DNA of 64,000 nt from an uncultured Erysipelotrichaceae bacterium. Its GTDB lineage: Bacteria; Bacillota_I; Bacilli_A; Erysipelotrichales; Erysipelotrichaceae. Of the stretch, positions 1 to 64,000 are shown piece by piece. Location of the stretch: NCBI GenBank assembly GCA_903789495.1, contig CAIFEQ010000001.1, forward strand, positions 26,439 through 90,438, read 5' to 3'. Position numbers and translations under genes: made by a program. How positions within the stretch are numbered: the stretch's first letter is position 1; each line of letters opens with the position of its first letter. The notes below the pieces were generated by a model, which saw nothing but the letters and a program-made list of their open reading frames with translations, was not told the DNA's origin and made no database searches.

Positions 1-7
1 GAAACTC

Positions 8-37
8 TCAACAAATGTAGAGTAACACCTTCTTCAT
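8..37 (-). CDS. possible 9-residue leader ORF at left edge
   Basis: On the minus strand a strong Shine-Dalgarno (AAAGGAGGT) lies 7 nt before an ATG that opens a nine-codon frame, MKKVLLYIC, ending in TGA. It lies between the rluA-like gene and whatever minus-strand gene lies left of the window. It may be a regulatory leader peptide, or the start of a broken gene whose frame was lost. The spacing and strength of the site are visible; any function is unknown. The other bases from 1 to 105 show nothing else I can name. Confidence 0.3.
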   Translation of the reverse strand: MKKVLLYIC

Positions 38-105
38 CGCAAGTACCTCCTTTCGATGATGCTAATCGGATTCTTGCTCCAACTACACCATAACAGATCG
101 GAGTA

Positions 106-1047
106 TTATTTAAAGTCTATACATTTTATTCGTTTTCTCTTATAATAGTATTCGCGGGGTTTTACTGATCTGAAAGCAGAATCTGGAAATCCTCCGGCAG
201 CGGTGCACGGACCTGCACGGCTTTTTTTTGTCAGCGGGGACAGGAAGGAAACCTGCGCGCAGTGCAGGGCGCAGCGGGGAATCAAGGCCGTACTGCCCCC
301 ATACAGCGCATCGCCCAGCAGCGGGTGGCCGTGTCCGGCGCAGTGCACCCGGATCTGATGCGTGCGGCCGGAGCGGATCTGTACGTCCGCCAGGGTATAG
401 CACTGTCCCTGCCGCTCCAGGATCTGCAGGGGCCTCACCCGGGTCTCAGCCGGTTTCCCTTCTGCCGAAAGGATCCTCCGGCGGCTGCCGGGCTGGCGGG
501 CAATCGGTTCCTGCCAGATTTCCTCCTGTTCCAGAGGGCCGCTGAGCAGGGCCAGATAACGTTTCTGCAGCAGCCCCTGCTGACGCTGGGCATTGAGTCT
601 TGCCGCGGCGGGCTGATTGCGGGCAAAGAGCACGGCGCCGGAGACTTCCGCATCCAGCCGGCCAACACAGCGGATCGTGCCGCCCTGCCCGTGCCGGGCT
701 TCATAGGCTTCCAGCTGACTGCCCAGGGAATCCTGCAGATGCCCATGGGAAGGATGCACCGGAATGCCGCTGGGCTTGTTGAGACAGCAGACATCCGCAT
801 CCGCATAGAGAATGACCGGTTCCGGCAGAACGCCGGCCAACGGCGGGACAGCATCCCGGAAGCGCACTGTCAGCACATCGCCCGGTTCCAGAAGTGTATT
901 CACGCGGACCGGCTGGCCGTTGCGGAAAAGCCCGTCCTGAAACTTCAGACGGGAGATCTCGTGCCGGCTGAGTCCGAAGCGGCGGCGCAGCAGGCTGCCC
1001 ACAGTCAGACCCGGCTCTTCAACTGTACAGGTCAGTGTCCGTTCCAT
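106..1047 (-). pseudogene. RluA-family pseudouridine synthase, 3' end frameshifted at A8
   Basis: RluA-type 23S rRNA/tRNA pseudouridine synthase. It shows an S4-like N-terminal domain (about residues 18-60), KPSGIPVHP at about 91, the catalytic loop GRLD with Asp132, and a RTHQIRVH motif near 230. After SFLSPLTKK the frame runs through a run of eight A (plus-strand T8 at 222-229) into an unlike 40-residue tail. With one A fewer the protein would continue KKAVQVRAPLPEDFQILLSDQ and stop at 162-164, a natural RluA-type end. The core is intact, so it may still work, the base may be a sequencing error, or slippage may restore the frame. No Shine-Dalgarno precedes the ATG; the prfB terminator hairpin abuts it instead. 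Confidence 0.75.
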
Positions 1048-1048
1048 G

Positions 1049-1070
1049 AAAAAAGCGGTTTTTCCGCTTT
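1049..1070 (-). terminator. prfB terminator abutting the rluA-like start
   Basis: On the minus strand, AAAGCGG-AAAAA-CCGCTTT is followed by a U run and then directly by C-ATG of the rluA-like gene. It fits a short intrinsic terminator after prfB. Because it takes up almost all of the 27-nt gap, no ribosome binding site fits there. Confidence 0.6.
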
Positions 1071-1074
1071 TATT

Positions 1075-2179
1075 TTAGCCCTGAATCTGCGAACGCAGAT
1101 AGCTGTAGATGAACTCGTCGATGTCCCCGTCCATGACGGCCTGGATATTGCCGGTCTCATAGCCGGTCCGCAGGTCCTTCACCATGGTATAGGGCTGGAA
1201 GACATAGGAACGGATCTGGGAGCCCCACTCATTGGCCTTGACTTCGCCCTTGATGGCGGCCAGCTTCTCTTCCTGTTCCTTGATCTTCAGCTGCAGCAGC
1301 TTGCTCTTGAGCATGTTCAGGCAGGTTTCCCGGTTCTGCAGCTGTGAGCGCTGCGTCTGGCAGAAGACGGTGATGCCGGTCGGAATATGGGTCATTCGGA
1401 CGGCTGAGTCGGTCTTGTTGATGTGCTGCCCGCCGGCGCCGGAGGAACGCATCGTGATGACTTCGAGATCCTTGTCATCGATCTCGATGTCCAGATCATC
1501 CTCAAACTCCGGCATGACTTCCACACTGGCAAAGCTGGTATGCCGTCTGGCATTGGCATCAAACGGGGAAATCCGCACCAGGCGGTGCACGCCGTTCTCC
1601 GCCTTCAGATAGCCGTAGGCCATCGGACCGGAGATCTGCACCGAGCAGCTCTTCAGGCCGGCTTCCTCGCCTTCCTGATAATCCAGGACATTGATCTTGT
1701 AGCCCTTGCGCTCGGCCCAGCGGGTATACATGCGGTACAGCATGGACGCCCAGTCCATGGCCTCCGTGCCGCCGGCACCGGGGTGGATTTCCAGAATCGC
1801 ATTGTGGTTGTCATACGGCCCCGACAGCAGGACTTCGATCTCGAAAGAGTCGAATGCCTGCATGGTCTCCTGGTATTCTTCCTCGACCAGCTGAGCCAGG
1901 TCGGCATCAAACGAAGACGACAGTTCGCTCACCGACTCACTCAGTTCGTCCAGCTGTTCCTTCAGCTTGTCATAATGCTCGACCAGGTCCTTGGCCGCAT
2001 TGTTGGAACGGATCAGAGCCTGGGCCTTCTTCTGGTCATTCCAGAAATCGGCGGCGCTCATCAGTTCCTCATTTTTCTTCAGCTCTTCCCGTTTCCCGGC
2101 CAGGTCAAAGAGAGGAGCCAAGCTGCTCCAATTTAGCCTGGCTGCGGGCAATGCCCTGCCTCATGTCATACAGTTCCAT
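1075..2179 (-). CDS. prfB: peptide chain release factor 2 (programmed +1 frameshift)
   Basis: RF2 ends translation at UGA and UAA. The main frame holds the RF2 anticodon-like SPF tripeptide (VRISPFDAN) and the GGQ peptidyl-hydrolysis motif (SSGAGGQHINKTDSA). The true start is the ATG at 2179, behind CGGAGG: 24 codons lead to CTT and an in-frame TGA at 2105-2107. A +1 slip on CTT-TGA-C reads on as Leu-Asp-Leu-Ala-Gly-Lys, giving a full-length RF2. This is the classic autoregulatory frameshift, at codon 25. Unlike the E. coli site, I see no AGGGGG-type stimulator just upstream (GGCTCCTCT instead). The start overlaps the last 14 bases of secA, so the two are probably translationally coupled. Confidence 0.97.
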
Positions 2180-4565
2180 GGTCTTTTTCCTCCGTCTGTT
2201 TCTGTTCCGTATTTTCTGCCGGCTTGACGGCAACGATCTTGAGATTCATGCAGTAGGCCACGATGTCCTGGGCAATGCTGTGGTTCATGGTTTCAAACAG
2301 CTGATAGCCTTCGTTCACATAGGCCTGCAGGGGATTGTCCTGCGCATAGGAACGCAGTCCGATGCCGTCCCGCAGCTTGGACATGGTGTCGATGTGGTCC
2401 ACCCAGGCCCGGTCAATGGTCCGCAGGGACATCTCCCGTTCATAGGTGTGGATCTGGTTCTTCACCGGCTGGATCTTGTTCTCATAGGCCTGCCAGGCGG
2501 TATCGCTGAGCAGCTGGGCTGCCTCTTCGGCCGTGCGGCCGCGCAGCTGTTCCTCGCTGACCATGCCCTCCATGCCCAGCGACTTCAGGGCATTGAGCAG
2601 ATCGGCGGCACTGACTTCCCCGCTCCGGGAATCCGGATCGACGTGGGCGGCGCAGATGTCGCTCATGACCCGTCTGAACATGCTGTGCAGGACTTCGTGG
2701 ATATCCTCGTTGTCGAGAATGTAATTCCGGGTGCCGTACATCGTCTCCCGCTGCTGGCGCAGCACATCGTCGTACTGGAGCAGGGTCTTGCGGGCATCAA
2801 AGTTCTGTCCTTCCACATGCCGCTGGGCATTGGCGATGAACTTGGTGACCATCTTGGATTCGATCTTCTCATCCCCGAGCTTCTCAAACTGCTTGGACAG
2901 CGACTCGGAACCGAAACGGATCATCAGATCATCCTTGATGGACACATAGAACTGAGATTCACCCGGATCGCCCTGCCGGCCTGAACGGCCGCGCAGCTGG
3001 TTGTCAATCCGGCGGGATTCATGGCGTTCAGAACCCAGGACACACAGACCGCCCAGTTCCTTAACGCCCTCGCCCAGCCTGATATCGGTACCACGGCCGG
3101 CCATGTTGGTGGCGATGGTGACCGCACCCTTCTGACCTGCCTTGGCAATGATCTCCGCTTCCCGTTCGTTGTTCTTGGCATTCAGCACTTCATGCCGGAT
3201 GCCTTCCTTCTTCAGCATGTCGGAGATCAGTTCCGAGGTTTCCACCGCGATGGTGCCGACCAGGATCGGCTGGCCTTTCTCGTGACGGGTCCTTACTTCC
3301 TCGATCAGGGCCCGGAATTTGGCTTCCTTGGTGCCATAGACCGCATCGGGATAGTCAATCCGGATGACCGGCTTGTTGGTCGGGATCTCATACACCAGCA
3401 TGTTGTAGATTTCCCGGAACTCTTCCTCTTCCGTCTTGGCCGTGCCGGTCATGCCGGCCAGCTTGTTATAGAGCCGGAAGAAGTTCTGGTAGGTGATCGT
3501 CGCCAGGACCGTGGTTTCCTGTCGGATGGAGATGCCCTCCTTGGCGCTGACCGCCTGGTGCAGGCCATCCGACCACTCCCGGCCCTTCATCAGACGCCCG
3601 GTGTTGGGATCGACGATGACGATCTCATCGTTTTCCTTGTCCACCACATAGTCGACATCCCGGGCCATGATGTAGTTGGCCCGCAGAGCCTGGTTGATCC
3701 GGTGCAGCAGCTGACTGTGCTCCAGATTGAACAGGTTGTCAATATGGAAGACCTTCTCGGCCTTGGCAATGCCCGTCTCCGTCAGCTGCACGGTCTTGGA
3801 CTTGATATCGATCTCATAGTCTTCATCCTGCTTCAGCCGCTTCACGAAACGGTCTGCCTGCAGGTACAGGTTCGCCGTCTGCTTCATTCCGCCGGAGATG
3901 ATCAGCGGAGTGCGGGATTCATCGATCAGGATCGAGTCGACCTCATCGATCAGGGCAAAGTTCAGACCCCGCTGCACGCGGTCGGATGCCTTGGTGACCA
4001 TGTTGTCCCGCAGATAGTCAAAACCCAGTTCCGAATTGGTGGTGTAGGTGATGTCACAGGCATAGGCCTTACGCTTCTGGGCCGGGCTGAGAGCGCGCTG
4101 GTTCAGACCGACCGTCAGGCCGAGAAACTGATGAATGGCGCCCATCCACTCGGCATCACGTTTGGACAGATATTCGTTGACCGTCACGACATGCACGCCC
4201 TTGCCGGTCAGCGCATTCAGGTAAACCGTCATGACCGAGGTCAGGGTCTTGCCCTCACCGGTCTTCATCTCGGCAATATCGCCGCCCTGCATGACCGCAG
4301 CACCCATCATCTGGACATGATACGGATACTGCCCGATCACCCGCCGGCAGGCTTCCCGGGCCGTCGCAAAGGCTTCCGGCAGAATATCATCCAGGGTTCT
4401 GCCTTCCGCCAGCATCTGCTTCAGCTTCGGGGTTTCGGCCTTCAGCTCCTCATCGGACATGGCCGCAAACTGTTCCGCCATGGCCTCTGCCGGCGCGATC
4501 TGTTTCTCGACCTGTCTCAGCTTGGCCTTGTCGGAATTGAAAAGGTTATTCAGGAAATTTGCCAT
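2166..4565 (-). CDS. secA: preprotein translocase ATPase SecA
   Basis: Motor ATPase that drives secretory proteins through SecYEG. The 799-residue product has the N-terminal helix, Walker A (MKTGEGKT, about 100-107), DEVD at 207-210, the preprotein cross-linking region and the second helicase domain (GRGTDIRLGEGV, GRSGRQGDPGES). The C-terminus ends EEKDHGTV and lacks the cysteine-rich zinc motif found on many SecA proteins. GGAGG precedes the ATG. In many Firmicutes hpf sits between comFC and secA; here there are only 78 bases and no hpf. Confidence 0.98.
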   Translation of the reverse strand: MANFLNNLFNSDKAKLRQVEKQIAPAEAMAEQFAAMSDEELKAETPKLKQMLAEGRTLDDILPEAFATAREACRRVIGQYPYHVQMMGAAVMQGGDIAEMKTGEGKTLTSVMTVYLNALTGKGVHVVTVNEYLSKRDAEWMGAIHQFLGLTVGLNQRALSPAQKRKAYACDITYTTNSELGFDYLRDNMVTKASDRVQRGLNFALIDEVDSILIDESRTPLIISGGMKQTANLYLQADRFVKRLKQDEDYEIDIKSKTVQLTETGIAKAEKVFHIDNLFNLEHSQLLHRINQALRANYIMARDVDYVVDKENDEIVIVDPNTGRLMKGREWSDGLHQAVSAKEGISIRQETTVLATITYQNFFRLYNKLAGMTGTAKTEEEEFREIYNMLVYEIPTNKPVIRIDYPDAVYGTKEAKFRALIEEVRTRHEKGQPILVGTIAVETSELISDMLKKEGIRHEVLNAKNNEREAEIIAKAGQKGAVTIATNMAGRGTDIRLGEGVKELGGLCVLGSERHESRRIDNQLRGRSGRQGDPGESQFYVSIKDDLMIRFGSESLSKQFEKLGDEKIESKMVTKFIANAQRHVEGQNFDARKTLLQYDDVLRQQRETMYGTRNYILDNEDIHEVLHSMFRRVMSDICAAHVDPDSRSGEVSAADLLNALKSLGMEGMVSEEQLRGRTAEEAAQLLSDTAWQAYENKIQPVKNQIHTYEREMSLRTIDRAWVDHIDTMSKLRDGIGLRSYAQDNPLQAYVNEGYQLFETMNHSIAQDIVAYCMNLKIVAVKPAENTEQKQTEEKDHGTV

Positions 4566-4600
4566 CCTGCCTCCTCTGCATGAACATGAAACGCTTGTTT

Positions 4601-4630
4601 ATTATATATTGATCAGCCGTTCTGCGGCAA
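4601..4630 (-). promoter_or_regulatory. secA-prfB promoter
   Basis: Minus-strand TTGCCG (4625-4630), an 18-bp spacer and a perfect TATAAT (4601-4606), about 36 bases before the secA ATG. Confidence 0.65.
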
Positions 4631-4643
4631 GAAACACCCCGGC

Positions 4644-5258
4644 TCAGCGGAAGGAATGCCGGCCGGATGCCAGCGCGCAGACATGGATGCGGATCCGATG
4701 CTTCGAGCGGTCCAGACAGGCCAGTGCCCCGCGCAGGGTGGAGCCGCTGGTGCAGACATCATCCACCAGCACGATCCGGCGGGGAATCTCAATCCCTTCC
4801 TTCAGCCGGATGCGGCTGCGCATGGCCAGACGCTGATCATAGCTGCGCCCGGTCTGATCGAGATCTTCCGTCTTTTCAAAACACTCCAGCAGAGGCAGAT
4901 CCAGCTGCCGGTAGATTTCCCCCAGGGCGAAGAAGCCCCGCTGTTCCTGTTTGGAGCGGCTGCTGGGCATGGGCAGCAGCGTCCAGCCGGCATAGCGGCT
5001 GCGCAGCTGCCTGGCCATGGGATACAGAAACACATCCGCCAGCGCCTCATCGCCGCACTCCTTGAACTGCAGCAGGGTGCTGGCAAAGGCCTCGTTATAG
5101 GCCCAGGACGCCAGTGCCGGGACATGGTCGATCCGGAAATGCCGGTCCAGCCGCTGCCAGCGGCTTCGGCACTGGCTGCACAGCAGATCGTTGCTGAACA
5201 GCAGATCCTCCAGACTGCCCTCTTCCCGCATCTTCTTTCCGCACATCAGACAGCGCAT
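4644..5258 (-). CDS. comFC: ComFC-type phosphoribosyltransferase-like competence protein
   Basis: ComF/GntX-family protein needed for DNA uptake during transformation; it acts in the cytoplasm with ComFA. The 204-residue product starts with a four-cysteine zinc ribbon (C3, C6, C27, C30) and ends with a type I PRTase motif (IVLVDDVCTSGST). The start at 5258 is preferred over longer readings because GGAGG precedes it and the zinc ribbon begins at once. It overlaps the 3' end of comFA by 13 bases, so they are co-transcribed. Confidence 0.93.
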   Translation of the reverse strand: MRCLMCGKKMREEGSLEDLLFSNDLLCSQCRSRWQRLDRHFRIDHVPALASWAYNEAFASTLLQFKECGDEALADVFLYPMARQLRSRYAGWTLLPMPSSRSKQEQRGFFALGEIYRQLDLPLLECFEKTEDLDQTGRSYDQRLAMRSRIRLKEGIEIPRRIVLVDDVCTSGSTLRGALACLDRSKHRIRIHVCALASGRHSFR

Positions 5259-6391
5259 GCGTTGGCCTCCGCCAGTTCCTTCTGACATTTCTCCGCCGCC
5301 GGGCTCTTCTCCTGCAGAAGAAACAGCACATCCCCCTCCGGATGGGCAAAGGTCCGCCCGGCCCGGCCGGCCATCTGAACCAGTCCGGCCTCGTGAAAGA
5401 CGGGATGCTCGGCATGATAGACACAGATCTGCACATCCGGGATCGTCACGCCCCGTTCCATGACCGTCGTTGCGCACATCAGAGCAGTCCGGCCTTCCCG
5501 GAAAGCCTGAATCTGCGTATCCTTATCGGCTGTCCGGGAGGTTACGATGGCACATGGCCGATACAGTCTCAACAGCCGTCCCAGTCCTTCTGCCATCCGG
5601 ATGGTCGGCACAAAAACCAGACAGGGATGGGCCCTGTGGGCATAAAGCCAGCGCAGCAGCACCAGCAGATCCAGCGGAAACGGCACGATCCGCAGCACCG
5701 GCACGGGCAGGGGATGGCCATGCGGACGCCTGCTGAGTTTCAGACAGCACATCGTACCCTGCTCCACCTGATGCAGCAGTTCCGCATCCGGCGTAGCCGT
5801 CAGATAGAGAAAACGGCCCCGGCAGCTGGTCCGGGAGACGCCCTGCAGGACAGCATTGTTGACATACGGATAGGCATCGGGTTCGTCAAGGATGAGCAGA
5901 TCAAAAGCCATATAATAGCGCCAGAGCTGGTGCGTGGTACAGACAATCAGATCCCCGTCCAGCACCTGTGTATGACCGCCGCAGACCGCGATGACCCTGG
6001 CTCTGGGGAAGATCTGCGCCAGGCGCTGCTGCAGTTCCAGGACCACCTGCCGGCGGGCAATCGCAAAGCATACCTTTTTGCCGCGTTTCAGATGTTCGTG
6101 GATGGCCAGGACCGTGAGTTCGGTCTTGCCCGCCCCGCACACCGCATGGATGAGGACATCCTGATGCCAGATGCGTCTGGCTGCCTCCTCAGCCACCTGT
6201 TTCTGTTCCGGGGTGAGCGGATACCGCAGCAGGTATTCTTCCGAGCGCAGGGCGGGCGGACTGAGCGTTACCGGTTCCTGGTCTTCTTCCAGCAGGATGC
6301 GGGAAAAGGAGATGCACTTCCGGCAGTACCAGCCGCGGGAACCGCGGTAGAAAAAGGCCGGATCTTCATTGAGACAGCGTGGACATTTCAT
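5246..6391 (-). CDS. comFA: ComFA-type DNA uptake helicase
   Basis: Superfamily 2 ATPase that powers import of transforming DNA. The 381-residue product has an N-terminal four-cysteine zinc finger (C3, C6, C23, C26), Walker A (CGAGKT, about 85-90), a DEPD Walker B at 169-172 and a C-terminal QMAGRAGR motif VI. The start at 6391 has GGAGG six bases upstream; longer in-frame readings add low-complexity sequence with no homology. No comFB is present between it and comFC. The gene suggests competence or a relic of it; other competence genes would have to be sought elsewhere. Confidence 0.93.
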   Translation of the reverse strand: MKCPRCLNEDPAFFYRGSRGWYCRKCISFSRILLEEDQEPVTLSPPALRSEEYLLRYPLTPEQKQVAEEAARRIWHQDVLIHAVCGAGKTELTVLAIHEHLKRGKKVCFAIARRQVVLELQQRLAQIFPRARVIAVCGGHTQVLDGDLIVCTTHQLWRYYMAFDLLILDEPDAYPYVNNAVLQGVSRTSCRGRFLYLTATPDAELLHQVEQGTMCCLKLSRRPHGHPLPVPVLRIVPFPLDLLVLLRWLYAHRAHPCLVFVPTIRMAEGLGRLLRLYRPCAIVTSRTADKDTQIQAFREGRTALMCATTVMERGVTIPDVQICVYHAEHPVFHEAGLVQMAGRAGRTFAHPEGDVLFLLQEKSPAAEKCQKELAEANACAV

Positions 6392-6450
6392 GCTTCGCCT
6401 CCGGCTTTTCCTCTTCGCCGGCGCTTCCGATCTCCCTGAGAGCACCAGCG

Positions 6451-6480
6451 TTGCGGGCGGAAAAAACAGCTGTCTATAAT
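6451..6480 (+). promoter_or_regulatory. promoter of the DsbA-family gene
   Basis: TTGCGG (6451-6456), an 18-bp spacer and TATAAT (6475-6480), 22 bases before the ATG at 6503. Confidence 0.65.
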
Positions 6481-6502
6481 ACAGGCAGACGGAGAACAGA
6501 AC

Positions 6503-7195
6503 ATGAAAATCATCTACTGGAGTGACTTTGCCTGCCCCTGGTGCTATATCGGGGAGGCCAATCTGAAACAGGCGATTGCCGAACTGCACAAAGAGGATCA
6601 GATCCAGCTCGACATGCACAGCTATGAACTGCATCCCGGTGCGCCGAAAAAGGCCGCCGGGACGCTGCAGGAAGTCCTGCTGGCCGACGGATACAGTGCG
6701 GAAGAGATTCGGGCCCGCTGCCAGACGGTCAACGAAGCCGCGGCCCGGGCCGGCCTGAACTTCCTCCTGGAGAATACCCGCAGTACCAGCACCCGTGATG
6801 CCCACCGGCTGTTTCAGCTGGCCCGGTCCAGACGGGACCGGGATCTGACCGATCGCCTGGCAGAACATCTCTTCCGGGCCTACTTCCAGGAAGGACAGGA
6901 ACTGGCGGATCCGGCGGTACTGGAACGCATTGCGCTGGCGGAGGGCATGGACCGGACCGAAGTCGAAGCCCTGCTGCAGTCCGATCAGCGGGATGATGAA
7001 GTCGAAAATGACGAGACCCAGGCCGGCTACTTCGGAGTGCGGGGCGTTCCCTATTTCCTGATCGGCCCCTACACCGTACCCGGGGCCCTGGAGAAGGAGC
7101 AGATGAAGGAACTGCTGCAGAATGCCCTGAAGGAGGATCAGAACCGCTTCAGCGGCATGTCCTGCGGACCGGATGGCTGTGACATCAGAAAGTAA
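6503..7195 (+). CDS. DsbA-family oxidoreductase (FrnE-like)
   Basis: Thioredoxin-fold thiol oxidoreductase of the FrnE/YwbO type. The 230-residue product has the redox motif CPWC at 11-14, the helical insert typical of DsbA relatives, and the cis-proline loop GVRGVPYFLI near the C-terminus. No signal peptide is visible, so it is probably cytoplasmic. It ends with a CGPDGCD cysteine pair, which is a little unusual. It is a single-gene unit with its own promoter and a shared hairpin terminator. The substrate is unknown. Confidence 0.9.
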   Translation: MKIIYWSDFACPWCYIGEANLKQAIAELHKEDQIQLDMHSYELHPGAPKKAAGTLQEVLLADGYSAEEIRARCQTVNEAAARAGLNFLLENTRSTSTRDAHRLFQLARSRRDRDLTDRLAEHLFRAYFQEGQELADPAVLERIALAEGMDRTEVEALLQSDQRDDEVENDETQAGYFGVRGVPYFLIGPYTVPGALEKEQMKELLQNALKEDQNRFSGMSCGPDGCDIRK

Positions 7196-7197
7196 AA

Positions 7198-7221
7198 GAA
7201 AGAGGCCTGCGGGTCTCTTTC
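7198..7221. terminator. shared hairpin between convergent genes
   Basis: GAAAGAG (7198-7204) pairs with CTCTTTC (7215-7221), with A-rich sequence on the left and T-rich sequence on the right. It can serve the DsbA-family gene and the MFS gene in both directions. Confidence 0.5.
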
Positions 7222-8389
7222 AGTTTGTCTTGGGAATCGGTCTGATGAACAGCAGGGCCAGGAAGGCAGCTACCGAAGCGGCGATGAACGGTCCGGTTGC
7301 CAGGGCATCATAGAGGAACCCGGCAGCCAGGGCACCGAAGATCCAGCCGATGGAACGGAAGGACTGATACACACCGAACAGCAGACCGTTGTTTCCTTTC
7401 TGCCGGGCAATGATTGCCTGCTGGACCGGGACTTCAATGGTCAGCACGAAGTAGTAAATGAACGACAGAAGCAGGAAGACCGGGATGGTCCGCGGGAAGA
7501 TTACCGCGCCGCTGAAGATGGCACACAGCAGAACAATGAAGAAGTACGGTCTGGTCAGATCCTCCTTCTTCGTGATGCGCATGCCGATCAGGGTATTGGA
7601 CAGCAGGCCCAGGATCCCGATTGCCGCCTTGATATAGCCGTTGTAGGAAGTCGAGAAACCCAGGGAATCCCGCAGATAGTAGTTATAGGCCTGATCAAAG
7701 CAGATATAGGCAAAATTGGTGATGAAGCACGAGATCAGGAAAGCCCGCAGCGGTCCGGCCAGGTAGTCCAGGCAGTCATGCCAGGTCTTTTTCGGACTGG
7801 CTGCCGAAACCGCCTGGGACCAGTTCAGTCCCGTGGTCTGACTGCCTTCCGGGCAGAAGAAGGTCACGATACCCAAGGCGATCAGGGACACCACCTGAAT
7901 CAGGAAGACGGGATGAATGCCGATCCGATCGCCCAGCACGCCGCCGATCAGGTAGCCGGCTGAAGACACCACCGTCTGCATGGCGCCGACGATGACCATG
8001 TTTTTCGCCTTTTCACCCGGTTCGGACAGGTCGGCGACATAGGCCATCAGGGCTGTTCCGTTGGCCCCGCAGCCGATGCCGGAGATGCAGCGGGCCAGGG
8101 CAATGCCCCACTCGGTCGTGGCAACGGAGAAGAAGTACTGCCCGATGCCATAGAGAATGAAGCCCCAGGCCAGCACCTTGACCCGGCCGATCTGATCGCT
8201 CAGCTTGCCCCAGAACGGGGAGGTCAGGAAGGTAAACAGGGACATTGCCGCAAAGGCAATGCCGAACATGTAGTCGTGCAGCTGCAGGGACTGCAGATAA
8301 GCCGGGGTGACCGGATGCACGATATTGGCAACGATATTGAAGAAAAAGGCAATGATCAGGGCAATGGTAACCCGTTTTCTGCGTCTCAT
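7220..8389 (-). CDS. major facilitator superfamily transporter
   Basis: A 389-residue, roughly 12-helix MFS permease. The GKLSDQIGRVKV loop between helices 2 and 3 is the MFS motif A, and the helix-loop pattern fits a drug or metabolite exporter. The substrate cannot be read from sequence. Its ATG overlaps the stop of ispD (TGATG), so the two are co-translated. The stop lies in a hairpin shared with the convergent DsbA-family gene. Confidence 0.9.
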   Translation of the reverse strand: MRRRKRVTIALIIAFFFNIVANIVHPVTPAYLQSLQLHDYMFGIAFAAMSLFTFLTSPFWGKLSDQIGRVKVLAWGFILYGIGQYFFSVATTEWGIALARCISGIGCGANGTALMAYVADLSEPGEKAKNMVIVGAMQTVVSSAGYLIGGVLGDRIGIHPVFLIQVVSLIALGIVTFFCPEGSQTTGLNWSQAVSAASPKKTWHDCLDYLAGPLRAFLISCFITNFAYICFDQAYNYYLRDSLGFSTSYNGYIKAAIGILGLLSNTLIGMRITKKEDLTRPYFFIVLLCAIFSGAVIFPRTIPVFLLLSFIYYFVLTIEVPVQQAIIARQKGNNGLLFGVYQSFRSIGWIFGALAAGFLYDALATGPFIAASVAAFLALLFIRPIPKTN

Positions 8390-9030
8390 CAGCGAAGATC
8401 CTCCGGGGTCGTGATCTTGCGGTTGGCATAGCTGCCCGCGACCACTCTGACCCGCACATCCGTATACTTTTCCACCAGTGCGGCATCATCCGTAGCGGTG
8501 AAATGATCCGCCTCTGCCCTGGCCAGACACTCCCGCAGCAGCTGCGTGTGGAAGGCCTGCGGCGTCTGGGCACACATCAGCGTATCCCTCGGCAGGGTTT
8601 CGACCACATAGCCCTCCGGGCTGACCCGCTTGACGGTATCCTTGCTGGGTACCATCAGACAGGCGGCCTGTTCCTGTTCCAGGGCCTGTTTCAGATCCTG
8701 GAGCTGCTTCACGGTCACATAGGGACGGGCTCCGTCATGCACGAAGACAACGTCTTCCTGCACCAGGGATACCCCGTGGGCCACACTCTGCTGCCGTGTC
8801 TCGCCGCCCGGGGCAAAGACAATCCGCGGATCCTGCGGGTCCCCCAGCTGCTGACGGCAGGTCTTCTCATCGGTGACCAGGATGATCTGCCGGCATTCCG
8901 CATCCTCGAGAAACGGCTTCAGCGTGATCTCCAGAATGGTGACCCCGTTGATCCGGTAGTAGACCTTGTTGTACCCCAGGTGCATCCGTTTGCCCTGGCC
9001 GGCGGCTACGATCACAGCACTGTAATTCAT
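8389..9030 (-). CDS. ispD: 2-C-methyl-D-erythritol 4-phosphate cytidylyltransferase
   Basis: IspD-family nucleotidyltransferase: CTP plus MEP gives CDP-ME in the non-mevalonate isoprenoid pathway. The 213-residue product opens with the nucleotide-binding motif VIVAAGQGKRM, then FVHDGARPYV with the metal-binding Asp and Arg, and the C-terminal TDDAALVEKY. Related TarI enzymes activate ribitol phosphate for teichoic acid, and the family cannot be split with full certainty here. No TarJ-like gene is adjacent, which favours IspD. It is probably read from the tRNA promoter upstream. Confidence 0.85.
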   Translation of the reverse strand: MNYSAVIVAAGQGKRMHLGYNKVYYRINGVTILEITLKPFLEDAECRQIILVTDEKTCRQQLGDPQDPRIVFAPGGETRQQSVAHGVSLVQEDVVFVHDGARPYVTVKQLQDLKQALEQEQAACLMVPSKDTVKRVSPEGYVVETLPRDTLMCAQTPQAFHTQLLRECLARAEADHFTATDDAALVEKYTDVRVRVVAGSYANRKITTPEDLR

Positions 9031-9101
9031 GGTTCTTCACTGCCTTTCTTATCCGAAAAAAACTGCAGACTGGGCTGCAGGCTGCAGTATTCAAGGTCCT
9101 G

Positions 9102-9177
9102 TGGTGGAGCTAACGAGGCTCGAACTCGTGACCCCCTGCTTGCAAAGCAGGTGCTCTCCCAACTGAGCTATAACCCC
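9102..9177 (-). tRNA. tRNA-Ala(UGC)
   Basis: Cloverleaf on the minus strand with acceptor GGGGTTA/TAGCTCC, anticodon loop TTTGCAA (anticodon UGC), T-loop TTCGAGC and encoded CCA. It follows tRNA-Ile and precedes ispD in one transcription unit. Confidence 0.97.
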
Positions 9178-9199
9178 ATCGGCCATTCGGAAAAAAAAT

Positions 9200-9276
<77 letters not shown>

Positions 9277-9297
9277 ACACGTACCGAATGCTTAATT

Positions 9298-9326
9298 ACA
9301 GTACAACACAGCCTCCCTGATGTCAA
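9298..9326 (-). promoter_or_regulatory. promoter of tRNA-Ile/tRNA-Ala(-ispD)
   Basis: Perfect TTGACA (9321-9326), a 17-bp spacer and TACTGT (9298-9303), about 20 bases before tRNA-Ile. Confidence 0.65.
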
Positions 9327-9389
9327 CGATTTTTTGCTTTTTACAGCCATTTGTGGTACGGTGGTTTGCGGCATTAAAAGAGGGAGAAA

Positions 9390-9884
9390 ATGAACAGTTT
9401 TCTGGACTGGTTTATGGCCACAATCGGCCAGCATATCTCACCGGAATTGTCGGTGTTTCTGGTCAGCATGCTGCCGCTGATCGAGGAAAGAGGGGGACTG
9501 ATTCTGGCAAGGCTGCTGAATATCCCGATGGCAGAGGGAATCGCTCTCTGTGTCTGCGGGAACATCCTGCCGATTCCCTTCATCCTGCTGCTGATCAAGA
9601 AGTTCATTCACTGGCTGGCGGATCACCGCTTTGCCAGACTGGCCAGCTGGCTGCTGGACAAAGCCGAAAAAAACAAGCCGAAGATTGAGAAGTACGGCTT
9701 CTTCGGTCTGACCCTGTTCGTCGGGATCCCGCTGCCGGGCACCGGCGCCTGGACCGGCTCTCTGGTGGCGGCCGTATTCGACATGGATCTGAAGAAAGCC
9801 AGTGTATCCATCCTGATCGGGGTCTTCCTGGCGGCAGTCATCATGACGATCATCTCCTACGGCCTGATCGGTTCCATTCTCTGA
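9390..9884 (+). CDS. small multidrug export protein family membrane protein
   Basis: A 164-residue integral membrane protein of the Sm_multidrug_ex family. Features are the early LPLIEERGGLILA segment, about four hydrophobic helices, and a conserved GIPLPGTGAWTG re-entrant-like loop in the second half. GAGGGAG precedes the ATG. The family name comes from early annotation; export of drugs is not well shown and the true role is uncertain. It is monocistronic, with a strong bidirectional hairpin after it. Confidence 0.85.
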   Translation: MNSFLDWFMATIGQHISPELSVFLVSMLPLIEERGGLILARLLNIPMAEGIALCVCGNILPIPFILLLIKKFIHWLADHRFARLASWLLDKAEKNKPKIEKYGFFGLTLFVGIPLPGTGAWTGSLVAAVFDMDLKKASVSILIGVFLAAVIMTIISYGLIGSIL

Positions 9885-9891
9885 GGAACAG

Positions 9892-9927
9892 AAAAGGGAT
9901 TGCTCTATGACAGCGGCAATCCCTTTT
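9892..9927. terminator. bidirectional terminator
   Basis: AAAAGGGATTGC (9892-9903) pairs perfectly with GCAATCCCTTTT (9916-9927). It serves the membrane protein gene on the plus strand and the EFR1-type gene on the minus strand. Confidence 0.85.
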
Positions 9928-9932
9928 CATGC

Positions 9933-10682
9933 TTACCCGTTCTGGCCGCTGCTTTCTTCCGGATAGACGTACTGCCCGTGCCGGCTGGTCTTGTCATCAT
10001 ACTGGATGGCAAACTGCGGACATTCATGCAGACAGCGCAGGCACATGATGCACTGATCATGCGTCCAGTCCGGCCGGCCGCCGCTTTCCATCTCCATGGC
10101 CTGGGCCGGGCAGAACTTCACGCACATGCCGCAGCCGTTGCAGGAGCTGCCGACATGCAGATGACTGGTGCGTCTGCCCTTCTCATACATGCCGTGGAAC
10201 GGCTTGGCGATCCACATCGGCAGACTGTCCTGGACAAAGCGTCCCTTGTCCCGGTTCTGCACATGCGAGATCACGGTACGGATCTGATTCTCGGATTCCT
10301 TCAGTGTCTGCCGGATCTTCTCCTGATCCGTCACATCAAAGTAATACGTGCAGGTATCCGGCATTTTCACCGAATAGGCCGCATCAAACTCCCGGCCCAG
10401 GGCTTTGGCCGCAAACCTGTCCACCCCGCCGGTCTTCATGCCATAGGTGGCAAGGAAGAACAGATAATCCGCCTTAAAGGAACTGTTCTTCAGAAAAGAC
10501 TCCACATTGGCCGGCAGACCGCCATAGTAGGTCGGTGTGACAATGCCGATCACCTCATCCTCAAAGCTGTTCTGCCCGTTCCGTACGGCATCTTCAATGG
10601 ACAGCAGAGACTGTGACACGGCCGCCGCAGCCGTCTTCGCCACATGTTTGGAATTGCCTGTTGCACTGAAATACAGAATCAT
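9933..10682 (-). CDS. EFR1-family flavodoxin-ferredoxin fusion
   Basis: A 249-residue redox protein. The N-terminal half is a flavodoxin fold (FSATGNSKHVA phosphate loop, TPTYYGGLP). The C-terminal part has two 4Fe-4S motifs (CNGCGMCVKFCP and CIMCLRCLHECP). This arrangement is the EFR1 family, common in anaerobes, moving electrons between a flavin and iron-sulfur clusters. The partner enzyme is unknown. The presence of oxygen-sensitive clusters supports an anaerobic lifestyle. Confidence 0.92.
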   Translation of the reverse strand: MILYFSATGNSKHVAKTAAAAVSQSLLSIEDAVRNGQNSFEDEVIGIVTPTYYGGLPANVESFLKNSSFKADYLFFLATYGMKTGGVDRFAAKALGREFDAAYSVKMPDTCTYYFDVTDQEKIRQTLKESENQIRTVISHVQNRDKGRFVQDSLPMWIAKPFHGMYEKGRRTSHLHVGSSCNGCGMCVKFCPAQAMEMESGGRPDWTHDQCIMCLRCLHECPQFAIQYDDKTSRHGQYVYPEESSGQNG

Positions 10683-10732
10683 AACTTCTCTGCCTCCCTG
10701 TTTGTCTTCTCTATATTATATCGGTTTCGGCA

Positions 10733-10755
10733 GAAAAAAACGGCCGCCGGCCGTT
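10733..10755 (-). terminator. terminator of the small membrane protein gene
   Basis: On the minus strand AACGGCC-GGC-GGCCGTT is followed by a run of Us (plus-strand A run 10733-10740). Confidence 0.7.
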
Positions 10756-10757
10756 CT

Positions 10758-10940
10758 TCAGTGTCTGCTTTGCGCGATTCTTTTCTCCAGGTTTGTTTCT
10801 CTGACCAGTTCCACCAGCCAGATGATGACCGTCAGGGCGGTAAATGCCAGTGCTGCATAGCGGCCGGAATCCGGGAGAATTGAAGTGAAGACTTTCCAGA
10901 TAGCGACGTTCATGCCTGCCAGAATCAGTAGTTCGAGCAT
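10758..10940 (-). CDS. small membrane protein, hypothetical
   Basis: A 60-residue frame with two hydrophobic segments (LELLILAGMNVAIW and ALAFTALTVIIWLVELV) and a charged tail. AGGAGGT lies 12 bases before the ATG, a little far. It ends right before an intrinsic terminator, which supports it being a real single-gene unit. I recognise no family. Confidence 0.55.
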   Translation of the reverse strand: MLELLILAGMNVAIWKVFTSILPDSGRYAALAFTALTVIIWLVELVRETNLEKRIAQSRH

Positions 10941-11067
10941 TTTCTGTTCAGCACCTCCTCTTTACTGCATTGCCGATTATAATGGCTGAAAGGCAGATTG
11001 AAAAGAGTTAAATGACTTTCTTAAAGTTCTTTCACAGAATTTTCATCAGAGCGGCCAGGCAGGTGAT

Positions 11068-11097
11068 TTGGCATCCGGGTGCAGAACGGGATATGAT
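11068..11097 (+). promoter_or_regulatory. promoter of the YihY-family gene
   Basis: TTGGCA (11068-11073), an 18-bp spacer and TATGAT (11092-11097). The expected start of transcription falls at or next to the ATG at 11104. Confidence 0.55.
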
Positions 11098-11103
11098 GAG
11101 ACA

Positions 11104-11979
11104 ATGAAGCGTTATGACTGGAAGCGGACATTTGTGGGCGCCTGGCTGAAGTTCTGGCATCTGGACATGTTCACTTACGCGGCAAATGTCACCTACTATA
11201 TCCTGCTGGCCTGCATGCCGCTGTTCATGTCGATCATCGCCATCTGCAACCTGCTGCCGGATTTTTCCGTGGATGTGGTGGTGCAGACGATCAATGCGCT
11301 GGTACCGGACATTTCCGCCATTCACAGCCTGGTCTACGATGTGGTGGAGAATCTGAATGCCCAGTCCAATGCCTGGCTGGCTTCCCTGGCTGCCCTGACC
11401 GCGGTCTGGTCGGCCAGCTATGGGATTTCCGCCATGCAGAAAGGACTGAAGAAGATCAGCGGGGAGTCCTATTCCTTTTTCCGGGACAAGCCTTCCGCAC
11501 TGCTGTACACCATCTTCTTCCAGCTCCTTCTGGCACTGTTTCTGATCTTCAATCTGCTGAGCAGTTCCCTGGTGAAGATTCTGGATCAGCAGGGCATCCA
11601 CCCCTATCTGCACCGGCTGCTGGAACGGTTCATGACCATCGCCAGTGCCAGCGGCCTGGTCACCATGATCCTGACCTTCGTCATGATGCTGCTGATGTAT
11701 ACCTTCCTGCCCCGGGATCACCGGAAATGGAAACACCAGGCCGCCGGGGCTGTCCTGGTCACTCTGCTCTGGATCATCTTCTCCCGCCTCTTCACGTTCT
11801 TCATGACCCGGCTGTGGGTCTCGTCGTTCATCTATGGTTCGCTGACCGCCATCTTCCTGCTCAACCTCTGGCTCTGGTTCATCATGTGCTTCTTCTTCTA
11901 CGGAGCCTGCCTGAACCAGTCGCTCTTTGAGCAGCGCCAGGAGCAGAAGAAAAAGAACGCGCAGAACAGCGCATCGTAA
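11104..11979 (+). CDS. YihY/virulence factor BrkB family membrane protein
   Basis: A 291-residue polytopic protein of the YihY/BrkB family, once misnamed RNase BN. It has six hydrophobic segments, the early TYYILLACMPLF segment and the YGSLTAIFLLNLWLWF segment near the end typical of the family. The function in Firmicutes is not settled. The ATG at 11104 lacks a clear Shine-Dalgarno and sits seven bases after the -10 box, so the mRNA may be leaderless. An upstream TTG reading from 11068 would start inside the -35 box and is rejected. Confidence 0.88.
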   Translation: MKRYDWKRTFVGAWLKFWHLDMFTYAANVTYYILLACMPLFMSIIAICNLLPDFSVDVVVQTINALVPDISAIHSLVYDVVENLNAQSNAWLASLAALTAVWSASYGISAMQKGLKKISGESYSFFRDKPSALLYTIFFQLLLALFLIFNLLSSSLVKILDQQGIHPYLHRLLERFMTIASASGLVTMILTFVMMLLMYTFLPRDHRKWKHQAAGAVLVTLLWIIFSRLFTFFMTRLWVSSFIYGSLTAIFLLNLWLWFIMCFFFYGACLNQSLFEQRQEQKKKNAQNSAS

Positions 11980-12015
11980 CGTAATGTTTTCTGGTCCTTT
12001 GCAGAAGCAAACAGG

Positions 12016-12021
12016 TATAAT
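12016..12021 (+). promoter_or_regulatory. -10 box before putP
   Basis: TATAAT 31 bases upstream of the putP ATG. No convincing -35 box is present at the right spacing, so an activator may be needed. Confidence 0.35.
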
Positions 12022-12052
12022 GGATGCATGCTTTGCAGGGGGATGAAGAAAC

Positions 12053-13582
12053 ATGAGTGATGCACAGGTCGGGATTCTGCTGACCATGATTGTCTATCTG
12101 CTCGGGATGCTGATGATCGGATTCATCGTATCCCGGCAGAATGCCACGGTCAGTGATTTTTATCTGGGCGGCCGCCGGCTGGGCCCGTTTGTCACGGCCA
12201 TGAGTGCCGAGGCCAGCGACATGAGCAGCTATCTGCTCATGGGTCTGCCCGGTCTGGCGTACCTGAGCGGTGTGGCGGATGTGGGCTGGACGGCGATCGG
12301 TCTGGCCATCGGTACCTATCTCAACTGGCTGATCGTAGCCAGAAAGATCCGCCGCTATACCGCCCGGACCGGTTCCATCACCATTCCGGATTTCTTTTCC
12401 GACCGCTATGGAGATGAAAAGCGCATCCTGATGCTCATTGCGGCCCTGGAGATCATCATTTTCTTTGTGCCCTACACAGGCTCCGGTTTCGCCGCCTGCG
12501 GCAAACTGTTCTCCTCCCTGTTCGGCGTCGACTATCACATCGCCATGATCATCTCAGCTGCGGTCATCATTGCCTATACCACCATGGGCGGCTTCCTGGC
12601 CGCCAGCATCACCGACCTGATCCAGAGCATCGTCATGACCATTGCCCTGATTGCCATTCTGCTCTTCGGCGTCAGCACGGCCGGCGGGATGTCGGCGGTC
12701 CTGGAGAATGCGGCTTCCCTGCCCGGCTATCTGAGTTTCACCCAGACCTATCAGCCGGCGACAGGAACCGCGGCCCCCTACAGCACCCTGACCATCGTCT
12801 CGACCCTGGCCTGGGGCCTGGGCTACTTCGGCATGCCCCACATCCTGCTGCGTTTCATGGCGATTGAAGATGAAGAGAAACTGACTCTCAGCCGCCGGGT
12901 CGCCAGCATCTGGGTGGTGATCTCCATGGCCATTGCGGTCTTCATCGGCATCATGGGCCGGGCACTTTCCCTGGAGGGAATTCTGCCGACCTTAAGCGGC
13001 AGTGATTCGGAAACGATCATCGTCCTGATTGCCGACATGCTGTCGAAACACGGCACACTGGCCACGGTGCTGGCCGGCATCGTGCTCTCCGGCATCCTGG
13101 CCGCGACCATGTCCACGGCGGATTCCCAGCTGCTGGCCGCCAGTTCCTCCGTCTCGGAGAACATCGTGCATCAGTTCTTCCATGTCAGCCTGGATGAGAA
13201 GCAGCTCATGCGGGTCGCCCGCATGTCCCTGCTCATCATTGCCGTGATCGGCGTGGGCATTGCCTGGGATCCTGACAGTTCGGTTTTCAACATTGTTTCC
13301 TTTGCCTGGGCCGGCTTCGGAGCCACCTTCGGCCCGGTTGTCCTGCTGGCCCTGTTCTGGCGTCGTTCCAACCGTCAGGGGGCCCTGGCCGGGCTGCTGT
13401 CCGGCGGTGCCATGGTCTTCATCTGGAAGTTCCTGGTCCGGCCCCTGGGCGGGGTGTGGAATCTCTATGAACTCCTGCCGGCCTTCCTGATTGCGCTGTT
13501 ATGCAATGTGGCAGTATCCCTGCTGACTCCGGAACCGGATTCCTCCATAACGGCCGTCTTTGATGAAATGCATCAGCGCTGA
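12053..13582 (+). CDS. putP: sodium/proline symporter
   Basis: A 509-residue sodium:solute symporter, about 13 helices, importing proline with Na+. The sodium-site signature AEASDMSSYLLMGLPGLAY and FYLGGRRLGP match PutP. GGGGGATG precedes the ATG. Other members carry pantothenate or sugars, but overall similarity is closest to PutP. It is a single gene ended by a long hairpin. A putA catabolic gene is not in the window, so the role may be osmoprotection or amino-acid supply. Confidence 0.92.
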   Translation: MSDAQVGILLTMIVYLLGMLMIGFIVSRQNATVSDFYLGGRRLGPFVTAMSAEASDMSSYLLMGLPGLAYLSGVADVGWTAIGLAIGTYLNWLIVARKIRRYTARTGSITIPDFFSDRYGDEKRILMLIAALEIIIFFVPYTGSGFAACGKLFSSLFGVDYHIAMIISAAVIIAYTTMGGFLAASITDLIQSIVMTIALIAILLFGVSTAGGMSAVLENAASLPGYLSFTQTYQPATGTAAPYSTLTIVSTLAWGLGYFGMPHILLRFMAIEDEEKLTLSRRVASIWVVISMAIAVFIGIMGRALSLEGILPTLSGSDSETIIVLIADMLSKHGTLATVLAGIVLSGILAATMSTADSQLLAASSSVSENIVHQFFHVSLDEKQLMRVARMSLLIIAVIGVGIAWDPDSSVFNIVSFAWAGFGATFGPVVLLALFWRRSNRQGALAGLLSGGAMVFIWKFLVRPLGGVWNLYELLPAFLIALLCNVAVSLLTPEPDSSITAVFDEMHQR

Positions 13583-13625
13583 AAAAAAATGCTGTCTCTG
13601 CAGGTCAGAGCACAGCATTTCTTTT
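13582..13625. terminator. bidirectional terminator
   Basis: AAATGCTGT (13587-13595) pairs with ACAGCATTT (13612-13620), with inner CTCTG/CAGAG pairs. A8 lies on the left and T5 on the right, so it works for both putP and the convergent flavodoxin gene. Confidence 0.85.
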
Positions 13626-13629
13626 TATC

Positions 13630-14253
13630 TCAGCGGATGAAGTTGGTCGCGATGAAGGGTTCGCGGGCAGGCGGCTGAACGCCGTTCTGACGGCCGCATG
13701 CAATGCACTGCAGCAGCCAGGCCATGTTTTCCCCCAGGGTCCGCATGGTCTGCAGTCCTTCCGCATCCTGCCGGGCTTCTTCCGGCGTATTGCCGTGAAT
13801 CTGGTTCCAGTACTGGGAGGTCACCACCGGCATGTTGCTCATCTGGAAGTACATGAGCAGCCGCTGATAGGCTGCGGTTGCCCCGCCCCGGCGGCAGGTG
13901 ACTACACAGCTGGCCGGCTTGTCTGCCCAGCAGCCATGACTGCTGTAGAACAGCCGGTCCAGGAAGGCCGTGATCTGCGCGCATGGTCCGCCATAGTAGA
14001 CCGGCGCCCCGACGATCAGTCCGTCGAATTCTCCGGCCCTGGCATTGACCTCGTTGACCTTGTCGTCAAAGACACATCTGCCGCTCTGGAAGCACCTGCC
14101 GCAGGCAATGCAGCCCGGGATGGCCTGATTGCCCAGCCACAGCAGCTCGGTTTCAATCCCCCGCTTCTGCAGGGTCTTGATCACCTCCTGCAGAGCGACA
14201 TCCGTGCAGCCATGCTCATGCGGGCTGCCATTGATCAGAAGAACTTTTGCCAT
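13630..14253 (-). CDS. flavodoxin-family NAD(P)H-dependent FMN reductase-like protein
   Basis: A 207-residue multimeric flavodoxin (WrbA/iron-sulfur flavoprotein-like). It has the FMN phosphate loop LINGSPHEHGCT, a CIACGRCFQSGRC cluster of cysteines near 48-59 that could hold an iron-sulfur cluster or act in redox, and GAPVYYGGPCAQ. A second CIACGR motif occurs near residue 182, which is unusual. AGGAGG precedes the ATG. The physiological partner is unknown. Confidence 0.88.
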   Translation of the reverse strand: MAKVLLINGSPHEHGCTDVALQEVIKTLQKRGIETELLWLGNQAIPGCIACGRCFQSGRCVFDDKVNEVNARAGEFDGLIVGAPVYYGGPCAQITAFLDRLFYSSHGCWADKPASCVVTCRRGGATAAYQRLLMYFQMSNMPVVTSQYWNQIHGNTPEEARQDAEGLQTMRTLGENMAWLLQCIACGRQNGVQPPAREPFIATNFIR

Positions 14254-14285
14254 ATTCTCATCCTCCTTTACACCTTGAAATCTTC

Positions 14286-14314
14286 TCGACTTTTCCCTGT
14301 CGCTATGTTATATT
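14286..14314 (+). promoter_or_regulatory. promoter of tRNA-Val
   Basis: TCGACT (14286-14291), a 17-bp spacer and TATATT (14309-14314), 12 bases before the tRNA. Confidence 0.5.
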
Positions 14315-14326
14315 GATTAGGCACTT

Positions 14327-14402
14327 GAGTGATTAGCTCAGTTGGGAGAGCACTTCCTTGACGTGGAAGGGGTCAGGGGTTCGAGTCCCTTATCACTCAC
14401 CA
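14327..14402 (+). tRNA. tRNA-Val(GAC)
   Basis: Acceptor GAGTGAT/ATCACTC, anticodon loop TTGACGT (anticodon GAC), T-loop TTCGAGT and encoded CCA. A terminator hairpin follows at 14416. Confidence 0.97.
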
Positions 14403-14415
14403 TGATGTTTCAGGA

Positions 14416-14439
14416 AACCGCTCTGCAGAGCGGTTTTTT
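14416..14439 (+). terminator. tRNA-Val terminator
   Basis: Perfect palindrome AACCGCTCTG/CAGAGCGGTT followed by six Ts. Confidence 0.85.
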
Positions 14440-14446
14440 CAATAAG

Positions 14447-14464
14447 TGGGACAAAACCGGGACA
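14447..14464 (+). repeat. possible relic integrase arm-type sites after tRNA-Val
   Basis: Two GGGACA hexamers (14448-14453 and 14459-14464) are spaced 11 bp apart. This matches the spacing of GGGGACA/GGAGACA pairs at both ends of the tRNA-Thr element (27859-27876 and 33825-33842). No integrase or second tRNA 3' end is present here, so it may be a scar. The other bases to 14610 show nothing else recognisable. Confidence 0.4.
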
Positions 14465-14610
14465 CAATTTGTTCTCCCTTCTCATTCTTTTACCATGAAA
14501 TCGATATGGCTCGAAAGATTATTTTCAGCCGGTACATCCCATTTTTCTGTTTCTGAAGCACACAAAAGACATCTGAGGACCGGAAACTGAACCAGTCCTG
14601 CTGCATAATG

Positions 14611-14636
14611 AAAAGCCGTGAACGTCCACGGTTTTT
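14611..14636. terminator. terminator of the Rrf2 gene
   Basis: AAAAGCCGTG (14611-14620) pairs with CACGGTTTTT (14627-14636), with one G-U pair. U-rich on both sides, so it can act in both directions. Confidence 0.7.
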
Positions 14637-14656
14637 CATTCCGGACTGCAGAAGAT

Positions 14657-15091
14657 TCAGATTTCCTGACCCGGCAGGCTGCAGCTGCCAGCCAGCAGGT
14701 CAGCCATGGTCACACTGGAAAAATAATTTACCAGCATCTCATGAACATGATGCCAGAGACCGACTTCGACGCAGTTTTTATAATGTGGACAGTAAGCAGC
14801 CGGATCACCGCTTTTCAGACATGATACCAGCATCAGATTATCCGTCAGGTTCAGGATATCGATGACTCTGATCTGTTCTGCTGGAAGGGTGCATTTGTAG
14901 CCCCCGTCCTTGCCGCGTTCACTCTTCAGGACTCCGCCTTTGACCAGTGGCGTGACCAGCTGCTCCAGATACTTTCTGGACAGATTCTGCCGGTCAGCAG
15001 AGGAGCTGATGGAAACGTACCCTTCTTCCTGGTGCTGCAGAATATCAGCAACCAGACGGATCGAGTACCGTCCACGCGTTGAAATTTTCAT
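14657..15091 (-). CDS. Rrf2-family transcriptional regulator
   Basis: A 144-residue DNA-binding regulator. The N-terminal winged helix (STRGRYSIRLVADILQ, NLSRKYLEQLVTPLVKGGVLKSERGKDGGY) matches Rrf2/IscR/CymR. Three cysteines at 91, 101 and 107 lie in the region where IscR and NsrR bind an iron-sulfur cluster, so it may sense iron-sulfur status, NO or redox. CymR-type members lack such cysteines. No iron-sulfur assembly or cysteine genes are adjacent, so the target is unknown. The gene is monocistronic. Confidence 0.9.
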   Translation of the reverse strand: MKISTRGRYSIRLVADILQHQEEGYVSISSSADRQNLSRKYLEQLVTPLVKGGVLKSERGKDGGYKCTLPAEQIRVIDILNLTDNLMLVSCLKSGDPAAYCPHYKNCVEVGLWHHVHEMLVNYFSSVTMADLLAGSCSLPGQEI

Positions 15092-15226
15092 AAAATAACC
15101 CCCAGCGACTTAATCATAAATCAGAAACAAAGGCTTGAATATGATTTTTTTAACACATCTGTTACCTTTGAATTCTGATCTTTTCAATAGAGTTTTTCAG
15201 AAAAACCGGCCGCAGCCGGTTTGGTT

Positions 15227-16492
15227 TCAGTTGGTCTGTTCTGCTTCCGCGAGATGGGCAGGCGGCAGGTTCTTCCGCTCTTCCATCAGCTTCTGCTTGT
15301 CACTGCGGATCTGTTCCTGCAGCTGCGGATCGGCATAGATGTCCAGGGCCAGGAAGACCTGTGCCAGGATGGCCTGGTGCAGTCGGGTAAAGTGATTGAT
15401 CTCCCCGAGGCAGTATGGCAGGAACGCTTCCTCATGGCACTCATAGCCGTCATCATTGTTGGCCGCAAAGGAGCAGTAGGCCGTCGGGCAGACCTTCGAG
15501 ACATTGCCCACGTCGCTGGATCCGCTGGGTTCTTCCGTTTCGGCATGCACGTTCTGCTCGCCGATGGCTTCCAGTGCCTGCACGAAATGCTGCACCAGCG
15601 TGGGGTTGGGCTTGTAGTCATCATAGGAATTCTCAAAGTAACGCAGATCGACCGTGGCACCGGCCATCAGGGCACCGCCCCTGGCACAGTTGATGACCTT
15701 TTCCGTCAGGGTATTCAGATATTTGCGGTCCGCCGCCCGGATATACCACTTCGACTGGGCCAGGGCGGGAACGACATTGGGTGCCAGTCCGCCGTTGGAG
15801 ATGATGCCATGCATGCGGACATCCGGCGTGACATGCTGACGGAGCGCGTTGACCCCGTTGAACATCAGATAGCAGGCATCCAGGGCATTGATCCCCTTCT
15901 CCGGATGACCGGCCGCGTGGCTCGACAGGCCGTGATAGGTGAACTCGACCGAGTCAATGGCCAGGAAGCCCTGTCCCAGCCGGGTATCATGCCCGCCGGC
16001 AATATGGATCTGCATGGCCGCATCGATGTCATCGAAGCAGCCGGCATTGACCATGTCCACCTTGCCGCCGCGGGTTTCTTCCGCCGGGCAGCCCATGTAG
16101 ATGATGGTACCGGCAAAGCCGTACTCATCCTTGAGCTTTTTCAGCACCGCACAGGCGCCCAGGCAGTTGGCGGCGATGAAATTATGACCGCAGGCATGCC
16201 CGTTCTGATCGTGGCCGGGGCCATAGCCGGGCAGGGCATCATACTCGGCCAGGAAGGCCACTCTGGGAAAACCGCTGCCGTATTCGGCCTGAAAGGCGGT
16301 ATCCAGGCCGGCCAGCGGGGCCTTTACCGTAAAGCCAAGGGCTTCCAGCTGCTGCTTCAGATAAGCTGCCGACTGGTATTCCTGCATGCCGAGTTCATGA
16401 TAGTTGAAAATGGTACAGGCCGCCTCTTCAAACAGGGCTCCATCCGCCTGTTCCAGCTGGCGGGCTGACTGCTTCATGCTTTCAATGTTCAT
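15227..16492 (-). CDS. M20-family amidohydrolase (AbgB-like)
   Basis: A metal-dependent amidohydrolase of the M20D group that removes acyl or aminoacyl groups from amino acids. Visible features are the metal motif NGHACGHNFIAA, the catalytic Glu pair PAEETRGG, and the dimerisation domain with SSHAAGHPEKGINALDA. The start at 16492 has AAAGGA upstream; a reading from 16525 has none. It follows the YfcC-type transporter by 51 bases, and both sit under a lysine riboswitch. That suggests the substrate is a lysine conjugate such as an acylated lysine or a lysine-containing peptide, which is inference. Confidence 0.88.
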   Translation of the reverse strand: MNIESMKQSARQLEQADGALFEEAACTIFNYHELGMQEYQSAAYLKQQLEALGFTVKAPLAGLDTAFQAEYGSGFPRVAFLAEYDALPGYGPGHDQNGHACGHNFIAANCLGACAVLKKLKDEYGFAGTIIYMGCPAEETRGGKVDMVNAGCFDDIDAAMQIHIAGGHDTRLGQGFLAIDSVEFTYHGLSSHAAGHPEKGINALDACYLMFNGVNALRQHVTPDVRMHGIISNGGLAPNVVPALAQSKWYIRAADRKYLNTLTEKVINCARGGALMAGATVDLRYFENSYDDYKPNPTLVQHFVQALEAIGEQNVHAETEEPSGSSDVGNVSKVCPTAYCSFAANNDDGYECHEEAFLPYCLGEINHFTRLHQAILAQVFLALDIYADPQLQEQIRSDKQKLMEERKNLPPAHLAEAEQTN

Positions 16493-16543
16493 CTTACTGT
16501 TCCTTTCTGAAAAAGAAGGCAGCATTTCCTGCCTTCTGACTGC

Positions 16544-17971
16544 TTACAGACCGATGCCGATGGCCACGCTGATCATGACCAGCTGCAGGACGAAATAGAC
16601 GGCAAACAGCTTGGCAATGTACGGATACCACTTGTCGACCGGTACGCCGGAGATGCCGCAGATGGTGAAGACACCGGTCGGAATGAACATGTTGGAGTAG
16701 CCGTCGCCGAAGGTCTCAGCCAGCACGGCAACCTGACGGGAGACACCCAGCAGATCGGACAGCGGAGCCATGATCGGCATGACCGCAGCAGCCTGCCCGG
16801 AACCGGACGGGATGAAGAAGTTCATGATGTTCTGAATGACGACCATGATGATGCCGGACGCGTACTTGCCGGCACCGCCCAGCCAGGAGGACAGGCCATA
16901 GAGAATCGTGTCAATGATCTGACCGGACTGCAGGGTGATCAGGATGCCTCTGGCAAGACCCACGATCATGGCGCCGAAGATCATCTCTCTGGCCCCGTCC
17001 ACGAAGGTCTCGGCGATCTGGTTGGCATTGAAGCCGCCGATAATGCCGACGACGACCATGGAGATCATGAACAGCACGGCCAGTTCATCAATGTACCAGC
17101 CCTTGACGATGACGCCCCAGACCATCAGGGCGAAGACGACTACGAAGGTAATGCCGCAGGCCACGTTCCGGCCCGTCATCCGGATGCTGGTGAGTTCATC
17201 TCTGCTCTTGCCCTCCCCCATATGCTGGAAGCGGGTGCCGTACAGCAGGGACTTGGTGGGATCCTTCTTGATCATGCTCGCATAGCGCAGGACATAGAAG
17301 ATGCCGACGCCTTCAAAGAGCACGAAGCAGAACAGCCGGAACCACAGCATCTCTCTGGTCATGGAAATGCCCGAGACCGCGTTGGCCACGCCGACCGTGA
17401 ACGGATTCAGGGTTGCCGAGGCAAAGCCGGTCTGGACCCCGATACTGACGATGGAGACGCCGACGATCGCGTCATAGCCCAGGGCCTGGGCAATGCCTAT
17501 GAAGATCGGGTACATGCCGTAGGTTTCTTCCGACATGCCCATGGTGGAACCCAGAATGCCGAAGACGATCATGATGATGGCGAAGATCCAGTTGGCGGAC
17601 AGCCTGCCCGTCTTGCGGATCAGCGCGCCCATCAGGGCATCGAAGGAGCCGTTCTTGATCATCATCGAGACAAAGCCATAGGCGAAGATGATGAAGAAGA
17701 TGATGTCGGCTGCCTGCACGAAGCCCTGTTCGATGCTGTAGAAGATCCCGACGATGCCGACCGGCGTAGACTCGACCTGATGGTAGGAGCCCGGTACGAC
17801 AGTGGTGTATCCGGCAGCGCTCGTGGTCCTGTCGAAGACACCGGCCGGAATGATCCAGGTCAGGACGGCACAGATTGCCACCATTGCAAAGATGATGACG
17901 TAGGTGTGCGGCATGCGGAAATGATGCTGCTGAGGCGTATTCTCTGTGTTCACTGCTGCTGATTCTGTCAT
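16544..17971 (-). CDS. YfcC-family transporter under lysine riboswitch control
   Basis: A 475-residue, about 12-helix permease of the YfcC (C4-dicarboxylate anaerobic carrier-like) family. Features are PHTYVIIFAMVAICAVLTWIIPAG at the N-terminus and two repeated halves with NFFIPSGSGQAAAVMPIM, a hairpin-like substrate loop. Family members are often annotated as basic amino acid or arginine/ornithine carriers. GAGAGGAAAG precedes the ATG. The leader carries a lysine riboswitch with its own terminator, which indicates lysine, or a compound converted to lysine by the M20 partner, as the cargo. I am sure of the family; the substrate is inferred. Confidence 0.9.
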   Translation of the reverse strand: MTESAAVNTENTPQQHHFRMPHTYVIIFAMVAICAVLTWIIPAGVFDRTTSAAGYTTVVPGSYHQVESTPVGIVGIFYSIEQGFVQAADIIFFIIFAYGFVSMMIKNGSFDALMGALIRKTGRLSANWIFAIIMIVFGILGSTMGMSEETYGMYPIFIGIAQALGYDAIVGVSIVSIGVQTGFASATLNPFTVGVANAVSGISMTREMLWFRLFCFVLFEGVGIFYVLRYASMIKKDPTKSLLYGTRFQHMGEGKSRDELTSIRMTGRNVACGITFVVVFALMVWGVIVKGWYIDELAVLFMISMVVVGIIGGFNANQIAETFVDGAREMIFGAMIVGLARGILITLQSGQIIDTILYGLSSWLGGAGKYASGIIMVVIQNIMNFFIPSGSGQAAAVMPIMAPLSDLLGVSRQVAVLAETFGDGYSNMFIPTGVFTICGISGVPVDKWYPYIAKLFAVYFVLQLVMISVAIGIGL

Positions 17972-17996
17972 ACTGCTTTCCTCTCCCCGTTACCCA

Positions 17997-18029
17997 TAAC
18001 AAAAGTCGGTGCATGGGATATGCGCCGAC
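17997..18029 (-). terminator. riboswitch expression-platform terminator
   Basis: On the minus strand GTCGGCGCAT-ATCCC-ATGCACCGAC (one C-A mismatch) is followed by TTTTGTT, 26 bases before the transporter ATG. It lies downstream of the lysine aptamer and is the likely OFF state at high lysine. Confidence 0.75.
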
Positions 18030-18064
18030 CTGAAATCAGTATGGCACACCTCCATAACAACTAC

Positions 18065-18245
18065 CTTTGATAGCGCTCCGATGCCGAACGGTAACGTATT
18101 ACAGCATCGACAGTCCTGCACCTGTTGGATGCAGTCCCAACCGGAGATTCGGTCCTCCGATTTCGGCGTCGGCCCCTTTCGGACATGGTCATCGGCTTTC
18201 GGCCTCACATGCCGTACTCTTGGCAAACGCAACCTCTACCCCAAG
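18065..18245 (-). ncRNA. lysine riboswitch (L box) aptamer
   Basis: Minus-strand RNA with the L-box conserved core: GGTAGAGGTTGCG at the 5' side, AAGAGTA, GACGCCGAAAT, TTGGGACTGCATCC, GCAGGACTGTC and the closing GGAGCGCTATC. P1 forms from GGTAG (5') and CTATC (3'). Lysine binding should favour the downstream terminator and switch off the transporter/amidohydrolase unit. Confidence 0.92.
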
Positions 18246-18268
18246 ATTTTTGTTTGAGGTATGCAAAT

Positions 18269-18297
18269 AAAATAACAGCAACCCGTCGGGCTGTCAA
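18269..18297 (-). promoter_or_regulatory. promoter of the lysine riboswitch unit
   Basis: Perfect TTGACA (18292-18297), a 17-bp spacer and TATTTT (18269-18274), starting transcription just before the aptamer. Confidence 0.75.
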
Positions 18298-18308
18298 GAA
18301 GCAGTCAG

Positions 18309-18339
18309 AAAAAGACAGACTGCCTGATGCGGCAGTCTG
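18309..18339 (-). terminator. terminator of the PBP gene
   Basis: CAGACTGCC/GGCAGTCTG stem (18316-18339) followed on the minus strand by TCTTTTTC. Confidence 0.8.
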
Positions 18340-18346
18340 ACTGCGT

Positions 18347-21300
18347 CTATTCGTATGGATGGAAGTTGCCGGCTTCGTCCCACCAGCCGCCGTCCACCCA
18401 GACACCGGTATTCGGATCGATGTAGCCGTAGGAGCTGCTGTCGGTATAGTGACCGGAGCAGGTTTCCGTCGGTGCCGTATCGGCTGTCGCATACTCCATG
18501 TATGCATACCCGGAGTCGGCGCAGGAACTGGAAGCCCTGAGGCCGGTCAGGCGGCAGACATAGTACTTGCTGATGCCAAGTTCTTCCGCCGTGGTATCCT
18601 GGATCTCCTGATCTTCCAGACCCTCGTGAATCGGATCCATATAGCTCTTCCACAGTGCCGAGGACTGATAATACGAGGAACTGTTGTAGAAGTCCACGTA
18701 GTCATCCGTCGAGATTCTCAGGAAGCTGGTGTAGTAGTGCGTATAGCCGCCGAAGCTGATAGCCTTGTGCTCATGCGTGCCGGTCTTGCCGCAGCTGGTA
18801 ACCGTGCTGAGGCGGGCATTGACACCCAGACCTTCCGTCATGTTCGTTTCCATCATGTCGGTGATCAGCCAGGCCGTCGATTCCGAGAAGACCCGGTGGC
18901 TTTCCACATTGTCGTCAGACAGGATCAGTTCTCCGGAACGGTCATATACCGCGGTATAGCAGTGCGGTTCAATGTATACGCCGTCATTGGCCAGGCAGGC
19001 ATAGGCTGCCGTCATCTCCATTGTCGTCACATCCACCGCACCCAGCGCCAGGCCGGCAGCGGTCTTCACAAGTTCATCCTCGGAGAAGCCTTCTTCCAGC
19101 ATGTAGTTATAGGAATTCTCCAGACCGACCCGTTCCAGCAGGAATCTGGCAGCCGGAATGTTATGCGACAGTTCCAGCGCCCGGCGCATGGTGATCGGAG
19201 CATCGGTATAGTCACCCTCGGGATACCCGTTGTCGACGCCGTAGCCCTCAATGGAATACGGCATATCATCCACCACGGTACCCGGATAGTCGCCTTCCTC
19301 CAGGGCCGGTGCATAGACGGACAGCGGCTTGATGCTCGAGCCGACGGCCTGCTTGGAGTCCACAGCCCGGTTGTAGCCTTCGACCTCGGTGGCCTGTTCA
19401 CGGCCGCCGACAATCGCCTTGACTTCACCGGTATGCTGGTCCATGACCACCGCCGAGAACTCGGCTTCCGATCCGCTCGAGGTCTGCGGATAGTTGTCAA
19501 ACTCCGAAGCTGCCGTCTGGACCGTCTCCTGAATGGTGGGATCAATGGTCAGATAGATCTTGTATCCGCCATTGCGGAACATGTCCTTGGTCTCGGCAAT
19601 GGCATCATCCGTGATTTCGGTTCCCTGCGCGGTCAGGTAATCTTCGGAGATTTCGGTCATCGCATAGTCGATGAAATAGGCATTGGCATAATACTCATCA
19701 CTGGTCTTGGCATTCCGCGCAGTCGGCGAAACCACCAGGGTATCTGCCATGGCCTCTTCATACTGCTCCTCCGTGATCTTGTCATTCTCCAGCATGGTGT
19801 AGAGCACCGTGTCGGTCCGCTCATTGGTCGGCGTCATGTCGCCTTTTTCATAATTCACCCGCGGACTGTAGTAGTTCGGACTCTGCACCAGGCCAGCCAG
19901 GCAGGCACACTCCCGCAGCGTCAGCTCATCCAGGCTCTTGCCGAAGTAATCCTCTGCCGCATTGACCACGCCATAGTTGGAGCCGCCCATGAGCATGGTA
20001 TTCAGATACCACTCCAGGATCTCGTCTTTCGACATCTCCCGTTCAAGCTTCAGAGCCAGGTAGATTTCCTGAATTTTTCGTTTATATGTGACCTCCTGGG
20101 TCAGGTACATGTTCTTGATCAGCTGCTGGGTGATCGTCGAAGCCCCATAGGAGGCGGTTCCGGTCAGCTGGCCCCAGATGGCCCCGATGAGCCGCTTGAT
20201 ATCGATGCCATGATGCTCATAGAAGTGATGATCCTCAATCGCAATGAAAGCATCGATCAGCTGCTGAGGCACATCTTCGATGGATACCCAGGTGATGTTC
20301 TCATTGGACCCGTAGTCCAGCAGGTATTCCCCGTTGGTGTCATAGATCTGCGAGGCCTGACTGTAGGTCGTCAGCTTGGACAGATCCAGTTCCGGCACAT
20401 CCTGCAGGTTATAGGCGATATAGCCGCACCCGGCCCCGAAAAGAGCCAGCAGGACAATCAGCACCGTCCGCAGAACATAGTGTTTCTTTTTCTTCTTTCC
20501 TCCGGCCGCTTTCCCGTTCTTTTTCTTACCGGAAGGTTTCGGCAGGCTGAAGCCTGCCAGGCCGGCTTTCTGTTCCGGCTGGGCTGTCTTTTCTGCCGTC
20601 TTCTGAGCGGCAGAGTTCCGGGCCTTTTCCGTCTGTGCAGTCTTATGTGTTTCGGCAGCAGAGGTCACCTGAACGGCCGGTTTCTGCTCTGATGCCGTGG
20701 TCTCTGCGGCCGCTGCCACGTTCTTTTCTGCGTCTGCTTCCGCTGTGTCCTTCTGGGCCGGTTTCTGCTTCTCTGCCGTCTTCTTTCCGGCTGCCGATGC
20801 AGTACCGACTGCGGCAGCGGTCTTCAGCGGCTGCTCAGACGTACTCCTCTCCGGCTCTGCGGCACTGGCATTCTTCTGCGCAGAAGCTTCCGCTGGGGAT
20901 GCCGGGCTGCTCTTCTTTTCCGTATGAAAAACCGGAATCTCGTAGGTTTCCTCACCTGCCGGATTCTTTTTCTTCGGCTGACTGCCGGTCTTGCTGCCGG
21001 AAGCAGTCTCCGGATGAAAGGCCGGCGGCACGGCTGCGCTGTGCTTTTCCAGCTGATTGACAAATTCAACTGCCGTAAAAGGATAGCTTAAGACAATCCC
21101 GGCTCCCTGCGGAGTGGGATTGGTCTCATCGCCAAGCAGAAAGACCGGCAGCTGCGGCTGCTCTTCCTTCAGGATCTGCGCCAGCCAGCGTCCCGTCTGT
21201 TTCTTCAGTGTTGAGGCAGGCAGAATGACTGCCTGATAGGTTCCGGAACTCGCTGCCTGATAGGCCGAGGAGCGTTCTGCGATAAATTCAGTCGGGATCT

Positions 21301-21370
21301 GATGGCTTTTCAGAATGGCTGCCAGATCAGACCGGAAATTCTTCTTTTCTTCAATAACCAGGATCTTCAT
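18347..21370 (-). CDS. class A penicillin-binding protein with N-terminal pseudo-receiver domain
   Basis: Bifunctional peptidoglycan glycosyltransferase/transpeptidase, 1007 residues, longer than usual PBP1a. Residues 1-110 look like a response-regulator receiver fold: MKILVIEE with the acidic pair, YQAVILPAS where the phospho-Asp should be (a Pro instead), and VLSYPFTAVEF where the Lys should be (Tyr). Residues 111-297 are an Ala/Lys/Glu-rich low-complexity linker; the membrane helix is about 298-320. The GT51 domain has EDHHFYEHHG (379-388). The transpeptidase has SSIK (Ser678), SHN (735) and KTG (862). The ATG at 21370 has GGGTGA upstream; a GTG at 21379 is an alternative. The receiver-like part is my reading of the pattern, not a search result. 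Confidence 0.92.
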   Translation of the reverse strand: MKILVIEEKKNFRSDLAAILKSHQIPTEFIAERSSAYQAASSGTYQAVILPASTLKKQTGRWLAQILKEEQPQLPVFLLGDETNPTPQGAGIVLSYPFTAVEFVNQLEKHSAAVPPAFHPETASGSKTGSQPKKKNPAGEETYEIPVFHTEKKSSPASPAEASAQKNASAAEPERSTSEQPLKTAAAVGTASAAGKKTAEKQKPAQKDTAEADAEKNVAAAAETTASEQKPAVQVTSAAETHKTAQTEKARNSAAQKTAEKTAQPEQKAGLAGFSLPKPSGKKKNGKAAGGKKKKKHYVLRTVLIVLLALFGAGCGYIAYNLQDVPELDLSKLTTYSQASQIYDTNGEYLLDYGSNENITWVSIEDVPQQLIDAFIAIEDHHFYEHHGIDIKRLIGAIWGQLTGTASYGASTITQQLIKNMYLTQEVTYKRKIQEIYLALKLEREMSKDEILEWYLNTMLMGGSNYGVVNAAEDYFGKSLDELTLRECACLAGLVQSPNYYSPRVNYEKGDMTPTNERTDTVLYTMLENDKITEEQYEEAMADTLVVSPTARNAKTSDEYYANAYFIDYAMTEISEDYLTAQGTEITDDAIAETKDMFRNGGYKIYLTIDPTIQETVQTAASEFDNYPQTSSGSEAEFSAVVMDQHTGEVKAIVGGREQATEVEGYNRAVDSKQAVGSSIKPLSVYAPALEEGDYPGTVVDDMPYSIEGYGVDNGYPEGDYTDAPITMRRALELSHNIPAARFLLERVGLENSYNYMLEEGFSEDELVKTAAGLALGAVDVTTMEMTAAYACLANDGVYIEPHCYTAVYDRSGELILSDDNVESHRVFSESTAWLITDMMETNMTEGLGVNARLSTVTSCGKTGTHEHKAISFGGYTHYYTSFLRISTDDYVDFYNSSSYYQSSALWKSYMDPIHEGLEDQEIQDTTAEELGISKYYVCRLTGLRASSSCADSGYAYMEYATADTAPTETCSGHYTDSSSYGYIDPNTGVWVDGGWWDEAGNFHPYE

Positions 21371-21552
21371 TTGCTTCACCCGTCAGCCGGGCATAATGAT
21401 TATCGCCTATTTTTCCTAAAACGCAAACATCCAAGACTTAAGATTGCTGAATTTCCGAATCGGAAATTCTGTGTGAACACGGTACCGTATGTCTGCTTTT
21501 CCGGAAAAATTCCGGTCCTTTCTGCTCTGTCGGCTGAAGACTGCCGCAATGG

Positions 21553-21558
21553 TATAAT
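21553..21558 (+). promoter_or_regulatory. -10 box before the 99-residue gene and HAD gene
   Basis: Perfect TATAAT, 18 bases before the ATG at 21577; the -35 region is weak. Confidence 0.45.
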
Positions 21559-21576
21559 CAGACGCGGAGGATTGCC

Positions 21577-21876
21577 ATGAAAACTATCGAAGTCGGTTTC
21601 TATGAGCGCTACCTGGGGCCGGAGCGCCGTCTGCGGATCGAGGTGCTGAGCAAGACGCCGGACGATTCCCAGCCCTGGCAGGCGGATCCGCGCCTCACTG
21701 CCGTTCATCAGTATAAACGCAAGGCCGGGAAGATCACCTTCCGGGTCGGCCAGAATGCTCCCATGGAGGCCGACCTCTGGCAGGTCCGCTACGATGAGCT
21801 GCCGGAAACGGAGTGGTACGAATATTTTACCGCCGGCATGAGTGATATTCACCCCAATGACCGGCTCAGCAGCTGA
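21577..21876 (+). CDS. hypothetical 99-residue protein
   Basis: A soluble, charged protein with GCGGAGG seven bases before the ATG and a -10 box upstream. It begins MKTIEVGFYERYLGPERRLR and is rich in Trp and Tyr in its second half. No transmembrane segment or known motif is visible. It is followed nine bases later by a HAD hydrolase gene, so the two form an operon. Ribosome binding site and context make it a real gene; no function can be given. Confidence 0.75.
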   Translation: MKTIEVGFYERYLGPERRLRIEVLSKTPDDSQPWQADPRLTAVHQYKRKAGKITFRVGQNAPMEADLWQVRYDELPETEWYEYFTAGMSDIHPNDRLSS

Positions 21877-21885
21877 GGACCCGTC

Positions 21886-22593
21886 ATGATCAGAGGCGTT
21901 TTCTTTGATCTGGGCTGGACGCTGGAGTATCCGCAGTCCGGCGACTGGTTCCTTTCCCCGCTCTTCTACTCATACTACCCCCGGGAGAAACTGGCCGCCT
22001 GCCTGTCAGAGCCGCAGCGGCACGCTCTGCAGCAGCAGCTGCGGACCTACCTGACCGCGCACAACCATATTCATACCCTAAACGAGGAAGAGGAGATCTT
22101 CAAGACCTACTTCCGCCGCTGCGTCGAGGGAATGCACCTGGAAATCAGTGAACAGCGGGCTGCCGAACTGGCCCATGACCGGGTCACCAACTACACGGTC
22201 TATCCCCTGCTGCCCGGCACCCGGGAAACCCTGCAGGAGCTGAAAGAAAAAGGCTGCCGCATCGGTCTGATCAGCGATACCTGGCCCAGTTTCACCGCCC
22301 AGCTGGAGGCCATCGGTCTTCTGCCGCTGTTTGACAGCGTCACCGTCAGCTATGAACTGGGCGTGCTGAAACCGGATCCGGCCATGTTCCGGGATGCCCT
22401 GCAGAAAACAGGCCTGTCAGCGGAAGAAACGCTGTTTATCGATGATCTGCCCGCCAATCTGCAGGCCGCGCAGAAAGAAGGCATGCAGGTACTCCAGTCC
22501 CTGGCGGATCCCAGCCGGCCGGCCGATCCCGCCTATCGGGGCATTCACAATCCCGGCGAACTGCCAGCCCTGCTTCAGCGCATGCAGGAATGA
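21886..22593 (+). CDS. HAD-superfamily hydrolase
   Basis: A 235-residue phosphatase of the haloacid dehalogenase superfamily. Motif I is unusual: FFDLGWTLEY, with the nucleophile Asp8 but Gly-Trp in place of the usual D-x-D-G-T, so the second Asp of DxD is replaced. Motif II is ISDTWPS, motif III the Lys in LGVLKPDPAMF, and motif IV LFIDDLPANL. Loss of the acid/base Asp would lower classical phosphatase activity, so it may use another chemistry. The substrate is unknown. Confidence 0.85.
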   Translation: MIRGVFFDLGWTLEYPQSGDWFLSPLFYSYYPREKLAACLSEPQRHALQQQLRTYLTAHNHIHTLNEEEEIFKTYFRRCVEGMHLEISEQRAAELAHDRVTNYTVYPLLPGTRETLQELKEKGCRIGLISDTWPSFTAQLEAIGLLPLFDSVTVSYELGVLKPDPAMFRDALQKTGLSAEETLFIDDLPANLQAAQKEGMQVLQSLADPSRPADPAYRGIHNPGELPALLQRMQE

Positions 22594-22600
22594 AATAAAT

Positions 22601-22628
22601 GAGCTGCCCCTGCAGGCAGCTCAGTTTT
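22601..22628. terminator. terminator between HAD gene and glmS
   Basis: GAGCTGCC (22601-22608) pairs with GGCAGCTC (22615-22622), followed by AGTTTTGTT on the plus strand. The minus side is also T-rich, so it can serve glmS. Confidence 0.75.
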
Positions 22629-22629
22629 G

Positions 22630-24453
22630 TTATTCCACCGTCACGGACTTGGCCAGGTTGCGGGGCTTATCCACATCGCAGCCCTTCAGGACCGCTGCGT
22701 AGTAGGCCAGGAACTGCAGCGGGATCACCGCGAGGATTCCGCACAGGGCCGGGGAGACGGCCGGCAGGCGGACAATCTCCGGGAACTTCTCGGCCGGAAT
22801 ATCGCTGGCCGTGATCAGAATGATCCGGGCACCGCGGGCAATGGTCTCTTCAATATTCGACATGGTCTTGGCGGCCACGTTTTCCTGAGTGGCGACGGCC
22901 ACCACGACTGTATCCTTTTCGATCAGGGCAATCGGACCGTGTTTCAGTTCACCCGCATAATAGGCATCCGCATGGATGTAGGAGACTTCCTTCAGCTTCA
23001 GGGCTCCTTCCAGAGCGGTCGGGTAATCCAGCTGACGGCCGATGAAGTACACGTCATGCTGGTCTTTCATCAGTTCGGCATAGTGCTTCATCTGCTCCTC
23101 GCACTTCAGCATTTCTTCCGCCAGGGCCGGCAGATGCCGCAGATCCTTGATCAGCTTCTGCTTCTGAGGAATCTCGAAGTGCATCAGTTCGCTCAGCTTC
23201 AGAATCAGCAGGGTAAGCAGGGTGAGCTGGGTCGTATAGGCCTTGGTCGAAGCCACGGCAATCTCCGGACCGGCACTGGTGTACAGGGTCGCCTCGGCCA
23301 GCCGGGAGATGGAAGAGCCCAGTACATTGGTGATGGCAATCGTATGGGCACCCTTTTCTTTGGCAATCCGCAGGGCACTCAGGGTATCTGCCGTTTCCCC
23401 GGACTGACTCACATAGATGCAGAGCACATGCTCATTCAGCACCGGATGGCCATAGCGGAACTCACTGGCCGGTACGGCCAGGCATTCCACCTCGCTGCAG
23501 GCTTCCAGCTGTTTGCCGGCATACACACAGGCGTGATACGCCGTCCCGCAGGCAATCAGGTAGATCCGCTGCACTTCCGTCCAGCTGATCGGCAGGCCGG
23601 CAATCTCCTTCATGATGACATGATTCTGACGGTCAAAGCGGCCCCGCAGGGTTTCCTGAATGGCATACGGCTGTTCATGAATTTCCTTGAGCATGAAGGA
23701 ATCATAGCCGCCCTTCTGCGCCGCTTCGACGTCATAGGGAATATGCATCCAGTGCTGCGGCAGTTCGTTGCCGTCAAAGTCATACAGGGTGATGCCGTCC
23801 TTCTTCAGAATGGCCACCTGCCCGTCATCCATCGGCAGCACATCCTTGGTATAGGCCAGCAGTGCGGTCGGATCCGAGCCGCAGAAACTGCTGTCCTTGG
23901 TCTTGCCCAGCACCATCGGCGAGCTCATCTTGGCCACGTAGACGGTATTGGGATCAAAGGTCGCTACGGCACACAGGCCGAAGCTGCCTTCCAGTTCCCG
24001 GATGGTCGTGAAGAAGGCCTTTTCCAGGTCATGATTCTGCTTGTAGTGATAGTCCAGCAGCTGCACGATGACCTCACTGTCGGTATCCGAGGCAAAGTGC
24101 TGCCCGGCCTCCGTGAGCATCTTTCTCAATGATTCCCAGTTCTCGATGATGCCGTTATGCACGATGGAGATCGTGTTGTCCTCGTTGTTGTGCGGGTGAG
24201 CATTCAGGTTGCTGGGAATGCCATGCGTTGCCCAGCGGGTATGCCCGATCCCCGTATTCATCGTGCACCTGTCATAATCGATGGTCTTCTCCAGTTCCTC
24301 CAGGCGTCCCTTGGCCTTGTAGGTCAGCAGACCCTTATGGTTGACCAGAGTCACGCCGGCGCTGTCATACCCGCGGTATTCCAGCTTCTCCAGACCCTGC
24401 AGCAGATACGGCAGAGCAGCATCTCTGCCGGTGTAGCCGGTGATTCCACACAT
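22630..24453 (-). CDS. glmS: glutamine--fructose-6-phosphate aminotransferase
   Basis: Makes glucosamine-6-phosphate from fructose-6-phosphate and glutamine, the first step to UDP-GlcNAc and cell wall. The 607-residue product starts MCGITGY, where Cys2 is the glutaminase nucleophile after Met removal. It has GHTRWATHG in the amidotransferase domain and two SIS sugar isomerase domains (YVSQSGETADTL), ending PRNLAKSVTVE. GGAGG lies 11 bases before the ATG. The 5' leader contains a glmS ribozyme, so expression falls when the product accumulates. Confidence 0.98.
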   Translation of the reverse strand: MCGITGYTGRDAALPYLLQGLEKLEYRGYDSAGVTLVNHKGLLTYKAKGRLEELEKTIDYDRCTMNTGIGHTRWATHGIPSNLNAHPHNNEDNTISIVHNGIIENWESLRKMLTEAGQHFASDTDSEVIVQLLDYHYKQNHDLEKAFFTTIRELEGSFGLCAVATFDPNTVYVAKMSSPMVLGKTKDSSFCGSDPTALLAYTKDVLPMDDGQVAILKKDGITLYDFDGNELPQHWMHIPYDVEAAQKGGYDSFMLKEIHEQPYAIQETLRGRFDRQNHVIMKEIAGLPISWTEVQRIYLIACGTAYHACVYAGKQLEACSEVECLAVPASEFRYGHPVLNEHVLCIYVSQSGETADTLSALRIAKEKGAHTIAITNVLGSSISRLAEATLYTSAGPEIAVASTKAYTTQLTLLTLLILKLSELMHFEIPQKQKLIKDLRHLPALAEEMLKCEEQMKHYAELMKDQHDVYFIGRQLDYPTALEGALKLKEVSYIHADAYYAGELKHGPIALIEKDTVVVAVATQENVAAKTMSNIEETIARGARIILITASDIPAEKFPEIVRLPAVSPALCGILAVIPLQFLAYYAAVLKGCDVDKPRNLAKSVTVE

Positions 24454-24499
24454 GATGAAAACATCCTCCTTGTCTGTCGGTTCCGGGAAGGATGCCGGA

Positions 24500-24623
24500 T
24501 GGATCTGCTCAGTCCTCACGGGCTGTTTTTTCCCATCGCTCAGGCCGCATCAGGCCTCCGTGCCATCCGCCGAATCTTTCGATCGACACGGTCCTCGTCA
24601 ACTGCCAGGCAGTTCAGGCGCTT
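24500..24623 (-). ncRNA. glmS ribozyme
   Basis: Self-cleaving GlcN6P-sensing ribozyme in the glmS leader. Conserved blocks on the minus strand: AAGCGCC, where cleavage is expected between the A at 24622 and G at 24621; CTGCC/GGCAG for P2; GGCAGTTGACGAGG; GATTCGGCGGATG; CCGTG/CACGG for P3; and the 3' GTGAGGACTGAGCAGATC block. The 3' limit is approximate. Confidence 0.92.
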
Positions 24624-24651
24624 CTTTTGTTCTTTCTTCCGGAACGTTTCC

Positions 24652-24657
24652 ATTATA
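24652..24657 (-). promoter_or_regulatory. -10 box of glmS
   Basis: Perfect TATAAT on the minus strand, 28 bases upstream of the ribozyme start. No good -35 box is evident. Confidence 0.45.
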
Positions 24658-24708
24658 CCCTGCCTGGATGAAGAGAAGCTGAAGATATCTGAACTCCTTT
24701 CTGACGTC

Positions 24709-24734
24709 ACAAAAGGACAGCCCGCAGGCTGTCC
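24709..24734 (-). terminator. hppA terminator
   Basis: GGACAGCC/GGCTGTCC stem (24715-24734) followed by TTTTGT on the minus strand. Confidence 0.85.
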
Positions 24735-24759
24735 CGGTGTAACGGATTCAGAAACCGGC

Positions 24760-26739
<1,980 letters not shown>

Positions 26740-26785
26740 CAGATTACCCCCTGACTGCGCACAAAAAAGCGCATTACGCAAATTA

Positions 26786-26814
26786 TTATTACACTAACCA
26801 GTTTTGAAAAGCAA
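26786..26814 (-). promoter_or_regulatory. hppA promoter
   Basis: TTGCTT (26809-26814), a 17-bp spacer and TAATAA (26786-26791) on the minus strand. Confidence 0.45.
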
Positions 26815-26860
26815 TCTTCCGAAGGCTGTTTTATGCCGTTTTATGCCGAATCTGACCTCT

Positions 26861-27352
26861 TTATTTCAGTTCAATGTAACCGAATTTGTACTGACTGTGG
26901 CGTACGGCCCAGGACAGATCCAGACCGCTGGAGGCAATGATGAAATCTGCCGCTTTCCTGTCCGTCTCTTCCCGGAACTCTGCCAGCTGCAGCCAGCAGG
27001 CTCCCCTGCCGGAGGCAAAACAGTCTGGCCGCTGGCGGGGTTCGGGACAGGGCATCGGTTCGGAAGCAGAGCGGATGGCCAGCACTCTGGCCCGGAAGGC
27101 AATCTCATTGTCGTAGTGCGCATTATGAATCAGGAAGTACAGATGCAGCTTCTGCCCTTCTGCCATGCCCTGCTGATACTGTCTGAGGCGGCGGGGACTC
27201 ATGCCCCGAGGCAGTGAACTGACGTCCCACCAGAGGGGTCCTTTCTCCTGTTCGGTCTGCATATAAATACGGACGGTCTGCTCCCCGTCCAGGGGCCGCC
27301 CATCCTTGTCCTGAATCTGCCCAAGCTTGATGAAGAGATCGGTATGAAACAT
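26861..27352 (-). CDS. hypothetical 163-residue protein
   Basis: A soluble protein starting MFHTDLFIKLGQIQ, with the ATG at 27352 four bases after CGGAGGG. It contains a Trp-Trp-Asp patch, PEPRQRPDCF in the middle, and a conserved-looking end DLSWAVRHSQYKFGYIELK. No membrane helix or known motif is evident. It is transcribed divergently from the small HMA-protein gene and may share its control region. I do not recognise the family. Confidence 0.7.
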   Translation of the reverse strand: MFHTDLFIKLGQIQDKDGRPLDGEQTVRIYMQTEQEKGPLWWDVSSLPRGMSPRRLRQYQQGMAEGQKLHLYFLIHNAHYDNEIAFRARVLAIRSASEPMPCPEPRQRPDCFASGRGACWLQLAEFREETDRKAADFIIASSGLDLSWAVRHSQYKFGYIELK

Positions 27353-27423
27353 AGGCCCTCCGGGCACATTTCCGCCAGATTTCCAGGATCATTTTATACT
27401 GAATGCGGAAGGAGGCAAAACAG

Positions 27424-27645
27424 ATGTATCGTACGACCCTGCGGATTGACGGCATTGCCTGCGGAGCCTGCGTCATGAAGATCACGTCCTGCCTGGAAGC
27501 GATCGGTGCGCAGAATATCCACATCGATCAGCTCAGCGGACACACTTCCTTCGAGACGCAGGAGAAACCGGATATGGGTTCCATCATCGAGGCGGTCAAA
27601 AAATATGACTACCGGCCTTATGAGGTGCGAATCACGGCAGAATGA
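27424..27645 (+). CDS. heavy-metal-associated (HMA) domain protein, CopZ-like
   Basis: A 73-residue single HMA domain that begins MYRTTLRIDGIACGAC. The metal-binding CxxC is CGAC at 14-17, and the end is typical (YDYRPYEVRI). Such proteins carry Cu(I) or other soft metals to P-type ATPases or repressors. No copper ATPase or CsoR is adjacent, so its partner lies elsewhere. AAGGAGG precedes the ATG. The -35 box of tRNA-Thr begins one base after the gene's stop. Confidence 0.85.
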   Translation: MYRTTLRIDGIACGACVMKITSCLEAIGAQNIHIDQLSGHTSFETQEKPDMGSIIEAVKKYDYRPYEVRITAE

Positions 27646-27674
27646 TTGAAAAGAAGCAAAGCCTTCGTTATAAT
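27646..27674 (+). promoter_or_regulatory. promoter of tRNA-Thr
   Basis: TTGAAA (27646-27651), a 17-bp spacer and TATAAT (27669-27674), 11 bases before the tRNA. Confidence 0.8.
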
Positions 27675-27685
27675 ACTGACGGCGC

Positions 27686-27761
27686 GCCAGTTTAGCTCAG
27701 TTGGTAGAGCAACTCATTCGTAATGAGTAGGTCGTAGGTTCGATTCCCATAACTGGCACCA
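27686..27761 (+). tRNA. tRNA-Thr(CGU), element integration site
   Basis: Acceptor GCCAGTT/AACTGGC, anticodon loop TTCGTAA (anticodon CGU), T-loop TTCGATT and encoded CCA. Its 3' half from 27717 is repeated at 33983-34033, so a mobile element has inserted here and rebuilt the tRNA. Confidence 0.97.
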
Positions 27762-27767
27762 TCAGCA
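27717..27767 (+). repeat. attL: 51-bp direct repeat covering the tRNA-Thr 3' half
   Basis: Identical over 51 bases to 33983-34033. It begins in the anticodon loop (TTCGTAATGAG) and ends six bases after CCA (TCAGCA). The bases outside the repeat differ, which marks the limits of recombination. Confidence 0.95.
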
Positions 27768-27773
27768 AAAACA

Positions 27774-27811
27774 CTCAGAAATGGCTTGATATAGCACATT
27801 CTGAGCTTTTT
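27774..27811 (+). terminator. element-borne replacement terminator for tRNA-Thr
   Basis: CTCAGAA (27774-27780) pairs with TTCTGAG (27799-27805), followed by CTTTTTATTTT. It lies just inside the element and takes over from the host terminator, which was displaced to 34040-34072. Confidence 0.7.
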
Positions 27812-27858
27812 ATTTTCTTCACGTTTAGATGCATGCGTTTCCTGAATTTTCCTATTTT

Positions 27859-27876
27859 GGGGACAATTTGGAGACA
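27859..27876 (+). repeat. integrase arm-type sites, left end
   Basis: GGGGACA and GGAGACA spaced 11 bp apart. The same pair in the same orientation recurs near attR. This form is typical of binding sites for the N-terminal domain of tyrosine integrases. Confidence 0.65.
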
Positions 27877-28058
27877 CTCATGTGGAATTATGCATTTTCT
27901 AGGAATGTGTTTACTGGGTTGCACACAATACTGCGGTGCCCAGCAAAGGCAACTCTGAGATTAAACACATATAACTCTAATTAGATGCATAAATATCCTT
28001 AAATTTGAATCTTCAAAAATGATGCTCTGCCCTCAACGTTCCCTCACAAATCTATGTG

Positions 28059-28479
28059 TTTTTCACAATGTGGGGGGACATCAAGAGCCGCAGCCAGACA
28101 CGGCACACATGAAGAGAAGAACAGAAAGTGCACCATAGGAAGGACAGACATCAGGCAAGCCAAGACGGAAGCCACAGGCAGAAGGAAGCTGAACAGAGGA
28201 TGTGCCGTAGCAGGGAAGCAGTCAACAATGGCAGAAAGGCCAGAAGAAACAGCAGAGGTACGATTGAAAGGAAAAATATTTACGGTGTTCAGTTGCATGT
28301 TTTTCAAACTGCGAGTGAAGAATTAATTGAATAGCGTAATAGACAGCCTGACAAGATGGATAATATACGCGGTTTGATCCGTGCAGACACGAAGAAACAG
28401 GGCATTCCTACCAACGAATGACAGAATTATGCACATGTTGCACAGCATTTTAGGACACAGAAATGCCGAATAATGGTTT
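28059..28479 (+). pseudogene. degenerate reading frame, T-poor region
   Basis: One plus-strand frame (GTG at 28128, running to 28479) reads as protein-like sequence but is cut by an in-frame TGA at 28110-28112, a TAG at 28332-28334 and a TGA shortly before 28425. Pieces such as ERKNIYGVQLHVFQTASEEL and MDNIRGLIRADTKKQGIPTNE look coding. The stretch 28080-28270 is strikingly poor in T on the plus strand. It may be a dead gene, a structured RNA, or simply non-coding sequence next to the origin. No family is recognised. Confidence 0.3.
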
Positions 28480-28584
28480 AGTTATGCGGTTTATGGCGAT
28501 TTGTGCAAAATGTGCATTTTTATATAGCCCTATATAAGAAATTAAATTCTGAGAACGGCTATATATTTTTGCACATTTTGCACA
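28430..28584. other. candidate replication origin with iterons
   Basis: Three related 15-mers: TGCACATGTTGCACA (28430-28444), TGTGCAAAATGTGCA (28502-28516) and TGCACATTTTGCACA (28570-28584). The second and third are exact inverted copies; the first differs at one base. Each holds two TGTGCA units 9 bp apart. A 53-bp very AT-rich stretch lies between the second and third. The site is directly downstream of the helicase gene, where satellite pri-rep origins usually lie. Confidence 0.65.
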
Positions 28585-28592
28585 GTTACTTA

Positions 28593-30080
28593 TCAATAAC
28601 AGTATTCACGCATCGTTTCTTCTGTTGCGTCCCATCCGCGAACCACATTGCGACATGTTTTGCCATTGATAGTTCCCGTCTCTGATAACATTCTGCGTGT
28701 TCTAAGTTCATCAAGAAAATTGCCTTTACTGTCTATTCCGAATGAGTTCTTTTCACACCATCGCTTGTAGTATTTGTAAGCCTCTTTTGCTGTGATTGAG
28801 CAATCCGCATCCTTTTTCATACATTCATCGAAGAAGTTTTGAATTTTATCCATAGAGTTCTGATAATCAATCGTAGAGATCATAACCGCTTCAGGTTCCT
28901 GCAGTCCGATTTCCCTGTATTTCTCAAGTCCTTCTAACATCCAATTCAGAACCGCTGTGCGTATTTCATCAGAAGCAAGTTTAGTTTTTAAATGTGAATC
29001 CTGTTCGCTTCGTTCAAAATGATGCGGAAATTCAATCACGCGGATGCGGTCAGACTGAAACACAGAACGATCAGAGCAGACCGGAAGATAATTTGTGTTA
29101 AACCAAAGAACGAAACGCGGTATAAACTCAAATAGGTTTTCACCGAGAAAGCGGCAAGATATAGCATCTCTTCCTGTAATACTTTTTAACAGAGATGAAT
29201 CAAGCAGCATTCGGCGTGGAATTTCCACACAGTCAACGAAGCGGACACCCCGCAAGCGTGCTAATTCAGGCGTAGGACTAGAGGAATTTTTGTTTCTTTC
29301 AGCGAGCACCTCAGGCGCCATAGATGCGGAATATGAGCCATACACAGATTTCAATGTTGATATAAATGTGCTTTTCCCGTTACGCGAACTAGGGCCATAG
29401 CAGAAATAGCACTGTTCTTCACACGCATTACCAAGAAGGGAATAACCCGCGATCCGCTGAAGGTAAGAGATTTTCTCTTTATCCCCTTCCATAATTTCAT
29501 CAAGGAAGTTCAGCCATGTTTCCGACCTGGCATCCGGCAGATAATCGGCATCAGCACATAACGTTAACATATCATTTGCTGTATGCTCTCTTAGTTCCCC
29601 TGTCTGCAAATCCATTGTTCCGTTCTTCAGGTTCAGAATGTTTGAATCATGATCAAGATCATCGTTTGAACAATAAATGAATGAGGCGGCATCCTTAATC
29701 ATAGTCCACCGATTCCCGCGATCAGACAAACGAAGAACCTGTTTTTGAAAGGCTTTCTGTTCATCGTTCAGCTTATCAGGTAAGCAATCAGATAAATAAA
29801 CTAATAAGCCTCTTTGCACAAGCATTCCGATGTTATTAATTGCAACATCCGAAACATCTTTTTCCCATATGCAGCCGTTGTAAATGTACCAATTCTTTGA
29901 AGTAACATTGTAGCGGCAATATGGTTCGATGATTTCAGCAAATATCTTTGCTACAGATATGTCATCCATTACAGACAACTCATTGTTATTAATCGGATCA
30001 ATCTCATGCAGTTTATCTATTACACATCCAATTTCTCCGTATTGCATCGGACTGTTTTCTGAGATGCTCTCGCATATCAT
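28593..30080 (-). CDS. phage/plasmid primase-helicase, D5_N and SF3 helicase domains
   Basis: A 495-residue replication helicase. An N-terminal D5_N-like region (WYIYNGCIWEKD, then SNILNLKNGTMDLQTGELREH) precedes a superfamily 3 helicase core with Walker A GPSSRNGKS (229-237), Walker B around VRFVDCVEIPRRML, and a sensor-type Asn in LWFNTNYLP. It likely opens the iteron origin next to its 3' end and unwinds for element replication. AGGAGGTGAAGGAAC precedes the ATG. It overlaps the primase gene by 68 bases. Integrity suggests the element can replicate. Confidence 0.93.
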   Translation of the reverse strand: MICESISENSPMQYGEIGCVIDKLHEIDPINNNELSVMDDISVAKIFAEIIEPYCRYNVTSKNWYIYNGCIWEKDVSDVAINNIGMLVQRGLLVYLSDCLPDKLNDEQKAFQKQVLRLSDRGNRWTMIKDAASFIYCSNDDLDHDSNILNLKNGTMDLQTGELREHTANDMLTLCADADYLPDARSETWLNFLDEIMEGDKEKISYLQRIAGYSLLGNACEEQCYFCYGPSSRNGKSTFISTLKSVYGSYSASMAPEVLAERNKNSSSPTPELARLRGVRFVDCVEIPRRMLLDSSLLKSITGRDAISCRFLGENLFEFIPRFVLWFNTNYLPVCSDRSVFQSDRIRVIEFPHHFERSEQDSHLKTKLASDEIRTAVLNWMLEGLEKYREIGLQEPEAVMISTIDYQNSMDKIQNFFDECMKKDADCSITAKEAYKYYKRWCEKNSFGIDSKGNFLDELRTRRMLSETGTINGKTCRNVVRGWDATEETMREYCY

Positions 30081-30972
30081 GTTCCTTCACCTCCTCCCTG
30101 TTCCTTTTCCATTCCTGAAAAGTACATGTGCAGCCAGCAATAGCTTTCATAATAGTTAATTCGGCATAGGTCTGTTCACCGTGTTTTTGATCCCATTTAG
30201 TGCGCATTAATGCAGACGTTCTGAATATCCTGTCAATAGCCGCCGGCTCACGTTCACACCAATATGCGAGCATTCCACACAGCCACAGATCCGCTTCAGA
30301 CTGTGAAGGGAACCATTCTTTCCATGCTTCCGTTTTGCTGTATATTGCGGCAAATTTCGCGTTCTTCATGGCATGCCTGATAATTTCCCTGTCCGATAAA
30401 TTTAACGGCTCAGAGGGCCTGTAAACGGCCACAGGAGCATTGCGTTTCTGCTTTCCGTATTTCTCAAGCAGATAATCAACGGCTGCCTGATTCTCTGTGA
30501 TTTCAGCGCGGACAAAGGGCTTTCCTGTCATGGCTATATACCTGCCTTCTGAATAGCCCTCAATCCCTGTTTTGAATGACCTCTGCAGGGCACCAAGCGT
30601 GAACACGTGCAGACCTGTGCCTGACTGAGAATATTCAATATAAGTTCTGCCGCCGAATAAATGAATCACCTGTGCCGTCTCTTCATTGACTGTGCCGTTA
30701 TTGATACAGTGATCGAGATCAAACACGCACACACCAAGAGAACGAGACAGCGCGACACCCACACCATTAAACCGTTCACCTGAGGAATGAAGCACCTGCA
30801 TTGCCTCTTCAAAGCATGCCCATGTTGCCGGATCAGTGCTTGATGCTCTTTTTGACGGATTCCTGACACAGTAAGGAATCTTTGTCTGTCTTTCCTTCTT
30901 TGTCTCAAGCCGCCACAGCACCCAGCATTTCCGGCTTGTCAGGTATGACGGAAAGAACAGTGCGTCATTCAT
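30013..30972 (-). CDS. PrimPol-type (archaeo-eukaryotic) DNA primase
   Basis: A 319-residue protein with the AEP/PrimPol catalytic motif FDLDH (84-88) and the later YSQSGTGLHVFTLG block that carries the catalytic His. The rest is a helical C-terminal region (SEADLWLCGMLAYWCEREPAAIDRIFR) seen in phage primase-polymerases. It should prime element replication together with the adjacent SF3 helicase. The ATG at 30972 overlaps the end of the upstream winged-helix gene (ATGAATGA), pointing to translational coupling. A longer reading from a TTG at 30996 is less likely. Confidence 0.88.
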   Translation of the reverse strand: MNDALFFPSYLTSRKCWVLWRLETKKERQTKIPYCVRNPSKRASSTDPATWACFEEAMQVLHSSGERFNGVGVALSRSLGVCVFDLDHCINNGTVNEETAQVIHLFGGRTYIEYSQSGTGLHVFTLGALQRSFKTGIEGYSEGRYIAMTGKPFVRAEITENQAAVDYLLEKYGKQKRNAPVAVYRPSEPLNLSDREIIRHAMKNAKFAAIYSKTEAWKEWFPSQSEADLWLCGMLAYWCEREPAAIDRIFRTSALMRTKWDQKHGEQTYAELTIMKAIAGCTCTFQEWKRNREEVKEHDMREHLRKQSDAIRRNWMCNR

Positions 30973-31378
30973 GATTCTGTTTCTCGCGTTTCTCAAGATA
31001 CCGTAACGCGGGTTCTATGCATTTCTGCGTTGTGTCTGTTCCTAACTGTCCCGTGTTGCAATAGCTCTGCAGTTCTTCAATGTTTGCGGGATAGTAATAT
31101 CCGTATGTATCATCAGCCACAATGAAGCCATGCAAACGAGCAGATAGCACTAAATCACGAACCGCACGTTCATACATGCCCAGTGCTCCTGCTACAGTCG
31201 GCATGCTCACCGCATTCTCTTTACCTACGGGCAATAAACGAAAGAATTTATAAAGTGCCGAATCTTTTCTATGTGAGAGCATCCAATATGAGAAGCCTTC
31301 AGGATGACCTGTAAAGTACTTATCAACATTAAGTTCTCGACACATTACCTCAATTTCAGAATCAAGCATCTTTTTCAC
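30965..31378 (-). CDS. winged-helix DNA-binding protein of the element
   Basis: A 137-residue protein. The middle (VSMPTVAGALGMYERAVRDLVLSARLHGFIVADDTYGYYYP) fits a winged helix with a recognition helix and a wing hairpin; proteins of this shape often precede phage primase genes and act in replication control or origin binding. There is no direct match I can name. It overlaps the excisionase-like gene by 17 bases and the primase by 8, so it belongs to the leftward operon. Confidence 0.75.
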   Translation of the reverse strand: MKKMLDSEIEVMCRELNVDKYFTGHPEGFSYWMLSHRKDSALYKFFRLLPVGKENAVSMPTVAGALGMYERAVRDLVLSARLHGFIVADDTYGYYYPANIEELQSYCNTGQLGTDTTQKCIEPALRYLEKREKQNHE

Positions 31379-31586
31379 TATCCTTTTCTGCGTTACTGCC
31401 GGTATTCAAATATTCAATGAATTTAGGGTAGTTGATCAGATATTTGCTGCCTGCCTTCACATAGACAATTTGATTTCTGATGCAGAGTTTTCTGATAAAG
31501 TCATATGAACAACCTGTTCTGCGAGACGCTTCTTTGATTGTTACCATCAAGGGTTCAAAAGAAGTTGTAATTCTATCAACCATCAT
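31362..31586 (-). CDS. excisionase-like (AlpA/MerR-type HTH) protein
   Basis: A 74-residue protein with MVTIKEASRRTGCSYDFIRKLCIRNQIVYVKAGSKYLIN, the helix-turn-helix plus wing of excisionase-family proteins, which bend DNA at att sites or activate satellite genes. GGAGG precedes the ATG. Four bases overlap the Cro-like gene. Likely roles are excision with the integrase or activation of the replication operon. Confidence 0.82.
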   Translation of the reverse strand: MMVDRITTSFEPLMVTIKEASRRTGCSYDFIRKLCIRNQIVYVKAGSKYLINYPKFIEYLNTGSNAEKDSEKDA

Positions 31587-31765
31587 TCAGCCCTCCGTTT
31601 TGCTTCTTCGTGAATCAAAGCGACAATACGGTCCTGTTCTATTTCTGATAGTTCATGGCGTAACTTGCGGTACATTGAGTTTTCTGAGATGTTTAATAAA
31701 TCTGCAAGTTGCCATTGTGTTATATGTGCTTTCTTTAACTCGCGCCTAATGCGTTCATTTTTCAT
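31583..31765 (-). CDS. Cro-like HTH regulator
   Basis: A 60-residue protein (MKNERIRRELKKAHITQWQLADLLNISENSMYRKLRHEL...) with a compact HTH resembling Cro/CI or phage-type repressors. AGGAG precedes the ATG at 31765; an upstream start at 31789 lacks a good site. It is the first gene of the leftward replication operon, divergent from the repressor. It probably turns the lysogenic state off. Confidence 0.8.
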   Translation of the reverse strand: MKNERIRRELKKAHITQWQLADLLNISENSMYRKLRHELSEIEQDRIVALIHEEAKRRAE

Positions 31766-31811
31766 AATTTTTCTCCTATTGATTTCCACAGGCCCTATGG
31801 ATATACTCAGT

Positions 31812-31877
31812 ATAGTAATGAATGATGATGATTAGAAGTGATAAATAAGCGGCTTAAATGCTATCATTCATTACTAT
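31812..31877. promoter_or_regulatory. operator pair between divergent regulators
   Basis: A perfect 15-bp inverted repeat: ATAGTAATGAATGAT (31812-31826) and ATCATTCATTACTAT (31863-31877), 36 bp apart. It lies between the Cro-like gene and the repressor gene. The two arms probably bind repressor or Cro and control both promoters, perhaps with looping. Confidence 0.75.
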
Positions 31878-31894
31878 TTAGTTAGGAGGCAAAT

Positions 31895-32476
31895 ATGAGG
31901 CGTAACCCTGAATTTGATACTGACCGCATGAGAAAAGCAATAAAAATTCGAAAATACAGTAATGCGCAAGTGGGAAGATTACTGTTTGATTCGAACTACG
32001 CGGACCCTAGATTAGGTTTTCAGAATTACTTACATCAAGGACGCATGCCTGCTTATCGGTTAGAAAAAGTTGGCAAAATATTGGATGTTGCTCCTGAATG
32101 GCTATCCGGCAGCAGAGATTTTGACTCATCATTTAATCTCAAAGATAAAAATGGAAAGCTGATAGAAATACCGCCTTACGATTTTTATAGAAAATTTGAC
32201 TCTGCATTCGGGCAAAGTTACGAAGGATATAACGGTATAAAATTCATTTTATCTTATGTTAATCTCCCAGATTGTGTTGATGCTGATACATACTCTGTAA
32301 TAGCTAGGCAACTGATGCTTAAAAAGAATAATGTGCAGTTCAAAAAAGATTTACAGGCCTTCATTATTCAATGGGGAAAAGAAAAGGCTCAGCAGGAAGA
32401 AGAAGAATATTCAAGATTATTAGAAGAGGAACATAAGAAATACCCTCACGGAAGAGGAAATAATGGCAAGCATTGA
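31895..32476 (+). CDS. element repressor (HTH domain), hypothetical CI-like
   Basis: A 193-residue protein starting MRRNPEFDTDRMRKAIKIRKYSNAQVGRLLFDS. The N-terminal 75 residues fit a lambda-type HTH (RLEKVGKILDVAPEWLSGS is typical of the last helices). The rest is not a recognised peptidase or sensor domain and ends in a Glu-rich helix. TTAGGAGG precedes the ATG. It is divergent to the Cro-like gene and overlaps the integrase gene by 14 bases. No LexA-like Ala-Gly cleavage site and Ser-Lys dyad is apparent, so induction may need an anti-repressor. Confidence 0.8.
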   Translation: MRRNPEFDTDRMRKAIKIRKYSNAQVGRLLFDSNYADPRLGFQNYLHQGRMPAYRLEKVGKILDVAPEWLSGSRDFDSSFNLKDKNGKLIEIPPYDFYRKFDSAFGQSYEGYNGIKFILSYVNLPDCVDADTYSVIARQLMLKKNNVQFKKDLQAFIIQWGKEKAQQEEEEYSRLLEEEHKKYPHGRGNNGKH

Positions 32477-33809
32477 GAAAAGAGGAACATCATACCGCAT
32501 CACAGTTTCAACGGGGTTCAATTCTAACGGAGATAGGTTAAAGGTCTATACTACGTTCCACCCCACAGCAAAGACGGAAAAACAGCAATACAAAGAAGCA
32601 CAGGATTATGCAAACGATTTTGAACGACAAGTAAAAGAAGGCAAATATCTGTCAGGCAAAAAGATCACATTTAAAGAATTTGTGGATCAATGGCGTGAGA
32701 ACTGGGCTGTAGATCACCTTACACAATCACAGGTAGAACAATATCAAACAACATTGAATAACCGCGTTATCCCTTCTTTAGGACATTTAAAAATTTCGAA
32801 GATCACGCCTCTGCGGTGCCAGAGCCTTGTAAAGTCATGGATTAATGATGGTTTAGCACCTAAGACAGTTAGAAGAGATTTCAGTGTTATGAACAGCGTG
32901 TTCAAGTTTGCATATAGGATGAATATCATTCAGGAAAATCCTTGTGACCGCTGCGAACTCCCTAAAATCAAAAGAAACAACGATTTACGTTATTTCACAT
33001 TGGATCAGGCAAAGCGATTCCTGGCAGCCTTTGATATGACATACACTACTACTCACAAAGCACACAAACGTGTTTTAAAAGAAACAGGGGAAACCTATTA
33101 TGTGCCGGAATATATAGAGACACATACTATCCCGACACAATTCAAAGCGTATTTCTATCTTGCTATTTATGGAGGATTCCGCAGAGGGGAACTATTAGCG
33201 CTCACATGGAAAGATATTGATTTTAAAGAGCATACTGTGTCTATAAACAAGGCCATTGCCCTGACAAAAGAAGGAATGATTATTAAATCGCCTAAGACAG
33301 AAGCCGGATATAGAACCGTCATGCTACCTGATGTATGCTTCTATGTGCTTGATGAATGGAAACAGAAAGAAAAGGCGCTCAGAAAGTCATTAGGCGCCGA
33401 TTGGAAGGGCAGCAAGGATAAAGATTTTGATCAGAACCATTTATTCATTCAATCGGACGGCTCACTGATGTATAGTGATACGCCTTATCTCAGATTCAAG
33501 CAGATCCTTAATATGTATAACCGCCAGATTGAGCAAGAGATAACCGCTGTGAACAATGATGAATCACTCACAGAAGAACAAAAGAAAGCACAGACAGAGG
33601 CGCTCAAAGAGCAAAAACTTCCTAATATCCGTCTGCATGACCTGAGACACACAAGCGCAACGCTCCTATTATCAGAAGGCGCAGACATCGAAACGGTATC
33701 CCACAGGCTAGGGCATTCAAAGGCATCCGTTACTCTTGATGTTTACGGACACGCGCTTGAAACAAAGGATAAATCCGCATCAGAAATTCTTAACAGATTA
33801 TTGGGATAA
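32463..33809 (+). CDS. tyrosine integrase
   Basis: A 448-residue site-specific recombinase. The N-terminal arm-binding domain (residues 1-60) and SAM-like core-binding domain (about 67-170) precede the catalytic domain. Catalytic residues visible: Arg240 (GGFRRGELLAL), His392 and Arg395 (HDLRH), His418 (LGHSKASVTLD) and Tyr428 (DVYGH). A long insertion (about 295-385) with a coiled segment is present. It catalyses integration at the tRNA-Thr 3' end and probably excision. It is translated from an overlap with the repressor gene. Confidence 0.95.
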   Translation: MASIEKRGTSYRITVSTGFNSNGDRLKVYTTFHPTAKTEKQQYKEAQDYANDFERQVKEGKYLSGKKITFKEFVDQWRENWAVDHLTQSQVEQYQTTLNNRVIPSLGHLKISKITPLRCQSLVKSWINDGLAPKTVRRDFSVMNSVFKFAYRMNIIQENPCDRCELPKIKRNNDLRYFTLDQAKRFLAAFDMTYTTTHKAHKRVLKETGETYYVPEYIETHTIPTQFKAYFYLAIYGGFRRGELLALTWKDIDFKEHTVSINKAIALTKEGMIIKSPKTEAGYRTVMLPDVCFYVLDEWKQKEKALRKSLGADWKGSKDKDFDQNHLFIQSDGSLMYSDTPYLRFKQILNMYNRQIEQEITAVNNDESLTEEQKKAQTEALKEQKLPNIRLHDLRHTSATLLLSEGADIETVSHRLGHSKASVTLDVYGHALETKDKSASEILNRLLG

Positions 33810-33824
33810 CATGTTTTGAATTAT

Positions 33825-33861
33825 GGGGACATTTTGGAGACACAATTCAGGCACTGTCCCC
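33825..33861 (+). repeat. integrase arm-type sites, right end
   Basis: GGGGACA (33825-33831) and GGAGACA (33836-33842), 11 bp apart, plus an inverted TGTCCCC (33855-33861). Same as the left pair at 27859-27876. No gene is seen from here to attR. Confidence 0.65.
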
Positions 33862-33982
33862 ACAAATTAGGATTAGACAGAAAACGAAAGAAAAAATATA
33901 AGCATCAAAATTGCGCTTAAATACAGGATATACAGGACGTTATAAAAACGAACACAATGAAAAGAAAAGTAAAAATGTGGCG

Positions 33983-34033
33983 TTCGTAATGAGTAGGTCG
34001 TAGGTTCGATTCCCATAACTGGCACCATCAGCA
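33983..34033 (+). repeat. attR: 51-bp direct repeat of tRNA-Thr 3' half
   Basis: Identical to 27717-27767. It holds only the 3' part of the tRNA gene, so no tRNA is made from it. The host terminator follows. Confidence 0.95.
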
Positions 34034-34039
34034 GAAAAT

Positions 34040-34072
34040 GCCTGGTCAGAGAATTCTCTGCCAGGCTTTTTT
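34040..34072 (+). terminator. original tRNA-Thr terminator, displaced
   Basis: GCCTGG (34040-34045) with CCAGGC (34061-34066), enclosing the palindrome CAGAGAATTCTCTG, then six Ts. It lies directly after attR and must have ended the tRNA transcript before insertion. Confidence 0.8.
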
Positions 34073-34110
34073 CTGCCCCTGAGGGGGACTTGTTACGAAG
34101 TCTTGCTGGT

Positions 34111-34407
34111 TCAGTTCCGGATGGTAAACTTCAGAATCTCCGGGTTGCCTTCGGCCGCCCGCATCTGCCGGATCACATCACTCTTCAGGCTGTCAAATGT
34201 GCCCACATAGTCGCTGCCTTCGGCAGCGGGACCGCTTGCATACAGCACATCGCTGTTCAGTTTCCTGCCATGATGATCATAGACATCCTGCGTCGGCTTC
34301 ATTTCAAACGTCAGTCCGTTCAGGCCGCACTTCAGTAGAATGGGATGATCTTTTGTAAATTCCCGGCCGTTCTCATCGTACAAGTCACGATACAACATGT
34401 TGAACAC
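34111..34407 (-). CDS. hypothetical 98-residue protein
   Basis: A small, charged protein (MFNMLYRDLYDENGREFTK...) with no helix spanning the membrane and no known motif. AGGAAAG lies before the GTG at 34407; an ATG at 34398 is an alternative start. A good promoter (TTGCCG-17-TATAAA) precedes it, which supports a real gene. The end PEILKFTIRN is compact. I do not recognise the family. Confidence 0.65.
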   Translation of the reverse strand: MFNMLYRDLYDENGREFTKDHPILLKCGLNGLTFEMKPTQDVYDHHGRKLNSDVLYASGPAAEGSDYVGTFDSLKSDVIRQMRAAEGNPEILKFTIRN

Positions 34408-34447
34408 CCGCTTTCCTGGAATCTCTCTGGATTCCTCTTACACCTTC

Positions 34448-34476
34448 TTTATAACGGACTTTACAGACCCCGGCAA
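34448..34476 (-). promoter_or_regulatory. promoter of the 98-residue gene
   Basis: TTGCCG (34471-34476), a 17-bp spacer and TATAAA (34448-34453) on the minus strand. Confidence 0.6.
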
Positions 34477-34765
34477 TACACATTCGGGACTTTATGTATA
34501 CGCTTTCAGAAATTCACACAAAATAGCGGTAATTCAGCCGTTTTCTGCCCCTTTCTGCTGCCATTTTTCCCGCTGCCGGATACAGGTTTCAGCGCTCCGG
34601 ACCGTATCCTGCAGCACAGCATCCCATGCAGCCGCATCAAGGCTCAGCTTTGTGAAAGGGAAGAGAGTTTCGTGAAGAAAGGAAACGCCGGCAATCCCTG
34701 CCTGACACTGTCTATCTGCCTTCTCTGGTTAACAGATCACCTTTCATCACGATGGTTTACGGTCA

Positions 34766-34795
34766 GATAAAAACGCTTCCCTTTCAGAAAGCGTT
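34766..34795 (-). terminator. pyk terminator
   Basis: AACGCTT (minus strand, 34795-34789) pairs with AAGCGTT (34778-34772), followed by TTTTATC. Confidence 0.7.
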
Positions 34796-34804
34796 GATAT
34801 GAAC

Positions 34805-36250
34805 TTATTTGACCTTGATGATCTTCATCATGTTGGCAGAGCCTTCCCCGGTAGGATAGCCGGCCGACAGGATGATCAGCTGACCTGGCTTGACGCCGTA
34901 TTCCTTGGCAAACAGGCAGGCCAGATCATCATCGTTGGTCATGGTATTCTGTACGTCGGAGAAAATCGGGATGACGCCCCAGAAGTCCAGCAGTCTGCGC
35001 TGCGTATCATGAGTGAAGGTAATGGCCAGAATCGGCACGCAGGGACGGAACTTGGAAATGCGGCGGGCCGTCGTTCCGGCCTGGGTGAAGACGACCACAG
35101 CCCCGACATTGTCCAGCGTCTGAGAAGCATCCGAGATGGCGATGCCGACGGCATCCTGCACCGTACGGTTGCCGGACTGCTTGGCTTTATCCAGAATGTC
35201 CCGGTAAGGCAGGATCTTCTCTGCCTCCTCGACGATCGTGCTCATCATCTCACAGGCTTCTACCGGATACTCGCCAGAGGCTGTTTCGGCACTGAGCATG
35301 ACACAGTCCGTGCCGTCCAGCACCGCGTTGCACACGTCCGAGGCCTCCGCGCGCGTGCAGCGGGGATTGTGTGTCATGGAGTCCAGCATATGCGTGGCGG
35401 TGACAACCGGCTTGCCCATACGGTTCGCGACAGAGATGATATGTTTCTGGTACACCGGCACCAGCTGAGTGGGAATTTCCACGCCCAGATCCCCGCGTGC
35501 CACCATGACGCCGTCGGCAGCTTCCAGAATGGATTCCAGGTTATCATAACCTTCCTGATTTTCAATCTTGGCAATGATATTGATCTTCGGCTTTCCCTCT
35601 TCAATCAGAATCTTGCGGATGGCATGGACATCCGAAGCCCGGCGCACGAAGGAAGCGGAGATGAAGTCCACATCGTTCTGACAGCCGAAGCGCAGGTCAC
35701 TCTCGTCTTTTTCGGAAAGGAACGGCATCGACAGCTTGACACCAGGCACATTGCATCCCTTGTGCGAGCTGATCGGACCGCTGACCTCCACGCGGCACTT
35801 GAACACACTGCCGTCGTTTTCCAGCACCGTCAGCTTCATTTTGCCGTCATTGATCAGGATACAGTCATTGGGCCGCAGATCATCGAACAGCTCCGGACAT
35901 TCGATATGGAAACGCTCATGAGTGCCCTCGATGTTCGCTTTTTCGACGTAGACAATCTCTCCCTTTTTATATTGCTCGGTATCGTTCTTGAAGGTGCCCA
36001 GGCGGATTTCCGGGCCCTTGGTATCCAGACAGATGGCCAGATTGATGCCGCTTTCGTCTGATACCTTGCGGATGCGCTTGATGCGTTCCAGATGTTCTTC
36101 ATGCGTACCGTGCGAGAAGTTCAGACGGGCGATGTTCATGCCTGCCAGGGCGAGCTTGGTGATCATTTCCTCCGATTCAGAAGAAGGTCCGATGGTGCAT
36201 ATGATTTTGGTTTTCTTAAATAAATGCGTATCCGTAATCCATTCATCCAT
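34805..36250 (-). CDS. pyk: pyruvate kinase
   Basis: Last step of glycolysis: PEP plus ADP gives pyruvate and ATP. The 481-residue product has KIICTIGPSS, RLNFSHG, the active-site Lys/Glu region IIAKIENQEGYDN, and MVARGDLGVEIP. The length matches the short form without the extra PEP-utilising C-terminal domain that some Bacillus enzymes carry. AAGGGAAG precedes the ATG. pfkA would be expected just upstream in many Firmicutes; only a possible remnant is found. Confidence 0.98.
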   Translation of the reverse strand: MDEWITDTHLFKKTKIICTIGPSSESEEMITKLALAGMNIARLNFSHGTHEEHLERIKRIRKVSDESGINLAICLDTKGPEIRLGTFKNDTEQYKKGEIVYVEKANIEGTHERFHIECPELFDDLRPNDCILINDGKMKLTVLENDGSVFKCRVEVSGPISSHKGCNVPGVKLSMPFLSEKDESDLRFGCQNDVDFISASFVRRASDVHAIRKILIEEGKPKINIIAKIENQEGYDNLESILEAADGVMVARGDLGVEIPTQLVPVYQKHIISVANRMGKPVVTATHMLDSMTHNPRCTRAEASDVCNAVLDGTDCVMLSAETASGEYPVEACEMMSTIVEEAEKILPYRDILDKAKQSGNRTVQDAVGIAISDASQTLDNVGAVVVFTQAGTTARRISKFRPCVPILAITFTHDTQRRLLDFWGVIPIFSDVQNTMTNDDDLACLFAKEYGVKPGQLIILSAGYPTGEGSANMMKIIKVK

Positions 36251-37083
36251 AAGTGTTCTTCCCTTCTGGTATATCTTTCTTTAGACAAAACGATCAACGA
36301 GATGGTACAGCTGCCGGCGCGGTTTATGCGGACGATTCAGGACCATTTCACCCCTGCGGCTGGCAGGCATACGGTCCGCCCGGCTCAGATACCGCTGTCC
36401 GCCGCCGGGTAATGACCGATTCCGCCCTGCAGCTGATCGGTAACTTTTTCACGCATGTGATGCAGGCACGGATTCTGCATATCCTCCTGGTGAAACACCG
36501 GAAGACAGAATGCCGGTTTTTCTGATCATACCAGACCTCCTTTCGCTTTTTCCGTTGCTAGTTTATCATCATTTCGTGAAGAAACACAGAATCCTTAAGA
36601 GACGCCGAAAACTTCCGCCGATTCACATGACCCGCAGCCAGGTCCGTCTTCAGAAGACAGCACCATAGTTTTAAGGATCACACCAAAACAGGAACCGCCG
36701 CAGGCCCGCACAGGAAGCGGGTTTCCATATGACTTTTCCCTTATGAAAACCGGTGCCGCTCCTGACGTCTGTCTTCAGAGCCGGGAATCTGTCTGCAACC
36801 CTGCCCGCTGAATGATCCGTATTCCTTTTCCGATATCTGCCCGTCCGGATGACCGGGCTGCCTCTGGACAGTTTCCGTCTCAGCCCGGCAGAAATCAAAA
36901 TGGTGCTCTGTTACAGGTTTCCATCCTGTACTGCAGCACCATTTCTGCATCTGTGTCCCGAAAGTCAGAACTTAAGTCCTCTTTTACCGGAACGGGCTGA
37001 CTACTTCCCTGCACATCCGGCATTTAACGGATACGCTTTCATCAGGTGAAACAGAAAAGCGGAAACTGCTGTCTTTCCGCCTC
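36251..37083. other. 833-base intergenic region, possibly decayed genes
   Basis: Contains the short ORF at 36449-36529. From 36660 to 37080 several minus-strand frames of 60-75 codons exist, but they overlap, lack ribosome binding sites and match nothing I know. The region is unusually long for this tightly packed chromosome, which fits gene decay. Confidence 0.4.
36449..36529 (-). pseudogene. 26-codon ORF, possible pfkA remnant or pyk leader peptide
   Basis: AAAGGAGGT precedes an ATG opening MIRKTGILSSG..., which resembles the first residues of 6-phosphofructokinase (M-I-K/R-K-I-G-V/I-L-T-S-G-G-D-A-P-G). After SSG the match stops and TGA ends the frame 26 codons in; the same frame is then open for about 55 codons to near the pyk leader. 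pfkA normally precedes pyk in this phylum, so a deletion remnant is plausible. A leader peptide is the alternative. Confidence 0.35.
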
Positions 37084-37764
37084 TTACTGCTGAGATTTTT
37101 CCTGCTGCTGGACGGCCTCCGAATCCTGTCTCTGCAGCAGTTCCGGATCGAGTTCCAGCTGTTCCTGCTGCCCGTCCGGCACGATGATGTTCTTCTGATG
37201 TTCGATGATCAGCTTCTGGTCCGGTCCGACCAGGGGTTCGATCAGCTGCACGATGACGGCCTGGGCCTGGGCATCCGCCTTGCTCTTGAGACTGTCCAGA
37301 CTGGCATTCTTTTCCACGTCTTCCCGGGCTGCCTCGACGGCAATGGAGATGTCTTCCTTCTTGTCCCAGTTGAACAGAGCCGAATGCTCATCGTAGAACT
37401 TCAGACTGTCGGTATCCACATCAATGGACTGAATCTCCGAAGCCGGCAGGCTGACATGGATCTCACTGCCGTTCTGGCTGACCTTGGCCTGGGACAGATC
37501 AATCCCCGCCCGGACATTGGCCTTGTAGATCATGGAAAAGGACTTCTTCGTCATCAGCGGAATCGAGCCGCTGGCGTACTTGATGAGTCCGACATATTCC
37601 AGATTGCAGGTCGTCAGGTCACTGGCCTCGCTCAGCCGGGACTGAATATAGGACAGGGATATTCTTGTCTTTTTCTTCCGGCTGCTGATGGAGTGGCTCA
37701 GCCAGAGCCCCAGAATGAGTCCGATGACCAGTAACAGCAGGATGATGGTGATTTGGTTCCCCAT
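37084..37764 (-). CDS. DUF4230-domain membrane-anchored protein
   Basis: A 226-residue protein with one N-terminal membrane helix (ITIILLLLVIGLILGLWLS), then a DUF4230-type domain (LTTCNLEYVGLIKYASGSIPLMTKKSFSMIYKANVRAGIDLSQAKV) likely outside the cell. The C-terminus is rich in Gln and Glu. GGGAG precedes the ATG. DUF4230 proteins have no settled function. It is followed by the promoterless intergenic stretch downstream and preceded by the AlaX gene, with no operon obvious. Confidence 0.8.
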   Translation of the reverse strand: MGNQITIILLLLVIGLILGLWLSHSISSRKKKTRISLSYIQSRLSEASDLTTCNLEYVGLIKYASGSIPLMTKKSFSMIYKANVRAGIDLSQAKVSQNGSEIHVSLPASEIQSIDVDTDSLKFYDEHSALFNWDKKEDISIAVEAAREDVEKNASLDSLKSKADAQAQAVIVQLIEPLVGPDQKLIIEHQKNIIVPDGQQEQLELDPELLQRQDSEAVQQQEKSQQ

Positions 37765-37814
37765 AGGCTCCCTCGTGTGCTTGCCTGCTTATTGTAACAA
37801 AATCCTCTGTTCCC

Positions 37815-38981
37815 TTAAAGGGAGCCCAGCAGTTCCTGCAGGGTGCTGCGGATCTCTTCCGGACTGCCCTGCACGGTGCCCTGAATCAGTTCCGGCTTGC
37901 CGCCGCCGCGGCCGTTCAGTCTCTGGTTGAGGGCCTTGCCGGCATCGCGCAGATTCACCGTATTGCTCATGAGCAGATAGGTATAGCCGGAAGCGCCGCG
38001 ACCGAAGAGGGCGACGATCTCGGCCTTGTTCTGGCTGAGCAGGGCATTGCCGAAGTCCTTCAGTTCCTGGCCGCTGGCCCCGTCTTCCTGCAGGATCTGC
38101 AGATGGGCAGGTGTCAGGCTTTCTGCCTTCAGGGCAAAGTACTTCTGACGCAGATCATTGAGCTGCCGGCGCAGTTCTGCCTCGTGTTCCTGAAGCGACT
38201 GCACGCTGGCCGAGGTCTCAAAGAGCTTGGCCGACAGCAGATGGGAAATGGCGGTATTCTCGCGCAGCTGGACGCGGTAGTCCTGCAGGGCGCGGCTGCC
38301 GCACAGCAGGGTGACGCGCACCCCTTCCTTATGCTTTTCCAGGGAGACGCACTTGATCATGCCCACTTCCCCGGTCCGGGCCACATGGGTGCCGCAGCAG
38401 GCGCAGACGTCGCAGCCCGGGATGGTCACGATCCGCACCACCCCGCTCAGTTCCTTCTTGGAGCGGTATTCCAGACTCTTCAGTTCTTCGGCATCGGGGA
38501 AGGAGATCTGAATCGGCTTATTCGCCCAGATGGCCTCGTTGGCCTCCTGTTCCATGGCCATCAGATCTTCCCAGGTGAAGACGCCGTCAAAGTCAATCAG
38601 GATATTCTCTTCCGAAAGATGGAAGCCGACGTTTTCAAAGCCGAAATGCTGATGAATGATGCCGGGCATCATGTGCTCGCCCGTGTGCTGCTGCATATGG
38701 TCAAAGCGCCGCTGCCAGTCCAGGACGCCATGCACCTTTTCCCCGACCGCAAATTCCCGGTCGGTGGTATGCCAGATGACATCCTCCTTCTTGCGCACGT
38801 CGCTGACCACCGCATCGTTCAGCGTGCCATGGTCCGCCGGCTGTCCGCCGCCTTCCGGATAGAATGCCGTGTCGTCCAGGGATACCTCAAAGCCGTTCTT
38901 CCCCGGCCGGCAGGCGGTCACGACCGCATCAAACTCCCGACAGTAGGGATCCCGGTAAAACAGTTCCTTCATCTCATCCAT
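37815..38981 (-). CDS. alanyl-tRNA editing protein AlaX-L (with DHHA1 domain)
   Basis: Trans-editing enzyme that removes wrongly attached Ser or Gly from tRNA-Ala. The 388-residue product has the AlaRS-like editing domain: DTAFYPEGGGQPADHG, the zinc motif HTGEH (about 99-103) and CxxxH CCGTH (about 206-210). A coiled region and a C-terminal DHHA1 domain (NGRGGGKPELIQG) follow. The length and DHHA1 tail mark the AlaX-L class. AGAGGTG precedes the ATG. It is divergent from the TauE/SafE gene. Confidence 0.92.
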   Translation of the reverse strand: MDEMKELFYRDPYCREFDAVVTACRPGKNGFEVSLDDTAFYPEGGGQPADHGTLNDAVVSDVRKKEDVIWHTTDREFAVGEKVHGVLDWQRRFDHMQQHTGEHMMPGIIHQHFGFENVGFHLSEENILIDFDGVFTWEDLMAMEQEANEAIWANKPIQISFPDAEELKSLEYRSKKELSGVVRIVTIPGCDVCACCGTHVARTGEVGMIKCVSLEKHKEGVRVTLLCGSRALQDYRVQLRENTAISHLLSAKLFETSASVQSLQEHEAELRRQLNDLRQKYFALKAESLTPAHLQILQEDGASGQELKDFGNALLSQNKAEIVALFGRGASGYTYLLMSNTVNLRDAGKALNQRLNGRGGGKPELIQGTVQGSPEEIRSTLQELLGSL

Positions 38982-39011
38982 GATTCCGCACCTCTTTACG
39001 CTGTAATCTTA

Positions 39012-39025
39012 GCGTCAAATGACGC
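39012..39025. promoter_or_regulatory. palindrome between alaX and TauE/SafE genes
   Basis: GCGTCA-AA-TGACGC, a perfect 6-bp inverted repeat in the 113-bp divergent gap, 15 bp before the -35 box of the permease gene. It could be an operator; no adjacent regulator is seen. Confidence 0.4.
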
Positions 39026-39039
39026 AAAGATCACGCAGA

Positions 39040-39069
39040 TTGACGTTTTCCGCCCTCTGCCGCTATGAT
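39040..39069 (+). promoter_or_regulatory. promoter of the TauE/SafE gene
   Basis: TTGACG (39040-39045), an 18-bp spacer and TATGAT (39064-39069). It excludes the ATG at 39065 as a start and supports the ATG at 39095. Confidence 0.7.
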
Positions 39070-39094
39070 GACTGCAGTTCTGAGGCGAAAAAAT

Positions 39095-39856
39095 ATGGTC
39101 CTGACCTGGAAAGTCTTTGCAATGGTACTGCCGGCGGCCTTTCTGGCTGGCTTTGTCGACTCGATTGCCGGCGGAGGCGGCCTGATCTCCCTGCCATTCT
39201 ATATGATGGCCGGCATTCCGGCTCATATGTCCGTGGCGACCAACAAACTCATGTCTTCTCTGGGAACAAGTGTTGCGACCATCAAATATGCCCGGCAGAA
39301 GCTGATCAACTGGAAAGCCACGCTGCCCGGGGTCGTGGCGGCGGTGCTTGGGTCTCAGCTGGGGGCAAGAATCTCCCTGCAGCTGGACGATGCTGTCATC
39401 CGCAATGCCCTGCTGGTCGTCCTGCCGGTAGTGGCCTTCATCGTCCTGAACCGGAAATGGTTCCACGACAATGAACCGGTCGACAGCATTCCGGCTTCGA
39501 CCATGGTCAGGCTGATGTTCTTCATCTTCCTGATCGGCATGTATGACGGCTTCTACGGCCCCGGTACCGGCACCTTCCTGATCATCGTCTTCACGATGGT
39601 GGCGAAGATGAGCATGGCTCAGGCCAACGGCTGCTGCAAGTTCATCAACCTGGTCACCAATGTCTCTGCCCTGCTTGTCTACCTGATGTCCGGCAATGTG
39701 ATCCTGTCTCTGGGTCTGGCCGCGGCAGCCTGCAACATGCTGGGCAATGCGATCGGCGCCAGCCTGGCGATCCGCCAGGGCGCAAAGATCGTGCGGCCCA
39801 TCATCCTGGTCATCCTGGCCATCTTCCTGCTGAAGCTGATTGCCGAGATGATCTGA
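39095..39856 (+). CDS. TauE/SafE-family permease (TSUP)
   Basis: A 253-residue, about 8-helix TSUP transporter. Each half carries the family motif: GFVDSIAGGGGLISLP near the N-terminus and DGFYGPGTGTFLII in the middle, followed by ANGCCKFINLVTN. Members export sulfite, sulfoacetate or other anions; the substrate here is unknown. GAGGCGAAAAAAT precedes the ATG. It is a single gene ended by a bidirectional hairpin. Confidence 0.9.
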   Translation: MVLTWKVFAMVLPAAFLAGFVDSIAGGGGLISLPFYMMAGIPAHMSVATNKLMSSLGTSVATIKYARQKLINWKATLPGVVAAVLGSQLGARISLQLDDAVIRNALLVVLPVVAFIVLNRKWFHDNEPVDSIPASTMVRLMFFIFLIGMYDGFYGPGTGTFLIIVFTMVAKMSMAQANGCCKFINLVTNVSALLVYLMSGNVILSLGLAAAACNMLGNAIGASLAIRQGAKIVRPIILVILAIFLLKLIAEMI

Positions 39857-39865
39857 AACAGACAT

Positions 39866-39897
39866 AAAAACGTTCCCGATTGCCGGCGAACGTTTTT
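39866..39897. terminator. bidirectional terminator
   Basis: AAAAACGTTC (39866-39875) pairs with GAACGTTTTT (39888-39897). It serves both the permease gene and the convergent esterase operon. Confidence 0.85.
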
Positions 39898-39908
39898 CTG
39901 CTGATCTG

Positions 39909-40799
39909 TTATTTCAGGAACGTCCTGAAGAAATCACATTCGTCTTTGTTGGCCTGGGCCGCCTGCTTCAGGCGCATATCCACATGGAAGACATGATTCA
40001 GATCCGTTTCCGGATCACTGTAGATATGCATGCATACCGGAACTTTCTTCCGGATCAGGGCATTGGCCATAACCGGTGCCTGAGGGCGCAGGTAATCCTG
40101 GGCACTGCTCAGCACGAAGGCCGGCGGAAAAGCCGGGGTGACATGCGAGCAGACATCCATCAGATCCCTTTCCTGCTCAGAGCCATGCTCAGGCAGATAA
40201 TCCGTGCAGAGCAGACTGGCAATGCCGCTGCCCTCGGCAAACATATAGCGTTTTGCATAGACCCCGCAGTTAAGCCCGACTGCCTTTGGCACAAAGCCGG
40301 CCGGTACCTGAAAGGCAAACTGTTCTGCATAGCGGGGATTGGTGCAGATGGCCGCATAGGAGCCTGCCAGCTGGGCGCCGGCGGAATCCCCGACCAGAAA
40401 GACCTGTTTCGGATCCAGATGACAGGCCGGTCCCTGTTCCAGCACCCACTTCACGACCAGATTGGTGTCTTCCAGCGGGGCCGGGAACTTGTGCTGCGGC
40501 GCCAGGCGGTAGGTGAAGTTCACCACCCCGAAACCGTGCCGGACCAGCGACATGCAGTAGTACTGATAGCGTTCCTTGTCGCCATAGAACCAGCCGCCGC
40601 CATGTACGCTGATGATGACCGGCAGAGATTTCCCGGGCAGTTTCTTCGGCACATAGACATCCAGGACCTGCCACTTCCTGCTGCGGCCGTAGACAATGTC
40701 ATCATAGCGTTTGACCGTGGCCGGTGTCTTAAGACCGGCATCGCGGATGTCGTCGCCTTTTCGGAATTCGGCGGCCAGTTTCCGGCTGAGATCTGACAT
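39909..40799 (-). CDS. alpha/beta hydrolase of the HSL (acetyl-esterase) family
   Basis: A 296-residue serine esterase. SVHGGGWFYGDK is the oxyanion-hole HGGG motif of hormone-sensitive-lipase relatives; VGDSAGAQLA holds the nucleophile Ser; the catalytic His is in LNHVFHVDM and the Asp lies before it. No signal peptide, so it is cytoplasmic. GGGAGGG precedes the ATG. It is the third gene of the capA-like operon, 20 bases after the coiled-coil gene, but the link is unclear. Confidence 0.88.
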   Translation of the reverse strand: MSDLSRKLAAEFRKGDDIRDAGLKTPATVKRYDDIVYGRSRKWQVLDVYVPKKLPGKSLPVIISVHGGGWFYGDKERYQYYCMSLVRHGFGVVNFTYRLAPQHKFPAPLEDTNLVVKWVLEQGPACHLDPKQVFLVGDSAGAQLAGSYAAICTNPRYAEQFAFQVPAGFVPKAVGLNCGVYAKRYMFAEGSGIASLLCTDYLPEHGSEQERDLMDVCSHVTPAFPPAFVLSSAQDYLRPQAPVMANALIRKKVPVCMHIYSDPETDLNHVFHVDMRLKQAAQANKDECDFFRTFLK

Positions 40800-40818
40800 A
40801 AGCGGTTCCCTCCCTGTC

Positions 40819-41253
40819 TCAGTGCTGCGTGATCCGGTCCATCAGTTCCATCAGCTGATCCTGAATGCGTTCCACCGCGCTGATGGCCTGCTCGACCTGC
40901 CGTTTCATTTCGGTGATCTTCTGCTGGGCCAGGATGTCCACAAACGCATTGTCCAGAAAATAGTCCGCAAAGCCCATGAAGCCGTCATCCAGGAAATCGA
41001 TACTGAAGTTGATATCCAGGTCTCTGAGTTCGGTGGAATAGCTGCGCAGGGAAGCGGAGGCATTCTCGATCTCTTCCTGGGCCTTGGCCATGTTGGAGCG
41101 CTTCAGGTGGGTCGTCAGAAGCGCCCCGCCCACGATGTCCGCGATGCCCCAGCCGCCGGCTTTCTTCAGGTAAGCCTTTGCCTTCTGCAGATGATCCAGC
41201 GCTTCATCTCCTACATCCAGTGCTTCCTGCAGTTCGATTTCATCCTCTTTCAT
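40819..41253 (-). CDS. hypothetical helical protein
   Basis: A 144-residue, strongly helical protein (EALDHLQKAKAYLKKAGGWGIADIVGGALLTTHLKRSNMAKAQEEIENA...) with a Gly-rich hinge and coiled-coil ends. A short Gly-rich, Leu-rich stretch could be a membrane hairpin, but it is weak. Its ATG overlaps the stop of the CapA-type gene (ATGA), so the two are coupled. I do not recognise the family; similar proteins occur beside secreted lipoproteins, but no function is known to me. Confidence 0.75.
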   Translation of the reverse strand: MKEDEIELQEALDVGDEALDHLQKAKAYLKKAGGWGIADIVGGALLTTHLKRSNMAKAQEEIENASASLRSYSTELRDLDINFSIDFLDDGFMGFADYFLDNAFVDILAQQKITEMKRQVEQAISAVERIQDQLMELMDRITQH

Positions 41254-42434
41254 TCGTTTTCCCCTTCTAGTCGGATACCGCCGATGACAACGGAGTCGTC
41301 CAGGCTCGTAATCACCTGGTCATAGCTGGTTTCCAGCTGCTGACAGCCAGGCAGCAGACTGTCATCCAGCCGGTCAAAAGGAATCACCCGGAAGTTTACG
41401 TATCCCGGTTCATAGTAAGTATAGATCAGATCGGCACGTGGATTCTCGACGCTGGTGGTCACCTCGCTGCCCAGGGCAGTCTTATGCAGGGTCACTGCCC
41501 CGACCATGCCGATCAGGTTCTCCTGATTATTCTGGGCCGACAGCATGTTTCCCATGGCATACCAGCACACCGCATCCCCGATCCGCTGAACAGGTTCGAT
41601 GACATGCGGATGGTTGCCGATGATCACATCGGCGCCGGCCGCGGCCATTTCCTGAGCCAGGGTCTGCTGTTCCTCGTTGACTGCCATGCTGTATTCCGTG
41701 CCCCAGTGCATGGCGACGATCACAAAGTCACTCAGCGCATCGGCCTGCCGGATCTGTTCCAGCAGTTCCTCCTGACGTCCGGCATAGACATTGACCAGAT
41801 ATTCTTCCCCGGCCGGTGCCGTCAGACCGTTGCAGCCATAGGTCCAGGACAGGAAGGTGTAGGTGATGCCGTTGACTTCATAGACCGGAATCGCCTGCTG
41901 TTCTTCCCAGCTGAGATAGGTGCCGGCCATATGCACGCCATACGCTTCTTCCTGTTCCTGCCAGTAAGCCACCGAACGTTCGATGCCGGTCACCCCCATA
42001 TCCAGGGAATGATTGGTAGCCGTGGAGACCAGGTTGAAACCGGCCGCGACCATGGCATCCCCGGCTTCCTGGGGACTGTTGAACTGCGGATAGCTGGAAA
42101 GCCCCAGTTCCGTACCGCCAAGGATGGTTTCCTGATTGTAGTATTTCAGATCATAGCCGGCAGAGAGTTCCTTCAGTTCCGCCAGCATGCCGCTAAAGTC
42201 ATAGCTGCCATCGGCCTGCACCGCATCCGCATACACCGCCCCATGGATCAGAAAATCGCCTGTAAAAAACAGCTCGGCGGTATATTCCTCCGGGGCCAGA
42301 GTCGGTACCGGCCGCCGGGTTTCGGAGGCCTGGGCCGAAGCGGTGGCCACAGCGGCGGAAGAGCAGCCGCTAAGCGATAGCAGAACAGCCAGAGTCAGAA
42401 CAGAGAGCGGCAGACGCTTGCCAGAAGATTTCAT
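41250..42434 (-). CDS. CapA/PGA-synthesis-family lipoprotein
   Basis: A 394-residue secreted lipoprotein. The signal sequence ends in a lipobox LSLSGC, and an acidic-proline tether follows. The CapA domain has FFTGDFLIHG, the metal-binding ATNHSLDMG, MHWGTEY and IGNHPHVIEP blocks of the calcineurin-like metallophosphatase fold. CapA proteins act in poly-gamma-glutamate capsule release or anchoring, but no capB or capC is nearby, so here it may act on another wall polymer. The start at 42434 has only a weak Shine-Dalgarno. Confidence 0.87.
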   Translation of the reverse strand: MKSSGKRLPLSVLTLAVLLSLSGCSSAAVATASAQASETRRPVPTLAPEEYTAELFFTGDFLIHGAVYADAVQADGSYDFSGMLAELKELSAGYDLKYYNQETILGGTELGLSSYPQFNSPQEAGDAMVAAGFNLVSTATNHSLDMGVTGIERSVAYWQEQEEAYGVHMAGTYLSWEEQQAIPVYEVNGITYTFLSWTYGCNGLTAPAGEEYLVNVYAGRQEELLEQIRQADALSDFVIVAMHWGTEYSMAVNEEQQTLAQEMAAAGADVIIGNHPHVIEPVQRIGDAVCWYAMGNMLSAQNNQENLIGMVGAVTLHKTALGSEVTTSVENPRADLIYTYYEPGYVNFRVIPFDRLDDSLLPGCQQLETSYDQVITSLDDSVVIGGIRLEGENE

Positions 42435-42591
42435 GTCTTCAGAATAGCATGAAGTCCTGTCTTTCTGCTGGGAAATCCCGCTGCCGCCCGATCCGGAAGG
42501 GGTCGCTGCCTGCTCCGGAAAAGGCACATCCTGCGGCCGGACAGCAGGCAACCCGCGCTTTTTTCCGCTTTCCTTTTCAGCGGAACTTGTA

Positions 42592-42597
42592 TATAAT
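42592..42597 (+). promoter_or_regulatory. -10 box of tRNA-Pro
   Basis: TATAAT 12 bases before the tRNA; the -35 region is weak. Confidence 0.5.
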
Positions 42598-42608
42598 TAA
42601 TGTCGCCT

Positions 42609-42685
42609 CGGGATTTAGCACAGCTTGGTAGTGCGCTTCGTTCGGGACGAAGAGGTCGCTGGTTCAAATCCAGTAATCCCGACCA
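42609..42685 (+). tRNA. tRNA-Pro(CGG)
   Basis: Acceptor CGGGATT/AATCCCG, anticodon loop TTCGGGA (anticodon CGG), T-loop TTCAAAT and encoded CCA. Confidence 0.97.
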
Positions 42686-42694
42686 TGTCCATGC

Positions 42695-42734
42695 ACTCAG
42701 ATGCAGCTGAATCGACTGCTCATCTGAGTTTTTT
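42695..42734 (+). terminator. tRNA-Pro terminator
   Basis: ACTCAGATG (42695-42703) pairs with CATCTGAGT (42721-42729), followed by six Ts. Confidence 0.8.
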
Positions 42735-42895
42735 CATTTCCGCCTGTCTTTCCGGGCAGGCGGAAAGGCATGCCGGCACGGCCTTTTTGAACTGAAGACC
42801 GTGCGGATCTTAACGGAATTTTAATGTCTGGCCGGCTGTTTTAACACCATTTTAATGCCCGGCCGCGGATAATCGAAACAGAAAGAAGGACCGCT

Positions 42896-44233
42896 ATGCT
42901 TCATCTGCAACGTCTGCCCCTGCGTCTGTCTACCTTCCAGGTCATCACCATCGGCTTTGCCGCGGTGATCCTGTGCGGCGCCCTGCTGCTGTGTCTGCCG
43001 GGTGCTTCCGCTGACGGGGAAAGCTGCGACTTCCTGACCGCCCTGTTCACCGCTGTCTCAGCGGTCTGTGTCACCGGTCTGGTGGTCGTGGATACAGCTC
43101 AGTCCTGGAGTCTGTTCGGACAGCTGGTCCTGCTGATCCTGATTCAGATCGGCGGCCTGGGAGTCGTCACGGCTGCCATGGCCCTGTCCCTGGCCTCCGG
43201 CCGGCGGATCGGTCTGCAGGAACGCTCCCTGCTCAAGGATGCTGTCAGTGCCCCGCAGATCGGCGGCATTGTCCGCATGACCCGCTTCATCCTGCACGGC
43301 GTGCTGCTCATCGAAGGCATCGGTGCCGCCCTGCTGGCGCCGGTCTTCTGCCGGGACTTCGGGCTGGGCCGAGGGATTTACTATGCCGTGTTTCATGCCA
43401 TCTCCGCCTTCTGCAATGCGGGCTTCGATCTGCTGGGCGGCACGGAAGCCTTCAGTTCGCTGACCCGGTATGCCGCGGATCCGCTGGTCAACCTGGTGAT
43501 CACGGCTCTGATCATCATCGGCGGCATCGGCTTTGTGACCTGGGATGACTTCCGCCGCCATCACTTCCATTTCCGCCGCTGGCGTCTGCAGTCCAAGCTG
43601 ATCGTGACGGTTACCGGGATTCTTCTGCTGGTGCCTTTCCTGCTCCTGTACTTTCTGGAGTTTGCGGATCTGCCATTCGGAGAACGGGTGCTGGCAGCCT
43701 GGTTTCAGACCGTGACGGCCCGGACTGCCGGGTTCAATACCGTCGATCTGAACCAGCTGTCAGACGCCGGGAAGATGCTCATGATCCTGCTGATGCTGAT
43801 CGGCGGCGCCCCGGGTTCCACTGCCGGCGGGATGAAGGTCACGACCATCGCCCTGCTGATGCTGTGGGCTTCGGCAGGCCTGCGGCGGCAGAAGTATGCC
43901 CGTGCCTATCAGCGGCGCATCGATGCGGATTCCCTGCATTCCGCCGTCACCCTGTTCATGCTGATCCTGAGTCTGTTCCTCGGCGCTTCCATGCTGCTCA
44001 GCGTGCTGGAAGGCCTGGAACTGCTGCCCTGCATGTTTGAATGTGCTTCTGCCCTGGGAACGGTCGGTCTCACGCTCGGCCTGACGCCCACGCTGCATCC
44101 CGTTTCTCTGGTCATTCTGATGATTCTGATGTACAGCGGCCGGGTCGGCGGCCTGACTCTTGCCTATGCCCTGCGGGCAAACGGCGAAGCAGAGGCCAGC
44201 CGTCTGCCGCAGGAAACAGTCGCCATCGGCTGA
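42896..44233 (+). CDS. ktrB: TrkH/KtrB-type potassium channel subunit
   Basis: Membrane subunit of the K+ uptake system. The 445-residue product has four repeated membrane-pore-membrane units. P-loops are visible: AVCVTGLVVVDT, HAISAFCNAGFDLLGG, TARTAGFNTVDL and ALGTVGLTLGLTP. The GAPGSTAGGMKVTT segment matches the intramembrane gate. It works with the RCK-type subunit coded next, 10 bases on. AAGAAGGACC precedes the ATG. A Kdp-like two-component pair follows in the same direction. Confidence 0.95.
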   Translation: MLHLQRLPLRLSTFQVITIGFAAVILCGALLLCLPGASADGESCDFLTALFTAVSAVCVTGLVVVDTAQSWSLFGQLVLLILIQIGGLGVVTAAMALSLASGRRIGLQERSLLKDAVSAPQIGGIVRMTRFILHGVLLIEGIGAALLAPVFCRDFGLGRGIYYAVFHAISAFCNAGFDLLGGTEAFSSLTRYAADPLVNLVITALIIIGGIGFVTWDDFRRHHFHFRRWRLQSKLIVTVTGILLLVPFLLLYFLEFADLPFGERVLAAWFQTVTARTAGFNTVDLNQLSDAGKMLMILLMLIGGAPGSTAGGMKVTTIALLMLWASAGLRRQKYARAYQRRIDADSLHSAVTLFMLILSLFLGASMLLSVLEGLELLPCMFECASALGTVGLTLGLTPTLHPVSLVILMILMYSGRVGGLTLAYALRANGEAEASRLPQETVAIG

Positions 44234-44243
44234 GGAGGTATTC

Positions 44244-44897
44244 ATGATGAGGAATATTCTGTTAATCGGTCTGGGCCGTTTCGGCCAGTACACGGCGGAA
44301 AAGCTGAATGAGCTGCGCCAGCAGGTCATGGCCGTCGACATCCGGGAGGAGCAGGTCAACAAGGTCCTGGGCTTTGTGACCAGCGCCCAGATCGGCGATG
44401 CCACAGATGAAAATTTCCTGGCCACCCTGGGCGTCGACAACTATGACGTCTGCATTGTGGCCATCGGGGATGACTTCCTGGCCTCGCTGGTGGTCACCTC
44501 CCTGCTCAAGGACATGGGCGCCCGCTATGTCGTTTCCCGGGCTACCGGAAAATCCCAGGCCATGCTGCTGAAACGCAACGGGGCCGATGAGATCGTCTTT
44601 CCGGAGAAACAGCTGGCCAGCTGGACGGCCATCCGCTGTTCCTATGAAGGACTGTCCAGCTACATCGAACTGCAGGACGGCTACTCCATCGTCGAGATTG
44701 CCGTACCGAAGGAATGGGACAGCCAGACCATCGGTGCCCTGAGCATCCGCAGCCGCTATGACATCAATGTCTTCGGCATCCGGACCGGGGGCGAGATGCA
44801 GATGCATATCGATGCCGATACCGTTGTCCATGCCGAAGACCGGATGATGGTCTTAGGCAAGGAAAATGCCATCCGCAAGTGCTTTCATCTGAGGTAG
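44244..44897 (+). CDS. ktrA: TrkA/KtrA-type RCK regulatory subunit
   Basis: Cytoplasmic gating ring subunit for KtrB. The 217-residue product has an N-terminal Rossmann RCK_N domain (LLIGLGRFGQYTAEKL, an ATP/NAD-binding GxGxxG, ending in MAVDIREE) and a C-terminal RCK_C/TrkA_C domain (TIGALSIRSRYDINVFGIR). GGAGGTATTC precedes the ATG at 44244. ATP/ADP or c-di-AMP binding is known for the family; no specific site can be confirmed here. Confidence 0.95.
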   Translation: MMRNILLIGLGRFGQYTAEKLNELRQQVMAVDIREEQVNKVLGFVTSAQIGDATDENFLATLGVDNYDVCIVAIGDDFLASLVVTSLLKDMGARYVVSRATGKSQAMLLKRNGADEIVFPEKQLASWTAIRCSYEGLSSYIELQDGYSIVEIAVPKEWDSQTIGALSIRSRYDINVFGIRTGGEMQMHIDADTVVHAEDRMMVLGKENAIRKCFHLR

Positions 44898-44906
44898 GTG
44901 AGACCT

Positions 44907-45119
44907 ATGCTGGTCATCCTGATCGTTGTCTCTCTGGTTCTGTGCCTGACGGTTCCCGCTTTCCTGCTGCCGAAACTGTTTGATTCCATTCACGCAGGCC
45001 GGCGGCAGACGGCCGGGAAACCGATCAGGAAACAGCCCCGCCGGCAGCCGTACCGCCGCCGGAACCCGCGCCCTTTTGAGGAGACGGAGAAGTCCTGGAC
45101 ACCGGGCAGACTGCTATGA
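44907..45119 (+). CDS. small membrane protein between ktrA and the kinase gene
   Basis: A 70-residue protein with one N-terminal helix (MLVILIVVSLVLCLTVPAFLLPKLF) and a very basic Arg/Pro-rich tail (KQPRRQPYRRRNPRP). AGGTG precedes the ATG by six bases. It lies 9 bases after ktrA and runs into the kinase gene region, so it is part of one operon. The helix-plus-basic-tail form recalls small subunits such as KdpF, but similarity is not visible. Function unknown. Confidence 0.7.
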   Translation: MLVILIVVSLVLCLTVPAFLLPKLFDSIHAGRRQTAGKPIRKQPRRQPYRRRNPRPFEETEKSWTPGRLL

Positions 45120-45142
45120 TGGTAGCGGCTGAGGAAACCGTC

Positions 45143-47116
45143 ATGACCAATCTTAAAGATCACGCCCAGCATATCCTGGTCTGTGTCTCTCCTTCTCCGT
45201 CCAGTCCGCGCATCATTCAGGCGGCGCTGTGCATGGCGGAGGGAACCGGCTGTCAGCTGAGCGCCCTGTATATCCGCCGTCCCGATACCGTGCTTTCCCG
45301 GAGTGAGGAGCAGCGGCTGGGGCAGAACCGCGCCCTGCTGCAGGAGCACGGGGTCGAACTGGAAACCGTCGAAAGCATGGACGTGGCCCTGGAGATTTCC
45401 GCCGTTGCCCAGGCCGCAGGCATCACGGAAATCTTTCTGGGCAGCTCGGGAGAGAACCGGCTGTTTCAGAACGGATCCATCGGGGCGCGGCTGATCCGCT
45501 ATCTGCCGGGAGTGGAGATCCACATCATTCCCGATGCCTCGGTGACGCCTCGTCCCTCAGAAGAGAGGCGTCCCGGCCGGCCTTTCCATCTGGAGGGACG
45601 GGATCTGTTTCTGACCGTTGCCATCATGGCACTGGCCACCCTGATCTCCTACTTCTTCTGGCTGTCCAGCTATGACAATGCCAACATCCTGACCATCTAT
45701 CTGCTGGCCGTGCTGTTAAGCGCCGCCGTGACCAAGGACTATTTCTATTCCCTGCTGGCGGCGGTGCTGAGCATTCTGCTGTTCAACTTCTTCTTCACCG
45801 AACCGCTTTATACCCTGCTGGTCTACGATGCCCGCTACTTCGTCACCTACCTGGTGCTCTTTGCGGCCTCGCTGCTGGCCGGGACCCTGGCCTACCGCCT
45901 GAAATATACCGCCCGCCAGTCGGCCCAGAATGCCTACGGCACCCGGGTGCTGTATGAGACCAGCGAACTCTTCCAGAAGGCCGAAGACGAACACGCCGTC
46001 ATCGATATCACCTGCACTCAGCTGGTCCGTCTGCTGGACCGCACGGTGATCTACTATCCCCTGGAAGGGGAGCAGCTGGGCGATCCGCTGATCTACCCTG
46101 CCGCGGCCGAGACGCCGGATCATCAGGTCATCGAGGCCGAACGCACCATGGCGGAAACCGCCCGTCAGGACCAGGCGGCGGAGACCTCCGGGACCTTCCC
46201 GGCCGGCCACTATCTGTATCTGCCGGTGCGGGAAGACACCCAGGAGTTCGGCGTGCTGGGCCTGGGGCTGCAGACCGGACTGGACTCCTCGGAAAAGCAC
46301 CTCCTGCTGTCCATCGTCAATGAATGCGCCATCTCGATCGGTGAAAAACGCAGCCTGCGGCAGAAGGAACTGGCCGAGATCGAGGCCGAGAAGCAGAAAT
46401 TCCGGGCCACCCTGCTGCGCTCCATCTCGCATGATCTGCGCACCCCGCTGACCTCCATCAACGGCAATGCGGACAATCTGCTGCAGAATGGCAGCGCCAT
46501 GGACGAAGCGGACCGCCAGAGCATCTATCAGGACATCCGCGACGACAGCGACTGGCTGATCGGCATGGTCGAAAACCTGCTGGCCGTGACCCGCCTGCAG
46601 GAAGGCTCCGTCCTGCACGAAACCACCGAACTGGTGGAGGATGTCGTCCAGGAAGCCCTGAAACACGTCGACCGGAACAGTCAGAAACACACGATTGAGG
46701 TCCTGATCGAAGACATGCTCACGGCAAGGATGGACAGCCGCCTGATCATTCAGGTGCTGGTCAATCTGGTCAACAATGCGGTCAAGTATACGCCGGACGG
46801 TTCCCTGATCCGCATCTCCGCCTGGCAGCAGGGCGAAGCCGTCCTGGTGCAGGTAGCCGACAACGGCCCCGGCATCGCCCCGGCCGATCAGCCCCATATC
46901 TTTGATCTGTTCTATACCGGTACACACAGCCTGCCCGATGCCGGCCGCAGTGTCGGCATGGGTCTGTATCTCTGCCGCAGCATCATCGAGGCGCATGGCG
47001 GTACAATAGCCGTATCGGACAATGCCCCGCATGGTGCCGTCTTCACATTCCGTCTCAGACACGAGGAGGTCGACCTTGATGGATCTCAGAACCCGGATAC
47101 TTGTCGTGGAGGATGA
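45143..47116 (+). CDS. KdpD-like sensor histidine kinase, lacking the N-terminal KdpD domain
   Basis: A 657-residue membrane kinase. It starts with a universal-stress-protein-like domain (HILVCVSPSPSSPRIIQAALCMAEGTGCQLSALYI, about 1-125), then four helices of the DUF4118 type (about 155-260), a GAF-like region, HisKA with the phospho-His in SISHDLRTPLTS, and HATPase_c (NLVNNAVKYTPDG, VADNGPGIA). The usual KdpD N-terminal Walker-A domain is absent. The start at 45143 has TGAGGA upstream; an ATG at 45116 lacks a site. It sits with ktrAB rather than kdpFABC, so it may control Ktr. Confidence 0.88.
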   Translation: MTNLKDHAQHILVCVSPSPSSPRIIQAALCMAEGTGCQLSALYIRRPDTVLSRSEEQRLGQNRALLQEHGVELETVESMDVALEISAVAQAAGITEIFLGSSGENRLFQNGSIGARLIRYLPGVEIHIIPDASVTPRPSEERRPGRPFHLEGRDLFLTVAIMALATLISYFFWLSSYDNANILTIYLLAVLLSAAVTKDYFYSLLAAVLSILLFNFFFTEPLYTLLVYDARYFVTYLVLFAASLLAGTLAYRLKYTARQSAQNAYGTRVLYETSELFQKAEDEHAVIDITCTQLVRLLDRTVIYYPLEGEQLGDPLIYPAAAETPDHQVIEAERTMAETARQDQAAETSGTFPAGHYLYLPVREDTQEFGVLGLGLQTGLDSSEKHLLLSIVNECAISIGEKRSLRQKELAEIEAEKQKFRATLLRSISHDLRTPLTSINGNADNLLQNGSAMDEADRQSIYQDIRDDSDWLIGMVENLLAVTRLQEGSVLHETTELVEDVVQEALKHVDRNSQKHTIEVLIEDMLTARMDSRLIIQVLVNLVNNAVKYTPDGSLIRISAWQQGEAVLVQVADNGPGIAPADQPHIFDLFYTGTHSLPDAGRSVGMGLYLCRSIIEAHGGTIAVSDNAPHGAVFTFRLRHEEVDLDGSQNPDTCRGG

Positions 47117-47789
47117 TCATTCCGTCCGGAACCTGATCACGACCACGCTGAAGATTCATGATTACAGCTACGCCACCGCCGCCACCGGTGCCCAGGCCAT
47201 CGCGGCCGCAGCCAGCCAGAATCCCGACATCATTCTGCTGGATCTGGGCCTGCCGGACATGGATGGCAGCGAGGTCATCCGGAAGGTGCGCAGCTGGAGC
47301 AATCTGCCGATCATCATCATCAGCGCCCGCAGCGAAGACAGTGACAAGATCACCGCCCTGGATGCCGGCGCCGATGATTATCTGACCAAGCCCTTCTCCG
47401 TGGCCGAACTGCTCGCCCGCATCCGGGCCACCGAGCGCCGCCTGGCCGCCAGCCGGGATCCCAGGGGCGAGGCGGAATTTCATAACGGGCCCCTGTGTAT
47501 CCGCTATGCCTCGGAACAGGTGGAAGTGCAGGGCGAATCCGTTCACCTGACGCCGATCGAATACCGCCTGCTGACCACCCTGGCCCGCAATCTGGACCGG
47601 GTCCTGACCCACAGCTTCCTCATCAGCCAGATCTGGGGAGCCAGTTCCGAATCCAACATGGCCTCCCTGCGGGTGTACATGACCACCCTGCGCCGCAAGC
47701 TGGAAAAGGCCGGCGCAGCCGGACTGATCGAAACCCATGTAGGGGTCGGCTACTGCATGATCCGTTCGGCAGATCCCGAAAATCATTAG
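47079..47789 (+). CDS. KdpE-like response regulator
   Basis: A 236-residue OmpR-class regulator. The receiver has the acidic pair VVEDDHS, phospho-Asp in ILLDLGLPDMDG, and Lys in DYLTKPFS. The C-terminal winged helix (HLTPIEYRLLTTLARNLDRVLTHSFLISQIWG, RVYMTTLRRKLE) matches KdpE. GAGGAGGTC precedes the ATG at 47079. It overlaps the kinase gene by 38 bases, so the two are translated together. Confidence 0.95.
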   Translation: MDLRTRILVVEDDHSVRNLITTTLKIHDYSYATAATGAQAIAAAASQNPDIILLDLGLPDMDGSEVIRKVRSWSNLPIIIISARSEDSDKITALDAGADDYLTKPFSVAELLARIRATERRLAASRDPRGEAEFHNGPLCIRYASEQVEVQGESVHLTPIEYRLLTTLARNLDRVLTHSFLISQIWGASSESNMASLRVYMTTLRRKLEKAGAAGLIETHVGVGYCMIRSADPENH

Positions 47790-47796
47790 TTTCCTG

Positions 47797-47849
47797 TTGT
47801 ACCGCAGAGAAAGATGTACTATCATTGATTTGGTTGATACTACATCTTT
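47797..47849 (+). promoter_or_regulatory. promoter and probable autoregulatory operator of the MarR-ABC operon
   Basis: TTGTAC (47797-47802), a 17-bp spacer and TATCAT (47820-47825). Overlapping it is an inverted repeat with one mismatch: AAAGATGTACTATCA (47810-47824) and TGATACTACATCTTT (47835-47849). The repeat covers the -10 box, as expected for a MarR autorepressor. With T7 after it, it could also act as the terminator of the kinase operon. Confidence 0.6.
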
Positions 47850-47865
47850 TTTTCGGAGGCTTAAT

Positions 47866-48339
47866 ATGGATGTAACAAAGAGACAGATCACCAAGATCGC
47901 CCGGGAAGTGGCCAAATACACGACCCGGGCCATGAAGCAGGACGGAATCGGCCCGGCCGAATTCGACTATCTGCATGTCATCCGCAAGAATCCCGGCATC
48001 ACCCAGGCCCGCATCTGCCGGATCCTGACCCTGGACAAGGGTGCCGCCGCCCGCCGGGCCGCTGCCCTGGAAGCCAAGGGCTATCTGGTCCGCCGTCAGA
48101 ATCCCCAGGACGGCCGCAGTCAGCTGCTGTATGCCACCCCCAAGGCCGAGGCACTCAAGAATTCCAAGGCCTGGATCGAAGCGCATTACTACGAATGGCT
48201 GGAACAGGAACTCAGTCCGGAAGAACAGCAGCAGTTCGCCTCCCTGCTCAACCGGATTTACCAGAAGAACAAGGCCGAATCCAAGGCTGACTTTGTCCAT
48301 GTGCAGGCGTATATCCGGGAAAAGGAAGTGGAAAAATGA
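47866..48339 (+). CDS. MarR-family transcriptional regulator
   Basis: A 157-residue winged-helix regulator. DYLHVIRKNPGITQARICRILTLDKGAAARRAAALEAKGYLVRRQNPQDGRS is the MarR DNA-binding core, with the DGRS wing. CGGAGG precedes the ATG at 47866; a start at 47797 would fall in the promoter. It overlaps the first ABC gene by four bases. The usual logic is ligand-relieved repression of its own operon, here the exporter. Confidence 0.92.
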   Translation: MDVTKRQITKIAREVAKYTTRAMKQDGIGPAEFDYLHVIRKNPGITQARICRILTLDKGAAARRAAALEAKGYLVRRQNPQDGRSQLLYATPKAEALKNSKAWIEAHYYEWLEQELSPEEQQQFASLLNRIYQKNKAESKADFVHVQAYIREKEVEK

Positions 48340-50093
48340 CCGATCGGATCAAGACCATCGAACATCCGGAAAAGATCTCCTCCTACTTCAAAGCACAGAT
48401 CCCGATTCTGATCGTCGTCACGATTTCCGGTCTTGGTTATAACATCGGCCTGCTGGCCGGTCCTTACTTCGAAGGCCAGCTGGTGCAGTGTCTTTACGAT
48501 ATTGCCAACGGTACGGCTCAGCCGGCTGACATGATCCATCTGGCCGTGCTGTATCTCCTCGTGATTGCCGTGGTGCAGGTCATGCGGGCCATCAAGCGCT
48601 TCGGGGTCCGCCGCTTCGGCAATGAGATCTCCCGGAACATGCGGCATATTCTCTATGGCAGCCTGATCCGGATGACCCCCGAACAGCTGGAACATGAAAA
48701 ACTCGGTTCCCTGCTGACCAAGGCCATTGCGGATGTCGATACCTGCGCGGAAGGCATGCGCAAATTCACCACGGAGATCTTCGATACCGGCGTGGTGATG
48801 ATTGCCTATCTCGGGATGCTGCTGCACTATGACTGGCGGCTGACCATTCTCTGCTGCCTGTTCACACCCCTGGCCTACCTGGCCGCTGCCAGGCTGCGGA
48901 CCAGGGTTGCCGCGGCCAGCAGTGCCTACAAGCAGTCGGCAGCCGTCCTGAACCAGGTGACCCTGGACCGGATCGACTCCGCCCTGACCTATCGGGTCTT
49001 CGGCCGGGAGAGCAGCCGCAACCAGGCCTATGAATCGGCCCTGCAGGATTACGAGCACAAGAGTGCCCGGGCCAACATCTATGAAGGCTCCCTGGCGCCC
49101 CTGTATGATGCCGTGGCCATGATCGGTGCGGTGATGATCCTGTACTTCGGCTCCCGCAACGTCGTCGGCACCGGCTGGACGCAGTGGAACCTGGCTGCTT
49201 TCACCGCCTACCTGGCCTGCTTCACCAAGCTGGCGGTCAAGGTCAGCCATGGCGCCAAGCTGTTCAATGCCGTGCAGAAAGCCCGGGTCTCCTGGCAGCG
49301 GATTCAGCCGCTGATGCAGCAGATCGCACAGGCCGATGAAACCATTATCGATACGCCGGTCCAGCCGGCTGTCCTGCAGGTGCAGGATCTGACCTGCGGC
49401 TATCAGGAACCCCTGCTGCATGACATCTCCTTTACCGCCCGGCCGGGCGAGATCATCGGCATTACCGGTGAGGTAGCCTCGGGCAAGAGTCTGCTGGGCA
49501 AGGTCTTCATCGACCTGGCTCCTTATACAGGCACCATTACCCTGAACGGGCAGAACATTGCCGACCTGACCCCTGCCCAGCGCCATGGCTGGATCTCCTA
49601 CCAGGGACATGAACCGGAGCTGATCTCCGGCACGATCCAGGACAACATTGCCCTGGGCGATGACCTCGATGTCTGGAAGTACCTGAAACTGGTGGATCTG
49701 GACGAGGAAGTCCGCCGCATGCCCCAGCAGGAGCAGACTTACATCGGCGAAGGCGGGATGCAGCTGTCCGGCGGTCAGCAGAGCCGTCTGGCCCTGGCCC
49801 GCACCCTGGCCCATGGCCGCTCGGTGCTGATCCTGGATGATCCGCTGGCTGCCGTCGACAGGGCCAGTGAAACCACCATCCTGCAGAATCTGAAACAGGC
49901 CTGCAGCCAGCAGACGATTCTGCTGATCTCCCATCGGCTCTATCACTTCCCGGAATTTTCCGGCGTCCTCTTCCTGCATGACGGAACGGCAGACTTTGCC
50001 AGTCATGCCGACATGCTGAAGAAACAGCCCGGCTATGCCCGGCTCTATGAAGAACAGCAGAAAGGCGGCGATCTCGATGACACGCAGAAATGA
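48336..50093 (+). CDS. ABC exporter half-transporter, subunit with degenerate catalytic site
   Basis: A 585-residue TMD-NBD protein, six helices then an ATPase. Walker A is GEVASGKS, the signature is the canonical LSGGQQ, and Walker B is VLILDDP with Asp where the catalytic Glu should be. The other subunit has a normal Glu and a poor signature, so together they form one working and one degenerate ATP site, as in heterodimeric exporters such as BmrCD and TM287/288. The substrate, probably a drug or peptide, is unknown. ATG overlaps the MarR stop. Confidence 0.93.
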   Translation: MTDRIKTIEHPEKISSYFKAQIPILIVVTISGLGYNIGLLAGPYFEGQLVQCLYDIANGTAQPADMIHLAVLYLLVIAVVQVMRAIKRFGVRRFGNEISRNMRHILYGSLIRMTPEQLEHEKLGSLLTKAIADVDTCAEGMRKFTTEIFDTGVVMIAYLGMLLHYDWRLTILCCLFTPLAYLAAARLRTRVAAASSAYKQSAAVLNQVTLDRIDSALTYRVFGRESSRNQAYESALQDYEHKSARANIYEGSLAPLYDAVAMIGAVMILYFGSRNVVGTGWTQWNLAAFTAYLACFTKLAVKVSHGAKLFNAVQKARVSWQRIQPLMQQIAQADETIIDTPVQPAVLQVQDLTCGYQEPLLHDISFTARPGEIIGITGEVASGKSLLGKVFIDLAPYTGTITLNGQNIADLTPAQRHGWISYQGHEPELISGTIQDNIALGDDLDVWKYLKLVDLDEEVRRMPQQEQTYIGEGGMQLSGGQQSRLALARTLAHGRSVLILDDPLAAVDRASETTILQNLKQACSQQTILLISHRLYHFPEFSGVLFLHDGTADFASHADMLKKQPGYARLYEEQQKGGDLDDTQK

Positions 50094-51747
50094 TCTGATG
50101 CGGGCTTCCTTCCGGCAGTCCATTGCGCAGAACCGCAGGGAGTTCACCATCCTGCTGATCGCTATTGCCGCGGCGATCATCACCTCGCTGCTGCCGCCGC
50201 TGGTACTGGAGAAGGCCGTCACCCTGATCAACGACAGGCAGAGCGTGCCGCTGACCCTGGCTCTGGCCTATCTTGGCCTGATCATCCTCAGCGATGTCCT
50301 GCAGTCGGGTGAAAGCGCCCTGATCACGCTGTTCGGGCAGAAGATCACCCACGGGCTGCGTTCCTCCATGTGCGCCAAGCTCAGTCGTCTGCCGGCCGAC
50401 TACTTCACCAGTCATGAGAGCGGCCGGACCGCTTCGATCTTCACCAACGACGGCGATGCCATCGATGTGCTCTACAGCTCCGGCGTCGTCTCCATGTTCG
50501 CCGACTTCTTCCAGATGCTGGCGATTCTGATCATTCTCTTTACCCGCAGTCTGGGTGTCGGTCTGCTCATTCTGATCCTGCTGCCCCTGCTGTACCGCCT
50601 GACCCGTTCCTTCCAGAAGGGCATGAAGCAGGCCCAGCATGACAACCGGGTCATCATCGGCAAGGTGAACAACCATGTGCCGGAAACCATCCGCAATATC
50701 CGCATGATCCATGTCTTCCAGAAGGAGAAATACATGGAGAAGCGCTATGACGATCTGATCAACGAAAGCTATCAGGCCGTCAACCGTTCCAACATCTATG
50801 ATTCCCTCTATGCCCCGATCATCCTGGTCACCCAGACCGCTGTCATCGCCATCATGATGATCGGTGCCGTCAGCACCGGGACGATGGCGGATCTCTTCGG
50901 CGTTTCGGTCGGCAACGCGGTCGCGATCATTGCCTATGTGGGCAAGATCTTCGGTCCGCTGGCTTCCATCGGGATGGAGATCCAGAATATCCAGGCGGCC
51001 GCTGCCGGTCTGCAGCGGATCAATGACTTCCTGAATGAGGAAGAATGGCATCCTCAGGCTGTGCCCGCCAGAGATACGAAAGACATCGTCTTTGAAGACG
51101 TCAGCTTTGCCTATGATCCGGCTCAGCCGGTCCTGCAGGATCTGTCCTTTGTCATTCAGCCCGGCGAGCATGTGACCTTCATGGGCCGCACCGGCTCGGG
51201 CAAGTCCACGATCTTCCGGCTCCTGCTGGGTCTGTATGTCCCGCAGGAAGGTGCCATCGGTCTCTTCGGCCGAACGCCCTGCCAGATTCCGGAAACGGAA
51301 AAGCGGAAACTCTATGGCTGCGTGGAGCAGAGTTTCCGCACGGTTCCCGGTACCGTCCGGGATCAGGTTTCCCTGTATGACCCGGAGATCACGGATGACA
51401 TGATTGATGAGGCGCTGCAGCAGACCGGTCTGCGCGAAGTCGTGCAGGCCCTGCCGCAGGGACTGGATACCCCGATGGATGAGAAGCTGTTCTCCCGGGG
51501 TCAGCTGCAGCTGCTGGCCATTGCCAGAGCCATTGTCTGCCAGCCGCCGCTGCTGCTGCTGGATGAAATCACTTCCAGTCTGGACAGCGAAACCGAAGAG
51601 CGGGTCCTGGAGGCCCTGCGCCGTTCGGCCAGGGGCCGTACGGTGCTCTCCATCTCGCACCGCCTGGCCGGCAGTCTGGAACAGGAGCGGCTGATTCCGG
51701 TCGGCCCTCAGGCTTCGCAGACGTCCTTGACAAACTCCGCGATGTAA
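50077..51747 (+). CDS. ABC exporter half-transporter, partner subunit
   Basis: A 556-residue TMD-NBD protein. Walker A GRTGSGKST, Walker B LLLLDEI with the catalytic Glu, and a degenerate signature FSRGQLQ. This complements its neighbour as described for heterodimeric exporters. The ATG at 50077, behind AAAGGCGG, overlaps the first subunit by 17 bases. The 3' end runs 40 bases into the convergent hydrolase gene, so no terminator is visible between them. Confidence 0.93.
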   Translation: MTRRNDLMRASFRQSIAQNRREFTILLIAIAAAIITSLLPPLVLEKAVTLINDRQSVPLTLALAYLGLIILSDVLQSGESALITLFGQKITHGLRSSMCAKLSRLPADYFTSHESGRTASIFTNDGDAIDVLYSSGVVSMFADFFQMLAILIILFTRSLGVGLLILILLPLLYRLTRSFQKGMKQAQHDNRVIIGKVNNHVPETIRNIRMIHVFQKEKYMEKRYDDLINESYQAVNRSNIYDSLYAPIILVTQTAVIAIMMIGAVSTGTMADLFGVSVGNAVAIIAYVGKIFGPLASIGMEIQNIQAAAAGLQRINDFLNEEEWHPQAVPARDTKDIVFEDVSFAYDPAQPVLQDLSFVIQPGEHVTFMGRTGSGKSTIFRLLLGLYVPQEGAIGLFGRTPCQIPETEKRKLYGCVEQSFRTVPGTVRDQVSLYDPEITDDMIDEALQQTGLREVVQALPQGLDTPMDEKLFSRGQLQLLAIARAIVCQPPLLLLDEITSSLDSETEERVLEALRRSARGRTVLSISHRLAGSLEQERLIPVGPQASQTSLTNSAM

Positions 51748-52556
51748 CGGGTCACCGCGATCCGCGCATTGCAGAAACCATGCCCGCAGGGGAAGACCTT
51801 CTTCTTCTGACGGGCTTTTGTCTTATGGTCTTTCAGCTGATCCCAGAGCGGCTGAATCGTCGCCTTGTAGTCCAGCGGATCCTGACTGCCCAGGCAGAGG
51901 CAGATATTCATGTCCTTGAGAGCCTCATAGGCCTGAACAAAATCATATTCCGGATGTTCCTCCAGATCTTTCTTCAGTGCCGCCGGTCCGTCGCAGTTCA
52001 GCATCGGCGCACCGACCTTGAGCAGATTGTCCATCGCCTTGGGATCCTTTTTCATCGAGACATACATGTTGCCCGGCGCCAGCAGGATGATCCCCTTCAG
52101 CCAGGGCAGTTCCTTAGCCGCATTGATGCAGGTATTGCCGCCCATGGAATGCCCGGCCAGGAAGATCAGATCCGGATTGATGTGGTACTCTTCAGCATGT
52201 TTGGGATCATGGTACCAGCGGGCAATGGTCATGGCATCCTCGACGCAGTTCGAGATCAGGAACTTCCCCTGACTGCCCCAGGCCCCGCGGTGGTTGGGAC
52301 AGATCGCCACACAGCCGGCCCGGCGCAGGGCACTGGCGATATCCTCGCTGCGGTGTCCGCCCGGGAAACCATGGAAGAAGATGATCAGCGGCCGGGGCGC
52401 CTTGTAGGAGCCGTTCGGCAGCAGCACTTCGCCATACACCGTGCTGCCGTGGATCTTCATCTGCCACAGCCGGTAGTCGGCAATCGCTTCGTCCTTGTCG
52501 AGAGGCATGTCCTTGAAGCAGTATTTGGGGTGAATCAGATTTTCTTTCTTTGCCAT
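51708..52556 (-). CDS. alpha/beta hydrolase (dienelactone hydrolase-like)
   Basis: A 282-residue cytoplasmic hydrolase. IIFFHGFPGGHRS provides the oxyanion hole, FLAGHSMGGNTC holds the nucleophile Ser, SQDPLD the likely Asp, and CGHGFCN the His near the end. The substrate is unknown. AGGAG precedes the ATG. The 3' end overlaps the convergent ABC gene by 40 bases. Confidence 0.87.
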   Translation of the reverse strand: MAKKENLIHPKYCFKDMPLDKDEAIADYRLWQMKIHGSTVYGEVLLPNGSYKAPRPLIIFFHGFPGGHRSEDIASALRRAGCVAICPNHRGAWGSQGKFLISNCVEDAMTIARWYHDPKHAEEYHINPDLIFLAGHSMGGNTCINAAKELPWLKGIILLAPGNMYVSMKKDPKAMDNLLKVGAPMLNCDGPAALKKDLEEHPEYDFVQAYEALKDMNICLCLGSQDPLDYKATIQPLWDQLKDHKTKARQKKKVFPCGHGFCNARIAVTRYIAEFVKDVCEA

Positions 52557-52625
52557 TGTTCTGTTCTCCTGCCCTCATTATAGCCATCATTTCTGCTATG
52601 ATAGGACAGTCAGGAGGATTCCGGC

Positions 52626-53714
52626 ATGTTCAAGCTTCGTACCTATCATGCTCCGGACTTCAGTCAGGAGCCTTTCTGCAGTGCACCGGATGTCCATCTG
52701 GAACCGGTGACCATTGCCGGCGCCGCTCCGGATGACTTTCATTCGATGAGCATCTATTCGGAATATTTCAAGGTCGGGGGAGAGTGGCTGCTGGCTGAAG
52801 AAAGCCGCATGGACTGCACCCCGGTGTATCAGAACGGCAGAATTGCCGTGGTGGAACCCCGCAATCTGAAGCCGGGGGATCTGGTCGTCACCGGCCGCAC
52901 CGAGGATGCCTCGCAGGGCATCTATCTCTGGTCCCATGGCTTTGAGGAAACCGATGAAAAGACCGATGCCTTTGCCTTCCGGCTCAAGCGCAGCCGCGAG
53001 ACGTCCTTCACGCAGGACTATGAGGACATCGCCGATCTGCTGCGGCATGAGAAGGAACACGGCAAGATCGTCTGGGTCATGGGCCCGGCCTTCTCGTTTG
53101 ATGCCGGGGCCCGGGACGCCTTTGCCCGGCTGGTGGATGCCGGCTATGTCCAGGCCATGCTGGCGGGCAACGCCCTAGCCACCCACGATCTGGAAGGGGC
53201 CTATCTGCATACCGCCCTGGGGCAGGACATCGTCACCCGGCAGAACATGCCCAACGGCCACTACAACCATCTCGAGACCATCAACAAGTGCCGGCAGGCC
53301 GGTTCCATTGCGGCCTTCATTGAGAAGGAGCATCTCGATAACGGCATCATGTGCGCCCTGGAGCGCAATCATATCCCCTATGTCCTGGCCGGCTCGATCC
53401 GGGATGACGGACCGCTGCCGCCGGTCATCGGCAATGTCTACGAGGCCCAGGATGCGATGCGGAATCAGCTGCGCGATGCGACGACCGTCATCACCATGGC
53501 CACGATGCTCCACAGCATCGCCACCGGCAATATGACCCCTTCCTACCGGGTCATGCCGGACGGCACGATCCGGGAAGTCTATTTCTATATCGTGGACATC
53601 TCGGAATTCACCGTGAACAAGCTGGCCGACCGCGGCTCCCTGTCCTCCCAGGGCATCGTGACCAACGTTCAGGATTTCATCACCCACCTGGCCAGGCAGC
53701 TGAACCTGCTCTGA
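52626..53714 (+). CDS. archaeal-type ornithine cyclodeaminase homologue (LOR/SDH, TIGR00300-like)
   Basis: A 362-residue protein similar to the archaeal ornithine cyclodeaminase and to the C-terminal domain of cyanobacterial AgrE/ArgZ. Diagnostic blocks: AGNALATHDLEGAYLHTALG, GHYNHLETINKCRQAGSI, PYVLAGSIRDDGPLPPVI, TMATMLHSIATGNMTPSYR and the end KLADRGSLSSQGIVTNVQ. The family uses a Rossmann NAD site and turns ornithine into proline and ammonia. The first ~90 residues are the family N-terminal lobe; no arginine-dihydrolase domain is fused. An extended -10 box (TGCTATGAT) and AGGAGG precede it. Function by similarity only. Confidence 0.82.
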   Translation: MFKLRTYHAPDFSQEPFCSAPDVHLEPVTIAGAAPDDFHSMSIYSEYFKVGGEWLLAEESRMDCTPVYQNGRIAVVEPRNLKPGDLVVTGRTEDASQGIYLWSHGFEETDEKTDAFAFRLKRSRETSFTQDYEDIADLLRHEKEHGKIVWVMGPAFSFDAGARDAFARLVDAGYVQAMLAGNALATHDLEGAYLHTALGQDIVTRQNMPNGHYNHLETINKCRQAGSIAAFIEKEHLDNGIMCALERNHIPYVLAGSIRDDGPLPPVIGNVYEAQDAMRNQLRDATTVITMATMLHSIATGNMTPSYRVMPDGTIREVYFYIVDISEFTVNKLADRGSLSSQGIVTNVQDFITHLARQLNLL

Positions 53715-53721
53715 AGCTGAG

Positions 53722-53751
53722 AAAAAGAGAACCAGTGCAGTTCTCTTTTTT
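53722..53751. terminator. bidirectional terminator
   Basis: AAAAAGAGAAC (53722-53732) pairs with GTTCTCTTTTTT (53740-53751). It serves the cyclodeaminase-like gene and the convergent B3/4-domain gene. Confidence 0.85.
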
Positions 53752-53771
53752 CATGCATTCATGTTCCGGAT

Positions 53772-54479
53772 TCAGAGCGACAGATCCATCTCCCGCTGAT
53801 CCTTGTCAACATAGCCGACCCTGACCTGGGCATGGAAGATGTCCTGCAGTTTCTGTGCCAGTTCTTCCCGGGCGGCCAGCATCTCGTCCCGGTTGAAGTC
53901 CACGAAGGCATCCAGGGGGTAGAAGACATAGCTGGTATCGGCCGTGATCTTGCCATGTTCAGACTGCCGCCAGGTCCATCTTCTCGTGCGCACGTCGCTG
54001 CCCACCGCGTAGATGACCTCACCGGCATCCGGATGTTCGCTCTCCTGTGCCCCGAAGGGGATGAAGGTCTCATCACCTCTGGCAAAGCGGACGACGATGT
54101 CTTCGTCACTGATGCCCAGATCATGCGTGCCCATCGGAATGGTATGCGTCAGGGACACCGCGTTGTTCAGATCCACCAGCGGGTTGATGTGCGGCATGCC
54201 CTTGCCCTTGGCAATCCGGGTAAACAGCGCTTCGGCTGAGCACATGTACTTGTTGGGATTGATGCCCAGCGTCCGGAAGGCTTCCCGGTAGGGAATGATA
54301 GCCGGTTCTTCCTTGACCTTCTTTCCCGCAAAGCGCTGCGAAGCCGCTGCAATGGCCTCATCCAGCAGTGCGTCGATTTCCGGATAATCCCTGTGGTTGT
54401 CGGCACCCTTGCAGACAACGACACCGAAACACACATCCGGCAGCCGGTCGAAGATGCCCTGTTCTACTGCAAATTTCAT
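53772..54479 (-). CDS. B3/4-domain protein (PheRS beta-subunit-like fold)
   Basis: A 235-residue cytoplasmic protein of the B3/B4 family, the fold found in the editing module of phenylalanyl-tRNA synthetase beta. Family blocks are EEPAIIPYREAFRTLGINPNKY, LVDLNNAVSLTHTIPMGTHDLG and YPLDAFVDFNRDE. Stand-alone members may edit or bind a tRNA or small amino acid, which is not proven. GGAGGAAG precedes the ATG. It follows the kinase-like gene by 20 bases and is probably in its operon. Confidence 0.88.
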   Translation of the reverse strand: MKFAVEQGIFDRLPDVCFGVVVCKGADNHRDYPEIDALLDEAIAAASQRFAGKKVKEEPAIIPYREAFRTLGINPNKYMCSAEALFTRIAKGKGMPHINPLVDLNNAVSLTHTIPMGTHDLGISDEDIVVRFARGDETFIPFGAQESEHPDAGEVIYAVGSDVRTRRWTWRQSEHGKITADTSYVFYPLDAFVDFNRDEMLAAREELAQKLQDIFHAQVRVGYVDKDQREMDLSL

Positions 54480-54499
54480 AGCTTCCTCCGCTCTGACTT

Positions 54500-56167
54500 T
54501 TATACCAGTATACTGCCGCCGATGAATTCCCGGATGATGGAATTGCTGGGAATCATCTCACTCTGCGCAAAGGGACGGATCATGCTCAGCACTCGTAAAA
54601 GCCGCTGAGCCTCGGCATAGGTCTCCTGGCTGGCATCGATGGCCTCCAGCTGCGGCTGGGCATAGGATTTCAGCACCGGCAGCTCATAGATCAGGTGGCT
54701 GTTGAAGAAGACATCAGCCTGATCCGTATAGGGGAAGATGTTCTCCTCTTCGCCCTTCTTGACCTTGTCCCAGGCGGCCAGGGTACTGTCTGCACTGTTG
54801 CCCCGGAACTGATAGTCCCGGACGATCCGGCGCAGCTTGCGGGCATCGTTGACATAGATCCGATGCTGGTCATCCACGGCCAGCTGGGTCAGGGGACTGA
54901 TGTAGATCCGGAACTTCTGGGCTTCGTCGATCTGCTCTGACAGGGCGGGATTCAGGCCGTGGATGCCCTCGATGACCACCGGCTGATCGGGCCGCAGGGA
55001 ACGGATCCTTTTGCCGAAGATCTTGGTGCCCTTCTGAAAATCATAGGTCGGCAGATCCACCTTCTTCCCGGCCAGCAGATCCTGCATCTGCCGGTTGAAG
55101 AGATCCAGGTCCAGAGCCTGCAGGGATTCATAATCCTTGCGGCCGTCTTCATCCAGCGGGGTCTGGGAGCGTTCCAGGAAATAGTCATCCGTGCCCAGAT
55201 ACAGCGGTTCCTCACCCAGGATCTGCAGCTGAATGCACAGGCGTCTGGCAAAGGTGGTCTTGCCCGATGAAGACGGACCGGCAATCAGGATGAACCGTTT
55301 CTGCTGTTCATGGATCTGCCGGGCAATCTCGGCAATCCTGCTTGCATGCAGGGCCTCATTGAGCAGGATCAGTTCCTTCATCCGTTCCGGATCGGCGGCC
55401 GCCTCATTCAGGTCTGCCATCTTGTCGATGCGCACGATACGGCTCCAGTGGGTATTCTCCGCAAAGGCCTCATACAGTTTCTTTTCTTCCTTGAAAGGCC
55501 TGATCTGCTGCGGCTGGGAGCCGTCCGGAAAGCGCAGCAGGAAGCCGTTGCGGTAGCGGCGCAGTTCAAAGTACTTCAGATAGCCGGTGCTGGGCACCAG
55601 GTCGATATAGCCGAATTCCGCTTCGTCACCCATCTCATACAGTACGCCATGCTGGTAATCCGGCGCACTGGCCAGCAGGCGCAGGAAACCCTGCAGGTTC
55701 TGCCGGGTGCCATAGCGTTCCATCTCTTCCCGGTTCATCTCGGTGCGCCGGAAAGGCAGATCGGCTGCGATCAGCCGCCGCATTTCCTGCTCAACCCTTT
55801 CGTCGGTATGTTCATCGATATCGGCCCGGATGGTGGTATACACGCCGCCGGACAGGCTGTTCTCCAGCACGACATCCACCTGATCCGAGAAGACATGATG
55901 GACGGCACTGACATAGACAAAGGACAGCGAGGCCTCATAGATCCGCTGTGTCTCCGGATCCCGCAGATCCAGCAGATCGACCGTGCAGTCCTGGCGGATC
56001 AGGGTATGCAGAGGCTTTACGACATGGTTGATCCGGCAGGCATAGATCTCATACTGCAGGCGGTTTGCAAAGTCTGCCAGCAGCACATCCAGCCAGACCT
56101 CCTGGGCACAGGTGTACTGCCACTCCCGGTGATCCATATCCCGGAAGGTAATCACAAAATCAGACAT
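54500..56167 (-). CDS. uridine-kinase-like nucleoside kinase with ThrRS-like N-terminal region
   Basis: A 555-residue protein. The N-terminal half resembles the TGS and second additional domains of threonyl-tRNA synthetase (ACRINHVVKPLHTLIRQDCTVDLLDL; VHHVFSDQVDVV). The C-terminal half is a uridine-kinase P-loop domain: Walker A GPSSSGKTTF (297-306), then DDYFLERSQTPLDEDG and a lid with RKLRRIVRDYQFRGN. Proteins of this build phosphorylate nucleosides in Thermotogae and Clostridia; the exact substrate is unknown. AAAGGAG precedes the ATG. Confidence 0.9.
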   Translation of the reverse strand: MSDFVITFRDMDHREWQYTCAQEVWLDVLLADFANRLQYEIYACRINHVVKPLHTLIRQDCTVDLLDLRDPETQRIYEASLSFVYVSAVHHVFSDQVDVVLENSLSGGVYTTIRADIDEHTDERVEQEMRRLIAADLPFRRTEMNREEMERYGTRQNLQGFLRLLASAPDYQHGVLYEMGDEAEFGYIDLVPSTGYLKYFELRRYRNGFLLRFPDGSQPQQIRPFKEEKKLYEAFAENTHWSRIVRIDKMADLNEAAADPERMKELILLNEALHASRIAEIARQIHEQQKRFILIAGPSSSGKTTFARRLCIQLQILGEEPLYLGTDDYFLERSQTPLDEDGRKDYESLQALDLDLFNRQMQDLLAGKKVDLPTYDFQKGTKIFGKRIRSLRPDQPVVIEGIHGLNPALSEQIDEAQKFRIYISPLTQLAVDDQHRIYVNDARKLRRIVRDYQFRGNSADSTLAAWDKVKKGEEENIFPYTDQADVFFNSHLIYELPVLKSYAQPQLEAIDASQETYAEAQRLLRVLSMIRPFAQSEMIPSNSIIREFIGGSILV

Positions 56168-56266
56168 CCGAACTCCTTTCTGGTCCTATTCCTTTTTCTC
56201 GTTCTGGTACTCTACGATTCCCGTACTTCCCCATTATAATGGCTGCGGAGAAAAGAGGATTTCAGC

Positions 56267-57103
56267 ATGAAACATATCGTCACCATGCAGGACGTGTCCT
56301 GCGTCGGCAAGTGCTCGCTGACCGTTGCCCTGCCGATCATTTCCGTCATGGGCGTGGAGTGCAGCGTCATCCCCACGTCCGTGCTGTCCACCCACACCAT
56401 GTTCAAGAACTTCACCTTCCATGATCTGACGAGTGAAATCGAACCGATCATGAAGCACTGGGAGAAGGAAGGGTTCCACTTTGACGGCATCTATACCGGC
56501 TATCTGGGCTCCTTCGAACAGCTGAGCATTGCCCAGGACCTCTTCGAGCGCTTCGGCAAAGGCAAGCCGATCCTGATTGACCCGGTCATGGCGGATAACG
56601 GCCATCTGTATCCCGGCTTCACGCAGGAATTTGCCCAGTCCATGGCCAGACTGTGCGGACATGCAGACATGATCTGCCCCAACCTGACCGAGGCCAGTTT
56701 CCTGCTGCAGGAACCCTATCTGGAGAAGGACTACACCGAGCAGCAGATCCAGGACACCCTGAAGAAACTCTGCGGCCTGGGCTGCCGGGCGGCCATCCTG
56801 ACCGGCATCAGTCTGGAACCGGGGAAGCTGGGTGCCTATGCCTATGACAGCAGAGAGGATGCCTTCTACCAGCATTACGAAGACACCCTGCCGGCCAAGT
56901 TCCACGGCACCGGCGACATCTGGGCTTCCACCTTCTTCGGCGCCACCATCATGGGCAAGTCCTTCACCAAGGCCCTGGAGATCGCCTGCCGCTTCACCAC
57001 CGAATCCATCCGGCTGACCCTGGAAGAACCCGATCATAACATCTACGGCGTCAACTTCGAACAGGCCCTGCCGGATCTGATCCGGATGATGCAGGAAGAC
57101 TGA
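56267..57103 (+). CDS. pdxY: pyridoxamine/pyridoxal kinase
   Basis: A 278-residue ribokinase-fold kinase that phosphorylates vitamin B6 vitamers. Key blocks: QDVSCVGKCSLTVALPIISVMGVECSVIPTSVLSTHT (substrate side), IDPVMADNGHLY, TPNLTEA-like CPNLTEASFLL and the catalytic FHGTGDIWAS with the anion-hole GTGD. Similarity is to the PdxY/PdxK class rather than ThiD. A TATAAT lies 30 bases upstream and AGAGG precedes the ATG. It is divergent from the kinase-like gene and ends at a strong hairpin. Confidence 0.93.
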   Translation: MKHIVTMQDVSCVGKCSLTVALPIISVMGVECSVIPTSVLSTHTMFKNFTFHDLTSEIEPIMKHWEKEGFHFDGIYTGYLGSFEQLSIAQDLFERFGKGKPILIDPVMADNGHLYPGFTQEFAQSMARLCGHADMICPNLTEASFLLQEPYLEKDYTEQQIQDTLKKLCGLGCRAAILTGISLEPGKLGAYAYDSREDAFYQHYEDTLPAKFHGTGDIWASTFFGATIMGKSFTKALEIACRFTTESIRLTLEEPDHNIYGVNFEQALPDLIRMMQED

Positions 57104-57113
57104 CCGTCCTCAG

Positions 57114-57145
57114 AAATACCCGGTTTTCGAGCCGGGTATTTTTCT
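57114..57145 (+). terminator. pdxY terminator
   Basis: AAATACCCGG (57114-57123) pairs with CCGGGTATTT (57132-57141), then T-rich sequence. Confidence 0.85.
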
Positions 57146-57154
57146 TACGGTCCG

Positions 57155-57182
57155 AAAAAAAACACAGGCCTTTCAGCCTGTG
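57155..57182 (-). terminator. terminator of the M20 peptidase/Tex unit
   Basis: On the minus strand CACAGGC pairs with GCCTGTG, followed by eight Us (plus-strand A run 57155-57162). Confidence 0.85.
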
Positions 57183-57190
57183 CGCACGGA

Positions 57191-58318
57191 TTACTGCATG
57201 CTGTGGAGCAGGAAGTTCAGGACTACCCGCATGCCCGTGGGAACGGAATCCAGATCCACCCATTCCTCCCGGGTATGGGCGCCGCTGCCGCTGATCGTGC
57301 CGACGGTATTGGCCAGCACGCCCTGGGACAGCGGAATATTGGCATCCGTGGAGCCCGGCATGACATAGATCTGACCGTCATAGTATTCCTGAATCAGCTT
57401 CTTCGATTCTTCGGTGAAGGCTTCCAGAGCGGCCTGATCGATTGTGCCCATGCCGGGTCTGACGCCCAGCAGTTCCACCAGCACCCGCTTCTTGGCGGCG
57501 GTGAAGGAATCGATCACTTCCTGCATGTTCTTCTGCATGATCTGCAGACACTCATCTGAAGCAGAGCGGTATTCATACAGGAACCAGCACTTCTGGGCAA
57601 TGGAGTTCACCGTTGAACCGCCCTGAATGACGCCGACATTGTAGGTCGTATAGACCTTCTCCGGCTGCTTGATGGCATAGAGCTGCTCGATGATGTCGGC
57701 GGCGATCCTGATGGCATTGTCATTGCCGAAGTTGGCATAGGAATGGCCGCCGGAAGTCTCGACCGTGATCTTGTAGCGGTGCGAGCCGACCGGCACATTG
57801 GTCACAAAGCCCAGACTGCCGTCAAAGGAATAGAAGGCTTCGATCTGTCCCTCATAGTCCCGGAAGATCTGCTTGGCGCCATCCAGGTTGCCAAGCCCCT
57901 CTTCGCAGGAATTGGCGACGATAAGCAGATTCTTCTTCTGTTCCGAGGCATGCTGGACCAGATACCGCGTGGCCATCATCAGATGCACCAGATTGGCCGT
58001 ATCATCCCCGATGCCCGGGGCGCGCAGGATATTGCCCTCCCGGGTCATCGGCAGTTCTTCTTCATCCGCAAAGACAATGTCCGTGTGGGCCATGAGCACC
58101 GTATACGGCTGATCCGGATTGACGGTAAAGCGGCAGACCACATTCTTGGCCTTGTCGATGCTGACGTCCTTCACGCCGTTTTCGATGAACCACTGCCGGC
58201 AGAACTCGGCCCGCCGGTCCTCCTGATGACTGGGGCTGGGGATTCTGCCCAGGGTCTGCAGCAGCTCGATGGCTTCCTCCTTGTTGGCATTCACAAACGC
58301 TTCGATTTTTTCATTCAT
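57191..58318 (-). CDS. M20-family metallopeptidase (PepT/ArgE/DapE-like)
   Basis: A 375-residue zinc peptidase. Metal ligands and catalysis: LMAHTDIVFAD (His/Asp), GIGDDTANL (bridging Asp), NSCEEGLGN (catalytic Glu pair) and the C-terminal SGSGAHTREEW (His). SGGHSYANFGNDNAIRIA marks the dimerisation domain. The pattern suits a di- or tripeptidase, but the substrate is not certain. GGAGG precedes the ATG. It follows tex by 21 bases, making an operon. Confidence 0.88.
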   Translation of the reverse strand: MNEKIEAFVNANKEEAIELLQTLGRIPSPSHQEDRRAEFCRQWFIENGVKDVSIDKAKNVVCRFTVNPDQPYTVLMAHTDIVFADEEELPMTREGNILRAPGIGDDTANLVHLMMATRYLVQHASEQKKNLLIVANSCEEGLGNLDGAKQIFRDYEGQIEAFYSFDGSLGFVTNVPVGSHRYKITVETSGGHSYANFGNDNAIRIAADIIEQLYAIKQPEKVYTTYNVGVIQGGSTVNSIAQKCWFLYEYRSASDECLQIMQKNMQEVIDSFTAAKKRVLVELLGVRPGMGTIDQAALEAFTEESKKLIQEYYDGQIYVMPGSTDANIPLSQGVLANTVGTISGSGAHTREEWVDLDSVPTGMRVVLNFLLHSMQ

Positions 58319-58339
58319 TGCACAAGCCTCCTCTCAGGC

Positions 58340-60625
58340 TTACTGATGCTTGGATCCGAAACGGGCCAGCAGCCGGGCAGTCGCGTCCTCCATGCTGACC
58401 GGCCGGGCCGGCTCTTCCGGCTTTTCCGCCGGCCGGTTCGGCCGGTTCTTCCGGGACTTACGGTAACGCACGGCGGCACTGCGCTGTTCCCGCTGCTGCG
58501 GTGAAAGCAGACTGAGCTGCACCTTGCCCTTCTCCTCGTCGACCCCGATGACCCAGACCTGGACAATGTCACCGACCGAGACGACTTCCGAAGGATGCTG
58601 GATGCGGTTCATGGACATGTTGGAGATGTGGACCAGGCCATCCTCATGCAGACCGATGTCCACAAAGGCGCCGAAGTCCACGACATTGCGGACGGTGCCG
58701 GCGAGCTGGTCACCGATATGCAGATCACTCAGTTCCAGGACATTGCTCTTCAGCAGCGCACCCTCGAACTGATCCCGGTAATCCCGCAGGGGCTGCCGGA
58801 TGGCCTCTTCGATATCCTTCAGGGTATAGGCATCAATGCCCAGATCCGCCGTCTTCTCGGCCGGGAACTGCGCATCCGCCTGGCCCAGCTGCGTGATGCC
58901 GCAGGCCTTCATGAGCGCCCGCGCGGCCTCATAGCTTTCCGGATGGATCGAAGTCTCATCCAGCGGTTCATCACCGCCGACGATCCGCAGGAACCCGGCA
59001 CACTGGGTATAGGCCTTGGGGCCCAGCTTATGCACCTTCAGCAGCTGTTTCCGGTCCGTAAAGCGGCCGTTCTCATTCCGGTAGCTGACAATCTCCCGGG
59101 CAATGCCGGCATTCAGGCCCGAGATATGCGTGAGCAGTTCCGGGGAGGCGGTATTCAGATCGGCCCCGACCCGGTTGACGACCTTCATGATTGCTTCATC
59201 CAGCCGCTCATTCAGGGCTTTTTCCGGCAGGTCATGCTGATACTGGCCGACCCCGATGGACTTCGGATCGATCTTGATGAGTTCCGGCAGCGGATCCAGC
59301 AGACGCCGGCCGATCGAGACAGCAGAGCGTTCCTCGACAGCCAGATCCGGGAATTCCTGCCGGGCCGCTTCCTGGGCGGACCAGACCGATGCACCCGCTT
59401 CGGACACGATGGCATAGCTGACGTCCAGATGGTTTTCCTGAATGACTTCCGCCACCAGCTTTTCACTCTCACGGGAAGCCGTCCCGTTGCCGATCGCAAT
59501 GATCTGCACCTGATACTTCCGGATCAGCTGGAGCAGTTTCGCCTTGTCTTCTGCCGTATCCCGGTTCTTCCCGCGGAAGGGGAAGATCTTGGCCACGGCC
59601 AGCAGCTTGCCGGTTTCATCCAGTACTGCAAGCTTGCAGCCATTGGCATAGCCGGGGTCAAAACCCAGCACGACTCTGCCCTTCAGAGGCGGCTGAGAGA
59701 GCAGCTTTTCCAGGTTCATGGAGAAGACCTCAATCGAATCCCTGTGGGCCTTTTCGGACAGTTCCGAACGCACTTCATTTTCGATGCTGGGGAACAGCAG
59801 CCGTTCACAGCCGTCCTTCACGGCTGCTTCGATCTCGGCGGCACAGACACAGTTCTTCGCATCCTTCAGATAGAAGGACGCCGCCTGCTGCTCCAGGCCT
59901 TCCCGGTCATAGGAGAAGGACACGGTGATCACTTTTTCCTTCTCGGCCCGGTCAATCGCCATGACGCGGTGATCGGCAATCCCTCTCACCTTTTCCTGGC
60001 GGTCATAGTACATCTCATAGACTTTCTTCTCGTCCACGGCATCTTTCTTTTTCTTCGTCACCAGCACGCCGCTGCGGACGATCTCATCCTTGAAGGACCA
60101 GCGCAGCTTCGCATTGTCACTGACCATTTCGGCCAGGATGTCTTCGGCCCCCTGGATGGCATCCTCAGGGGTCTTGACGTATTCACTGACATACTTCTGC
60201 GCCTCGCTGGGCAGATCGCCGCTCTCCGGCAGACTGAGCATCCAGTCGGTCAGCGGCTGCAGGCCGTTTTTGATGGCCACGCCCGCCCGGGTCTTTTTCT
60301 TCTGCTTGTAGGGACGGTAAAGATCTTCGACCTGGGACAGCTTCGTACAGGCATTGACCGCCTCCCGGATCTCGTCGGTCAGCTTGCCCTGCTGTCCGAT
60401 CAGGTTCAGGACCGCTTCCTTGCGCTCCTTCAGATTGATTTCATACTGATACTGTTTCTCGATGAAGAGAATCTGCTCTTCATCCAGGCCGTTGGTTGCC
60501 TGTTTCCGGTAACGGGCAATGAACGGCACCGTATTCCCTTCTTCCAGCAGTGCCATGGTATGCGAAACCGAGTCCGCAGAGACCTTCAGCTGCCGGGAGA
60601 GATTCTGTATGATCTGTTCATCCAT
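58340..60625 (-). CDS. tex: Tex-family RNA-binding transcription accessory protein
   Basis: A 761-residue multi-domain RNA-binding protein. Order: HTH and helical N-terminus, central Tex/YqgF-like RNase H fold (GFDPGYANGCKLAVLDETG; AIGNGTASRESE), helix-hairpin-helix pair (NTASPELLTHISGLNAGIAREIVSYR), and a C-terminal S1 domain (LAGTVRNVVDFGAFVDIGLHEDGLVHIS). A basic tail follows. Tex proteins aid transcription or RNA turnover. AAGGAG precedes the ATG. The enolase-family genes to the right end at a terminator, so this starts a new unit. Confidence 0.97.
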   Translation of the reverse strand: MDEQIIQNLSRQLKVSADSVSHTMALLEEGNTVPFIARYRKQATNGLDEEQILFIEKQYQYEINLKERKEAVLNLIGQQGKLTDEIREAVNACTKLSQVEDLYRPYKQKKKTRAGVAIKNGLQPLTDWMLSLPESGDLPSEAQKYVSEYVKTPEDAIQGAEDILAEMVSDNAKLRWSFKDEIVRSGVLVTKKKKDAVDEKKVYEMYYDRQEKVRGIADHRVMAIDRAEKEKVITVSFSYDREGLEQQAASFYLKDAKNCVCAAEIEAAVKDGCERLLFPSIENEVRSELSEKAHRDSIEVFSMNLEKLLSQPPLKGRVVLGFDPGYANGCKLAVLDETGKLLAVAKIFPFRGKNRDTAEDKAKLLQLIRKYQVQIIAIGNGTASRESEKLVAEVIQENHLDVSYAIVSEAGASVWSAQEAARQEFPDLAVEERSAVSIGRRLLDPLPELIKIDPKSIGVGQYQHDLPEKALNERLDEAIMKVVNRVGADLNTASPELLTHISGLNAGIAREIVSYRNENGRFTDRKQLLKVHKLGPKAYTQCAGFLRIVGGDEPLDETSIHPESYEAARALMKACGITQLGQADAQFPAEKTADLGIDAYTLKDIEEAIRQPLRDYRDQFEGALLKSNVLELSDLHIGDQLAGTVRNVVDFGAFVDIGLHEDGLVHISNMSMNRIQHPSEVVSVGDIVQVWVIGVDEEKGKVQLSLLSPQQREQRSAAVRYRKSRKNRPNRPAEKPEEPARPVSMEDATARLLARFGSKHQ

Positions 60626-60709
60626 TCTGCTTCACTCCTTGCTGTATTTTCACTATCATACCACGCCGGCGCCAGCCCTGCCTGCGGCAGGATGCCAGAC
60701 GGCCGACCG

Positions 60710-60749
60710 GAAAGAAAAACAGGGTTCTGCGGGGAGAAAGCAGAACCCT
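60710..60749 (-). terminator. terminator of the dehydratase operon
   Basis: AGGGTTCTGC/GCAGAACCCT stem (60721-60749), followed on the minus strand by GTTTTTCTTTC. Confidence 0.85.
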
Positions 60750-60782
60750 GGAAGGGAGAAAAAGCGGCTGATAAGAGCAGGA

Positions 60783-61988
60783 TTATTCGATGGTGCAGTG
60801 CTTCCTGGCACCCTGCATGTAGCTTTCGCTCATTTCCTGACCGATGCCGGGCAGCTCCGGAATGTCATAATATCCATTCTTCGGCTCATAGAAGTACTTG
60901 CCGGCCTTCTTGAATTTGGTCAGCAGGTTGTGATCGTGCTCTTCATGAATCGCGAAGTTCGGGATGGTCGCCTCCACCTGCAGAGCCGCAGCCGTGGCGA
61001 TCGGACCGCCGCAGACATGGATCTGGACGCCGACATCATAGACATTGGCCATATCGCAGATCTTCTTGGTCTCGGTGATCCCGCCGGTGTTGCAGAGGTC
61101 AGGCTGGATGATATCCAGCGTTCTGTCCTCCAGGAACTGCCGGAACTGCCATCTGGTGCTGGAACGTTCGCCGGTAGCCAGCGGCAGCGGGCAGTTGGCC
61201 TTGATATACCGGAACAGGGACGGATTGTCCGGCATGGTCGGTTCTTCGTAATACATGATCCGGTACGGTGCCAGAGCATTGCCCAGAATGACGGCGGTAT
61301 TGGCATCCAGCAGCGAGTGAATCTCCACGATGATGTCGAGGTCATCACCGCCGGCTTCACGGGCTGCCGCAATCCGCTCGACGCTTCTTCTCAGTTCCTT
61401 TTCCGGATAGACGCCGCGGATCTGATTGCCCTGTCTGCTTCTTAAGGCAGCCAGTTCTTCCGGTGTCTTCGGCTCTTCGGCGCAGGCATAGACCGGGTCG
61501 ATCTTGACCGCATCATAGCCATCCGCCATGGCATCCTTCACGACATCGTAATAGTCCTTCGGATCAAACAGCAGCGGCATCGAATCATGGGCTTCGATGA
61601 TCTTGCGCCAGCCGAACTGCAGCTGCGAGGCATAGGCTCTCAGCTTGTCGTTTGTCTTGCCGCCCAGCAGCTTGTAGACCGGCACACCAAGTTTCTTGCC
61701 CTTGATGTCCCAGCAGGCGGTGTCGATGGCGGCCATGGCGGCACTGACCACAATCCCACCGTTCATGCCCCAGAAGGTATGACGGTGCAGATGTTCCCAG
61801 ATCTTTTCGGTGTCAAACGGATCCATGCCGATGACCAGCCGGGCAAAGTCCTGGCACTGGCCATACGCCGCTTCCTGGCTCTTGCCGTAGGAAAGACCGG
61901 CCTCGCCGTCTCCGTAAATGCCTTCGTCTGTATGCACACGGATGCAGATATAGTCACTCAGATAGCAGTCAACCGATGTGATTTTCAT
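60783..61988 (-). CDS. enolase-superfamily (mandelate racemase subgroup) dehydratase, copy 2
   Basis: A 401-residue acid-sugar-dehydratase-like enzyme. N-terminal capping domain, then a TIM barrel: YDAVKIDPVY, metal ligands in IVEIHSLLDAN, YYEEP and ATGERSS, and the Asp-His dyad in IQPDLCNTGG and VQIHVCGGP. The layout recalls galactonate and related sugar-acid dehydratases, but specificity cannot be read. It is a tandem paralogue of the next gene, 32 bases upstream. GAAAGGAA precedes the ATG. Confidence 0.88.
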   Translation of the reverse strand: MKITSVDCYLSDYICIRVHTDEGIYGDGEAGLSYGKSQEAAYGQCQDFARLVIGMDPFDTEKIWEHLHRHTFWGMNGGIVVSAAMAAIDTACWDIKGKKLGVPVYKLLGGKTNDKLRAYASQLQFGWRKIIEAHDSMPLLFDPKDYYDVVKDAMADGYDAVKIDPVYACAEEPKTPEELAALRSRQGNQIRGVYPEKELRRSVERIAAAREAGGDDLDIIVEIHSLLDANTAVILGNALAPYRIMYYEEPTMPDNPSLFRYIKANCPLPLATGERSSTRWQFRQFLEDRTLDIIQPDLCNTGGITETKKICDMANVYDVGVQIHVCGGPIATAAALQVEATIPNFAIHEEHDHNLLTKFKKAGKYFYEPKNGYYDIPELPGIGQEMSESYMQGARKHCTIE

Positions 61989-62020
61989 GAGGATTCCTTT
62001 CTTCGTCCGAGCGGACGGAC

Positions 62021-63214
62021 TTACTTGATTTCCACGTGTTCTCTGGCGTTGGCCATGGCCCAGTCACTCATTTCCTGACCGATGCCGGGCAGCTCCGGAA
62101 TGTCGTAATAGCCATTGTGCGGCTCATAGAAGTATTTGCCGTTCTTCTTGAACTTGGTGGTGAGGTTGGCATTATGCTCCTCATGGATCACAAAGTTCGG
62201 GATGGTTGCTTCAACCTGCAGGGCCGCCGCCGTGGCGATCGGACCGCCGCAGACATGGATCTGCACGCCGATGTCATAGACATTGGCCATGTCGCAGATC
62301 TTCTTGGTTTCCGTGATGCCGCCGGTATTGCAGAGGTCGGGCTGGATGATGTCGAGGGTCCGGTCTTCGAAGAACTGACGGAACTGCCATCTGCTGCTGG
62401 AACGTTCGCCGGTGGCCAGCGGCAGGGTGCATCTGCTCTTGATGTGCCGGAAGTTCTTCGGGTTTTCCGGACTCGTCGGTTCTTCAAAGTACATGATGCG
62501 GTACGGTTCCAGGGCCTTGCCCAGGATGGCCGAGGTGTTGGCATCCAGCAGCGAGTGAATCTCGACGATGATGTCGAGATCATCGCCACCCGCTTCTCTT
62601 GCTGCCGCAATGCGGGCCACGGACATCTTCAGTTCCTTCTCCGGATAGGTGCCGTGGATCTGATTGCCATGGGTTGCCATGACCTTGCCGATGTCGGTCG
62701 GATCCGCCGGGGCATAGACCGGATCGATCTTGACGGCATCATAGCCCTCACTCATGGCGTCTTTGACTGCCGCGGCATAATCCTTCGGGTCAAACAGCAT
62801 GGACAGTTTGTCCTGCGGTTCAATGACCTTGCGCCAGCCGAACTGCAGCTGCGAGGCATAGGCTCTCAGCCTGTCATTCGTCTTGCCGCCCAGCAGCTTG
62901 TAGACCGGCACGCCCAGCTTCTTGCCCTTGATGTCCCAGCAGGCGGTGTCGATGGCGGCCATGGCGGCGGTCAGGACGATGCCGCCGTTCATGCCCCAGA
63001 AGGTATGACGGTGCAGGTGTTCCCAGATCTTCTCGGTGTCAAACGGATCCATGCCGATGACCAGACGGGCAAAGTCCTGACACTGGCCGAATGCGGCCTG
63101 CCAGCAGGAGCCATACGCCAGGCCGGCTTCGCCGAAGCCGGAAATTCCTTCATCCGTATTGACCCGGACGGTGATGAAATTGCCTAAATAACAGTCGACC
63201 GAAGTGATTTTCAT
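62021..63214 (-). CDS. enolase-superfamily (mandelate racemase subgroup) dehydratase, copy 1
   Basis: A 397-residue paralogue of the downstream gene, with long identical stretches (GMDPFDTEKIWEHLHRHTFW; CDMANVYD). The same catalytic residues are kept (IVEIHSLLDAN, YFEEP, ATGERSS, IQPDLCNTGG, VQIHVCGGP). They differ mostly around residues 120-210 (LSMLFDPKDYAAAV; APADPTDIGKVMATHGN), which could alter substrate. The ATG at 63214 has AAAGGAAAAG upstream; a longer reading from 63250 does not. It follows the permease gene by 44 bases. Confidence 0.88.
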   Translation of the reverse strand: MKITSVDCYLGNFITVRVNTDEGISGFGEAGLAYGSCWQAAFGQCQDFARLVIGMDPFDTEKIWEHLHRHTFWGMNGGIVLTAAMAAIDTACWDIKGKKLGVPVYKLLGGKTNDRLRAYASQLQFGWRKVIEPQDKLSMLFDPKDYAAAVKDAMSEGYDAVKIDPVYAPADPTDIGKVMATHGNQIHGTYPEKELKMSVARIAAAREAGGDDLDIIVEIHSLLDANTSAILGKALEPYRIMYFEEPTSPENPKNFRHIKSRCTLPLATGERSSSRWQFRQFFEDRTLDIIQPDLCNTGGITETKKICDMANVYDIGVQIHVCGGPIATAAALQVEATIPNFVIHEEHNANLTTKFKKNGKYFYEPHNGYYDIPELPGIGQEMSDWAMANAREHVEIK

Positions 63215-63258
63215 AGATCTTTTCCTTTCTTTGCAGGTACCTTCCTGCATGTATGTTT

Positions 63259-64000
63259 TCAGTCTGCCGTGCTGGTGATGTTCTTCATATCCTCTTCATC
63301 TGCCCAGACGGAAGTGTGGATGACGATATCCGCACTCTTGGAACGTCTGACGCCGAGAATGGACAGCACCACGATCATGACAATGTTGACGACTGCCAGG
63401 GTCGTGCTGATGCTCAGAACCGACTTCCAGAGGATGACCAGCAGGCCGGCCAGGGACAGCGTGCACAGGAAGTAGTAGACACCGTTCGGCACATGCATCT
63501 TCGCCTTGGCCCAGGAATGCGGATACTTCTTCGGCATGTTGATGAAAGCCATGTAGTTCAGAATGGCATAGTACGAACTGATCAGCTGCACCATGTTGGT
63601 AATGGTGGTGATCGAGAAGCCGAAGATGATCGGGATCAGGCCGATGACGAACATGGCCGTCAGGATATACTTTCTGGCCCCGTACTTGTTCTTGCGCCCG
63701 AAGGCTTCCGGCAGCCAGCCGTCATCGCAGGACTGACCGAGCGTGATGGCATTGTAGGCAAAGGAAGAGTTCAGGGTCGACAGCAGTGCCATGATCGGGC
63801 CGCCGATGATGAAGGCATAGAAGAGCCAGGTCGGGAAGATCTTCTGCGCCGCAAAGACCAGCGTCGTGGAATCGCCGTATTCCTCAATCGACATGCAGCC
63901 GGTGGCCGCCATGGCAACGCCGACGTACAGCACGATCAGGGTCGGTACGGACATGATCAGAACCTTCGGAATATCAATGCGGGAATTCTTCGCATTCCGG
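63259..64000 (-). CDS. APC-family amino acid permease, 3' part (cut by window edge)
   Basis: The reading frame is open to the right edge (…KNSRIDIPKVLIMSVPTLIVL), so only the last 247 residues are seen. Helices and the loop NSSFAYNAITLGQSCDDGWLPEAFGRKNKYGARKY match the second half of APC permeases, ending in a charged tail. The amino acid or other cargo is unknown. With the dehydratase pair downstream it may import their substrate. Confidence 0.85.
   Translation of the reverse strand, partial: RNAKNSRIDIPKVLIMSVPTLIVLYVGVAMAATGCMSIEEYGDSTTLVFAAQKIFPTWLFYAFIIGGPIMALLSTLNSSFAYNAITLGQSCDDGWLPEAFGRKNKYGARKYILTAMFVIGLIPIIFGFSITTITNMVQLISSYYAILNYMAFINMPKKYPHSWAKAKMHVPNGVYYFLCTLSLAGLLVILWKSVLSISTTLAVVNIVMIVVLSILGVRRSKSADIVIHTSVWADEEDMKNITSTAD

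Follow-up and report, generated by a model that had tools for sequence, protein, structure and literature searches.

The locus considered here raises the question of what a lysine riboswitch (L-box) governs when it stands ahead of a YfcC-type transporter gene and an M20 amidohydrolase gene. It lies within the window, by which we mean the whole analysed stretch of 64,000 nucleotides from an uncultured Erysipelotrichaceae bacterium. The answer that we favour, and regard as fairly probable, is that the L-box is a lysine OFF switch over an operon that takes up Xaa-Lys dipeptides or conjugates and hydrolyses them. The features of the locus, all on the minus strand, are as follows, in the order of transcription.

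18316..18339 (-), terminator-like hairpin (9-bp stem and T-run) closing the upstream penicillin-binding-protein gene
18269..18297 (-), promoter TTGACA, 17 bp, TATTTT, with a TG extension before the -10 (consensus match at 10/12 positions)
18236..18260 (-), P1 5' strand and extension, ACCUCAAACAAAAAUCUUGGGGUAG (minimum-energy fold and duplex calculation; partner 18047..18073, -25.8 kcal/mol)
18063..18246 (-), lysine riboswitch aptamer (L-box; RF00168, 109.1 bits)
18047..18073 (-), P1 3' strand and extension, from folding; its GGAGGUG end is common to the antiterminator
18016..18053 (-), antiterminator hairpin GGAGGUGUGCC...GGCGCAUAUCC (-17.0 kcal/mol on its own; incompatible with extended P1 and the terminator)
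18004..18030 (-), intrinsic terminator hairpin, then TTTGTTAT / UUUGUUAU (-13.5 kcal/mol)
16544..17971 (-), DcuC/YfcC-type membrane transporter, 475 aa (Pfam DcuC PF03606, 283 bits)
15227..16492 (-), M20 metallo-amidohydrolase, about 421 aa (TIGR01891, 238 bits); the ORF is open to 16525
15201..15222 (-), operon-end terminator, hairpin and T-run, AAACCGGCTGCGGCCGGTTTTT (read from the sequence)

The Rfam covariance model RF00168 matches 18063..18246 in sequence and structure over its full length (model positions 1-182/182), scoring 109.1 bits where the gathering score is 30, and the E value of 3.5e-28 rules out a chance match. This copy is the sole L-box found in the 2.1-Mb assembly. The L-box, promoter and terminator that the earlier note on this DNA had described as visible are thus all in place (RF00168 at 109.1 bits, TTGACA-17-TATTTT and a hairpin of -13.5 kcal/mol). 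The hairpin at 18316..18339 terminates the upstream penicillin-binding-protein gene, and the L-box transcript is therefore separate. The further claim that the L-box precedes only these two genes is also correct, because the hairpin and T-run at 15222..15201 end the operon after the second gene. The anatomy in the note is right, but the interval given for the feature, 16544-18245, omits the amidohydrolase, the likely true start of which is 16492, where an RBS (AAAGGA) is present and homologues begin. Two neighbours in the window may be recorded here. The product of the upstream gene (18347-21379, minus strand) is a PBP1A-type penicillin-binding protein with a long Ala/Lys-rich linker after its first 110 residues, which bear a weak resemblance to a receiver domain (FleQ 5.8e-5, Response_reg 4.7e-4); such an N-terminus on a protein of this type is unusual, provided that the GTG start is correct. 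A glmS ribozyme upstream of glmS (24486-24633, minus strand) is ordinary.

Folding of the leader yields three mutually exclusive structures, the extended P1, the antiterminator and the terminator, and the antiterminator draws both on the extended P1 strand, at its 3' end, and on the terminator, by its 5' half. By sequence and folding, a terminator/antiterminator expression platform is coupled to P1, and the predicted layout of the leader is that of a lysine OFF switch acting through transcription termination. When lysine is low, the antiterminator 18053..18016 would form and the operon would be transcribed; when lysine, which we infer to bind the aptamer, is present, the extended P1 would take the 5' strand of the antiterminator, the terminator 18030..18004 would form and transcription would stop. 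A counterpart of the terminator occurs in 14/14 homologous leaders, and an antiterminator-type hairpin in 12/12 of those folded. Between the Solobacterium and Holdemania groups the antiterminator pairing is kept though its letters are wholly different. The strength of the extended P1, high in the window, varies among the other leaders.

The earlier note had proposed a survey of genomes for L-boxes upstream of YfcC. In the present analysis the transporter alignment was scanned over 84,980 species genomes, the best 80 loci were taken, and L-boxes in the relatives were scored with Rfam and a custom model. Of these best 80 loci, the 14 with at least 48% identity all have an L-box immediately upstream, and the 66 with at most 41% have none; the association is seen in the close homologues and in a distant set of seven Peptostreptococcales genomes described below. 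The M20 gene comes next in 13/13 of the loci with at least 48% identity whose contig continues. The 14 carriers comprise ruminant Solobacterium and other Bacillota MAGs, CHKCI006 and three Holdemania species; one of them is a MAG labelled Oscillospiraceae, possibly misbinned.

The distant set comes from a sample of 118 genomes of the order holding Alkaliphilus (Peptostreptococcales), 69 of which have a strong YfcC match. In seven of these an L-box stands directly upstream of a YfcC that is just 35-36% identical to that of the window, and closer YfcC homologues in the same sample (43-47%) are without an L-box. In six of the seven, the L-box and YfcC are followed by an M20 gene whose product is 48-49% identical to the M20 of the window; the seventh (G142) has an L-box and YfcC with no neighbouring M20. 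Mapped on the YfcC tree, the presence of the L-box takes three changes, and the supported branches require at least two separate L-box associations. The M20 tree is compatible with a single L-box origin. Lysine control therefore follows the enzyme type more than the transporter subtype.

The arrangement itself has been reported before. Clostridioides difficile has four L-boxes, one of them on CD3100-3099, a yfcC and an M20D amidohydrolase gene under the lysine riboswitch, the function of which was left open in a 2024 review (PMC11477304). This review was all that a search of the literature for a functional study of the YfcC-M20 pair returned. The C. difficile locus has the L-box, the YfcC-type transporter and the M20 amidohydrolase in the same order as the window, and the seven Peptostreptococcales genomes appear to resemble it; genomes resembling C. 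difficile in having four L-boxes differ from the window in that their YfcC is about 35% and their M20 48-49% identical. The pairing as such is thus already in print, and the novelty therefore lies in the extent of the arrangement, its separate recurrence and the prediction that Xaa-Lys dipeptides or conjugates are imported.

The presence of the M20 gene also bears on another explanation, namely that the transporter moves free lysine, whether it takes lysine up or exchanges it for another basic amino acid, and that the M20 enzyme has a side job such as cutting intracellular peptides. The usual transport targets of L-boxes are amino acid carriers (PMC5584792), and in G142 the L-box and YfcC do without an adjoining M20. 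LysP, LysW (NhaC type), YvsH and LysXY are likewise transport genes under an L-box; unlike the transporter of the window, they belong to other protein families, and none is described with a partner dipeptidase in the literature consulted. We nevertheless hold free lysine to be the less likely cargo, since M20 follows directly in all other L-box-YfcC cases with enough flanking DNA, the M20 is of the same kind with both YfcC subgroups, and tandem M20 copies occur in the Solobacterium relatives.

The transporter belongs to Pfam PF03606 (DcuC; 283 bits, gathering 23.1). Against NF008611, the equivalog model of Escherichia coli YfcC, it scores 268 bits, under the cut-off of 500, so orthology to E. 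coli YfcC, to which it is 31% identical, was dropped. The NCBI family label is 'putative basic amino acid antiporter'. A sequence search found no related solved structure. The predicted structure (mean pLDDT 83) best matches the AbgT-family proteins YdaH and MtrF (TM about 0.63), with dicarboxylate carriers including VcINDY among the weaker matches; the AbgT Pfam model is absent from the Pfam matches of the transporter, and the likeness is one of fold only. AbgT partners the M20 hydrolase AbgA/AbgB on p-aminobenzoyl-glutamate, and by analogy this system may serve as a precedent for the import of a conjugate followed by its cleavage. The two systems share an AbgT-like transporter fold and an M20 hydrolase partner, whereas the window differs in that its transporter matches Pfam DcuC in sequence, its M20 falls in the PM20D2/HmrA branch, and the genes are under lysine control.

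The genome of the window encodes eight YfcC-like proteins, and the L-box is on this one alone, none being found around the other seven genes. A cargo for the whole YfcC family, which the earlier note had hoped to assign, is consequently not borne out, the L-box being tied to one of eight YfcC-like proteins here and to only two separate subgroups. The same counts weigh on a different reading, in which the imported cargo is no lysine compound but, for example, a dicarboxylate or some other peptide, and lysine only signals amino acid supply. The Pfam family is named for C4-dicarboxylate carriers, and VcINDY is among the structural matches; we still consider such a cargo improbable, given that the other seven YfcC-like genes lack an L-box and that the two L-box associations join the same M20 type to different YfcC subgroups. 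Elsewhere in the genome, other YfcC-like transporters (L058, L059, L060) adjoin genes for M20 peptidases from other subgroups, without an L-box, and the pairing of YfcC with M20 may be a general theme across the YfcC family.

The M20 enzyme is a member of the TIGR01891 subfamily (238 bits, cut-off 153.75). In a profile search of solved structures it matched HmrA (5.9e-81), human PM20D2 (Xaa-Arg dipeptidase; 6.9e-57) and AbgB-type proteins (3.8e-23), and its predicted structure (mean pLDDT 90) best matches 3ram (target TM 0.91) and the human beta-alanyl-lysine dipeptidase entries (0.87). The expected metal ligands Cys112, His114, Glu150, His174 and His364 and the general base Glu149 are present (ORF numbering), and the di-metal ligands and catalytic Glu are invariant, as in the PM20D2 type. 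Tyr314 of PM20D2, which was mutated in crystal work, is Tyr in the enzyme of the window (Y301) and Phe in several L-box homologues. On sequence and predicted structure the enzyme is assigned to the PM20D2/HmrA branch. Human PM20D2, which together with HmrA gives the best match in the PDB on both sequence and structure, shares the fold, the metal ligands and about 30% identity with it but is a eukaryotic cytosolic enzyme without a transporter partner. HmrA is as close to the M20 enzyme as PM20D2 is, and it is not known to be a lysine dipeptidase. PM20D2 is named a beta-alanyl-lysine dipeptidase in PDB entry titles and in the title of Veiga-da-Cunha 2014 as cited in PMC4633449; PDB entry 8zel shows PM20D2 after soaking with a beta-alanyl dipeptide. 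The M20 enzyme Amm19, a bacterial relative of Xaa-Arg dipeptidases, cuts an arginine dipeptide (PMC12424672). Instead of the single M20 gene of the window, Solobacterium relatives (L064, L065, L066, L067) have two or three in tandem after the L-box-linked YfcC; these are possibly paralogous subunits or enzymes with differing substrates.

Neither dapB nor dapF was found in the genome of the window, and its lysA and dapA homologues fall below the family cut-offs; these absences are uncertain because the assembly is 94.8% complete, and the bacterium probably cannot make lysine. It is very improbable that the M20 enzyme serves lysine biosynthesis as an N-acetyl-diaminopimelate deacetylase and that the transporter is incidental: some L-box operons, e.g. 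in Thermotogae, do combine an 'amidohydrolase' with dap genes (PMC5584792), but this role was dropped because the pathway genes are missing (dapB, dapF and any good dapA or lysA), and the M20 lies closer to PM20D2/HmrA than to the DapE or YxeP types.

Within the genus, dapB is missing in 6/6 genomes that bear the operon as against 13/30 without it (Fisher p 0.014, kinship uncorrected; 0.025, likewise uncorrected for kinship, once genomes less than 85% complete are dropped with their counts). In at least one genome (G011) the absence of dapB is probably due to a contig break. Relatives that have the DAP genes carry an L-box ahead of lysA-dapA-dapB, and where relatives lack dapB, those L-boxes that were examined stand ahead of a family-3 ABC transporter or of an alanine-type symporter and an Amidohydro_3 enzyme. 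Genes of these kinds under an L-box make sense in a cell that must import its lysine.

Several L-box loci of relatives may be listed. At six (L248, L249, L250, L251, L253, L255), in genomes with no detectable dapB, the L-box precedes three genes for a polar amino acid ABC transporter, likely a lysine importer; Pfam confirms the transporter in L248 and the binding protein in L255. At three others (L075:3641-6774, L076:5513-8604, L252:347-3444), it is directly upstream of a sodium:alanine-type symporter and an Amidohydro_3 (YtcJ-like) gene, which is a second, unrelated transporter-amidohydrolase pair under lysine control, and in L071-L074 a similar Amidohydro_3-like gene stands alone after the L-box. 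Holdemania filiformis, whose strain DSM 12042 is in culture and carries the operon, has a second L-box (L258:2168-3838) ahead of the gene for a solute-binding protein of the oligopeptide type (SBP_bac_5), another sign of peptide-derived lysine.

The central proposal of the earlier note, that lysine represses the two genes and that the pair supplies lysine, is supported by the terminator platform conserved in the leaders examined, the missing DAP pathway, the nearness of the M20 enzyme to beta-Ala-Lys dipeptidase and the recurrent L-box. In the uptake and hydrolysis of Xaa-Lys compounds that we favour, the YfcC-subgroup transporter would import a lysine compound, most likely an Xaa-Lys dipeptide (beta-Ala-Lys, for example, or a standard X-Lys) or else an N-acyl lysine of related kind, and the M20 enzyme, a PM20D2/HmrA-branch hydrolase, would cut it in the cell and free lysine; here we infer the direction of transport, the exact cargo and the substrate. 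As a broader and more tentative proposal, one subgroup of YfcC, predicted to fold like AbgT, may import Xaa-Lys for a bacterial PM20D2-type dipeptidase, and direct lysine control of the two would then have arisen at least twice, in this bacterium taking the place of lost lysine synthesis.

YfcC/DcuC transporters are common, have multiplied in some gut bacteria (eight copies here) and are mostly without an assigned cargo. The L-box, tied at least twice to YfcC and one kind of M20, offers a testable, specific cargo for one subgroup. If the proposal is true, a YfcC-type transporter would gain a peptide cargo, the bacterial PM20D2-family branch would gain a physiological role, and the L-box would have an output not known before, in which peptide import and hydrolysis are joined in a single operon. 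The L-box retained here on scavenging genes suggests how gut lysine auxotrophs keep lysine sensing after the loss of the DAP pathway.
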